In this document: positions 1 to 42,038 of the stretch, one piece after another | Position numbering within the stretch: the first letter of the stretch is position 1 | Layout: each line of letters begins with the position of its first letter | Assembly: GCA_937139485.1 (NCBI GenBank) | Contig: CAKZQD010000016.1 | Coordinates: 1-42,038, forward strand | Source of the DNA: an uncultured Bacteroidota bacterium | Lineage (GTDB): Bacteria > Bacteroidota > Bacteroidia > Chitinophagales > UBA8649 | Length of the DNA: 42,038 nt | Direction of reading: 5' to 3' | Position numbers and translations under genes: made by a program | Notes under the pieces: generated by a model | What the model saw: the letters and a program-made list of their open reading frames with translations, nothing else | The model's database searches: none | Told to the model about the DNA's origin: nothing

Positions 1-2
1 CT

Positions 3-446
3 TTAGCAAGCAATGCTTCTATTTGGAATTGGAATTTTGGAGATGGTAATACTTCTACTATGCAAAACCCAAGCAACATTTACCAAACTAACGGAACATA
101 TATAGTAAACTTAGAAGCTAAAAACGAAATAGGTTGTACTAAATCATTTTTAGATACATTAATAATAAGTAAAGAAATTTCTATAGTAGAAATTGATAAC
201 GAAATAAAAGCAAGTATATATCCAAACCCCAATAATGGTGAGTTTGTTTTTAAATACGAAGGCAAAAGTAAAAATTTAAACTTGAGTATTTTCTCTACTA
301 CTGGTCAATTAATATTTATTGAAGCTTATGATATTAATGATAAAATTACTATCGAATTTAATGATAAACAATTATCGAAAGGGCTTTACTTTTTAGAAAT
401 GAAAGACGACAAATTTACCAAAACAATGAAATTTATAGTAGAATGA
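3..446 (+). CDS. PKD-domain protein with C-terminal T9SS type A sorting domain (5' partial, runs off left edge)
   Basis: Frame of ORF 60..446 stays open to the left edge: LASNASIWNWNFGDGNTSTMQNPSNIYQTNGTYIVNLEAKNEIGC (PKD signature). C-terminus IYPNPNNGEFVF...GLYFLEMKDDKFTKTMKFIVE is typical of a Por/T9SS sorting domain. Confidence 0.85.
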   Translation, partial: LASNASIWNWNFGDGNTSTMQNPSNIYQTNGTYIVNLEAKNEIGCTKSFLDTLIISKEISIVEIDNEIKASIYPNPNNGEFVFKYEGKSKNLNLSIFSTTGQLIFIEAYDINDKITIEFNDKQLSKGLYFLEMKDDKFTKTMKFIVE

Positions 447-579
447 TTCTAAATAAATAAATATTTTTTAATAAAACAAAAGAGATTACGCAAGTAGTCT
501 CTTTTGTTTTCAATTAACTTTCAAAATACTTTCTAAATACTTATCTTCGCCATATATTTTTAACACCTAAACAGTATTT

Positions 580-2847
580 ATGGCATTTGATATCGATATG
601 ATAAAAAAGGTTTACGCTGATCTTCCTTCTAAAATAGAAGCAGCAAGAGCAGAATTAAAAAGACCTTTGACCCTTACAGAAAAGATTTTATACACGCATT
701 TACATTCAGAAAATCCTTTACAAAACTATGAAAGAGGAAATTCTTATGTAGACTTTGCTCCAGACAGAGTAGCTATGCAAGATGCTACGGCACAGATGGC
801 ACTTTTGCAATTTATGCAAGCTGGAAAGAAAAAAGTTGCTGTACCAACTACTGCACACGCAGATCACTTGATACAAGCCAGAATGGGCGCAAGCAAAGAT
901 TTGCAAGATTCTATAAACTTAAACAATGAAGTATTTAACTTCTTAGGTTCTGTTTGTAACAAATATGGTATAGGATTTTGGAAACCAGGAGCTGGAATTA
1001 TTCACCAAGTAGTATTAGAAAACTATGCTTTCCCTGGTGGAATGATGATAGGAACAGATTCTCATACAGTAAACGCTGGAGGTTTGGGAATGATTGCCAT
1101 AGGTGTTGGTGGTGCTGATGCAGTTGATGTTATGGCTGATATGCCTTGGGAATTGAAAATGCCAAAACTGATTGGTGTTAAATTGACAGGAAAATTGAGC
1201 GGTTGGTCTTCTCCAAAGGATGTCATTCTTAAAGTAGCAGGAATTTTAACTGCGAAAGGTGGAACTGATGCTGTTGTTGAATATTTTGGTGAAGGTGCTA
1301 TTAGTATGTCGGCAACAGGAAAAGGAACGATTTGTAATATGGGTGCTGAAATAGGTGCTACAACATCTACTTTTGGATATGACGATAGTATGGAAAGATA
1401 CTTGAGAGCAACAGACAGAAATGACGTAGCAGATGCAGCTAACACAGTAAGAGAGCACTTAACTGGAGATGATGAAGTTTATGCAAATCCAGAGCAATAT
1501 TTTGACCAAGTAATAGAAATAGACTTAAATACATTATTGCCACACTTAAATGGACCATTTACGCCAGATTTAGCTACAGTTGTTGGTACAATGACGGAAA
1601 AAGCTGAAGCTAACGACTGGCCACTTGATGTAGAATGGGGATTGATTGGTTCTTGTACAAACTCTTCTTATGAAGATTTAAGTAGAGCGGCTTCTATTGC
1701 AAAACAAGCGGTAGATAAAGGCTTAGTTACTAAAGCAAAATTTGGAATTAACCCAGGTTCTGAGCAAGTAAGATATACTGCTGAAAGAGATGGTTTATTA
1801 GGAATATTTGAAGACTTAGATGCTACGATATTTACTAACGCTTGTGGTCCTTGTATAGGTCAGTGGGCGAGATATAAAGATCCAAAAAATGCTCCAAAAA
1901 ACAGTATAGTTCACTCTTTTAATAGAAACTTTGCAAAAAGAGCAGACGGAAATCCAAATACACACGCATTTGTAACTTCACCAGAATTGGTTGCTGCAAT
2001 AGCAATTTCTGGTCGTTTAGATTTTAACCCGCTTACAGATACTTTAACAAACGATAAAGGAGAACAAGTAAAACTTGACGAACCAACAGGTTTTGAATTA
2101 CCTCCAAAAGGATTTGATGTAGCAGACAATGGTTTTCAAGCGCCAGCAGCAGATGGAAGTAATGTAGAAGTAGATGTAAAATCTGATTCTGATCGTTTAC
2201 AATTATTAACGCCATTTGCGCCTTGGGAAGGAACAGACCTTAAAGGAATGAAACTTTTAATTAAAGCTTTTGGCAAGTGTACTACAGATCATATTTCTAT
2301 GGCTGGACCTTGGTTGAAATACAGAGGACACTTAGATAATATTTCTAACAACTGTTTAATTGGTGCTGTAAATGCTTTCAATAAAGAAACTGATACGGTA
2401 AAAAATCAGTTAACTGGAGAATACGGCCCAGTACCAGCAACTGCAAGAGCATACAAAGCAGCAGGAATTGGATCAGTTGTATTTGGAGACGAAAACTATG
2501 GCGAAGGTTCTTCTAGAGAGCACGCAGCAATGGAGCCAAGATTTTTAGGTGTAAGAGCTGTAATTGTAAAATCTTTTGCAAGAATACACGAAACCAACTT
2601 GAAAAAACAAGGAATGTTAGGACTTACATTTGTAAACAAAGCAGACTACGATAAAGTGCAAGAAGATGATTCTATTGATATTTTAGGATTGACAGAATTT
2701 GCTCCAAAGAAAAACTTAACAGTAGTTTTAAACCACAAAGATGGTTCTACAGACAAATTTGAAGTAGCACATACTTATAACGCAGCTCAAATTGAGTGGT
2801 TTAAAGAAGGAAGTGCCTTGAATTTGATTAAGAAGCAGAATGCTTAG
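580..2847 (+). CDS. aconitate hydratase (mitochondrial-type)
   Basis: 755 aa; contains [74 protein letters not shown]. Confidence 0.96.
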
Positions 2848-2901
2848 ATTGGCGGCTGGCTTTTAGCTTTTGGCTTTTGGCGGCTTTCGCATTAATATTT
2901 G

Positions 2902-2934
2902 AAATCCCAAATCGTTTGATTTGGGATTTTTTTT
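2902..2934 (+). terminator. Rho-independent terminator-like hairpin downstream of aconitase
   Basis: AAATCCCAAATC-gttt-GATTTGGGATTT perfect 12-bp stem followed by T-tract. Confidence 0.8.
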
Positions 2935-2943
2935 ATCAATTTT

Positions 2944-2990
2944 CCCCGTCTTTGCGATTGCGCCAGATCGCAAGAAGCAATCTGTTGGCC
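2944..2990. repeat. candidate dispersed intergenic repeat
   Basis: CCCCGTCTTTGCGATTGCGCCAGATCGCAAGAAGCAATCTGTTGGCCTG: locally GC-rich, internal arms GATTGC/GCAATC and TTGCGAT/ATCGCAA; resembles intergenic repeats common in Bacteroidota. Confidence 0.4.
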
Positions 2991-3100
2991 TGAAAACGTA
3001 TTTTAAATTATAAAGCTGAGTTGCATTCCGTATTCCGATGTTTTTGGAAAAGTTACGAAAAAATTGTATTTGAATGTCACTCAAAATCAAATAAAGTATT

Positions 3101-4609
3101 TAGGGCTTGCAGATTTTTCTAATCATAAAATTTAAGATTAAAAAAAATATTTTTGATTTTTTAGAGTAAAATATTGTTTTTCATCTAAGAAATAGTTTTT
3201 TAAAAAAAACATAGTTATATATTGCTATGCGATATGTTTTAATTAGATATTTTGCTATAAAGCATAAAAAAATAGCAGACTTGTCCGCTATTTTTAATAA
3301 ACTTACAATATTCATTACAAAAAAAATAGCTGCAATCCAGCTTTCTGATGTTGCTTTTGTCTTCGCTCTAATTTTTTTTAGACCATATTTATTTTTTGCT
3401 TATCCAAACTTTTCACCTATTAGATTTCTTTGGTTTTGTTCCTTTTTCTTTTTTCTTTTTTTGATAAGCTGTCTGTTCTATTTTTTTTCAGTATTCCTAG
3501 TGGAGATATTACTATTCTAATTTCCTTTTCTTTGTGCTATTTTCTATTTTTTCGGTTTAGATATAATTTGTCCGCTAACAATAATTCTGGGAAAAGACCA
3601 TAAGTTTTCTTGTACATTTCTAGTTGTAAAACCATATCTGTTGTCTCATTAAAATTGTCCCAACTTATACGTTCCACTCTACTCATTCCACCACTTTCGC
3701 TAGCACTTATTTTTGCTCCAAACTCTACAGAATGACAATCTTTTCCTCTTATTATTGAACGAATATATGGCTGGCAAATGTTTACTATTCTGTCTGCCGT
3801 GCTATGCTTTTTTGTGTCATACAGCTCCTTTTGCTGTCTGTACAATTCTTGTATTATCCAATACCGGTTTTGTGTTTTTTTGTTTAGCAGAAATACATAT
3901 CTATTTTCATAATGTTTAAACATTCCTATTGAAACCTTTTGAGGTGCTTCTGTTTTTAAAACGTCTAATAAATTTTCTATACTTCCAATGTTTCGTTTTA
4001 AGTAATTGAGTTGTTCCTTATAAATTTTCTAATCTTTTTTTTGTTTTTCTTTCTTTTTTTTGAAAAGTTTAAACTTAGTTTTTTTGCATCTCGTCTATAG
4101 GTTCTTGGTTTTTTGCTTAGTTTGCTTTGTGAATAGAGTGTATCTATTATTTTTTCAGTTTCTACTTTTGCTTTACTTAATAAACCAGCATCGGTTGGGT
4201 AAGATATATTCTAATCTGCTACACTAGCATCAATTTTTAGTGTGCCTTTTTTTTGTTTTAAATTGCTTACTTGTTGCTCTTTTTTTGATTTAAAATATCG
4301 GCTTTTTTTATTATTTCTTCATTCCAACTATCAAAAGCTATTGCGCCCATTCTTCTGCGAATATCTACAAATACTGTGTGGCAAAATGGCTTCTTTTTTT
4401 TGAAAACTTTTTAAACCACAAAAGTATTGCAAGTAAATATTTTCGCTTATCATATCTACTGTTCCTCTGTCATCAAGTCCAAAGTTTATTCATCTAAATT
4501 ACATATATATATATATGCACTTTGCAGTCCTTTTTTTCAACTTGCAAACAATTAATTTATTGATAAACAATGCTTTACACTTTATTTATAAGAAAAACTG
4601 CAAGCCCTA
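3101..4609 (-). mobile_element. decayed IS5/IS1182-like insertion sequence
   Basis: Imperfect terminal inverted repeats: TAGGGCTTGCAGATTTTTCT (3101-3120) versus AGAAAAACTGCAAGCCCTA (4591-4609), sharing TAGGGCTTGCAG. They enclose transposase remnants on the minus strand. Confidence 0.8.
3230..4500 (-). pseudogene. DDE transposase (IS5/IS1182-like) with frameshifts and internal stops
   Basis: Minus-strand fragments in several frames: FGLDDRGTVDMISENIYLQYFCGLKSFQ; FVDIRRRMGAIAFDSWNEEIIKKADIL; GTLKIDASVAD*NISYPTDAGLLSKAKVETEKIIDTLY; KKPRTYRRDAKKLSLNFSKKRKKNKK; IRGKDCHSVEFGAKISAS...RVERISWDNFNETTDM...YGLFPELLLADKLYLNRKNRK*; GEKFG*AKNKYGLKKIRAKTKATSESWIAAIFFVMNI. Confidence 0.88.
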
Positions 4610-4914
4610 CTTAAGTATTTATGTGGGTAAAGTTCTCTGTATGCTTGTAAAACCGTATCTAATTCGAAAGACTCAAAATCTATACGCTCGTCTTCAAAAT
4701 TTATGTTAACAATAGCTTCTTTCTCAATACCACTTTTCAAAAGCTTATGCATTGTTTGCATCAATAAATAGGTTTTGACAGACCTTCGAACACCAGTAAG
4801 ACTTATTATTTTTGTACAATGAATAGGCAAATCAATATCACGAAACTTTATTACACTAAAATCTCTATTCTGATTATCTATAATTATCTCTTGAACTATT
4901 TTCTTCCGTTTCAC
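4610..4914 (-). pseudogene. N-terminal fragment of COG1373-like AAA/DUF4143-type ATPase, truncated by the IS
   Basis: KRKKIVQEIIIDNQNRDFSVIKFRDIDLPIHCTKIISLTGVRRSVKTYLLMQTMHKLLKSGIEKEAIVNINFEDERIDFESFELDTVLQAYRELYPHKYLS, then reads into the IS end. Likely GTG start at 4914. Confidence 0.75.
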
Positions 4915-4934
4915 AAGGTCAAAATACAAATATT

Positions 4935-4949
4935 TCCTTATTAAAAGGA
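4935..4949. promoter_or_regulatory. palindromic operator-like site A1
   Basis: TCCTTATTAAAAGGA, just upstream of the truncated ATPase gene. Confidence 0.55.
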
Positions 4950-4998
4950 TAAACACATAACATCTATCACTTTTAAAGAGCCATTTTCACAATAACTG

Positions 4999-5013
4999 TC
5001 CTTTTTAAAAGGA
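4999..5013. promoter_or_regulatory. palindromic operator-like site A3
   Basis: TCCTTTTTAAAAGGA, exactly 64 bp (2 x 32) from 4935. A degenerate copy (TCACTTTTAAAGAGC) lies at the midpoint, 4967. Confidence 0.55.
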
Positions 5014-5199
5014 AAATTTATACAAATAAATATAAATTGAATTTAATTGGCATAAATTTACACTACAAAGCACCTAAAAACAGATCACATCTCAAAAATT
5101 ATCAATTTTTACATCAATATTAATTTTTGACCGAAAAATAACTCGTCTTAATTCATTGTAAATCAACAAAATACAAAAATAAAAAGTATTTTCAGATAA

Positions 5200-5228
5200 T
5201 TTAGGAATCTAAATCCTAAAATATCGAC
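5200..5228 (+). repeat. operator-like repeat unit B1
   Basis: TTTAGGA-ATCTAAA-TCCTAAA followed by ATATCGAC. Confidence 0.75.
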
Positions 5229-5231
5229 TTT

Positions 5232-5260
5232 TTTAGGAATTGTAATCCTAAAATATCGAC
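5232..5260 (+). repeat. operator-like repeat unit B2
   Basis: TTTAGGA-ATTGTAA-TCCTAAA followed by ATATCGAC, exactly 32 bp after B1. A third half-site TATAGGA lies at 5264-5270, again 32 bp on. Confidence 0.75.
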
Positions 5261-5278
5261 AATTATAGGAAAATGTTG

Positions 5279-5286
5279 TATATTTG
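5279..5286 (+). promoter_or_regulatory. Bacteroidota -7 promoter element candidate
   Basis: TATATTTG matches TAnnTTTG, 20 bp upstream of ATG 5306. Confidence 0.5.
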
Positions 5287-5305
5287 TGCTAGTAAACCAG
5301 CAAAT

Positions 5306-6535
5306 ATGCAGTACAGAACACTATATAGCAAGCTAGAAAAACACCTCCAGCACAAAACATACACCATTTTAACAGGAGCAAGACAAGTAGGAAAAACATC
5401 ACTACTCAAAAAACTGTACTATAAATTAAAAGATGAAAGTGAAATAGTACATTTCATTAATTTAGAAAGTAAAGAAATACTTAAACTACTAGATGAAAGA
5501 CCAGACAATGTTTTTAATCTAATAAACATTATTCCAAAAAAAAGACTTGAAGGAAAAACCGATAAAAGAATCTATTTTTTAATAGACGAAATACAGTATT
5601 TAAAAGATCCGACTAATTTTTTGAAATATCTGTATGATGAATACGAATACAACGTAAAAATAATAGCTACGGGAAGTAGTGCGTTTTATATAGATAATAA
5701 ATTTAGCGACTCGCTGGCTGGTAGAAAAAGAATTTTTCAGTTATATCCACTTTCATTTAATGAGTTTTTAGAATTTAAAAATCATCAAGAAATAAATGAA
5801 GAAATTGGAAATATAGTTAGTGAGCCAAACTATCATTCACAATATGGTTTAAATATAAACAAACTATTTAACGAATATTTAGTATTTGGTGGCTACCCAG
5901 AAATAGTACTTGAAAAAGATTTTGAAGAAAAAAAATGGCTCCTAAATGAACTCAAAAATTCTTACTTGAGGAAAGATATTACAGATGCAGGAATAGAAAA
6001 AGAGCATAAATTTATGATGATGGTAAAAATATATGCCAGTCAGATTGGAAATATTGTAAACAAAAACGAAATTGCAAATACAATAGGTTTGGATAACAAA
6101 ACAGTAGAAAAATATTCGCACGTTTTAGAAAAAAGTTTTCATATAGACTTACTAAAACCATATTATAGAAATGTAAGAAAAGAACTTACTAAAATGCCAA
6201 AATTATTTTTTAATGATGTGGGTTTGCGAAATGCAATTTTAAATAAATTTGAATTTCCATTTTATAGAGACGATAAAGGAGCACTTTTAGAAAACTTTAT
6301 TTATAACCAACTACGGCACAAACACGACCCATACAGTATAAAATACTGGCGTACAACAGAGCAAAACGAAGTAGATTTTGTAATAGAAGAAAGCTTTGAA
6401 CAAGGCTATGCGCTTGAAGTAAAATGGAAATGCGAGAATTTTTCAAATAAGAAATACAAAAAATTTGAAAACGCATATCCAAATTTTCCATTATCTTGTT
6501 TAGATAGTACCAATAAAGAGATTTTGATTTATTGA
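5306..6535 (+). CDS. COG1373-type AAA ATPase with DUF4143-like C-terminal region
   Basis: Walker A GARQVGKTSLL, Walker B IYFLIDEIQYL, GSSAFYI, LAGRKRIFQLYPLSFNEF, C-terminal YWRTTEQNEVDFVIEE. In-frame ATG 5306 preferred over 5273 because 5273 lies upstream of the -7-like element. Confidence 0.9.
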   Translation: MQYRTLYSKLEKHLQHKTYTILTGARQVGKTSLLKKLYYKLKDESEIVHFINLESKEILKLLDERPDNVFNLINIIPKKRLEGKTDKRIYFLIDEIQYLKDPTNFLKYLYDEYEYNVKIIATGSSAFYIDNKFSDSLAGRKRIFQLYPLSFNEFLEFKNHQEINEEIGNIVSEPNYHSQYGLNINKLFNEYLVFGGYPEIVLEKDFEEKKWLLNELKNSYLRKDITDAGIEKEHKFMMMVKIYASQIGNIVNKNEIANTIGLDNKTVEKYSHVLEKSFHIDLLKPYYRNVRKELTKMPKLFFNDVGLRNAILNKFEFPFYRDDKGALLENFIYNQLRHKHDPYSIKYWRTTEQNEVDFVIEESFEQGYALEVKWKCENFSNKKYKKFENAYPNFPLSCLDSTNKEILIY

Positions 6536-6650
6536 GAAAGCTTTTGTCTTAAATTTAAGCAATAAATATTAGATTTATAAATATACAATAACTATTTAAA
6601 TAAACTTTAGCCTAAAATTTAAAAACTTAATTTTACATAAACAACAAAAA

Positions 6651-7844
6651 ATGAAACTCCAAAAACCCTTCACACTTCCTTGCGGAGCAATAATACCAAA
6701 CAGAATGGCAAAATCTGCTATGTCTGAAAACATGGCTACTAAAAATCATCAACCAAATAAAGCTTTAAATACTTTGTATAAAACTTGGACAGATGGCGGA
6801 ATTGGACTTTGTATTACTGGAAATGTTTTGATAGATAGAAAGCATTTGAACGGAGAATTTAATGTAGTTTTTGATGAGCAAAGCGATATGCAAGCCATAA
6901 AAAAATGGGCTTCGTGTGCAAAAGGATCCAATCAACATCTTTGGGTTCAAATAAACCATCCAGGTAGGCAACCAATTCCTTTTTCAAAGCAAAAACCTGT
7001 AGCGCCTTCTGCCATAAGAGTAAATATAATGAATGAACGTGTTTTTCAAACACCAAAAGCACTTACAGAACCAGAAATTGTAGAAATTATAGAAAAATTT
7101 GGTCAAGCAGCTTCAATATCTAAAGAAGCTGGCTTTACTGGTGTGCAAATTCACGCTGCACACGGGTATTTGGTGAGTCAATTTTTGTCGCCGCTTTCAA
7201 ATATACGAGAAGATAAATGGGGCGGAAGTCTTGAAAACAGAGCACGTTTTCTAATTGAAATTTATAAAAAAATTAGAAATATTGTTGGTAAGGATTTTCC
7301 TATTGGTGTTAAACTAAATTCGGCAGATTTTCAGAAAGGTGGAATTACTGAAGAAGAATCTATGCAAGTAATAGATATGCTAGAAACAATAGGAATAGAC
7401 CTAATAGAAGTTTCTGGAGGAACCTACGAGCGACCAAAAATGATGGGAAGCAAACAAAAAAACAGCACAAAAAAACGTGAAGCCTATTTTATAGACTTTG
7501 TACAGAAAGTAAGAAAACAAACTAAAGTACCTTTGATGCTTACTGGCGGAATTAGAAATATTGATTTTATGGAGCAATGTCTTGAAGAAAATCAACTCGA
7601 TTTTATAGGAATAGCACGTCCGTATGCTTTAGAACCAAACTTAGCCAATGATATTTTTGAAGGGAAGACTAAAAGTTTAGAACATTTAAATTCAAACCTT
7701 AATGGAGCATTAGATATTTCTGTTCACGAAAAATATTTAGCGGATATTGCTTCGGGTAAAAAACCTAAAATTCTGAAAGGTTTTTCACTTAAACTGTTTA
7801 TGCTTAAAAACTTCTTTCATTTACTGAAAGGTGGAAATAAGTAA
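6651..7844 (+). CDS. NADH:flavin oxidoreductase (old yellow enzyme family)
   Basis: 397 aa; QINHPGRQ, GFTGVQIHAAHGYLVSQFLSPLSNIREDKWGGSLENRARFLIEI, DFIGIARPYALEP. Confidence 0.93.
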   Translation: MKLQKPFTLPCGAIIPNRMAKSAMSENMATKNHQPNKALNTLYKTWTDGGIGLCITGNVLIDRKHLNGEFNVVFDEQSDMQAIKKWASCAKGSNQHLWVQINHPGRQPIPFSKQKPVAPSAIRVNIMNERVFQTPKALTEPEIVEIIEKFGQAASISKEAGFTGVQIHAAHGYLVSQFLSPLSNIREDKWGGSLENRARFLIEIYKKIRNIVGKDFPIGVKLNSADFQKGGITEEESMQVIDMLETIGIDLIEVSGGTYERPKMMGSKQKNSTKKREAYFIDFVQKVRKQTKVPLMLTGGIRNIDFMEQCLEENQLDFIGIARPYALEPNLANDIFEGKTKSLEHLNSNLNGALDISVHEKYLADIASGKKPKILKGFSLKLFMLKNFFHLLKGGNK

Positions 7845-7845
7845 A

Positions 7846-8430
7846 ATGAGTTATAAAAATATTTCTAAAATTCTCAGTTTAATAATTCTAAGCTATTTGG
7901 CTTTTAATGCTTTTAAAATTTATCAATTCTCAAAATTAAATACTCAAGAGAAAGCAAAAGTTGCAATAGTACTTGGTGCAGGAACAAACAATGGAAAACC
8001 AACAGCAGTTTTTAAAGAACGAATAAAACATAGCATAAAACTTTACCAAGAAAATCGTATTGAGAAAATAATATTTACGGGCGGTTTTGGAAAAGGCGAA
8101 ACAATTTCTGATAGCCAAGCTGCAAAAAATTATGCTATAAAAAATAATGTTCCAAAAGAAGCTATTTTAATTGAAGAAAAATCAAAATACACGATAGAAA
8201 ACTTAGCTGAAGCAAAATCAATAATGGATTCACTAAAGTTTGAATCTGCTTTGCTTGTTTCAGATCCTTTACACATGAAAAGGTCTATTTCTTTGGCTCA
8301 AAAAATGAAAATCACTTGCTTCTCATCTCCTACTGAAACATCTATGTATAAATCAAGAAAAACAAAATTGCAGTTTTTAATTTACGAAACTTTTTACTTC
8401 ACACTTGGAAAAATTTCTGGTAGGAATTAA
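7846..8430 (+). CDS. YdcF/SanA-like DUF218 domain membrane protein
   Basis: N-terminal TM then AIVLGAGTNNGKPTAVFKERIKHSIKLYQENRIEKIIFTGG...AILIEEKSKYTIENLAEAKSIM...LLVSDPLHMKRS. In-frame ATG 7846 directly after the upstream gene. Confidence 0.88.
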   Translation: MSYKNISKILSLIILSYLAFNAFKIYQFSKLNTQEKAKVAIVLGAGTNNGKPTAVFKERIKHSIKLYQENRIEKIIFTGGFGKGETISDSQAAKNYAIKNNVPKEAILIEEKSKYTIENLAEAKSIMDSLKFESALLVSDPLHMKRSISLAQKMKITCFSSPTETSMYKSRKTKLQFLIYETFYFTLGKISGRN

Positions 8431-8465
8431 AACCTTTATCAAAATATTATTTAGTAAAATTCGTT

Positions 8466-9446
8466 TTGTCTAAAATGAATAAATTTATCAAAGCTTTATC
8501 TTTCATTTTTATAGTTTCTACACTAATTATGTTAGCTGGTAGAAACCATCTAATACTTGGAACTTTTTTAATAATAAGTCGCTACTTACTTATTTTAATA
8601 TTCGTAATTTTGATTTATCAATCTATAAAAAAAGAATTCTTTAAAATCAAGAAATATCTTGTAATTACAATTGGTTTACTATTCATAGAATCTGCTTATG
8701 TTAAATTTAATACAGCAAATTTTAACTTAAATACAAAGTCAGCTAATAAGCAAAAACTAAGTATTATTAGTTATAATATATACTTTAAAAATAAAAATCG
8801 AAGATCTTCTTTAAATTTAATCAAATCAAAAAAAGCTGATATTGTTTTTTTACAAGAAGTTACTCCAAAATGGAATAACAGCTTGAATGCCAATCTAAAT
8901 TATCCACATAAAATTACAAAAGCACTTAATGGAACGCATGGTATTTCCGTATATGCGAAGCATCCTATAAAATTAATACAATACATCAACAATGATTATG
9001 GCTTACCAATAGCACAAATAATTGAATTAAATATTAAAGGGAAAAATATACTACTTTGCAATACTCATTTAGCTTCGCCTGCAAAAGCAGTTGAGAATCC
9101 AGAATACTTTTTGACTTATTATTTTGAAAATTATAAACAGCGTAAAAAACAATACAATAAAATAGAAAGCTACATTAATTCTATAGAAAATAATTATGCA
9201 GAAATTTTATTTATTGGAGATTTAAATACTACAGAATACGAACCCCTTTTTAGAGATATAATGTATGACTGGCAAAATACTTCAAAAAATTTCTTCTCTA
9301 AAAGTTTTCCAAATTCTAGTAAACTAGACCCTGTAATAAACTTAGATTACATACTATTTAGAAAAAAAGCTGAGATTGTACAATATGAAGTTTTGAAAGG
9401 AGGAAGTTCAGATCATTCAGCTATTTATTCTGAAATTCAGTTTTAA
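8466..9446 (+). CDS. endonuclease/exonuclease/phosphatase family protein with N-terminal TM segments
   Basis: ISYNIYFKNKNR, IVFLQEVTPKW, LCNTHLASP, FIGDLNTTEYEPLF, GGSSDHSAIYSEI. Confidence 0.9.
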   Translation: MSKMNKFIKALSFIFIVSTLIMLAGRNHLILGTFLIISRYLLILIFVILIYQSIKKEFFKIKKYLVITIGLLFIESAYVKFNTANFNLNTKSANKQKLSIISYNIYFKNKNRRSSLNLIKSKKADIVFLQEVTPKWNNSLNANLNYPHKITKALNGTHGISVYAKHPIKLIQYINNDYGLPIAQIIELNIKGKNILLCNTHLASPAKAVENPEYFLTYYFENYKQRKKQYNKIESYINSIENNYAEILFIGDLNTTEYEPLFRDIMYDWQNTSKNFFSKSFPNSSKLDPVINLDYILFRKKAEIVQYEVLKGGSSDHSAIYSEIQF

Positions 9447-9477
9447 AGCTTAAATTTACTTCCAAACAAAAAACAAT

Positions 9478-9699
9478 ATGGATTGGTTTTCGATTATACT
9501 AGGAATTTTAGCAACAGGTTTTGGTTTATACACATTAAATTCACGTAGACAAAAAGATTATTCATCTGCAAGGCTCAATGCTATGAAATCTATGTTTGGC
9601 GAAAACGCTGGAGACAAAGTACACTTTATTGCTTACGGAATAATTCCTTTAGTAATAGGTGTAATGATGTTTCTAAAGGCTTTTGGAATTAGTTTGTAA
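9478..9699 (+). CDS. small two-TM membrane protein, possibly Imm17-like
   Basis: MDWFSIILGILATGFGLYTLNSRRQ...LNAMKSMFGENAGDKVHFIAYGIIPLVIGVMMF; Imm17-family resemblance is from memory. Confidence 0.7.
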   Translation: MDWFSIILGILATGFGLYTLNSRRQKDYSSARLNAMKSMFGENAGDKVHFIAYGIIPLVIGVMMFLKAFGISL

Positions 9700-9727
9700 A
9701 AAAATAAAATATTCATAATATTATTAT

Positions 9728-10066
9728 ATGAAATGGTTTTTTATTGCCCTAACTTTACTTATTATTCCTATTTCATTAATTATTATTATTAATGAAACGA
9801 GCCAATTTAACTCTTCAAAACAATGCTCTTGGCAATGCCATAATAACACTTTTAACTGTAAAGAAAATCACACCAAACTTCTTAAACCTTATATAAATAA
9901 GATTGACATTATCTACAATTTTATAATTCAATCTCTTACAAACACAGGTAATTATAAACAAGCAAATATTTTATATTTAGTAATAATTTGGCCTATTATT
10001 ATGCTTGGTTTAAGCCTTGGAAACATATTTTTATTTCAAAAATTGAGAAATGGAACAAATTATTAA
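9728..10066 (+). CDS. small two-TM membrane protein with Cys-containing loop
   Basis: 112 aa; SSKQCSWQCHNNTFNC loop; YKQANILYLVIIWPIIMLGLSLGNIFLF. Confidence 0.65.
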   Translation: MKWFFIALTLLIIPISLIIIINETSQFNSSKQCSWQCHNNTFNCKENHTKLLKPYINKIDIIYNFIIQSLTNTGNYKQANILYLVIIWPIIMLGLSLGNIFLFQKLRNGTNY

Positions 10067-10244
10067 TTTTTTTTACCAATATTGTACAGATTTTGTAGTA
10101 AATTTAGCTAACTTACTCCATCTTTCTTATTACGAAATTAATGCTTTCATCTTTGTTTTTATTTGGCCAACATTCACGATATTTCTTATTCTCATTTTTT
10201 GCTTTCAATTATTAATAATACTAAAAAAAACAAAATTTACATAA
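10050..10244 (+). CDS. small membrane protein overlapping the preceding gene
   Basis: 64 aa; SYYEINAFIFVFIWPTFTIFLILIF; overlaps upstream ORF by 17 bp. Confidence 0.6.
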   Translation: MEQIINFFYQYCTDFVVNLANLLHLSYYEINAFIFVFIWPTFTIFLILIFCFQLLIILKKTKFT

Positions 10245-10247
10245 GTT

Positions 10248-10255
10248 TATCTTTG
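10248..10255 (+). promoter_or_regulatory. Bacteroidota -7 promoter element candidate for the helicase gene
   Basis: TATCTTTG (TAnnTTTG), 23 bp upstream of ATG 10279. Confidence 0.5.
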
Positions 10256-10278
10256 CGCTTTTCAACTAAAAACACACT

Positions 10279-11415
10279 ATGTCATTTTTAAAACTAGGCT
10301 TATCTAAAGAACTTGCAAATCAGGTTTCTAAACAAAATTATAAAAAACCAACTCCTGTACAAAATGAAGCCATTCCAAATATTTTATTAGGAATAGACCT
10401 ACTTGCAGTAGCAAAAACAGGTTCTGGTAAAACGGCAGCTTTTGTGCTACCATTACTTCAACTTTTAGAAAAACCGAAAAAGAAAAAAACACGTTTTATA
10501 AGAAGTTTAATTCTTTCGCCAACAAGAGAACTTGCTGAACAATTGAAAGGTGTAATAGAACAATTTACCGATAACTTAGCTTACAAAATAAACACAATGG
10601 CAGTTTATGGTGGTGTATCTATAAACCCTCAGATGCAAAAATTGTCTAATGTAGATATTCTGGTTGCTACACCAGGAAGATTGCTCGATTTATTAGAGCA
10701 AAATGCAGTTCATTTATCTGAAACTGAAGTTTTAATTTTAGACGAAGCAGATAAAATGCTCAACAAAGCTTTTGAAGAAGAAATGGGCAAAATATTATCT
10801 TTTTTACCAAAAAAACGTCAAAATTTACTTTTTTCGGCAACTTTTAGTGAAAAAATAGAAAAAATATCTTCGACCATACTGTCTAAACCTACTGTTGTTA
10901 GAATAAAAGAAGAAGAAAATAACATTGATTTAATAACGCAAAAAGCCTATTTAGTAAAAGCCGAAAACAAAGGCCCATTTTTAAGAAAATTGATAAATGA
11001 AAATGATTTTAAACAGATATTAATTTTTGTTTCTTCTACCAGAACAGCAGACAATTTAGTACAAAAACTAAACAAAAACGGAATTTCGAGTCACGCTATT
11101 CATAGCAAAAAATCTCAAGCAGCTAGAACAGAAGCCTTGAGAAGATTTAAACAAGGAAATATCAATGTTTTGGTTGCTACAGATTTACTAGCCAGAGGAA
11201 TCGACATAGATTTTTTGCCTTGCGTAATAAATTATGAACTGCCCAGATCGCCAAAAGATTATGTACACAGAATAGGAAGAACTGGTAGAGCAGAAAACGC
11301 TGGAAAAGCAATTAGTTTAATAACAAAAGATGATGCACATCATTTTAAAATTATACAGAAAAAGATGAAAAAGCAAGTTGAAACTGTAAAAGTAGAACAA
11401 AAGCCTAAGCAATAA
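10279..11415 (+). CDS. DEAD/DEAH-box ATP-dependent RNA helicase
   Basis: KPTPVQNEAIP, AVAKTGSGKTAAF, PTRELAEQ, VATPGRLLDL, LDEADKML, SATFS, HRIGRTGRAENAG. Confidence 0.96.
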   Translation: MSFLKLGLSKELANQVSKQNYKKPTPVQNEAIPNILLGIDLLAVAKTGSGKTAAFVLPLLQLLEKPKKKKTRFIRSLILSPTRELAEQLKGVIEQFTDNLAYKINTMAVYGGVSINPQMQKLSNVDILVATPGRLLDLLEQNAVHLSETEVLILDEADKMLNKAFEEEMGKILSFLPKKRQNLLFSATFSEKIEKISSTILSKPTVVRIKEEENNIDLITQKAYLVKAENKGPFLRKLINENDFKQILIFVSSTRTADNLVQKLNKNGISSHAIHSKKSQAARTEALRRFKQGNINVLVATDLLARGIDIDFLPCVINYELPRSPKDYVHRIGRTGRAENAGKAISLITKDDAHHFKIIQKKMKKQVETVKVEQKPKQ

Positions 11416-12097
11416 ACTTATAGCCTACACCTCTTACAGAATGAAAATGTTGTGGCTTTTTTGGATTTTCTTCAAAATATTTTCTAAACGAAAGTATAAA
11501 ATTATCGATAGTTCTTGTAGAAGGAAATACATCATAACCCCAAACATATTGCAATATCTGCTGTCTAGAAACAACTTCATTTTTTCTATCAATTAAAAGT
11601 TTTAATAATTTCAATTCTTTACTTGTAAGACTTATTTCACCTTTCAATGTTTGAGCAGTAAAAGTGTTAAAATTTACACGATTCTCACCAAAATTATAAT
11701 CGCTAAATTCGTCAGCATCTTCATTACTTTTAAAACTTCTTTTTACTAATACTTTTACTCTAAGCAAAAGTTCTTCAAGATTAAAAGGCTTTGTTAAATA
11801 ATCATCTGCGCCAACTTTCAGTCCGTTTATTTTATCTTTTGAAGTGTCTTTTGCTGTTAAAAATAAGATTGGCGTTTCGGTATCAGAAAGTCTTATTTTT
11901 TCACAAACTTCAAAACCATTTACTTCTGGCATCATTACATCTAATATTGCTAAGGTAAATCTTTGCTCACCAAAAACTTTTAAGGCTGCTGCACCATTTT
12001 CAACAGCTTCTACTTCATATCCTTCTAGTTCTAAGTTTAATGTGATTCCTTCTCTTAAACTTTTTTCGTCTTCTGCTAATAATATTCGTGCCTTCAT
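11405..12097 (-). CDS. OmpR-family response regulator
   Basis: Receiver ILLAEDEKSLREGI...LAILDVMMPEVNGFEVCEKIR...FLTAKD...GADDYLTKPFNLEELLLRV plus winged-helix SLTSKELKLLKLLIDRKNEVVSRQQILQYVWGYDVFPSTRTIDNFI. Confidence 0.96.
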   Translation of the reverse strand: MKARILLAEDEKSLREGITLNLELEGYEVEAVENGAAALKVFGEQRFTLAILDVMMPEVNGFEVCEKIRLSDTETPILFLTAKDTSKDKINGLKVGADDYLTKPFNLEELLLRVKVLVKRSFKSNEDADEFSDYNFGENRVNFNTFTAQTLKGEISLTSKELKLLKLLIDRKNEVVSRQQILQYVWGYDVFPSTRTIDNFILSFRKYFEENPKKPQHFHSVRGVGYKFIA

Positions 12098-12176
12098 ACT
12101 TAGGGTTTTTTAGGTGTTAAATGTAATTTATAGACTAAAGGTTATTAAAAAATCTTAAAATTTAGTCATTGAAATG

Positions 12177-13091
12177 TCAAACTTGAAAATTGATACTAAA
12201 AATAGAACCTACAGGAGCATTGTCATAAATTTCTATATTACCCTTGTGAAATTTAACTAATTCATTTACAATATACAATCCTAAGCCTGTTCCTTTTGTT
12301 GCTCTAACTTCTTCATTTCCAACTCTATAAAACTTATCAAACACTTTTAGTTTTTCTTCTTCCGCTATTCCTAAACCTACATCTTTTACCGTCATTAATA
12401 TATTTTCTTCAAAATAAGTCAATGAAAAATATACTGGACTGTTTTCTGGAGAATATTTTATAGCGTTTTCTAGTAGGTTTATTATTATGGAAGTAAAACC
12501 AGATTTGTCTGCTTCTAAAATAATATTTTCATCTATTTCTGCTATTATTTTATTTGTTGAAGCAGTTCTACAACGCTCTACAATTTGCTTACTTAGATCA
12601 CTTATATTTAATTTTTGCTTAGAAAAACCATAAGCGTCATTATCTATTTTTGCAGCTAAAAGCACATTTTCTACTAGGTTCTGGAGTCTATCTACTTCAT
12701 ATAAAGAATTTGTAATTAGTTTGTCTTTTATTTCTGGTTTTAGTTCATGTTTTTTTAATGTTTCAGACATTAGCTTTATAGAAGAAAGTGGCGATTTTAG
12801 TTCGTGAGTAATCGAAAGTATAAAATTTTGTTGTTGCCTAGAAAAATTTATTTCTTGTTCTACAGATTTTTTTACTCTAAAAACCAAAATAACGAGTAAC
12901 AAAGTAAAAACAAGCCCTTCAGTAATAATCATTATTTTTTCTCGTTCGTACTTTTTATTTAAAGTCAAAAAAGCCTCAGAAGTTTTATATGCTTCTGATA
13001 CATTATTAAGTTCGTGAATTTTTATTTCGTTAGAAAAATTTATTTTCGTTTTTTTATACAGAAGAAAAGTCCACCAAAAAAGGAAAGACAA
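12177..13091 (-). CDS. sensor histidine kinase (5' end uncertain)
   Basis: H-box SITHELKSPLSSIKLMSE, N-box IIINLLENAIKYSP, G-box GTGLGLYIVNELV. The reading frame continues upstream of the annotated TTG as NSNKKYIFFYITLIYVL, completing a TM helix. Confidence 0.9.
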   Translation of the reverse strand: MSFLFWWTFLLYKKTKINFSNEIKIHELNNVSEAYKTSEAFLTLNKKYEREKIMIITEGLVFTLLLVILVFRVKKSVEQEINFSRQQQNFILSITHELKSPLSSIKLMSETLKKHELKPEIKDKLITNSLYEVDRLQNLVENVLLAAKIDNDAYGFSKQKLNISDLSKQIVERCRTASTNKIIAEIDENIILEADKSGFTSIIINLLENAIKYSPENSPVYFSLTYFEENILMTVKDVGLGIAEEEKLKVFDKFYRVGNEEVRATKGTGLGLYIVNELVKFHKGNIEIYDNAPVGSIFSINFQV

Positions 13092-13147
13092 TACGTAAAT
13101 AAGCGTAATGTAAAAAAAGATATATTTTTTGTTGCTATTGATATTTT

Positions 13148-16100
13148 TTAATTTATTATTTCTACAAATTTAGGCAATTTAACGTAAAAACTGGTACCGC
13201 TTTTATACTCAGATTCGAACCAAATATCGCCATCTACGTTTTCTATAATTTGTTTAGATATTGCAAGTCCCAATCCTGTTCCCGAAGATTTTGTAGTAAA
13301 GTTTGGTACAAATACTTTATGTTTTTCTTCATTGGTAATTCCTATTCCATTATCTGTAATACAAACTAAATAGTCTGCATTTTCTTTAGTTAATTTTACT
13401 GTAATAACTCTAATTTCATTTTCATCAGTTGCCTGAATAGCATTTTTTATTAAGTTGTTAAACACCGAAATCATTTGATTTTTATCTGCAAGAATAATAG
13501 CATTTTCAAAAGCATATTCTTTTACTAAATTAATTTTATCGTGCTTAAATAAATCTGCAGCAGAATTAATTACTTCTACCAAATCTATTGCTACTTTGTC
13601 TCCTTTGGGCATTTTCGCAAAGGAAGAAAAAGCCGTTGCTATTGCAGAAAGATTATCAATTTGCTCTATAAGTGTTTTAGAAACTTTTACTGCCAAATTT
13701 GCTCCTTTTTCTTTATCGTCTTTAAGTACATTTTGCAGATATTGAATGCTCAATTTCATTGGTGTTAGAGGATTTTTAATCTCGTGAGCTATTTGCTTTG
13801 CCATTTCTCTCCAAGCACTATCTCTTTCAGATTTTGCCAGTAATTTTGCATTTTGCTCTAATTGTAAAATCATTCTATTGTACTCTTTCACCAATGCTCC
13901 TATTTCATCATCTTGCTTCCAATTTATAGTTTCGTTTTTTTGAGTAAGCTTTATATCTTTTAGTTTATTACTAATTACTTTTAGTGGGTTTGTTATAGAA
14001 TTTGATATAAAAAAAGCTACAATACTCGCTATAAGTAGTAATAAAACATACACATTTATAAGCGAAATCATAAAATTAGAAATGTCTTGATTTAAGTTTT
14101 TTTCTTTTGCAAAGTATGGTACATTTAAAAAAGCCATACTTTTGCCTTGCTTATCTAAAATTGGTAAATAAGAAGATAAATATTGTAAATTTCCTATGTT
14201 TTCTTCTTGAACCAATAAAGATTTCTGTTCATTATTGAGTAAAACATAAGCCTCTGGATTTATAATATTAGAAAGTAAACCACTAGAAAAAATACCATCT
14301 TGAGAACTTTTTAAAAGTTGCCCTTCGGTATTAAATATATTCAAATCCATTTTATGAATATCTGAAATTTCTAAAATATCGGTATTTACACTATTCAATA
14401 AATAGTTATAAAAACGCTCAGAAGTATTTAATTTATTTTTTTCTATAAGGTGTTTTAATGAAATTCCAATAGACTTTTGTTTTCTAATTAATCTTTTTTT
14501 ATGATAAGAATTATATTGTTCAGAAAAATAACTTACGGTGGCTAAACCAATTCCAAAAAACGATAATAACACTAGCGATAGCATTGCTATTGCAATACGT
14601 TTTCTAAAAGAAAAATTGAAAATATTTTTATTTAGCTTTGAAGTTAAACGGAAATAAATTAAAACAAAAAAGAAACCTAATATCAAATAAAAGACCAACA
14701 CAAAAGAAAAAACAGAAATCATATCAAATAAAGTTTCTTTTTTACTTGAAATAATTATTTTTTTGTGTGCATCTATAGTATAAACTGTATGTTCGTATCC
14801 ATCTTTAAAATACGCTGTTTCTTTAAGGTTTTCGATGTTAGACACATAAGCAAACTCATCGCTTTGACTCATTAAATTATTGTCTATATAAACAGCATAT
14901 TCAAAATCTTCATTGTATTGTTTTATTAAATCATTTTTTCCTTCTAATAATAATTCTGGATATACATTGCCAATATCGTAGGTTTTAGGAGATATTTTTA
15001 TAGCTAAAGTTCCTACAATCTTCTTTTCATCAATTATTTGTAGCAAAGACAAATATGAAGATTGATAAGTTTTTGCTTTTATAAAAATTAAATTTTCGTT
15101 GAGTGTACTTTCTCCATATTTGTTTATTATGGTGTAATAGTCTTCTAAAGTTTCACTACTTTTTGTTTTTATTGCTTTTCCTTCTACATTAAATGGTGTT
15201 ATAGCAACATTAAATTTGCTGTAATAACCTCCAAAATAAAGAAAATTCATTCTCTTATAAACATCTGAGTAAGAGATCATTGGATATTTAAAAAACTTTT
15301 TTATTAAAGCATCTCCTTGAATTTTAGAAGCTATTTTATCAAAATAATCTTCTGCTGTTACATCTCTTTGTCTCGATTTTTTTGAAGCCAAAGTTTGCTT
15401 TATGCTCATTTGTTTCTGAACAGAAAATTCTCTTATTAAACTAGAAACCTGTATTACTGCAAAAAATAAAGTCAGTAAAATAATTATTACTGTTCGGTTA
15501 CTTTTACTTTGTTTAAAATTAAAAAACACAAGTAAACTGTAAAGCAAAAACAAAAAACTTGCTCCTATTGAAAGAATTTCAAAATTAAAATAATAAAGTA
15601 ATAAACCAACAATTACAGATTGAAAGACTACAATTGCAATTTTAAAATTATTGTTTTTTATCGTAAATAAATATGATAAATGTATTAATAAGAAAATTAA
15701 ACTCACCAGCAAGCCAACTATTAAACCAAAAATAGCGTACGCATTAAAAAGGCTTAAATTTTTAGGACCAAAATTTATAACAGAATCTAAAACTAATTTT
15801 TTTAAAGTAATACTAGAAAAAACGTATAAAAAAATCGAAAAAATAGCCAACACAAAAGGAATAAGCTTTGTAAATGGCTTACTACTACGCATTAAGTTTA
15901 TAAATATATAATAAACAACTCCTAAAAAATATAATGAAAAAATAAATAGAAAACCAAGAGAATTTAAAAACTTACTACCATAGAGCATAGGACTAAAAAG
16001 TACTAATTTATTAAATTCAAAAGGAATAAAATAGCATAATAAATAGAGTAAAAAACCTAGAAAAAACAAACAAACTACACCTAAATAATGTTTATTTTTT

Positions 16101-16789
16101 TTGCTAAAAAACTTCACTAATTCTACACAGAGAAAAAAGTAAAAAAACAAGACTAAAATACTGATAGTAAGTTTTGTCTTACTAATATTTTTTTGATCTT
16201 CAGTATTGTGTTGAATTCTAAAAATTGTATTTCCATTAGGATCCAATATTTGCTCACCTTTTTCTAAAGCAATTGGCATAATTACATCTGCATCTTGAAA
16301 TTGAAATTGCTTAGAAAAACTGTTTGATAAATATTTATTTACGAAATTGTAACTATAGCGCAATAAACTAAGCGCAACATATTCTCTATCTCCTTTGGTT
16401 TTTTTTAATGCAATGTAGTAGCCATTATTTAAACTTATTTGCTTAGCTGTATCATTTAAACTTGCAATATTTAAATCTGGTATTGCTTTATTTTCATTCC
16501 AAAAAACAAGTTCTCCTTTTTCATATACAAATAAATCGAAGGGTAAATCTTCTTCAATAGTTTTAAATTCTTCTATTGATACATTATTAATGTTTAAATT
16601 TTCATTATTGCTTACATTTTCTAAACTAGAATAGATTTTTTCAATTTCGGCTTCGGCGTGTATTTTTACTTCTTTAAAATTTATCGTATCTGAAAAAAAA
16701 TAAATGTAAAGTGTGCCAAGTACTACCAGTACAAAAAGTAAGAAATGTAATATTTGCTTTTTATTCAAAAGTGCTAGAATTAATTGCAA
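13148..16789 (-). CDS. large NtrY-like membrane sensor histidine kinase (HAMP + HisKA/HATPase)
   Basis: Multiple TM helices; HAMP-like SITNPLKVISNKLKDIKLTQ; MAKQIAHEIKNPLTPMKLSIQYLQ; NLIKNAIQATDENE; GTGLGLAISKQIIENVDGDIWFES. Start is TTG (16789 or a later in-frame TTG). Confidence 0.92.
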   Translation of the reverse strand: MQLILALLNKKQILHFLLFVLVVLGTLYIYFFSDTINFKEVKIHAEAEIEKIYSSLENVSNNENLNINNVSIEEFKTIEEDLPFDLFVYEKGELVFWNENKAIPDLNIASLNDTAKQISLNNGYYIALKKTKGDREYVALSLLRYSYNFVNKYLSNSFSKQFQFQDADVIMPIALEKGEQILDPNGNTIFRIQHNTEDQKNISKTKLTISILVLFFYFFLCVELVKFFSKKNKHYLGVVCLFFLGFLLYLLCYFIPFEFNKLVLFSPMLYGSKFLNSLGFLFIFSLYFLGVVYYIFINLMRSSKPFTKLIPFVLAIFSIFLYVFSSITLKKLVLDSVINFGPKNLSLFNAYAIFGLIVGLLVSLIFLLIHLSYLFTIKNNNFKIAIVVFQSVIVGLLLYYFNFEILSIGASFLFLLYSLLVFFNFKQSKSNRTVIIILLTLFFAVIQVSSLIREFSVQKQMSIKQTLASKKSRQRDVTAEDYFDKIASKIQGDALIKKFFKYPMISYSDVYKRMNFLYFGGYYSKFNVAITPFNVEGKAIKTKSSETLEDYYTIINKYGESTLNENLIFIKAKTYQSSYLSLLQIIDEKKIVGTLAIKISPKTYDIGNVYPELLLEGKNDLIKQYNEDFEYAVYIDNNLMSQSDEFAYVSNIENLKETAYFKDGYEHTVYTIDAHKKIIISSKKETLFDMISVFSFVLVFYLILGFFFVLIYFRLTSKLNKNIFNFSFRKRIAIAMLSLVLLSFFGIGLATVSYFSEQYNSYHKKRLIRKQKSIGISLKHLIEKNKLNTSERFYNYLLNSVNTDILEISDIHKMDLNIFNTEGQLLKSSQDGIFSSGLLSNIINPEAYVLLNNEQKSLLVQEENIGNLQYLSSYLPILDKQGKSMAFLNVPYFAKEKNLNQDISNFMISLINVYVLLLLIASIVAFFISNSITNPLKVISNKLKDIKLTQKNETINWKQDDEIGALVKEYNRMILQLEQNAKLLAKSERDSAWREMAKQIAHEIKNPLTPMKLSIQYLQNVLKDDKEKGANLAVKVSKTLIEQIDNLSAIATAFSSFAKMPKGDKVAIDLVEVINSAADLFKHDKINLVKEYAFENAIILADKNQMISVFNNLIKNAIQATDENEIRVITVKLTKENADYLVCITDNGIGITNEEKHKVFVPNFTTKSSGTGLGLAISKQIIENVDGDIWFESEYKSGTSFYVKLPKFVEIIN

Positions 16790-17298
16790 TTAATATAAAT
16801 AGTATCGGAAAAAATTTCATTAGATAAGTTTTGAGTTAAATCTCTTACTACTATTTTATAAACTAAAGTGTCAGTAGTACAACTTGTACAAGCACCTAAC
16901 TTACAGAATATTGGTGGTGTTTTTAAAATTAACTCACCAGAAACTGCTTTTATTTTACCGTTTGGTTCAAAATTTGGAAGATTTGTAAGCGCAAAACAAC
17001 TATCTCGCATATCTATTAAAAATGCACCATAATAAGGATCTTTAAAACAAGTAGTATCTGAATCAAAATCACAAACATTTATTCCACAGTTTGCACTTAT
17101 TCCTGCATCTTTTCCCAAATTACCATCTCCATCTTCAAAACTTAATACTAAACTTAGCGTATCTCCAACATTTACTTGATTTTTAGATAAATATAAAAAT
17201 TCAATTTTTGGTTCTGGCGGAAAATCTGGTTTTGTAGTACAAGCTAAAAATGTACAAACAATTGCAAAAAAGAAAAAATAAAATTTAGTGTTATTCAT
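16780..17298 (-). CDS. Cys-rich predicted lipoprotein
   Basis: Signal/lipobox FAIVCTFLACTTKP; secreted region with many Cys. 3' end overlaps the kinase start. Confidence 0.75.
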   Translation of the reverse strand: MNNTKFYFFFFAIVCTFLACTTKPDFPPEPKIEFLYLSKNQVNVGDTLSLVLSFEDGDGNLGKDAGISANCGINVCDFDSDTTCFKDPYYGAFLIDMRDSCFALTNLPNFEPNGKIKAVSGELILKTPPIFCKLGACTSCTTDTLVYKIVVRDLTQNLSNEIFSDTIYINCN

Positions 17299-17342
17299 AA
17301 TAATAGTCTACAAAACTTAAAACCTAAAAACATCAAAAGAAT

Positions 17343-17350
17343 TACCTTTG
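17343..17350 (+). promoter_or_regulatory. Bacteroidota -7 promoter element candidate
   Basis: TACCTTTG (TAnnTTTG) upstream of the LuxE-like gene; a second match TAATTTTG lies at 17386-17393. Confidence 0.4.
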
Positions 17351-17390
17351 CAAAGTTAATAATTTATACGCAATTAAAATTTAGATAATT

Positions 17391-18344
17391 TTGCTTCCAT
17401 TAAATAAAATAAATCATACCAATTTTGAAGAAGAGGCACTTAAAGTTTTTAAATTTCAAGCAGAAAATATAGCTGTATATAAAAACTATTTAAACACTTT
17501 AAAAGTGAAAATTGCAGATATTAAAACTATTACCGATATTCCTTTTTTACCAATTAGTTTTTTTAAAACACACAATATTGCTTTAAAAAATAAAACAGAT
17601 ATTACTTTTTTAAGCAGCGGTACTACTCAAAAAAATAGAAGTAAACATCATATAAATGATATTTCTATTTACGAAAAAAGTTTTACACTTGGCTTCAATC
17701 ATTTTTATGGAAACTATCAAGACTATTGCATTCAAGCCTTGCTACCATCGTATTTAGAAAACGAGCAGTCTTCGCTTATATATATGATAAACTATTTTAT
17801 TAAAAATTCTACTCATACGTCAAGTAGCTTTGTTACAGAAGCAGAATTAATAAATAATGCCGAAAAACTCAAAAATGAAAAAGTTTTGCTCATTGGTGTT
17901 AGTTATGCGCTTTTAGATTTAGCAGAAAAAACCAGCATAGATTTAGGCAATTATATTATTATGGAAACTGGTGGCATGAAAGGGCGAAGAAAAGAATGGA
18001 CTAGAGATGAATTGCACCAAGTTTATAATAAATCTTTTAAAACTAAAAAAATACATTCTGAATATGGAATGACAGAATTATTGTCTCAAGCATATTCTAA
18101 AGGCAATGGTATTTTTTATACACCACCTTGGATGAAAATTTTAACCAGACCTTTCAACGAACCATTTTCGCAACAACAATATGGGCAAACTGGAGTGCTA
18201 AAAGTTATAGATTTAGCAAATATAAATTCTTGCTCGTTTATAGAAACTGCAGATTTAGCAAAAGCTTATCCAAATAATAGTTTTGAAATACTTGGAAGAA
18301 TAGATTTTGAAGATATTAGAGGTTGTAATTTATTAATTTCTTAA
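17391..18344 (+). CDS. LuxE-like acyl-protein synthetase/acyltransferase
   Basis: IPFLPISFFKTHNI, FLSSGTTQKNRSKH, METGGMKGRRKEWTRDELH, HSEYGMTELLSQAYS, PPWMKIL. Start TTG uncertain. Confidence 0.82.
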   Translation: MLPLNKINHTNFEEEALKVFKFQAENIAVYKNYLNTLKVKIADIKTITDIPFLPISFFKTHNIALKNKTDITFLSSGTTQKNRSKHHINDISIYEKSFTLGFNHFYGNYQDYCIQALLPSYLENEQSSLIYMINYFIKNSTHTSSSFVTEAELINNAEKLKNEKVLLIGVSYALLDLAEKTSIDLGNYIIMETGGMKGRRKEWTRDELHQVYNKSFKTKKIHSEYGMTELLSQAYSKGNGIFYTPPWMKILTRPFNEPFSQQQYGQTGVLKVIDLANINSCSFIETADLAKAYPNNSFEILGRIDFEDIRGCNLLIS

Positions 18345-18952
18345 AAAATAACACCTAACTGAACATTTATTATTGGAATTATTGGAATATAGTTAGCAGG
18401 AGAATTAAAAACATGACGATAACCTAAACCAGATTTAAATTTAAAATATCCAATTTTTCTAATTGTTCTTTGAATTCCCCAAGTTGGTCCAATAACCAAA
18501 ATATTTAAAGTAGGATTAGAAACTTTTATATTGAAATGAGTGTGTAAACTCAAAAAATTACTTGAAAAATTAGTAGTTTTCTTGCCTCTTTTTGCTCTCT
18601 TTACAATATTGTAATTCCATTTAGGTTCGAAATGAATTTTTGGTTGCGGAAAAAAATAAAACTGAACAGACAATGGACCTGTATTAGCAGCATACGCAGA
18701 CATTCCTAATCTCCCGCTTATATCTAAACTAAACTTTTTAGCCAGCCTTATTTCAGTTCCAACTGATGGAAATAAAAAACTTAGTTTAAAAACTGCTGCT
18801 TTGTCTTCAGTTGTTGTTTTAAAATTCTTTTTTGATAAGCCTTCAAAAGAATATTCGTCATAATCTTCTTGAGCAGTTAACTGTACTGTACTAAAAAAAA
18901 TAAATAGTGTACAAAATAATAAGTTCGTTATTTTAATTTTGCTTGATTCCAT
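18341..18952 (-). CDS. hypothetical secreted/outer-membrane protein
   Basis: Signal-peptide-like N-terminus LLFCTLFIFFSTVQLTAQEDYDEY; beta-rich remainder. Confidence 0.65.
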   Translation of the reverse strand: MESSKIKITNLLFCTLFIFFSTVQLTAQEDYDEYSFEGLSKKNFKTTTEDKAAVFKLSFLFPSVGTEIRLAKKFSLDISGRLGMSAYAANTGPLSVQFYFFPQPKIHFEPKWNYNIVKRAKRGKKTTNFSSNFLSLHTHFNIKVSNPTLNILVIGPTWGIQRTIRKIGYFKFKSGLGYRHVFNSPANYIPIIPIINVQLGVIF

Positions 18953-19692
18953 ATTAAATCCATTTCATTAAGAGTCATGTTTTCCAAAGATAATTCTTTT
19001 TCTTTAGCAACTTCTTCTATATATTCAAAACGTTTTTTGAATTTTTTATTTGTTCTTTCTAATGCTTTTTCTGGATCAATTTTTAAAAACCTAGAATAGT
19101 TAATCAAAGCAAACAACAAATCTCCAAATTCATCTTCAATTTTATCATTATCTGCTAAAGCTACAGCTTCTATCAGTTCATTGCTTTCCTCTTCTACTTT
19201 TTCCCAAACATCTTCAATTCTTTTCCATTCAAATCCAACTTTAGCAGTTTTTTCTTGCATTCTAAATGCTTTATTAATTGCGGGTAAAGAATTTGGAACA
19301 CCTTCTAAAACAGATTTTCTACCTTCTTTTAGTTTTAATTTTTCCCAGTTTTTTAAAACTTCTGCTTCTGTTTCTATTTTTTCATCGCCATACACATGTG
19401 GATGTCTACTTATTAACTTATCGCATTGCTGGTTCAAAACGTCAGCAACATTAAAAACACTTTTTTCTTCGGCAATTTTTGAATAAAAAATTAAATGCAA
19501 AAATAAATCACCAAGTTCTTCTTTTACATTTTCTAAATCGTTATTTAAAATAGCTTCACTTAGCTCATATACTTCTTCAATACTCAAATTTCTCAAACTA
19601 TGAATAGTTTGTTTTTTATCCCAAGGGCATTTTTCTCTAAGGTCGTCAAGAATATTTAGTAGCCTTTCAAATGCTTGCAATTTTTCTTTCAT
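18928..19692 (-). CDS. mazG: MazG nucleoside triphosphate pyrophosphohydrolase
   Basis: LREKCPWDKKQTIHSLRNLSIEEVYELSEAI...EELGDLFLHLIFYSKIAEE...HPHVYGD...ELIEAVA...EDEFGDLLFALINYSRFLKIDPEKALERTNKKFKKRFEYIE. Confidence 0.96.
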   Translation of the reverse strand: MKEKLQAFERLLNILDDLREKCPWDKKQTIHSLRNLSIEEVYELSEAILNNDLENVKEELGDLFLHLIFYSKIAEEKSVFNVADVLNQQCDKLISRHPHVYGDEKIETEAEVLKNWEKLKLKEGRKSVLEGVPNSLPAINKAFRMQEKTAKVGFEWKRIEDVWEKVEEESNELIEAVALADNDKIEDEFGDLLFALINYSRFLKIDPEKALERTNKKFKKRFEYIEEVAKEKELSLENMTLNEMDLIWNQAKLK

Positions 19693-19695
19693 GCT

Positions 19696-21219
19696 TTATG
19701 ATTTTGGGATTTTTAAAAAAACACCTAACTTTAATCTCCAATTCTGAGGTATGTTATTTTCTTTTTTAATAGATTCAATACTGCTTCCATATTTTACAGA
19801 TATATCCCATAAATTATCGCCATTAACTATTTCGTGAAGTTTACAATTACAAGCAGTTTCATCTATTTCATTAGCTTTAAAACCAACTTTATTATTTTTT
19901 GAAGAACTACTTTCTTTAACTCCGTTATTTTCTGCTACAGTACTTTTTTTAACACCATAAAGTTTCAATTTTTTTCCAATGTTTAGAAAATTACTCGTAA
20001 GTCCGTTCCATCTTTTAATTTCTGAAACTCTACAACCAAACTTTTCTGCTATAAAACCAAGATTATCACCAGTTGTAACAGTATAGCTTGTATAATTACC
20101 AGATCCACTATAATCTGAAATTATTTTCTCTTCTAGTTCAACAATTTCCTCTTTAAAATAAGGATCATCAAATAAAAAATCTTTATTTATATCATAATAG
20201 CCCAAAGCATAATTTGGAATTTTCAATACATAGCCTGTATCTCTTTGAGGAATAATATTCTTAGTTAAAGAAGGGTTTAACTCTTTTAAAATGGACTCTT
20301 CAACACCCAATAATTCTGAAGTGTATTTAAAACTTAATTTATCAAAAATCTTTACTTTTTCTACATCAGTATAGTGAAGTTTTGGCTTTCTTGGGTAAAT
20401 ATAATAATCTTCCGCATAGTGCATTGCATACATTATGGCTATAATTTTTGGAACATAAAGTTGTGTTTCTCTGGGCATATAAGGTCTTGCCAGCCAATAA
20501 TTAGAATATCCACCACTTGCTCTTATCGCTTTATTTATGTTGCCGGCACCAGCATTATACGCAGAAATAGCCAGCAACCAATCCTCATAAATACTATGTA
20601 ACTGTTCAAAATATTTAACAGCAAATTGTGTTGCAATTTGAGGGTTTCTGCGTTCATCTTCAATACTGGTAATACTCATACCTTTATATTTCGCTGTTGC
20701 ATACATAAATTGCCACAAACCTGTGGCACCCATTGGAGATTTTGCCAAAGGATTTAAATGAGATTCAATTATTGAAACATATTTTAATTCTAATGGCAAA
20801 TTGTTTTTATCTAATTCTACTTCATAAAGCGGAAAGTAATATTCTGCCTTGGTCAACATTTTAACTAAAAAGCTCCTATTAAAATAAATATAATTTCTTA
20901 TTTGATTTCCAATACTAGGCGTAAACCTAATATTGATAGTTGTGGGTATTTTACTTAGCTTTTCTTTAATAATTTCATCTGTAAGATCTGGTAATTCTTC
21001 TTTCTTTAAGTTAATAAAAACATCTATTTTCTCGTCTGATAAATAGTTTATATCAAAGCCTAAAGCTTCTTTGTGCTTTAATTCAAGTTCAAAATCCGAA
21101 TATTTAATAATGGTATCACTTCCAGATATAGAATCTGTTACCAACTGAATTGAATCTACCTGAGCCTGAACCGAAAAAGTAAACAAAATAAATATTAGAC
21201 TATAAAAAAAATTTTTCAT
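19696..21219 (-). CDS. LysM-domain lytic transglycosylase (MltD-like)
   Basis: SLT: LPLELKYVSIIESHLNPLAKSPMGATGLWQFM...AISAYNAGAGNINKAI; two LysM: YTVTTGDNLGFIAEKFGCRVSEIKRWNGL, HEIVNGDNLWDISVKYGSSIESIKKENNI. ATG 21219 (MKNFFYS) preferred because ORF start 21282 lies inside a terminator. Confidence 0.93.
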   Translation of the reverse strand: MKNFFYSLIFILFTFSVQAQVDSIQLVTDSISGSDTIIKYSDFELELKHKEALGFDINYLSDEKIDVFINLKKEELPDLTDEIIKEKLSKIPTTINIRFTPSIGNQIRNYIYFNRSFLVKMLTKAEYYFPLYEVELDKNNLPLELKYVSIIESHLNPLAKSPMGATGLWQFMYATAKYKGMSITSIEDERRNPQIATQFAVKYFEQLHSIYEDWLLAISAYNAGAGNINKAIRASGGYSNYWLARPYMPRETQLYVPKIIAIMYAMHYAEDYYIYPRKPKLHYTDVEKVKIFDKLSFKYTSELLGVEESILKELNPSLTKNIIPQRDTGYVLKIPNYALGYYDINKDFLFDDPYFKEEIVELEEKIISDYSGSGNYTSYTVTTGDNLGFIAEKFGCRVSEIKRWNGLTSNFLNIGKKLKLYGVKKSTVAENNGVKESSSSKNNKVGFKANEIDETACNCKLHEIVNGDNLWDISVKYGSSIESIKKENNIPQNWRLKLGVFLKIPKS

Positions 21220-21261
21220 AAAAATTATGAGCTTAGTTGTAAAAGACAAAATTAACAAAAA

Positions 21262-21291
21262 AAAAGCGTCTTGATGATTCAAGACGCTTTT
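21262..21291 (-). terminator. Rho-independent terminator of the OmpA/PD40 gene
   Basis: AAAAGCGTCTTGA-tgat-TCAAGACGCTTTT, with T-tract on the minus strand. Confidence 0.85.
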
Positions 21292-21310
21292 AATAATTTT
21301 AAATTAAATC

Positions 21311-23323
21311 CTAATCCATAGATTTTGGATCTTGAGCTTCATAGTCAACTTTAACGTCCATATCGTCTTCAGTTTCTATTTGCAATTTAAACTCAACTCT
21401 TCTATTTTTTGCTCTTCCTGCTTCATTATCAGAACCGTCAGTATTTTCATTAGGTGCTATTGGATTTGTTTCACCAAAACCTTGAGTCATAATTCTTGCT
21501 TCGTCAATACCTTTTTCTATGAAATATTCCTTAGCTTCAATTGTTCTTCTTTCAGAAAGTTTTTGGTTATATGCATCAGATCCTTTACTATCTGTATGTC
21601 CATCTATTTTCAATTTAACATTTGGGTATTTATTCATTAAAGTTAAAACAGAATCCATTTCAACGGCATACATTTCTCTAATATCAGACTGATCGAAAGC
21701 AAAATAAACATTTTTTACTTTAACTCTATCAATTGCTTTCATATAAAATACTTTTGTTAAAGTATCTGTTGTCATGTTTGCAATTTCACTTTCTTCTATT
21801 GTAGAAATACTTGGCCAGTATCCATCTTTACTTCCATTCATTTTATAAGCAAATCCATCTTCCAATTTAAAAGACCCTGGTTCTTTAGCAGTAGTTTGAT
21901 TTCCAATAAAGTCAAAATCTCCATTATTTACTTTGTAAAAAGCAGCTTCTACACCAGTCATAGCTTGGTTTGACTCATCGCCTTCTAAAGCAAAAGTATA
22001 AGATAAAAATTGTTCTTTAATTAATTTCACTTTAAAAACATCATCACAACAAGTTTCTCCTCTTGAAGAAGTAGTTCCTACTCTATTTGAAACCATATAA
22101 CCATCAGTTCCTGCATCATTAAGTGCTAAATACAAATCATCTGCACTTGAGTTTATAGGGTAACCTGCATTAGTAACTGCTCCAGTATATTCAGAACCAA
22201 ACCCTTCTACACTAAATACATCTAAACCTCCCATACCTGGGTAACCTTCCGAACTAAAAAATAATTTACCCGAAGCATTATCATAAAATGGTGTAAGATC
22301 GTCATATTTAGTATTTACAGAACTTCCTAAGTTTACAGGAGTAGAAAAATTACCGTCTTTATTCATTTCTGCATAATAAATATCCATACCACCTTTTGAA
22401 CCAACTCTATTAGAAGCAAAATATAATATTTCATTTCCTAAAGCATCATAAGCTAATGCTGGATGTGTAGTATTTGCACCTTTTTTGTTTATCATAGATA
22501 ATGGTTCTGCTTCGCCCCAATCTCCGTTTACTTTGTTACTCTTATAAATGTTACAATTCATTGATTGTGCTGGCTCTTCTGCACATTTAGTAAAGTACAT
22601 AATATTTCCATCTCTAGATAATATTCCGTTTCCTACGTGCATATTAGAAGAGTTTATATTTTCATTTAAAAATTCTCTCTTCCAAGTTCCGCCTTCATTT
22701 GTAGCAAAATATAATTTTGAATAATAATCTTCATTTGCTGCTTGTGCAGTTTCTAATTCAATTGCATTTTCAGCTAACAAAGCTGCCATAAGAACTTTTC
22801 CATTACCTATAGATTTTGGAGAAAAATCTTGAAGCGTATTGTTTAGTCCACCACTTACAGTTTCTACTTCTACTTCTTGTTTCCCATCCATCATTTCTTT
22901 GGCCAATGCTATTCCTTCAAGTTCCATTTTAGCTCTGGTTTTTAATCCAGTACCATCTTTATCGTCATAATCGCCAACAAATTCATCAAATTTTACTTGA
23001 GCTTCATCATACTTACCTTGGTTTTTTAGCATTAATGCTTCAAAAAACTTTGCTTCTGGTTTTGTAGAATTTAATTCTGAAGTTTTTGCATACCACTCTT
23101 CTGCTTGCTTATAATCTTTTAGAGCCTTATTGGTTTCTGCAATTTTGTAAGTAAGTTTTGTATTGTTTTGTTTTTTCTCGTAAGCTTCGCCGTATAGTTC
23201 TACTGCATTGTAGTAACTACCGTCTTTATATAACTGGTCTGCAGTTTTTATCTTTTTTTGAATAGCACAAGATGATAAAAGCACTACCGTTAAAGCTATT
23301 GTTAGGATATTATTTATTTTCAT
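21311..23323 (-). CDS. OmpA-family protein with TPR-like and PD40 repeats (T9SS/PorE-like architecture)
   Basis: Lipobox VVLLSSCA; TPR-like N-terminus; ILYFASNRVGSKGGMDIYYAEM PD40 repeats; OmpA domain VYFAFDQSDI...LKIDGHTDSKGSDAYNQKLSERRTIEAKEYFIEKGI...KNRRVEF. Confidence 0.9.
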   Translation of the reverse strand: MKINNILTIALTVVLLSSCAIQKKIKTADQLYKDGSYYNAVELYGEAYEKKQNNTKLTYKIAETNKALKDYKQAEEWYAKTSELNSTKPEAKFFEALMLKNQGKYDEAQVKFDEFVGDYDDKDGTGLKTRAKMELEGIALAKEMMDGKQEVEVETVSGGLNNTLQDFSPKSIGNGKVLMAALLAENAIELETAQAANEDYYSKLYFATNEGGTWKREFLNENINSSNMHVGNGILSRDGNIMYFTKCAEEPAQSMNCNIYKSNKVNGDWGEAEPLSMINKKGANTTHPALAYDALGNEILYFASNRVGSKGGMDIYYAEMNKDGNFSTPVNLGSSVNTKYDDLTPFYDNASGKLFFSSEGYPGMGGLDVFSVEGFGSEYTGAVTNAGYPINSSADDLYLALNDAGTDGYMVSNRVGTTSSRGETCCDDVFKVKLIKEQFLSYTFALEGDESNQAMTGVEAAFYKVNNGDFDFIGNQTTAKEPGSFKLEDGFAYKMNGSKDGYWPSISTIEESEIANMTTDTLTKVFYMKAIDRVKVKNVYFAFDQSDIREMYAVEMDSVLTLMNKYPNVKLKIDGHTDSKGSDAYNQKLSERRTIEAKEYFIEKGIDEARIMTQGFGETNPIAPNENTDGSDNEAGRAKNRRVEFKLQIETEDDMDVKVDYEAQDPKSMD

Positions 23324-23345
23324 TAAAATAAGTTTTTATGTTGTA

Positions 23346-24392
23346 TTAAAATCTTGGGTTAAATAAATATGTATTTGCCGGTGTAGGTTTTTTACCTTGA
23401 CCAAAATAGCTAATACCAATTTCAAATGCAGAAGGCAATCTGTTTACGTTTGTTGCAGATTTTGAGTCTTTACCCATTCCTGCCAAACCTATATCGTAAG
23501 CTCCTGTAATTCTGAAATTTTCAAAATCAATTCCAGCTTTTGCAATCAATGCTCCACCTTCATTTAATCTATACCAAGCACCTAAAAATACCGAAGTATT
23601 TTTCTTTGGTTTTTCTATGATTTTATATCCAGCTGTTACACCAAAATTAATTTCGTTTGTATTTGCTGTAGTTTGAAATAATAAACCAGGTATAATCATT
23701 GTTTTCTTGATTTCAATTTCTGCACCTACATGTACTACATGTCTTAAAGGTGTTTTATAATCACTAGCACCTGTTGGGTTGTCTATAAAATCGTCTTTAG
23801 GTGTAAGTATATGATTTGCAGAATAACCTCCATATAAAGTAGTTGCTTTACCAATTTGAGCATCTACAAGCATTCCAGCTCCTAAATCAAATACGTGTTT
23901 TGCATCTGTATTTAAGTTATCATCTGGACTTGTTGTTAAGTTTCCTACAATTTCATCTTCAAACTTAAAATCAGGATCTAAGCGTCTATTTGAGTATAAA
24001 CCTTGAAAACCTAATGCTATATGTACTTTTCCTTTTTTGTCTAAACCTAAATGATAAGCTACATTTGCGCCTACATCTATAGTATTAAATGCGCCTACTT
24101 TGTCATAAGTAACAACTGCTCCAACACCTAAAGCACTATTTTTCAATTTATCTTTAAGCAAAGAAAAATCTACAGATAAAGAAGGTGTCATATAAGTATT
24201 TGACTTTTGCTGTTGAATATTTCTCCACTGGTCTCTATATATAGCAGTAACTCTATATAGACCGTTGAATTTTCCTGTAAGTGCAGGATTCAAAGTTAAT
24301 GGCGATGCATAATATTGAGAGAAATGAACATCTTGCGCTGTTAATGACAATCCAATAAATACAAAACTAAAGAGTATAAAAATTCTTTTCAT
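23346..24392 (-). CDS. PorP/SprF family type IX secretion system membrane protein
   Basis: AQDVHFSQYYASPLTLNPALTGKFNGLYRVTAIYRDQWRNI; C-terminal FEIGISYFG. Confidence 0.94.
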   Translation of the reverse strand: MKRIFILFSFVFIGLSLTAQDVHFSQYYASPLTLNPALTGKFNGLYRVTAIYRDQWRNIQQQKSNTYMTPSLSVDFSLLKDKLKNSALGVGAVVTYDKVGAFNTIDVGANVAYHLGLDKKGKVHIALGFQGLYSNRRLDPDFKFEDEIVGNLTTSPDDNLNTDAKHVFDLGAGMLVDAQIGKATTLYGGYSANHILTPKDDFIDNPTGASDYKTPLRHVVHVGAEIEIKKTMIIPGLLFQTTANTNEINFGVTAGYKIIEKPKKNTSVFLGAWYRLNEGGALIAKAGIDFENFRITGAYDIGLAGMGKDSKSATNVNRLPSAFEIGISYFGQGKKPTPANTYLFNPRF

Positions 24393-24617
24393 ATATTAAT
24401 GTTTAGGTTAAATTTATTTTATAAGTTCAATAAAACTTTGTTAAGAATTACTAAAATCAATTGTAAAAATATGTTTTTTTTTCAAAAGCAAAAATTAAAA
24501 CTTCTTTTTTTTATCATAATTTTGTGCTTATTATTTTTTAATATAGAATAAAGATTTGCTATCAAACCCGTACTTTGGCATAAATATTGAATATTTGCTT
24601 ATCAAAACCATTTAACT

Positions 24618-25202
24618 ATGAAAAATTTAATAATATTATTTGCATTGATGCTTTCTTCTAATAGTATATATGCACAAAACAAAATAGATTACCCTGAAAC
24701 TTTTGAAACCTTATACTCTGTAATTTTTGATGGTGATACTATTGCTATATTAAATGTAGCAGAAGTAAGTGTGGTTAAATACAAGTTTAAAGATACTAGA
24801 GCGCGTTGGCTTTATGAAAGAACTTTAAGAAAGACTAAAAAAGTAGTTCCTTATTATGATATTGCTTTAAAAGTAATGGAGGAACTTGAAGAAAAAGCAG
24901 ATAGTTCTTCTAAAAGGGAGTTTAATAAATATAAGCGACAAACAAAAAAAGAACTAGTGCGTAAATTTGAAAAAGAACTAAGAGATCTTACCAGAACTGA
25001 AGGTAAAATTTTGGTAAATATGATTAATAGAAATACTGGGAAATCTTTTAATGATTTAATAAAGGAATACAACAACCCAGTAAAAGTGTGGGCATATAAT
25101 ATTGTAGCAAAAAGGTTTGGTTATGACTTAAAAGAAAGCTACGACCCTAAGGATCCTGAAAACAAAAATTTAGAAATGGCACTTAAAAGTCTTGGCTATT
25201 AA
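24618..25202 (+). CDS. DUF4294 domain-containing secreted protein
   Basis: Signal peptide; RTLRKTKKVVPYYDIALKVMEEL...ELRDLTRTEGKILVNMINRNTGKSFNDLIKEYNNPVKVWAYNIVAKRFGYDLKESYDP. Confidence 0.88.
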   Translation: MKNLIILFALMLSSNSIYAQNKIDYPETFETLYSVIFDGDTIAILNVAEVSVVKYKFKDTRARWLYERTLRKTKKVVPYYDIALKVMEELEEKADSSSKREFNKYKRQTKKELVRKFEKELRDLTRTEGKILVNMINRNTGKSFNDLIKEYNNPVKVWAYNIVAKRFGYDLKESYDPKDPENKNLEMALKSLGY

Positions 25203-25257
25203 ATTATACATTTATTAAATCCTTTATGCTATAATTTTTTATTGGCATAGAAATTGT

Positions 25258-25265
25258 TACCTTTG
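25258..25265 (+). promoter_or_regulatory. Bacteroidota -7 promoter element candidate
   Basis: TACCTTTG (TAnnTTTG), 35 bp upstream of ATG 25301. Confidence 0.5.
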
Positions 25266-25300
25266 CAGTATAAATTTTTTATTAACTTAAAACCAAAAAA

Positions 25301-26206
25301 ATGAAAAAAATTAATGTAATTATTCTACTTTTTGTAGGAATTTTAGGAATGACAACTATAACTAGTTGTAACCCAGAACCTAACACCGATGTATTACCAA
25401 CTTTAGGATTTATTTCTGAAGCAAGTAGTATTACTGCAGATGCTACAGTTGATACTTTAACACCTTTATTATTTAAAGTAACTGCTAAGCAAAACCCTAA
25501 CACAAAAAAAGCTTTACAGTCTTTAAGAGTTCAAAGTTTTATGGACAACTCTCCAGTAAAAGATACTACTGTAACTATTAATGATGATGATTTTTTAGGA
25601 TCATTTAATTATGATGCTACTATTACTCCTTCTAAAGAAGAAAAATTTATCTTTACTTTAACTGACAAAGCAGGAGAAACAGTTGACAAAACAATTACTA
25701 TTACTACAAATGAAAGACCTGCTGTTGTAGCACCTACTCCAGTAGTAGAGTACGCTGCTAGATTATTAGGTGGTCAAGCTAACCCAACTGAAGGTAGTTT
25801 CTATGATGCTCATACAGGGACTGTAAAATTAGTATCAGATGCTAATAGTTCTGAATCAACTATTGATTTAATTTTTGCTTATGAAGTTGGTAACCAATTC
25901 TTTATGGGAGCTCCAAGTAATTCAGACATACAAGCATCTCATACAAATGTAGCTAGTTGGACTACTCAAAATGTAACTTTTATCGAAGAGAGTACATTGA
26001 CTGTAGCTGAATTTGATGCAATAGAAAATGTAGAAGATTTACCAGCTGTAACAAGTACTGCTACAAAAATTGATTTTTTACTTACTGACAAAATATTTTC
26101 TTTTGAAACAACTGATGGTAAAACAGGTATAGTAAAAGTTAATTCTACTACAGGTTCAGGTGGTGCAAACACTGCAATTGATATTGATGTAAAAATTCAA
26201 CCATAA
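25301..26206 (+). CDS. predicted lipoprotein of unknown function
   Basis: Lipobox GMTTITSCNPEP; beta-rich, Thr-rich secreted protein. Confidence 0.75.
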   Translation: MKKINVIILLFVGILGMTTITSCNPEPNTDVLPTLGFISEASSITADATVDTLTPLLFKVTAKQNPNTKKALQSLRVQSFMDNSPVKDTTVTINDDDFLGSFNYDATITPSKEEKFIFTLTDKAGETVDKTITITTNERPAVVAPTPVVEYAARLLGGQANPTEGSFYDAHTGTVKLVSDANSSESTIDLIFAYEVGNQFFMGAPSNSDIQASHTNVASWTTQNVTFIEESTLTVAEFDAIENVEDLPAVTSTATKIDFLLTDKIFSFETTDGKTGIVKVNSTTGSGGANTAIDIDVKIQP

Positions 26207-26233
26207 GAATTTTCATAACACAAAAATATATTC

Positions 26234-26263
26234 AAGAGCTCCTTTTTAGGAGCTCTTTTTATT
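26234..26263. terminator. Rho-independent terminator
   Basis: AAGAGCTCCT-tttt-AGGAGCTCTT followed by T-tract, between convergent genes. Confidence 0.85.
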
Positions 26264-27224
26264 TTAAGGCAACAATGATGTCGTCTACAGAAATATCATT
26301 CATACATTTAAAATGAGATTTTGGGCATTTTGCATAGCCTATTTTAGAACATGGTCTACATTTTAAATCATTAACTTCTATAACCGAAAACTTATTTGTA
26401 GAAACATAAGGATACATCCCAAATTTAGTGGTGGTATTTCCCCAGATAGAAATAATGTCTTTTTGTAGCGCAGATGCTATGTGCATTAAACCTGTATCGT
26501 GCGTTATAATTTGTTTTGCCTGTTTTACTAAAGAAGCAGATTGGTTTAAATTAAATTTTCCCACAGCATTAAAAACTTTTTTAGGAAATGCTTTTTCTAC
26601 TGCCACACCAACTTCTATATCTTCTTTTCCTCCTAACAATACAATAGCTAATTCTATTTTTGAACAAACTTCTAAAATTTTATCTAAAGGCATTCGTTTA
26701 GTTGCAAACTTAGCTCCTATCACAAAACCAATGTATTCTTTTGGTAAATTAAATTCTGATAATGCAACTTCATCTTTTGCTGGAATAAAATAATCTAAAC
26801 CTTTTGCATCGTTTTTTACATTAAAACTTTTCAAAGTATCTAAATACCTGTCCACAATATGCAAACTAGGCATCTTGTCTATTTTAAAATTAGTTAGTAG
26901 AAACTTTTCTACATTGTATTTTTTAAAAGCAAAAGAAGGTTTACCAAGTCTTGTTTTAATAATTCGTGTTCGTAAATTATTATGTAAATCAATAATGTAA
27001 TCGTAATTTTCTGCCTTTAAGTCTGTAATTAATTCTCCAATATTGTCATTTAGCAAGTGTAGCTTATCTATATACACATTGTTTTCTAATATAGTTTTGA
27101 AACCTACTTTTGTAGCATAATGCACTTCTGCATTTTTATATTGTTGTTTTAAACATCTAATTACTGGTGTTGTAAGCACAATATCGCCAATAGAACTAAA
27201 ACGTAAAATGAGGAATTTTGTCAA
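26259..27224 (-). CDS. glycosyltransferase family 9 (heptosyltransferase-like)
   Basis: FLILRFSSIGDIVLTTPVIRCLKQQYKNAEVHYATK...ITHDTGLMHIASALQKDIISIWGNTTTKFGMYPY. Confidence 0.93.
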   Translation of the reverse strand: MTKFLILRFSSIGDIVLTTPVIRCLKQQYKNAEVHYATKVGFKTILENNVYIDKLHLLNDNIGELITDLKAENYDYIIDLHNNLRTRIIKTRLGKPSFAFKKYNVEKFLLTNFKIDKMPSLHIVDRYLDTLKSFNVKNDAKGLDYFIPAKDEVALSEFNLPKEYIGFVIGAKFATKRMPLDKILEVCSKIELAIVLLGGKEDIEVGVAVEKAFPKKVFNAVGKFNLNQSASLVKQAKQIITHDTGLMHIASALQKDIISIWGNTTTKFGMYPYVSTNKFSVIEVNDLKCRPCSKIGYAKCPKSHFKCMNDISVDDIIVALK

Positions 27225-27230
27225 AATATT

Positions 27231-29438
27231 TTATTTTTTAATGACTATTTTTTGTGTCTTGAAAGAAGTATTTGAAGAAACTTTTACAAAATAAATTCCA
27301 TTTGCAAAAGCAGAAGTATTTATGTTGTAAAGCTTTTTTTGTGTTTGTTCTTGAAAGTAAGTTTTTCCTAACAAATCAAATATTTCTACTTTCAATGAAG
27401 AATTTTCTGTTCCTTTAAAGAACAAAACAATATTATTTTTTGCAGGATTTGGGTATAAGTTAAAACTAAAATCATCTTTCAAAACTTTATTGTTTGAAAG
27501 TACTAAAGTAGTATCTAACAAAACTTCAGAATAAAAGCTAATGCCTCCTCTTACATTTCCAACAAAATAATCATTGGCTCCGTCATTATTTATATCTACT
27601 ACCGAAATTGTAGTTCGTTTTCCTACTCTTGTTTCAAAAATATCTTTTTCCAATTCTTCAAAAGAACCGTTTTCTAAACTATCTGTATTTATTTGAAATT
27701 TATGTACAAAACCTAAATCTGAACCTACATAAATATACCAATTTCCCAAAGCATCTTTTTCTGTAATAAAAGGAGAACTATAACCAAACAAAAAGCCAGG
27801 ATTTTCTACACTAATATTTCCCAGCGCTTCGTTTACAGTATCTTTATGAAAAACGGCATTTGTATCTGTACCTATATTTCTATAATAAGCTATATTTCCA
27901 ATGGGTGATTTTCTACCCACTATCAAATCTAACAAGCCATCTTCATTTAAATCTACTAGTTGAGGGTGACTGTTTGTTCCTACATCAATATCAAAATAAT
28001 TTGCTTCACTAAATATCAAATTTACTGTATTGCCTGCGCCAGCATCGTTTATAAACAAATGCAATCCGCCATTGTTTTCTCCTATAATCATATCATTATC
28101 GCCATCGCCATCTAAGTCGCCAAAAGTTGGTCTTACAAATTCTAGATTAAAATTGTTTATAAAAGCATAATTATCTGTTACAAAAGTAAATTCTGGTTCG
28201 GTTGCTGTTCCTGTATTTTCGTAATAAACTACATTTCCTTGTGTGGCACCTAGTTCTGTATAAACAAAACTATTTGTTACTAGCATATCTAAAAGTCCGT
28301 CTGCATTATGATCGAAAAAAGTAGCAAAACTATTGCTTCCATAATCTATCATAGTTTCTACTAAAAAATTCTTTTGTTGAAGTTGAAATCTATTGGCAGC
28401 ATTGCCAGTGTTTTTATAATACCAAACACAGTCTTTATTTACTGCAAGACTAGTAGCATTTGGCGATACTAATAAGTCTTTTAAATTATCATTGTCTACA
28501 TCAAGGTAAAAACCTGCTGGAAATAAAGGAACATTTACTGGTGTATTTGTAGCTGGAAAATTTGTTTCAACAGAAACCATATTTGCATTTAAATTGGTAC
28601 CGCCATTTTTTAAATACACCAGATTATTGTAGGCAACATCGCCTAGCAATAAGTCTTTATCATTGTCTTCGTCATCGTCTAAAACTACTAATGTAGAACC
28701 CGTATGTCTGCTTGCATTTTGAGGAATTTCTATAATATTGCCTTCATTTCCTTTGCACATAAAATTTAAATCTATGTTATTGTCTAAATTTCCTTCTTTA
28801 AAATTTCCCCAGCAAACGGTGTTTTCTTCAAATATTAATGAATCACAACCAAAACCATTTTCTACAGATAAGTTTCTGTAATAAGGAATAGTAGTTCCTA
28901 ACAAATCGAAAGATAAAATATCTATATCGCCATCGCCATCAAAGTCTTCTGCGGCTATTATGTCGTTATTATATTTATAAATATTGTTTGAGCCTGCTCC
29001 TATTTGGTATTCTAAAAGATTTTCAACTTGAACAAATGAAGGGTTCCAGTTTTCATTTGTATTTTTAAATACTTGAATACCTTGGTTGGTATGTGCAAAA
29101 ATATCGCCTAAACCATCGCAATTATAATCTCTAATTAAACCCATTTTAATAATTTCGGGATATAAGGCTTCGTAATGTGGAACATATTTAAAACCTTGAC
29201 TACCTTCATTTAAAAACACAAGCCATTTATTGGCTTTAGAATCAAAAACAATAATGTCTTTTAGATTATCATTATTAATATCTGAAGCAGAAAATTGTGG
29301 TTTATCTAAACCGCCAGCCCAAGGATTTTTAAGTATTTCTGATCCGTGAATTACATTAATATTGCCTCCAGGAAATAGTTGCGCACTTAAAAGCAAAGGC
29401 AAAAAAAACAATAAATATGTACTAAAAATTCTAACCAT
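27231..29438 (-). CDS. FG-GAP/VCBS repeat protein with T9SS type A sorting domain
   Basis: Repeated DxDxDGDxDI motifs (DFDGDGDIDILSFD, DLDGDGDNDMIIGE, DLNEDGLLDLIVG); C-terminus SFNLYPNPAKNNIVLFFKG...ANGIYFVKVSSNTSFKTQKIVIKK. Confidence 0.93.
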   Translation of the reverse strand: MVRIFSTYLLFFLPLLLSAQLFPGGNINVIHGSEILKNPWAGGLDKPQFSASDINNDNLKDIIVFDSKANKWLVFLNEGSQGFKYVPHYEALYPEIIKMGLIRDYNCDGLGDIFAHTNQGIQVFKNTNENWNPSFVQVENLLEYQIGAGSNNIYKYNNDIIAAEDFDGDGDIDILSFDLLGTTIPYYRNLSVENGFGCDSLIFEENTVCWGNFKEGNLDNNIDLNFMCKGNEGNIIEIPQNASRHTGSTLVVLDDDEDNDKDLLLGDVAYNNLVYLKNGGTNLNANMVSVETNFPATNTPVNVPLFPAGFYLDVDNDNLKDLLVSPNATSLAVNKDCVWYYKNTGNAANRFQLQQKNFLVETMIDYGSNSFATFFDHNADGLLDMLVTNSFVYTELGATQGNVVYYENTGTATEPEFTFVTDNYAFINNFNLEFVRPTFGDLDGDGDNDMIIGENNGGLHLFINDAGAGNTVNLIFSEANYFDIDVGTNSHPQLVDLNEDGLLDLIVGRKSPIGNIAYYRNIGTDTNAVFHKDTVNEALGNISVENPGFLFGYSSPFITEKDALGNWYIYVGSDLGFVHKFQINTDSLENGSFEELEKDIFETRVGKRTTISVVDINNDGANDYFVGNVRGGISFYSEVLLDTTLVLSNNKVLKDDFSFNLYPNPAKNNIVLFFKGTENSSLKVEIFDLLGKTYFQEQTQKKLYNINTSAFANGIYFVKVSSNTSFKTQKIVIKK

Positions 29439-29539
29439 TAAGAGCCGCTTTATACAAATATACCATTTTAAGGCATTTTCATAGCCTCATGTATTCATTA
29501 AATTTAATTACATTCGTAAAAATATTTAAAACCAAAAAG

Positions 29540-30988
29540 ATGTCCAACAATACTAAAAACCCAAAAATAAGCCTAATACAAGCACTTATACCTATAATTG
29601 TTTTAGTGGCTTTACTGTTTTATAATGTAAAATTTGTTTATGGCGATGATGCATTATCTGGTTCTAACCAATTTATTTTACTTTTGGGCGCAGCAGTAGC
29701 TGGCTTAGTAGGATTCTTTAATAAAGTTAGCTATAAAAAAATGCTCAATTCAATTTCAGACAATATTAAAGCAACTTCTGGAGCAATATTGATATTACTT
29801 TTTGTAGGTGCACTTACTGGTACTTGGCTAATAAGTGGAATTATTCCAGCTATGATTTATTATGGTTTACAAATTTTAAATCCTTCTATATTTTTACCTG
29901 CATCAGTTATTATTTGTGCTATAATTTCTATAGCTTCTGGCAGCTCTTGGACTACCACAGCTACCGTTGGTGTTGCGCTAATTGGAATTGGAACTACTCT
30001 AGGAATAAGCCCTGCAATGACTGCTGGTGCTGTAGTTTCTGGAGCATATTTTGGCGATAAAATGTCTCCGCTTTCAGACACTACCAATCTTGCTCCTGCT
30101 ATTGCTGGTGCAGAATTGTTTTCTCATATAAAATATATGAGTTTTACAACTGTACCTACTTTTATAGTAACACTTATTGTTTTTATTATTATCAGTTTTA
30201 CTTTAGATGTTTCTGCGCCTACAAATGTTGATGATATACTAGCTGCTATCAAACTATCTTTCCATATTACGCCTTGGTTGTTTTTAGTGCCTTTGGCTGT
30301 AATTATTCTTATTGTAAAAAAGATTCCGCCAGTTGTTGCTATGCTTGTAGGAACACTTTTGGGTGCTTTATTTGCTATTATTTTTCAAATAGGTGTTATT
30401 CAAGAACTTTCTGGAAACACTTCTCCAGCTTTTAATGATTATTATAAAGTAATTATGGATGCAATAACAATTAGTACATCTGTAACTACGGAGAACACAA
30501 CGCTTGTAGATTTATTTTCGGCCAAAGGAATGGCAGGAATGCTAGGAACTATTTGGTTGATAATTTGTGCATTGGTATTTGGTGGTGTAATGGAAGCCAT
30601 TGGTGCATTGGCAAAAATTAGTAAAGCATTATTAAGCTTGGCAGATTCTGTTTTTGGCTTATTTGCAAGTACTGTAGCTAGTTGTTTGGCTATAAATCTT
30701 ACTGCTTCCGACCAGTATTTGGCCATAGTAGTACCTGGAAAAATGTTTGCTAAAGCTTATGAAGATAAAGGGCTTGCTCCAGAAAACTTGAGTAGAACAC
30801 TTGAAGATAGCGGCACAGTAACTTCTGCCCTAGTGCCTTGGAATACTTGTGGTGCATACCAATCTGGAGTTTTGGGAGTAAGCGTAGCCGATTATTTTAT
30901 TTATGCAGTTTTTAATTATGTAAGTCCATTTATGAGCTTGCTTTTTGCTGCTTTTCATATAAAAATTAAGCAATTGAAAGCGCAGTAA
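29540..30988 (+). CDS. nhaC: Na+/H+ antiporter NhaC family
   Basis: Many TM helices; SGSSWTTTATVGVALIGIG, SGAYFGDKMSPLSDTTNLAPAIAGAELFSHIKYM, TLEDSGTVTSALVPWNTCGAYQSGVLGV. ATG 29540 preferred over 29489. Confidence 0.92.
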   Translation: MSNNTKNPKISLIQALIPIIVLVALLFYNVKFVYGDDALSGSNQFILLLGAAVAGLVGFFNKVSYKKMLNSISDNIKATSGAILILLFVGALTGTWLISGIIPAMIYYGLQILNPSIFLPASVIICAIISIASGSSWTTTATVGVALIGIGTTLGISPAMTAGAVVSGAYFGDKMSPLSDTTNLAPAIAGAELFSHIKYMSFTTVPTFIVTLIVFIIISFTLDVSAPTNVDDILAAIKLSFHITPWLFLVPLAVIILIVKKIPPVVAMLVGTLLGALFAIIFQIGVIQELSGNTSPAFNDYYKVIMDAITISTSVTTENTTLVDLFSAKGMAGMLGTIWLIICALVFGGVMEAIGALAKISKALLSLADSVFGLFASTVASCLAINLTASDQYLAIVVPGKMFAKAYEDKGLAPENLSRTLEDSGTVTSALVPWNTCGAYQSGVLGVSVADYFIYAVFNYVSPFMSLLFAAFHIKIKQLKAQ

Positions 30989-31120
30989 TATTTCTAGGAT
31001 TTACGCTATAAAAGAAAACGCAATTTTAAACCCCTAATACTTAATATTCGTTAATTTATAACTGTCATTTGTTCAGTATAATAAAATATTGTTTCTTTGC
31101 TTTAACAATAAAGAATACTT

Positions 31121-31303
31121 ATGAAAACAGAAACCGAAGAAGTAAAAAAATGTCCAGTTCCCTTATGGAAACGCATGGGTTATATAGGCTTTTGGTTCTT
31201 TATGATTAAAGGCATTTTGTGGTTGGTATTGCTTGCTGTTGGTCTTATTTGGGGACCAGAAATTGTTACCGAAATCAAAGGATTTTTTGGAAACATTTTA
31301 TAA
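31121..31303 (+). CDS. small single-TM protein
   Basis: 60 aa; CPVPLWKRMGYIGFWFFMIKGILWLVLLAVGLIWGPEIV; immediately upstream of the RfaE1-like gene. Confidence 0.65.
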   Translation: MKTETEEVKKCPVPLWKRMGYIGFWFFMIKGILWLVLLAVGLIWGPEIVTEIKGFFGNIL

Positions 31304-31315
31304 TACCTAAGCACT

Positions 31316-32305
31316 ATGATTAGTATCAACAAGTCCACTTTCGAAAAAGTAAATGTATTGGTTATTGGCGATGCTATGCTAGACCGTTATTTTTTTGGTA
31401 AAATAGATAGGCAATCACCAGAAGCAGATGTTCCTGTGGTAGATATAGATACTATTGAAAACAAATTGGGTGGCGCAGCTAATGTAGCATTGAATATCAA
31501 AAAAATGAACGCCAATGTAGAACTTATTTGTAGTATTGGCGAAGATGAAACGGGTACAGATTTTCTAAAAGCCATAAAAGAAAATGAAATTATTGCAGAT
31601 CGTGTAATTGTTTCTAATAAAAGACAAAGCACTTTAAAAGGACGAGTATACAACGATAAAGAATACCTTTTAAGATTGGATAGAGAAACTATTTCTGACT
31701 TTACAAATGACGAATCTTATGTATTGCTTCAAAAAATAAAGGCATCTATAGACAATTTTAAGCCAGATGTAGCCATACTTCAAGACTACAACAAAGGCGT
31801 GCTTACTAAAGCAAACATTCCTGAAATTATAGAATTACTCCAAAACAACGATGTAAAAATTGCAGTAGATCCAAAAAAAGATAACTTTTTGGCTTTCAAA
31901 AATGTAGATTTATTTAAACCCAATTTAAAGGAAATTTCAGAAGCTTTGCACCTAGAAATTGACGCAAGCAATGAAGTAAATTTAAAACAAACATGTCTAC
32001 AACTTCAAGTAGAAATTAAATGTAAAAATTGCCTAGTTACACTTTCGGAATATGGCGTAGTTTGCTTAGACGAAGCACAAAATTTCAAGCACTTTGCTGC
32101 TTTTAAAAGAAATGTGCTAGATGTAAGCGGTGCTGGCGATACTGTAATTTCTGTAGCGGCATTGTTTTTAGCTTTAGATACTGAAATTGAAGATATTGCC
32201 TTTTACAGCAACCTAGCTGGTGGAATGACCATAGAAAAGAAAGGTGTAAATGCTTTAACAATTCAAGAATTTGTAGATGAGTTGAAAGTGCAAGGAATAA
32301 ATTAA
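31316..32305 (+). CDS. PfkB-family kinase, RfaE1/HldE-N-like (heptose-7-phosphate kinase type)
   Basis: VLVIGDAMLDRYFFGKIDRQSPEADVPVVDID...KLGGAANVALNIKKM...AILQDYNKGVL...DPKKDNF...FKRNVLDVSGAGDTVISVAALFLAL. Confidence 0.9.
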   Translation: MISINKSTFEKVNVLVIGDAMLDRYFFGKIDRQSPEADVPVVDIDTIENKLGGAANVALNIKKMNANVELICSIGEDETGTDFLKAIKENEIIADRVIVSNKRQSTLKGRVYNDKEYLLRLDRETISDFTNDESYVLLQKIKASIDNFKPDVAILQDYNKGVLTKANIPEIIELLQNNDVKIAVDPKKDNFLAFKNVDLFKPNLKEISEALHLEIDASNEVNLKQTCLQLQVEIKCKNCLVTLSEYGVVCLDEAQNFKHFAAFKRNVLDVSGAGDTVISVAALFLALDTEIEDIAFYSNLAGGMTIEKKGVNALTIQEFVDELKVQGIN

Positions 32306-32315
32306 TTCTAATCAT

Positions 32316-33071
32316 TTGAAATACATAAAAAAACTATTAAAAAGTTGGAAAATAAATATCATTATCATTCTGCTTTTGTCTATACTTGCCTTTTTTACCA
32401 ATTGGCGACTCAGAGATTTTATATTGGAAATTAAATACGACTTGCTTTATTCTAACATAGAAGTAAAATCTCCAGAAAAAATTGACTCAATAATAAATAG
32501 TTTTGAAATTATTTCTTATGACGATTTAAGCCAAGAATATCTCAAAACTACCAATTCTGATATTCCTAAATACAAAAAACTGATTAAGAATTTAAACTAC
32601 TATAAAATATATAGAACAGATTTAAACCAGTATATAGCAGGAAAATACAGACTAAAAGCATTTCTATGCAAAGATGATTTTTACAAAGATTGTGTGATGA
32701 ATAAAAGTGAATATGTGATTTGTATTTTAAATCCTAAAATTTTCCACAAAACATTGGCATTAATCAATGAATTAGTAAAAGCCGATTACAATCCGTATGC
32801 TTTTAAAATTGTAAACGGACACAGGCACCCAAAATACAACGAGAAAGTGGGTGGAGCTAGTTTGAGCAGACACATAAAAGGTGAAGCAGTTGATATTTCG
32901 GTGCAAGACATTAATAAAGATGGCACAATAAATAAAGCAGATAAAGACATTGTTTTAGATTTATTAGAAACCAAAATTATAAAAAACGAAGGCGGTATTG
33001 GTTTATACCCAGGCACTAAAAGTGTGCATTACGATGTAAGAGGCTACAGAGCAAGGTGGAATACTTACTAA
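32316..33071 (+). CDS. M15-like peptidase (D-Ala-D-Ala carboxypeptidase-like), N-terminal TM
   Basis: FKIVNGHRHPKYNEKVGGASLSRHIKGEAVDISV...GGIGLYPGTKSVHYDVRGYRARW; start codon TTG. Confidence 0.82.
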   Translation: MKYIKKLLKSWKINIIIILLLSILAFFTNWRLRDFILEIKYDLLYSNIEVKSPEKIDSIINSFEIISYDDLSQEYLKTTNSDIPKYKKLIKNLNYYKIYRTDLNQYIAGKYRLKAFLCKDDFYKDCVMNKSEYVICILNPKIFHKTLALINELVKADYNPYAFKIVNGHRHPKYNEKVGGASLSRHIKGEAVDISVQDINKDGTINKADKDIVLDLLETKIIKNEGGIGLYPGTKSVHYDVRGYRARWNTY

Positions 33072-33170
33072 AACTATGATATTAATTATTGTTAATCTTT
33101 TTTAAAAGAACAATAAAAGCCAGCTAAAACAGGTTTTAAAAATAGTATTCACTCTTAAAAATTAGAACTT

Positions 33171-33554
33171 ATGAGTATTCCATTTCAAGCATTACAAAGA
33201 ATAAACCCACAAAACCTAAACCAAACACCTAAATACTACGCACAGCTTTTGAGTAGTGGCACAGTAGATTTAGACCAAATAGCTGCATTAATGAGCGATG
33301 GCAGCACAGTAAGACAAAACGATATTTATGCAGTATTGATAGGTATGGTAAATGAAATAAGCAAACAACTAAGCCAAGGCAAAATAGTATGCATAGACCA
33401 TTTGGGTACATTTAGGCTGAGTGCACGTAGCCAAGCTGCTACTACAGCTGCAGAAGTAAAACCAAGCCTTATAAAAAAATCGGTAATACTTTATAAACCA
33501 AGCAAAAGGCTAAACACTACATTAAGGACATTAAAATATAAAAAACTAAAGTAA
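33171..33554 (+). CDS. HU-like DNA-binding protein
   Basis: VDLDQIAALMSDGSTVRQNDIYAVLIGMVNEISKQLSQGKIVCIDHLGTFRLSARSQAATTAAEVKPSLIKKSVILYKPS. Confidence 0.88.
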   Translation: MSIPFQALQRINPQNLNQTPKYYAQLLSSGTVDLDQIAALMSDGSTVRQNDIYAVLIGMVNEISKQLSQGKIVCIDHLGTFRLSARSQAATTAAEVKPSLIKKSVILYKPSKRLNTTLRTLKYKKLK

Positions 33555-33573
33555 ACAAACAAAAAACATCAGC

Positions 33574-33610
33574 AGCTCCAAGCAAAAACACAGGCTTGGA
33601 GCTTTTTTTT
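33574..33610 (+). terminator. Rho-independent terminator of the HU-like gene
   Basis: AGCTCCAAGC...GCTTGGAGCT followed by TTTTTTT. Confidence 0.85.
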
Positions 33611-33629
33611 GCCTTTATGTAAACATTAC

Positions 33630-33729
33630 TTTGTAAGCACAAAATAAAAATTTGTAAGCACAAAATTGTTTATTTATACTTATAATGTAGTCATTTTGTA
33701 AGTACGAAATGAAAATTTGTAGGTACGAA
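33630..33729. repeat. four-copy palindromic repeat array TTTGTArGyACrAA
   Basis: TTTGTAAGCACAAA at 33630 and 33651; TTTGTAAGTACGAA at 33695; TTTGTAGGTACGAA at 33716. Spacing 21, 44, 21 bp. Confidence 0.85.
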
Positions 33730-33811
33730 ATTTATGGAAGCTGCTGAATTTGGGGTTGTTTTAATCAATAATCTCTAAATATATCAAGTCATAAACTAAA
33801 ATAATTGAATG

Positions 33812-33894
33812 ACTTTAGTTAAACTAATAAGCATTTTAGTTTGGCTAAAGCCATATATTTAAAATATTTATGCCGTTGGGTTAAAACCCCAACG
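33812..33894. repeat. two consecutive hairpin-forming inverted repeats (REP-like)
   Basis: ACTTTAGTTAAACTAA / TTAGTTTGGCTAAAG (33812-33850) and CGTTGGG / CCCAACG (33874-33894). Confidence 0.55.
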
Positions 33895-34025
33895 CTATAA
33901 ATTTATACTTTCTCTTCACTTAAAAAGATAAGACAAATTTAAATCATAATAACATTAGTTTTTTTTAATAGCTCAAATCAAAAAAGTTATATTTAAAATG
34001 CCAAACCCCTTTACCCCATTTAAAC

Positions 34026-34033
34026 TACTTTTG
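34026..34033 (+). promoter_or_regulatory. Bacteroidota -7 promoter element candidate for NUDIX gene
   Basis: TACTTTTG (TAnnTTTG), 20 bp upstream of ATG 34054. Confidence 0.5.
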
Positions 34034-34053
34034 CATAAAAATAAGCTTTCTAA

Positions 34054-34575
34054 ATGCAACTTTTAAAAACCCATTATCATCCAGAAATAAAAACTTTAGA
34101 AGATAAAACTATTTTCACAAGGTTCGCTACAAGAAGTATTGCCATGCTTGATGACAATATTTTATTGATGTACACAGCAAGATATGAAGACTATAGCCTT
34201 CCTGGTGGCGGGCTAGATTTGGGTGAAGATAAAATAGATGGAATGCGAAGAGAACTTTGTGAAGAAACTGGAGCTAAGGGCATTAAAAACATAAAACCTT
34301 TCGGCATTTATGAAGAATACAGACCTTGGTATAAACCAGAATACGACATTCTGTATATGATTTCTTATTGCTACACTTGTGAGATTAATAAAGAACTTGG
34401 CGATTCAAACTTAGAATCTTATGAAATAAAAAATGGAATGAAAGCTGTTTGGATTAATATTTACGAAGCCATAAAGCATAATGAAAACACCATGGCAACA
34501 AGCAGTAAAAAAGGAATATCTATAAACCGAGAAACTTTTTTATTGCGACTTATTGCAGAAAAACTAAGCAAATAA
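34054..34575 (+). CDS. NUDIX hydrolase
   Basis: Nudix box-like GGGLDLGEDKIDGMRRELCEETGAKG. Confidence 0.93.
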   Translation: MQLLKTHYHPEIKTLEDKTIFTRFATRSIAMLDDNILLMYTARYEDYSLPGGGLDLGEDKIDGMRRELCEETGAKGIKNIKPFGIYEEYRPWYKPEYDILYMISYCYTCEINKELGDSNLESYEIKNGMKAVWINIYEAIKHNENTMATSSKKGISINRETFLLRLIAEKLSK

Positions 34576-34641
34576 ATTCTTCACTTAAATATTTGAGGTT
34601 TCTACTAGTACAGTAATAAACCATTTCAAAAACTAGCAACA

Positions 34642-34673
34642 AAAAAGCGATTAGAAATTTCTAATCGCTTTTT
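34642..34673. terminator. bidirectional Rho-independent terminator
   Basis: AAAAAGCGATTAGAAATTTCTAATCGCTTTTT perfect palindrome between convergent genes. Confidence 0.85.
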
Positions 34674-34697
34674 AAATGAATTTTGTAAAGCCTTATT

Positions 34698-37600
34698 TTA
34701 TCTAATTACAGTAACACTTCCAGAAATAACTTCTACTGTTCCATCAAAATAAGTAACTTCTATTTTATATGCATAAGCACCTGTAGGTACATCTTCCCCA
34801 TTAAATTTACCGTCCCAGGCTCCTCTTGGGTTTGTGCCGTCCATTAAACTAGCATCGTTTATATTACTTGGTCCGTTTCCTTGTGTAGGGTTCGAAAACA
34901 CTACTTCTCCCCAACGATTAAATATCTGTACGTTTAAATTTTCTGCTCCAAGTACATTCATTTCAAAAAAGTTGTTTGCACCATTATTGTTAGGAGAAAA
35001 CGCTGTTGGTACAAATGCCACTGACTCTTGGCTTACATCTATATACAAAGTATCAAACACAGAACATATACTACCGTTAATATCTTCTAATACTTCAATA
35101 GTTACTACAACATTATCATCTGGAAAGAAACTTGGAGTAGACTCACTACTACTAGTATCTATAGAACTTGGTGTCCAGCTATAGCCTACAATTGGGTTTC
35201 CGACGTCATTTATTAAGTTTACGTTTAGGCTTACTTCTTCTCCTCTTACAATATATAAATTATCGGTAAAATATTGTAAATCATTTCCTGCACCTTCTAG
35301 TTCTGCTTCTACACCAGAAACAGTATTAATATCAAAAGTGGCAGATGCAGTACAGTTATTATTGTCTTCTACAAATACTACATAATTTCCTCCATCTAAA
35401 TTATCAAATACACTATCAGACTGTAAGAAACCATTTAACTCATATTGATATGGTCTATTTCCATTTTGAACTGCTACTGTAACCGATCCGTTGGCAGTAC
35501 TAATACAAGAAACACTTGTAGGAATACTTGTTACAGTCATTTCTGTAGGGTAAACAACACTAGCTGTATTTTGCGCAGTACAACCGTTTATGTCTGTAAT
35601 TGTTACAGTATACGTCATGTCACCAGCAAGTTTTATGGCTACTAAGCCTGTTTGTGGCGGTGTAGTATTCCAAGAATAATTATAAGGAGCTGTTCCTCCA
35701 GAATTTCCAACTACTATCATTCCAGTTTCTTCACCAAAACAAGATGGGTTAGTTACAGCCATTGTAGAAATAATTTCTAAAGCATTTTCAACTTCATAAG
35801 TTGCAGTTGTTGTACAATTGTTTGCATCTGTAACGGTAATAGTATAGATACCAACTGCTAAATTTGTTATGTCTTTTGCGGCACCAACATTTGGAGACCA
35901 AGAAACACTATAAGGAGCAGTTCCACCAGAAATACTAGTATAAATAGCACCATCATTTCCATTGAAACAAGTTACATTATTTATAAGAGAATCTGTAACT
36001 TCTAAAGCTGCTGACGGAGCTGTTATGTTAGCAAATAATTGCAATGTACATTGATTATCATCTGTAACAACTACACTTACAGAACCAGCTGGTAAATTAG
36101 TTGCAGTTGTTCCATTATCAAAATTTGACCATAAATAAGTATATGGTAAAGCACCACCAGAAACGGCTACCGAAGCTGAACTTGTAGCACCATAACATAA
36201 AATATTGTTTGCTGTTATGTTTCCAGCTAATGCAACATTTTCTGTTATTGAAGCTGTATATGTTTCAGTACATAATTTAGTATCTGTTACAGTAAGTGTA
36301 TATGATCCTGCAGCTACATTATTCAGATCATTTGTTGTTGCCACAACAGCAGCCCCATCACTCCAAGAATAAGTATAGCCAGCAGCTCCACCAGAAACTG
36401 AAATTGCTATACTTCCATCTGATAATCCATTACAGCTAACGTTTTCAAGATTGTCTAAAGCAATATCTATATCGCTTGGCGAACCAATAGTTGCTGAGGC
36501 AGATTTACTACAACCTATACCATCTGTAACTGTAAGAACATAAATTCCGGCAGCAACATTTATTAAATCTTCATTGGCACCTCCACCTGTCCAAGAGTAA
36601 GTATATACACCATTACCACCTGTAATACTTGTGTATATATCACCATCGTTTCCTCCAAAACAAGATACATTATTTATTAAATCTATTGTAATAGTAATGT
36701 CAGAATTGATAATTGCAGATACTGGACTTGCATCTCCAATACAAGTTCCATTGTTTTCTACTACATAATATGTTGTGCTTGTATTTAATGATGGAGTTGT
36801 AAAACTATTTCCTGTACCTACTTGGTTATTGAGTGTTATATCTGCATACCAAATTAATGCACCTCCACTACCAGTTGCGGTTAAAGTAGCTGCTTGGTTT
36901 TTACAGATAGTATCATTTATTGCATTTGGAGCATTTGGCTTAGAAATAACAGTTACTAATACAGAACTAGAAGTGCTTTCGCATCCATTTACATCTTCAT
37001 TTGTAACATAATAAGTAGTGTTTGTATTTAAAACTGGTGTGGTAAAAGTAGAACCTACAAATAATAAATTTGTCATTGCAGCATCAGAATACCAGTTTGT
37101 ATTTGTTGCACTTGTTATTGTTAAGTTTGCCTGCTCTCCTTCACAAATAGTTGCTGGATTTACAATTGGCGCACTAGGAATTGCAAAAACTTCAATAGTA
37201 TTTCCTTCTACAGTTGAATTACAAGTACCATTGTTTACCTGAGCAAAATAATTATATGTTCCGGCAGCTTGCGTTCCTATATTCAAAGGTGCACCTGTTC
37301 CAAGGTTTGTTGTTAAAGCAGCATCAGAATACCAAGTTATTGTACCATTTATATTTGAAGCATTAAGAATTACAGCCTCACTTGTACAGTAATCATTATC
37401 TTGAAGAACTGGTGACTGTGCTAAGGGATTAATAGTAACTACAACAGGTTCTGCTTGACTTTCACATCCATTTGAATAAACTGCAGTAACATAGTATGTA
37501 GTATTTGAAGATAAATTTGGTGTTGTAAAACTACTTCCATTTTGAATATATCCTGTCAAATCTGAATTGCTATACCATCTTAACTCAGTACTTCCTACAG

Positions 37601-40292
37601 CTGATGCTGTTAGTATAGCATTTTCACCATTACAAATACTTGTATCATTTGAAGCTATAGGACTTGGAGCGGTATAAAAATCTATAGTTACAGAAGATGT
37701 ATCACCAGAGCAACCATCTAATGTTCCTTCAACATAATAGGCATAACTAGTTGGTGGCGCAACTAAACTAGGTGTGTTATAAACAGCTCCAGTATATATA
37801 ATTGAACTTAAGGAATTATCTGCATACCAGTTAAAATTAGTAGCAGGTAGTGATGCAGTGTTTGGGTTTGTAGCAATTAACGAAGCAGAAGCTCCAGGAC
37901 AAATAGTAGCATCAGCTACAAAAGGCGCATCTGAAGGTATTGGTTTAACCGTTATTTGTACTTCTTTTCTTGAACTTTCACAACCATTTATACTCGTTTC
38001 GGTTACATATCTTAAATAGTTTCCTGCAGATAATATGCCTAAATTAAAAGTGTCGCCAATATTCAAAACAGCAGTAGAATTACTAGATAAATACCATTTT
38101 AAAGTATCTCCTGTTCCAGTAGCAGTTAAAATTACAGGAAAGTTTTCACAAACTGTAACATCGCCAGCTACTGGTGCTACTGGTGTAGGACTAACTATTA
38201 CATTTACTGAAACGCAAGAAGTTGTATTACAATCTCCTTCTGCTCTTACGAAGTAGGTTGTATTTACTGTTGGAGATACATTAATTGAAGGTCCAGAAGA
38301 AAAATTAGTACCTACATTGCTACAAGTACCAGTATACCATTCCCAAGAAGCACCTGTACCTAAAGAACCACCATCAACTGTTAAGATGGTATTATTACCA
38401 TTACAAATTGTTGTAGCACCAGTTATTCCAGTTGGTGCAGTAGACAGTGTATCTACTATTAATGTAGCACTAGAAGATGTTACAGTTCCACAGAAGTTAG
38501 AAATAACACATCTATAATCTCCAGCATCTGAAGTAGCTAATGATGCAATAGTATAATTTGAAGAAGTTGAGTTAGTAGCTATATTTGAAAAGCCAGAACC
38601 ATCATCATATTGCCATTGATAATTATAAGCACCACCACCAGAAGCTGTTGTGATAAAAGTCATAGACTCTTGTTCGCATTTTGTATCTCCTGTAGGTTGT
38701 TGTGTTATAGTAATAGGTTGATCATATTCTATTATTATGTATGGTCGTTCATTGGCATTATATCCTGAAAATTCAATCCATTCGTTATTATCATGTGTAC
38801 AAAAACAGCTAAAATCAAACCCAATATCATTTGCATCTTTATCAGCTTCTGAATAAAAATCTAATCCAAAAATTAAACCATTAACATTAGTAAGTGAACT
38901 TTGCACATAGCTATCATAGTTTTCTGCTGAAGTATTAGACCCATAATTTAAAAAAGATTTCCAACCATTTGAATTTTCATTATAATCATTATTCCCTATA
39001 GATCCAGCAGGACCAGCCCAAGTATTACCCCAGACATCCCAAGCTTCAAATTTAGTTCCGTTTTGAATAGCATTATAAATATCAGTGCAACTTGCAGTAA
39101 TAGGATCTGCAGTTGAAGTTCCTACTGTGAATTCTAAGTAATTATCATCATTCCTTTCATTCTCAAAAAATCGTTGATGTAAATTCAAACTAGCATTATA
39201 AACACAAGCATTGTCAGGTATAATGTCTACATCAAACCTAACAGTTGAATGGTAATTGTCATTTCCTGTTCCTCCATCTTCAAAACCCACTAACATACTT
39301 CCTGAAGTACAATAATCAGGATTAATACTTCCACCATCTTCATCTACAGTACCAGTAAACCAACTAGAATTAGTAGTTTCTACAGTAACAGTAGGATCTA
39401 CAACTATTGGAAAACTTCTCAAAGAATCTAAAACCCAAGCACTTGAAACGATATAAGAAATTTCGAATTCATTGTTTCCTAAATTTTCTAATTTATATTT
39501 TCCATAAGTTTTATCATATTTGTTATCATAAATTAAAATTGGAGATAATGAAATTTGTTGGCTTCTATTTGAAGATATTATCACTAGATTTTCTTGCTCT
39601 CCATTTAATTCCTTTTCTATAAAAAAGCCATTTGGTAAAACAATCTTCTCAGAAAATATTAACTCAGAGAAGTTATTTAATAAAGCATCTGATGATTTGA
39701 TGACATATTCTTGTTTAAATCCGTCTGATAATCTTTTATATCGTGAATCTATTTCATGAAAAATATTTTTATAAAGTAAAGTAGGTTCTCCTTTAAGTTT
39801 TATAAGATCAAAACTTGCATTTTCTAATGCTTTTGCTTCACTTACTATTTCATTATTATCTGTTATGTACATACTTCTATCTAAACCAAATTTCAACTCT
39901 GATAATTCTTTGGTTTGAAGTAAAACGCTGTTTTCGCTATTTCCTACAAATAGTTTAACATCGTTAAAAGGACTCGAATGGGTATAATTTGACTTTGTTG
40001 AATAAGAAATAAATTCATTATGAGTTAAATTCCAAATGTTATTTTCTTTGTAATTCATTGGCCCTGCACTAACTACTTCAGCTCGCTTATTTTGACCAAG
40101 GGAGAATTGTATAGAACTCTCAGTTCTATTCTGTTTCAATTCTTCCGAAGCTTTTAAACTTTGGTTAGATGACACTATTGTTTGAATTTTTTTTTGGTCT
40201 AGTTGAGTTCTAAAAAATTCTAAATTAGTTTCTTGAGTGTATGCTATATTTGAAATAAAAATAGCTAAAATTAGTGTAATATATTTATTCAT
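34698..40292 (-). CDS. giant T9SS-secreted adhesin-like protein: DNRLRE-like region, Ig-like modules, SprB repeats, CHU_C gliding-motility C-terminal domain (type B)
   Basis: 1864 aa; signal peptide; repeated TICxGxxAxLTA...WYxDxxLT...TTYYVT modules; repeated NVSCFGGNDGxIxxSISGGxxPYxYSW modules; C-terminus FVPTAFSPNNNGANNFFEMN...VQIFNRWGEVVF...WDGKFNGEDVPTGAYAYKIEVTYFDG. Confidence 0.95.
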   Translation of the reverse strand: MNKYITLILAIFISNIAYTQETNLEFFRTQLDQKKIQTIVSSNQSLKASEELKQNRTESSIQFSLGQNKRAEVVSAGPMNYKENNIWNLTHNEFISYSTKSNYTHSSPFNDVKLFVGNSENSVLLQTKELSELKFGLDRSMYITDNNEIVSEAKALENASFDLIKLKGEPTLLYKNIFHEIDSRYKRLSDGFKQEYVIKSSDALLNNFSELIFSEKIVLPNGFFIEKELNGEQENLVIISSNRSQQISLSPILIYDNKYDKTYGKYKLENLGNNEFEISYIVSSAWVLDSLRSFPIVVDPTVTVETTNSSWFTGTVDEDGGSINPDYCTSGSMLVGFEDGGTGNDNYHSTVRFDVDIIPDNACVYNASLNLHQRFFENERNDDNYLEFTVGTSTADPITASCTDIYNAIQNGTKFEAWDVWGNTWAGPAGSIGNNDYNENSNGWKSFLNYGSNTSAENYDSYVQSSLTNVNGLIFGLDFYSEADKDANDIGFDFSCFCTHDNNEWIEFSGYNANERPYIIIEYDQPITITQQPTGDTKCEQESMTFITTASGGGAYNYQWQYDDGSGFSNIATNSTSSNYTIASLATSDAGDYRCVISNFCGTVTSSSATLIVDTLSTAPTGITGATTICNGNNTILTVDGGSLGTGASWEWYTGTCSNVGTNFSSGPSINVSPTVNTTYFVRAEGDCNTTSCVSVNVIVSPTPVAPVAGDVTVCENFPVILTATGTGDTLKWYLSSNSTAVLNIGDTFNLGILSAGNYLRYVTETSINGCESSRKEVQITVKPIPSDAPFVADATICPGASASLIATNPNTASLPATNFNWYADNSLSSIIYTGAVYNTPSLVAPPTSYAYYVEGTLDGCSGDTSSVTIDFYTAPSPIASNDTSICNGENAILTASAVGSTELRWYSNSDLTGYIQNGSSFTTPNLSSNTTYYVTAVYSNGCESQAEPVVVTINPLAQSPVLQDNDYCTSEAVILNASNINGTITWYSDAALTTNLGTGAPLNIGTQAAGTYNYFAQVNNGTCNSTVEGNTIEVFAIPSAPIVNPATICEGEQANLTITSATNTNWYSDAAMTNLLFVGSTFTTPVLNTNTTYYVTNEDVNGCESTSSSVLVTVISKPNAPNAINDTICKNQAATLTATGSGGALIWYADITLNNQVGTGNSFTTPSLNTSTTYYVVENNGTCIGDASPVSAIINSDITITIDLINNVSCFGGNDGDIYTSITGGNGVYTYSWTGGGANEDLINVAAGIYVLTVTDGIGCSKSASATIGSPSDIDIALDNLENVSCNGLSDGSIAISVSGGAAGYTYSWSDGAAVVATTNDLNNVAAGSYTLTVTDTKLCTETYTASITENVALAGNITANNILCYGATSSASVAVSGGALPYTYLWSNFDNGTTATNLPAGSVSVVVTDDNQCTLQLFANITAPSAALEVTDSLINNVTCFNGNDGAIYTSISGGTAPYSVSWSPNVGAAKDITNLAVGIYTITVTDANNCTTTATYEVENALEIISTMAVTNPSCFGEETGMIVVGNSGGTAPYNYSWNTTPPQTGLVAIKLAGDMTYTVTITDINGCTAQNTASVVYPTEMTVTSIPTSVSCISTANGSVTVAVQNGNRPYQYELNGFLQSDSVFDNLDGGNYVVFVEDNNNCTASATFDINTVSGVEAELEGAGNDLQYFTDNLYIVRGEEVSLNVNLINDVGNPIVGYSWTPSSIDTSSSESTPSFFPDDNVVVTIEVLEDINGSICSVFDTLYIDVSQESVAFVPTAFSPNNNGANNFFEMNVLGAENLNVQIFNRWGEVVFSNPTQGNGPSNINDASLMDGTNPRGAWDGKFNGEDVPTGAYAYKIEVTYFDGTVEVISGSVTVIR

Positions 40293-40360
40293 AGTAAATT
40301 TTTATAAGTTTCAATATTTAAAAGTAATTAAATTTAATTAAACAAAGAACTTTTAACTGA

Positions 40361-42038
40361 TTAAAATAAAAATTTTGTTTGAAATGTATATGTTCTGATG
40401 GCATTTGGCTTTGCTGGTCTTATTGCATAATCGTTGTTTGTAACATTTTTTATTATAAAGCTAAACATTACTTTATCTTTAACTTCATACATTGCTCTTA
40501 TATTAAGTACTACAGATCCTTTAAAATTTAGTGCTTTACGATCTGCGCCTGCTCCTTCTATGTAAAGTAAGAAAATTTCATCTACATTGTCCATATAACT
40601 ATAATATGCCATGTTTAGTCCTAATCCAAATCTTTTATATTTAGCACTCAAATCTACTTTTAGGGTATGCCTAAATCTATATTTTAATATACCGTACAAA
40701 GGATTTTTTGGTTGGTAGCTAAGTGTATTTTTCTCAAAACGTGTATGTTGTGTTTTTGTTACTGCTACTCCTGCAAACGCATTTCCTAAAAATGTTGCTA
40801 TGTTTTTATTTCTTTGGTTTGCATTTAAATCTACACCGTAAGCGTAGGTATACCCAAGTTTGGCTGCTAGTTCAAAATCTTTGTGTTGATACTTTTCTTC
40901 TAAATTTATTTCCCAACCAAAAATTCTTGCTCTTGCTACATTTTCTGCTTTAAAACCAAGTTTTGCTATTGTATCTTCTGGTTGCGAATGATCGTTAAAA
41001 TTAAATTCTACCATGTTTTCAAATTCTGTCCAAAAGAATGCAAAATCGAAGAAACCTTTAAACTTATCAAAGTTTAGCATTCTTTTGTAAGCAAGCTCGG
41101 CATTATATCCTGTTTCTGCTTGAATTTCTGGATTTGGATAAATATTTATTGGTCCTAAAGATTCATTTACATATTTTTCTGCAACGTTTGGCAATCTAAA
41201 AGATTGACTAATGCTAAATCTTAAAAAATCATTTTTGGTAACTTTATAATTTGCTCCTATAAAAAAAACTGGCTTTGATGAGTTTAGCTTTCCTTCAAAT
41301 CCTATCATTTCATATCTTCCACCGCCAGACAAATTAAGGTTTTTGTATTTGTAATCTAGCATGAGATAAACAGCATAATTTGAAAATTTAAATGCTCCCT
41401 TTACATCATTAGGAAAATATTCATATCGCAAAGCTGGTGCAAAAATTCTTCTATTGTCTATTGTTAAACCTGTTAAAACATTTAGGCCTATTTTATTAAA
41501 TTTTCTTTCATACTGTAAATCATTAAAAACCCTTACAGAACTATTGTCTGAATTATTATCTGCCATACTATCGTAATACACACTACCGTTATATTTAAAG
41601 CTGTTGCCTTTTTTATCGTAATATTTTACAAATGGTTGAAACTGTGCATAGTGGTACCTTTTACCATAAACTGCTAAAGGTTTATATTTTCCTTCTTGGT
41701 TGTCTTTCCATAAAAAAAAGAAACTATCATTTCTAAACATATATTTTGAAAACAGTCCATAACTTAGTCCTTCTATTTTATCTGGTCTATGTCTAAAATT
41801 TACATTAAAACGAGTTCTTTCATTAAATTCTTCTTTTAAATGCGACTGAAAAGAATGCCCCATACCACTAATTGTTAGGTCAAAATTTTTCTTCATTTTT
41901 CTTCTATGTGTAAAAGTAGCACCTAGAGTGTGTGGTGTCTCAAAATAAGAATTTTCATCTTTCCACCAATTTGCAATTTTTATTTTTGGCTGCCCTATCA
42001 CTTCAGAGTAAAAAGTAAGCTCTGTTTCTGGCTTGCCA
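40361..42038 (-). CDS. TonB-dependent receptor (5' partial; runs off right edge)
   Basis: Frame open to window edge: GKPETELTFYSEVIGQPKIKIANWWKDENSYFETPHTLGATFTHRRK; KNDFLRFSISQSFRLPNVAEKYVNES...GYNAELAYKR...C-terminal aromatic YTFQTKFLF. Confidence 0.9.
   Translation of the reverse strand, partial: GKPETELTFYSEVIGQPKIKIANWWKDENSYFETPHTLGATFTHRRKMKKNFDLTISGMGHSFQSHLKEEFNERTRFNVNFRHRPDKIEGLSYGLFSKYMFRNDSFFFLWKDNQEGKYKPLAVYGKRYHYAQFQPFVKYYDKKGNSFKYNGSVYYDSMADNNSDNSSVRVFNDLQYERKFNKIGLNVLTGLTIDNRRIFAPALRYEYFPNDVKGAFKFSNYAVYLMLDYKYKNLNLSGGGRYEMIGFEGKLNSSKPVFFIGANYKVTKNDFLRFSISQSFRLPNVAEKYVNESLGPINIYPNPEIQAETGYNAELAYKRMLNFDKFKGFFDFAFFWTEFENMVEFNFNDHSQPEDTIAKLGFKAENVARARIFGWEINLEEKYQHKDFELAAKLGYTYAYGVDLNANQRNKNIATFLGNAFAGVAVTKTQHTRFEKNTLSYQPKNPLYGILKYRFRHTLKVDLSAKYKRFGLGLNMAYYSYMDNVDEIFLLYIEGAGADRKALNFKGSVVLNIRAMYEVKDKVMFSFIIKNVTNNDYAIRPAKPNAIRTYTFQTKFLF

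What the first reader, a model, noticed from the sequence alone, without database searches (positions are those of the whole stretch)
4935..5286. Two neighbouring COG1373-type ATPase loci each carry palindromic sites phased at exactly 32 bp
Locus 1 (minus strand, truncated gene): TCCTTATTAAAAGGA at 4935 and TCCTTTTTAAAAGGA at 4999 are 64 bp apart, with a degenerate copy TCACTTTTAAAGAGC (10/15 matches) exactly midway at 4967. Locus 2 (plus strand, intact gene): TTTAGGA-N7-TCCTAAA-ATATCGAC at 5200 and 5232 (32 bp apart), plus a lone half-site TATAGGA at 5264 (again 32 bp), just upstream of TATATTTG. The core sequences differ between loci, but both have AGGA/TCCT half-sites, a 32-bp period (about three helical turns) and a promoter-proximal position. 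This suggests an autoregulatory or co-operative operator in which each ATPase recognises its own version. I know of no defined regulator for this ATPase family; this architecture may be undescribed.
Basis: partly seen in the sequence, partly recalled or inferred. Interest (0 to 1): 0.72.

Follow-up and report, generated by a model that had tools for sequence, protein, structure and literature searches.

The report
ATPases carry private self-recognition DNA sites
A very common, uncharacterised bacterial and archaeal ATPase-nuclease (a candidate anti-phage gene) has its own private mirror-image DNA sites at its promoter, and two small patches of the protein track the letters of those sites, which strongly suggests that each copy reads and controls its own gene.

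Summary
The intact ATPase gene (5306-6535, +) has AGGA-N7-TCCT dyads centred at 5210 and 5242 and a half-site for a third at 5274, all at 32-bp pitch. The pattern is general. In 143 COG1373/DUF4143 genes, 55% have a strong palindrome at the promoter, against 9% of control genes and 1.4% of shuffles; an independent set of 107 genes gave 68%. Repeat pitch peaks at 32 and 22 bp. For three of the six paralogues in the window's genome I searched for the site genome-wide; each occurs only at its own gene. Operator similarity follows protein similarity. In single-dyad operators, of 7030 residue-by-base pairs the six strongest all lie at protein residues 263-265 (HTH recognition helix) and 351-352 (a hairpin turn in DUF4143, beside the nuclease motif). 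Rules read off one set (N352->T16, D352->G16, K265->CC, P265->TT) predicted 63 new operators at 83-96%, against 27-56% expected. Best explanation: the ATPase binds its own operator as dimers or an array and represses its own promoter. Binding is strongly inferred, repression inferred; neither was tested at the bench. PADLOC calls the family PDC-S01, reported as the fourth commonest defence type, not yet validated. I found no paper describing the sites.

The parts
5194..5226 (.). Operator dyad 1, centre 5210. Half-sites 5194-5209 and 5211-5226; inner block T4 C5 C6 on both arms; position 16 of the right arm is G (5226)
   Evidence: letters fit the K265 -> C5C6 rule
5226..5258 (.). Operator dyad 2, centre 5242, exactly 32 bp on; T4 C5 C6 on both arms; position 16 right = G (5258). 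The second type of dyad (TCCTAAAATATC / GATATTTTAGGA) lies between neighbours at 5226
   Evidence: orthologues L150, L152, L153, L154 show alternating dyads 16 bp apart
5264..5270 (.). Left half-site TATAGGA of a third dyad (centre 5274), again 32 bp on; the right half is replaced by the promoter
5279..5286 (+). TATATTTG, match to the Bacteroidota -7 promoter element TAnnTTTG, about 20 bases before the start codon
   Evidence: such boxes cluster near the start codon in this gene family
5306..6535 (+). Intact COG1373-type ATPase gene, 409 aa: AAA_14 ATPase + wHTH + DUF4143; PADLOC PDC-S01
   Evidence: Pfam AAA_14 1e-30, DUF4143 2e-39; PADLOC PDC-S01 4e-100; AlphaFold2 pLDDT 89
6062..6154 (+). 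Codons of the winged helix-turn-helix (residues 253-283); recognition-helix residues D263 N264 K265 at 6092-6100
   Evidence: AF2 helices 253-260 and 264-276; covariation with operator positions 5, 6, 7
6356..6361 (+). Codons of residues T351 E352, turn of the DUF4143 beta-hairpin just before E355/D357 of the PD-(D/E)XK-like motif
   Evidence: covariation with operator positions 14 and 16; strands 345-349 and 355-363
4582..4914 (-). Remnant of a second ATPase gene (likely GTG start 4914), Walker A Gly->Val, truncated
   Evidence: Pfam AAA_14 1e-7; homologues 38-42% identical with intact GVRRSGKT
4935..5013 (.). Locus 1 palindromes TCCTTATTAAAAGGA (4935-4949), degenerate copy (4967-4981), TCCTTTTTAAAAGGA (4999-5013); pitch 32/64 bp
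   Evidence: direct repeat at 64 bp p 0.01

Best explanation
Each COG1373/DUF4143 ATPase (PADLOC PDC-S01) is a sequence-specific DNA-binding protein whose binding site is a private operator at its own promoter. One protomer covers a half-site of about 16-18 bp: the N-terminus of the wHTH recognition helix (residues 263-265) reads the inner block (positions 4-7 from the dyad centre), and the turn of the DUF4143 beta-hairpin (residues 351-352) reads the outer block (positions 14-16), one helical turn further out. Two protomers sit on a dyad. In the window's clade dyads repeat every 32 bp (three turns), so protomers alternate between two kinds of dyad every 16 bp and can form a continuous array; in another clade direct repeats come every 22 bp (two turns). 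Because the sites overlap or abut the promoter and start codon, and (in the three cases searched) occur nowhere else in the genome, the bound ATPase most likely represses its own transcription and keeps a poised, low-level pool, released or changed by ATP state, partner or infection. Shown computationally: sites, generality, privacy, co-inheritance, residue-by-base code. Inferred: physical binding by the protein, stoichiometry, array, repression, and the trigger.
For: Enrichment: best palindrome score >=10 in 54.5% of 143 genes vs 8.7% of 276 control genes from the same loci vs 1.4% of shuffles; 68% in 107 new genes. Pitch: of 39 strong direct repeats 20 are at 32 bp and 11 at 22-23 bp, controls scattered. 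Position: 47 of 78 palindromes are centred -30..-10 from the start codon, controls 3 of 24. Privacy: three G000 paralogues' sites occur only upstream of their own gene. Co-inheritance: similarity >=12 in 7-11% of pairs below 40% protein identity, 42% at 50-60, 90% at 70-80, while the flank -200..-105 stays at or below 1% up to 60% identity. Architecture follows the protein tree: 12 changes vs at least 32 in shuffles. Code: the top six of 7030 residue-by-base pairs are (16,352), (5,265), (6,265), (5,263), (7,264), (14,351), Z 17.2 to 6.6. Out of sample: 352->16 53/64, 265->5 107/120, 265->6 115/120, each p 2e-4. Independent pairs: 265{P,V,T,I}~T6 9.1 same/0 opposite, 352{N,S,Q}~T16 9.9/0, D352~G16 5.8/0. 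Structure: helix 264-276 is the HTH recognition helix; best PDB fold match is Cdc6/Orc1 bound to origin DNA, 2QBY. The same architectures occur on Treponema, Methanomethylovorans, rhizobial and Azotobacter plasmids.
Against: No binding or expression data. 40 of 163 genes showed no clear site by my thresholds, though several 'none' genes carry half-sites that simply score low. The code was derived for single-dyad operators; for the 32-bp class only positions 5-6 were checked, by eye. Related sequences are not independent; after correction some single rules rest on only 4-6 independent switches, and A352~A16 is not significant on its own. Start codons were assigned by rule. Repression rather than activation is inferred from position only. 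I did not search genome-wide for the sites of the other three G000 paralogues.
Confidence: 0.82

Rival explanations
1. The sites are the protein's working substrate rather than (only) an operator: the ATPase-nuclease assembles on, marks, nicks or cuts its own array, as a replication, partition or self-targeting element would, and repression is incidental.
For: Fold nearest to Orc1/Cdc6 on origin DNA, which binds repeated boxes at origins (the biology of Orc boxes is from general knowledge). Iteron-like 22-bp direct repeats. The DNA-reading hairpin turn (351-352) sits 3-6 residues from E355/D357 of an apparently intact PD-(D/E)XK motif (E355, D357 invariant; E371, K373 nearly so). Many copies lie on plasmids.
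Against: Up to 12 DUF4143 matches per genome, each examined copy with its own promoter site, do not look like origins. The sites sit tightly at the promoter/start codon, and those searched do not occur elsewhere. No sign of cleavage or mobility was examined.
Confidence: 0.25
2. A separate host regulator binds the sites.
For: Palindromes near promoters are usually bound by dedicated repressors.
Against: Each paralogue in one genome has a different site; the letters track residues of the ATPase itself, and the same rules hold across families of bacteria. No regulator gene consistently accompanies the ATPase in the annotated plasmid regions looked at.
Confidence: 0.04
3. The palindromes are RNA hairpins in the 5' leader (translation control or attenuation).
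For: Many single-dyad sites run into the start codon.
Against: No G.T excess over A.C among arm mismatches (16 vs 12); 22/32-bp arrays lie upstream of TAnnTTTG boxes; direct-repeat arrays do not form hairpins; letters covary with an HTH recognition helix.
Confidence: 0.04
4. Chance AT-rich repeats or transcription terminators.
For: AT-rich DNA gives many weak palindromes; locus 1 alone is only p 0.01.
Against: Shuffles and neighbouring genes fall far short; out-of-sample prediction succeeds.
Confidence: 0.01

Closest known systems
PDC-S01 (PADLOC phage-defence candidate; COG1373, Pfam AAA_14 + DUF4143)
   Same: The window gene is a member (4e-100). PMC12988326 calls it an ATPase fused to a PD-(D/E)XK domain, fourth most common defence across prokaryotes, not yet validated.
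   Different: I found no paper mentioning promoter operators, DNA specificity or autoregulation for it.
Archaeal Orc1/Cdc6 with origin recognition boxes (2QBY)
   Same: AAA+ ATPase plus winged helix; top Foldseek match, solved on DNA. From general knowledge: initiator genes lie beside repeats they recognise, with paralogue-specific boxes.
   Different: TM-scores are low (0.31-0.33) and identity 12%; here there is an added DUF4143 nuclease-like domain that also appears to read DNA; sites are at a promoter, many copies per genome; no replication role shown.
Plasmid Rep/iteron systems and self-repressing Rep proteins (general knowledge)
   Same: Helically phased direct repeats of about 22 bp or an inverted repeat at the initiator's own promoter.
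   Different: No relation to Rep folds was found; the genes studied here are mostly chromosomal and multi-copy.
STAND/NLR-type defence ATPases (Avs4, Avs5)
   Same: Structural neighbours of the ATPase core.
   Different: Sensor repeats absent; DNA-operator binding is not a known feature of Avs.
Defence-island repressors such as BrxR/CapW (general knowledge)
   Same: Palindromic operators control a defence gene.
   Different: There the repressor is a separate WYL-domain protein; here the effector itself appears to read the operator.

Membership tests
COG1373 / PDC-S01 ATPase | AAA_14 ATPase with Walker A and B | tested here: met
   Pfam AAA_14 1.4e-30; G24, G29, K30, D94 invariant
COG1373 / PDC-S01 ATPase | C-terminal DUF4143 with PD-(D/E)XK signature | tested here: met
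   DUF4143 1.7e-39; E355, D357 invariant, E371, K373 nearly so
COG1373 / PDC-S01 ATPase | PADLOC PDC-S01 profile match | tested here: met
   E 4e-100
COG1373 / PDC-S01 ATPase | Anti-phage activity | not testable with these tools
   Candidate only; not yet validated (PMC12988326)
Self-repressing DNA-binding protein with operator | Palindromic or repeated site at own promoter beyond chance | tested here: met
Self-repressing DNA-binding protein with operator | DNA-binding residues determine operator letters | tested here: met
   covariation and out-of-sample prediction, single-dyad class
Self-repressing DNA-binding protein with operator | Protein binds the site and lowers expression | not testable with these tools
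   needs EMSA/footprint and reporter
Orc1/Cdc6 initiator | AAA+ plus winged-helix fold | tested here: met
   2QBY top Foldseek match, E 1e-7
Orc1/Cdc6 initiator | No added nuclease domain; close sequence relation | tested here: not met
   DUF4143 present; 12% identity, TM about 0.3
Orc1/Cdc6 initiator | Directs replication from the adjacent repeats | not testable with these tools
   no functional data

The most novel reading that the evidence does not exclude
PDC-S01 proteins are self-addressed nucleases: the same hairpin that carries the PD-(D/E)XK active site reads the outer block of the protein's own operator, so the bound array is a loaded, autoinhibited sentinel on its own gene. Disturbance of that DNA by an invader, or loss of the array, would release or fire the nuclease, and letter-by-letter divergence of operators keeps the many copies in one genome from cross-silencing each other.
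Probability: 0.2. Interest if true: 0.95.

Novelty: new variant of a known kind. Interest (0 to 1): 0.87.

Why it matters
PDC-S01 is reported as one of the commonest predicted defence genes in bacteria and archaea (39,000+ instances, PMC12988326) with no known mechanism. A private operator, a two-contact residue-to-base code and a phased array give immediate, cheap tests: which DNA to use in EMSA or footprinting, which single residues to swap, what promoter to fuse to a reporter. The code also predicts which copies in a genome, or arriving on a plasmid, could cross-regulate each other.

Tried and rejected
RNA hairpin idea: rejected for lack of G.T bias and because arrays lie upstream of promoter boxes. 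Regulon idea: rejected, sites are private for the three genes searched. First AlphaFold run with 8 close sequences was poor (pLDDT 56) and is not used. Alignment A1 was too diverse for a genome contigs pattern scan; A2 found nothing in viral contigs. NCBIfam gave no family. Regression of operator similarity on domain identity was inconclusive about which domain reads DNA; position-wise covariation settled it. A paper search with AAA_14 as a term was swamped by unrelated text.

Full report
CHECK. The intact gene starts most plausibly at ATG 5306 and encodes 409 aa with AAA_14 and DUF4143 domains. Its 32-bp repeat beats all 1000 shuffles; locus 1 reaches only p 0.01 and is a decayed gene.

GENERALITY. 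The window's genome holds six DUF4143 ATPase genes. Reading their upstream DNA showed that each has a different palindrome or palindrome array at the promoter: three GCTAAAAGTTAnGCTTTTTAGC-type units at 32 bp, two TGACnnAATTAACnTTAATnnnGTCA units at 32 bp, a 17+7+17 palindrome, and so on. I collected relatives, built a profile and took 143 non-redundant genes plus 276 control genes from the same loci. Palindrome score >=10: 54.5% vs 8.7% vs 1.4% in shuffles; the strongest autocorrelation lag over -160..0 is 32 bp. Strong direct repeats fall at 32 bp (20 of 39) and 22-23 bp (11 of 39). A later independent set of 107 genes gave 68%. Viral contigs and plasmids of Spirochaetota, Pseudomonadota and an archaeon show the same architectures.

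ARCHITECTURES. (A) arrays of dyads at 32 bp, the window's clade; (B) one dyad of 34-48 bp centred about -20, often running into the start codon; (C) direct repeats at 22-23 bp; 33-bp repeats in a further set of viral-contig members. Classes A, B and C map on the protein tree with 12 changes against at least 32 after shuffling labels. 22 and 32 bp are close to two and three helical turns.

PRIVACY AND CO-INHERITANCE. The window's dyad, exact, occurs only at 5200 and 5232 in the genome; allowing 2 mismatches it is no commoner than the reversed control. The sites of the L002 gene occur only at three places 32 bp apart, and those of the L004 gene only at two places 32 bp apart, each upstream of its own gene. 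The other three paralogues were not searched this way. Across 148 genes, operator similarity climbs with protein identity while the flanking 95 bp do not. Seven orthologues of the window gene at 60-69% identity were found in other Bacteroidota groups; six carry 32-bp-pitch repeats of related but not identical letters.

THE CODE. Aligned on their dyad centre, class B operators share a grammar: AAT, a variable inner block (positions 4-7), AAATTT, a variable outer block (12-17). Mutual information between operator letters and protein columns in 69 genes put residues 352 and 263-265 on top. The tabulated letters read as a code. With these rules fixed I fetched 107 new genes, none above 80% identity to the first set, median nearest 54%. 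In 63 testable operators residue 352 predicts position 16 at 83% (27% expected), residue 265 predicts position 5 at 89% (39%) and position 6 at 96% (56%), each p 2e-4. Pooled over 121 operators, both arms: N352->T 42/42, D352->G 28/28, K352->C 10/10, A352->A 32/38; K265->C5 81/86, P265->T5 43/44, N265->G5 25/30. The six strongest of 7030 pairs all involve residues 263-265 and 351-352. On a tree built without those columns, independent switches go the predicted way with almost no opposite cases, though A352~A16 alone is not significant. The window gene itself fits: D263 N264 K265 with T4 C5 C6 in all five half-sites.

STRUCTURE. A second AlphaFold2 model (36 sequences, pLDDT 89, pTM 0.88) makes 253-260/264-276 a helix-turn-helix and places 351-352 in the turn of a DUF4143 hairpin directly before E355 and D357. 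The nearest solved folds are Cdc6/Orc1 on origin DNA and STAND ATPases including Avs4 and Avs5. By sequence the nearest stand-alone archaeal ATPase structures are 2FNA and 2QEN.

MECHANISM. Shown by computation: the operator exists, belongs to the gene, and its letters follow residues of the encoded protein in a recognition helix and in a second, nuclease-domain contact one helical turn out. Inferred: the protein binds it, as a dimer on class B and as an array with 16 bp per protomer on class A (the two alternating dyads 16 bp apart in L150 and L152, suggest this), and represses its own promoter. Not known: the signal and what the nuclease does.

KNOWN WORK. PADLOC calls these PDC-S01. PMC12988326 reports 9,986 archaeal and 29,494 bacterial instances, fourth most common defence, unvalidated; PMC13356809 finds it the most frequent locus in the rumen. 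Searches for the family names returned only incidental mentions, and one aimed at promoter palindromes returned nothing. The library holds only open-licence papers and no preprints, so an earlier description elsewhere cannot be excluded.

LIMITS. Start codons were assigned by rule; 40 of 163 genes had no site by my thresholds; the code was worked out for class B only; sequences are related, which the independent-pairs test and the out-of-sample test reduce but do not abolish; no experiment has been done.

Noticed in passing
window 4582-4956 (-): Second ATPase gene is a remnant: Walker A glycine replaced by valine (GVRRSVKT) and the coding frame ends after 124 aa; its promoter palindromes persist.
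   Followed up: partly
window 3537-4520 (-): Degenerate stretch that looks like a decayed transposase (128-aa ORF without a Pfam match), next to the truncated ATPase gene.
   Followed up: no
L195, L197, L199, L205 (viral contigs), upstream of the ATPase: A longer DUF4143 ATPase group (427-453 aa) on viral contigs has direct repeats at 33 bp rather than 32.
   Followed up: partly
L160, L167, L168, L169 (alphaproteobacterial plasmids): Iteron-like 22-bp direct repeats such as TTCAATTGGTC upstream of PDC-S01 genes.
   Followed up: partly
L095, L131, L120, L164, L183: Single-dyad operators that include the start codon, so that ATG is mirrored as CAT on the other arm.
   Followed up: partly
window 5279-5306 and many relatives: The TAnnTTTG box lies only about 10-25 bases before the start codon, implying very short or no leaders for these mRNAs.
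   Followed up: partly
L096, L133, L018: Some loci carry two or more ATPase genes of different subfamilies within a few kilobases (L096, L133); L018 (GC-rich host) has a 23-bp repeat with letters unlike the rest.
   Followed up: no
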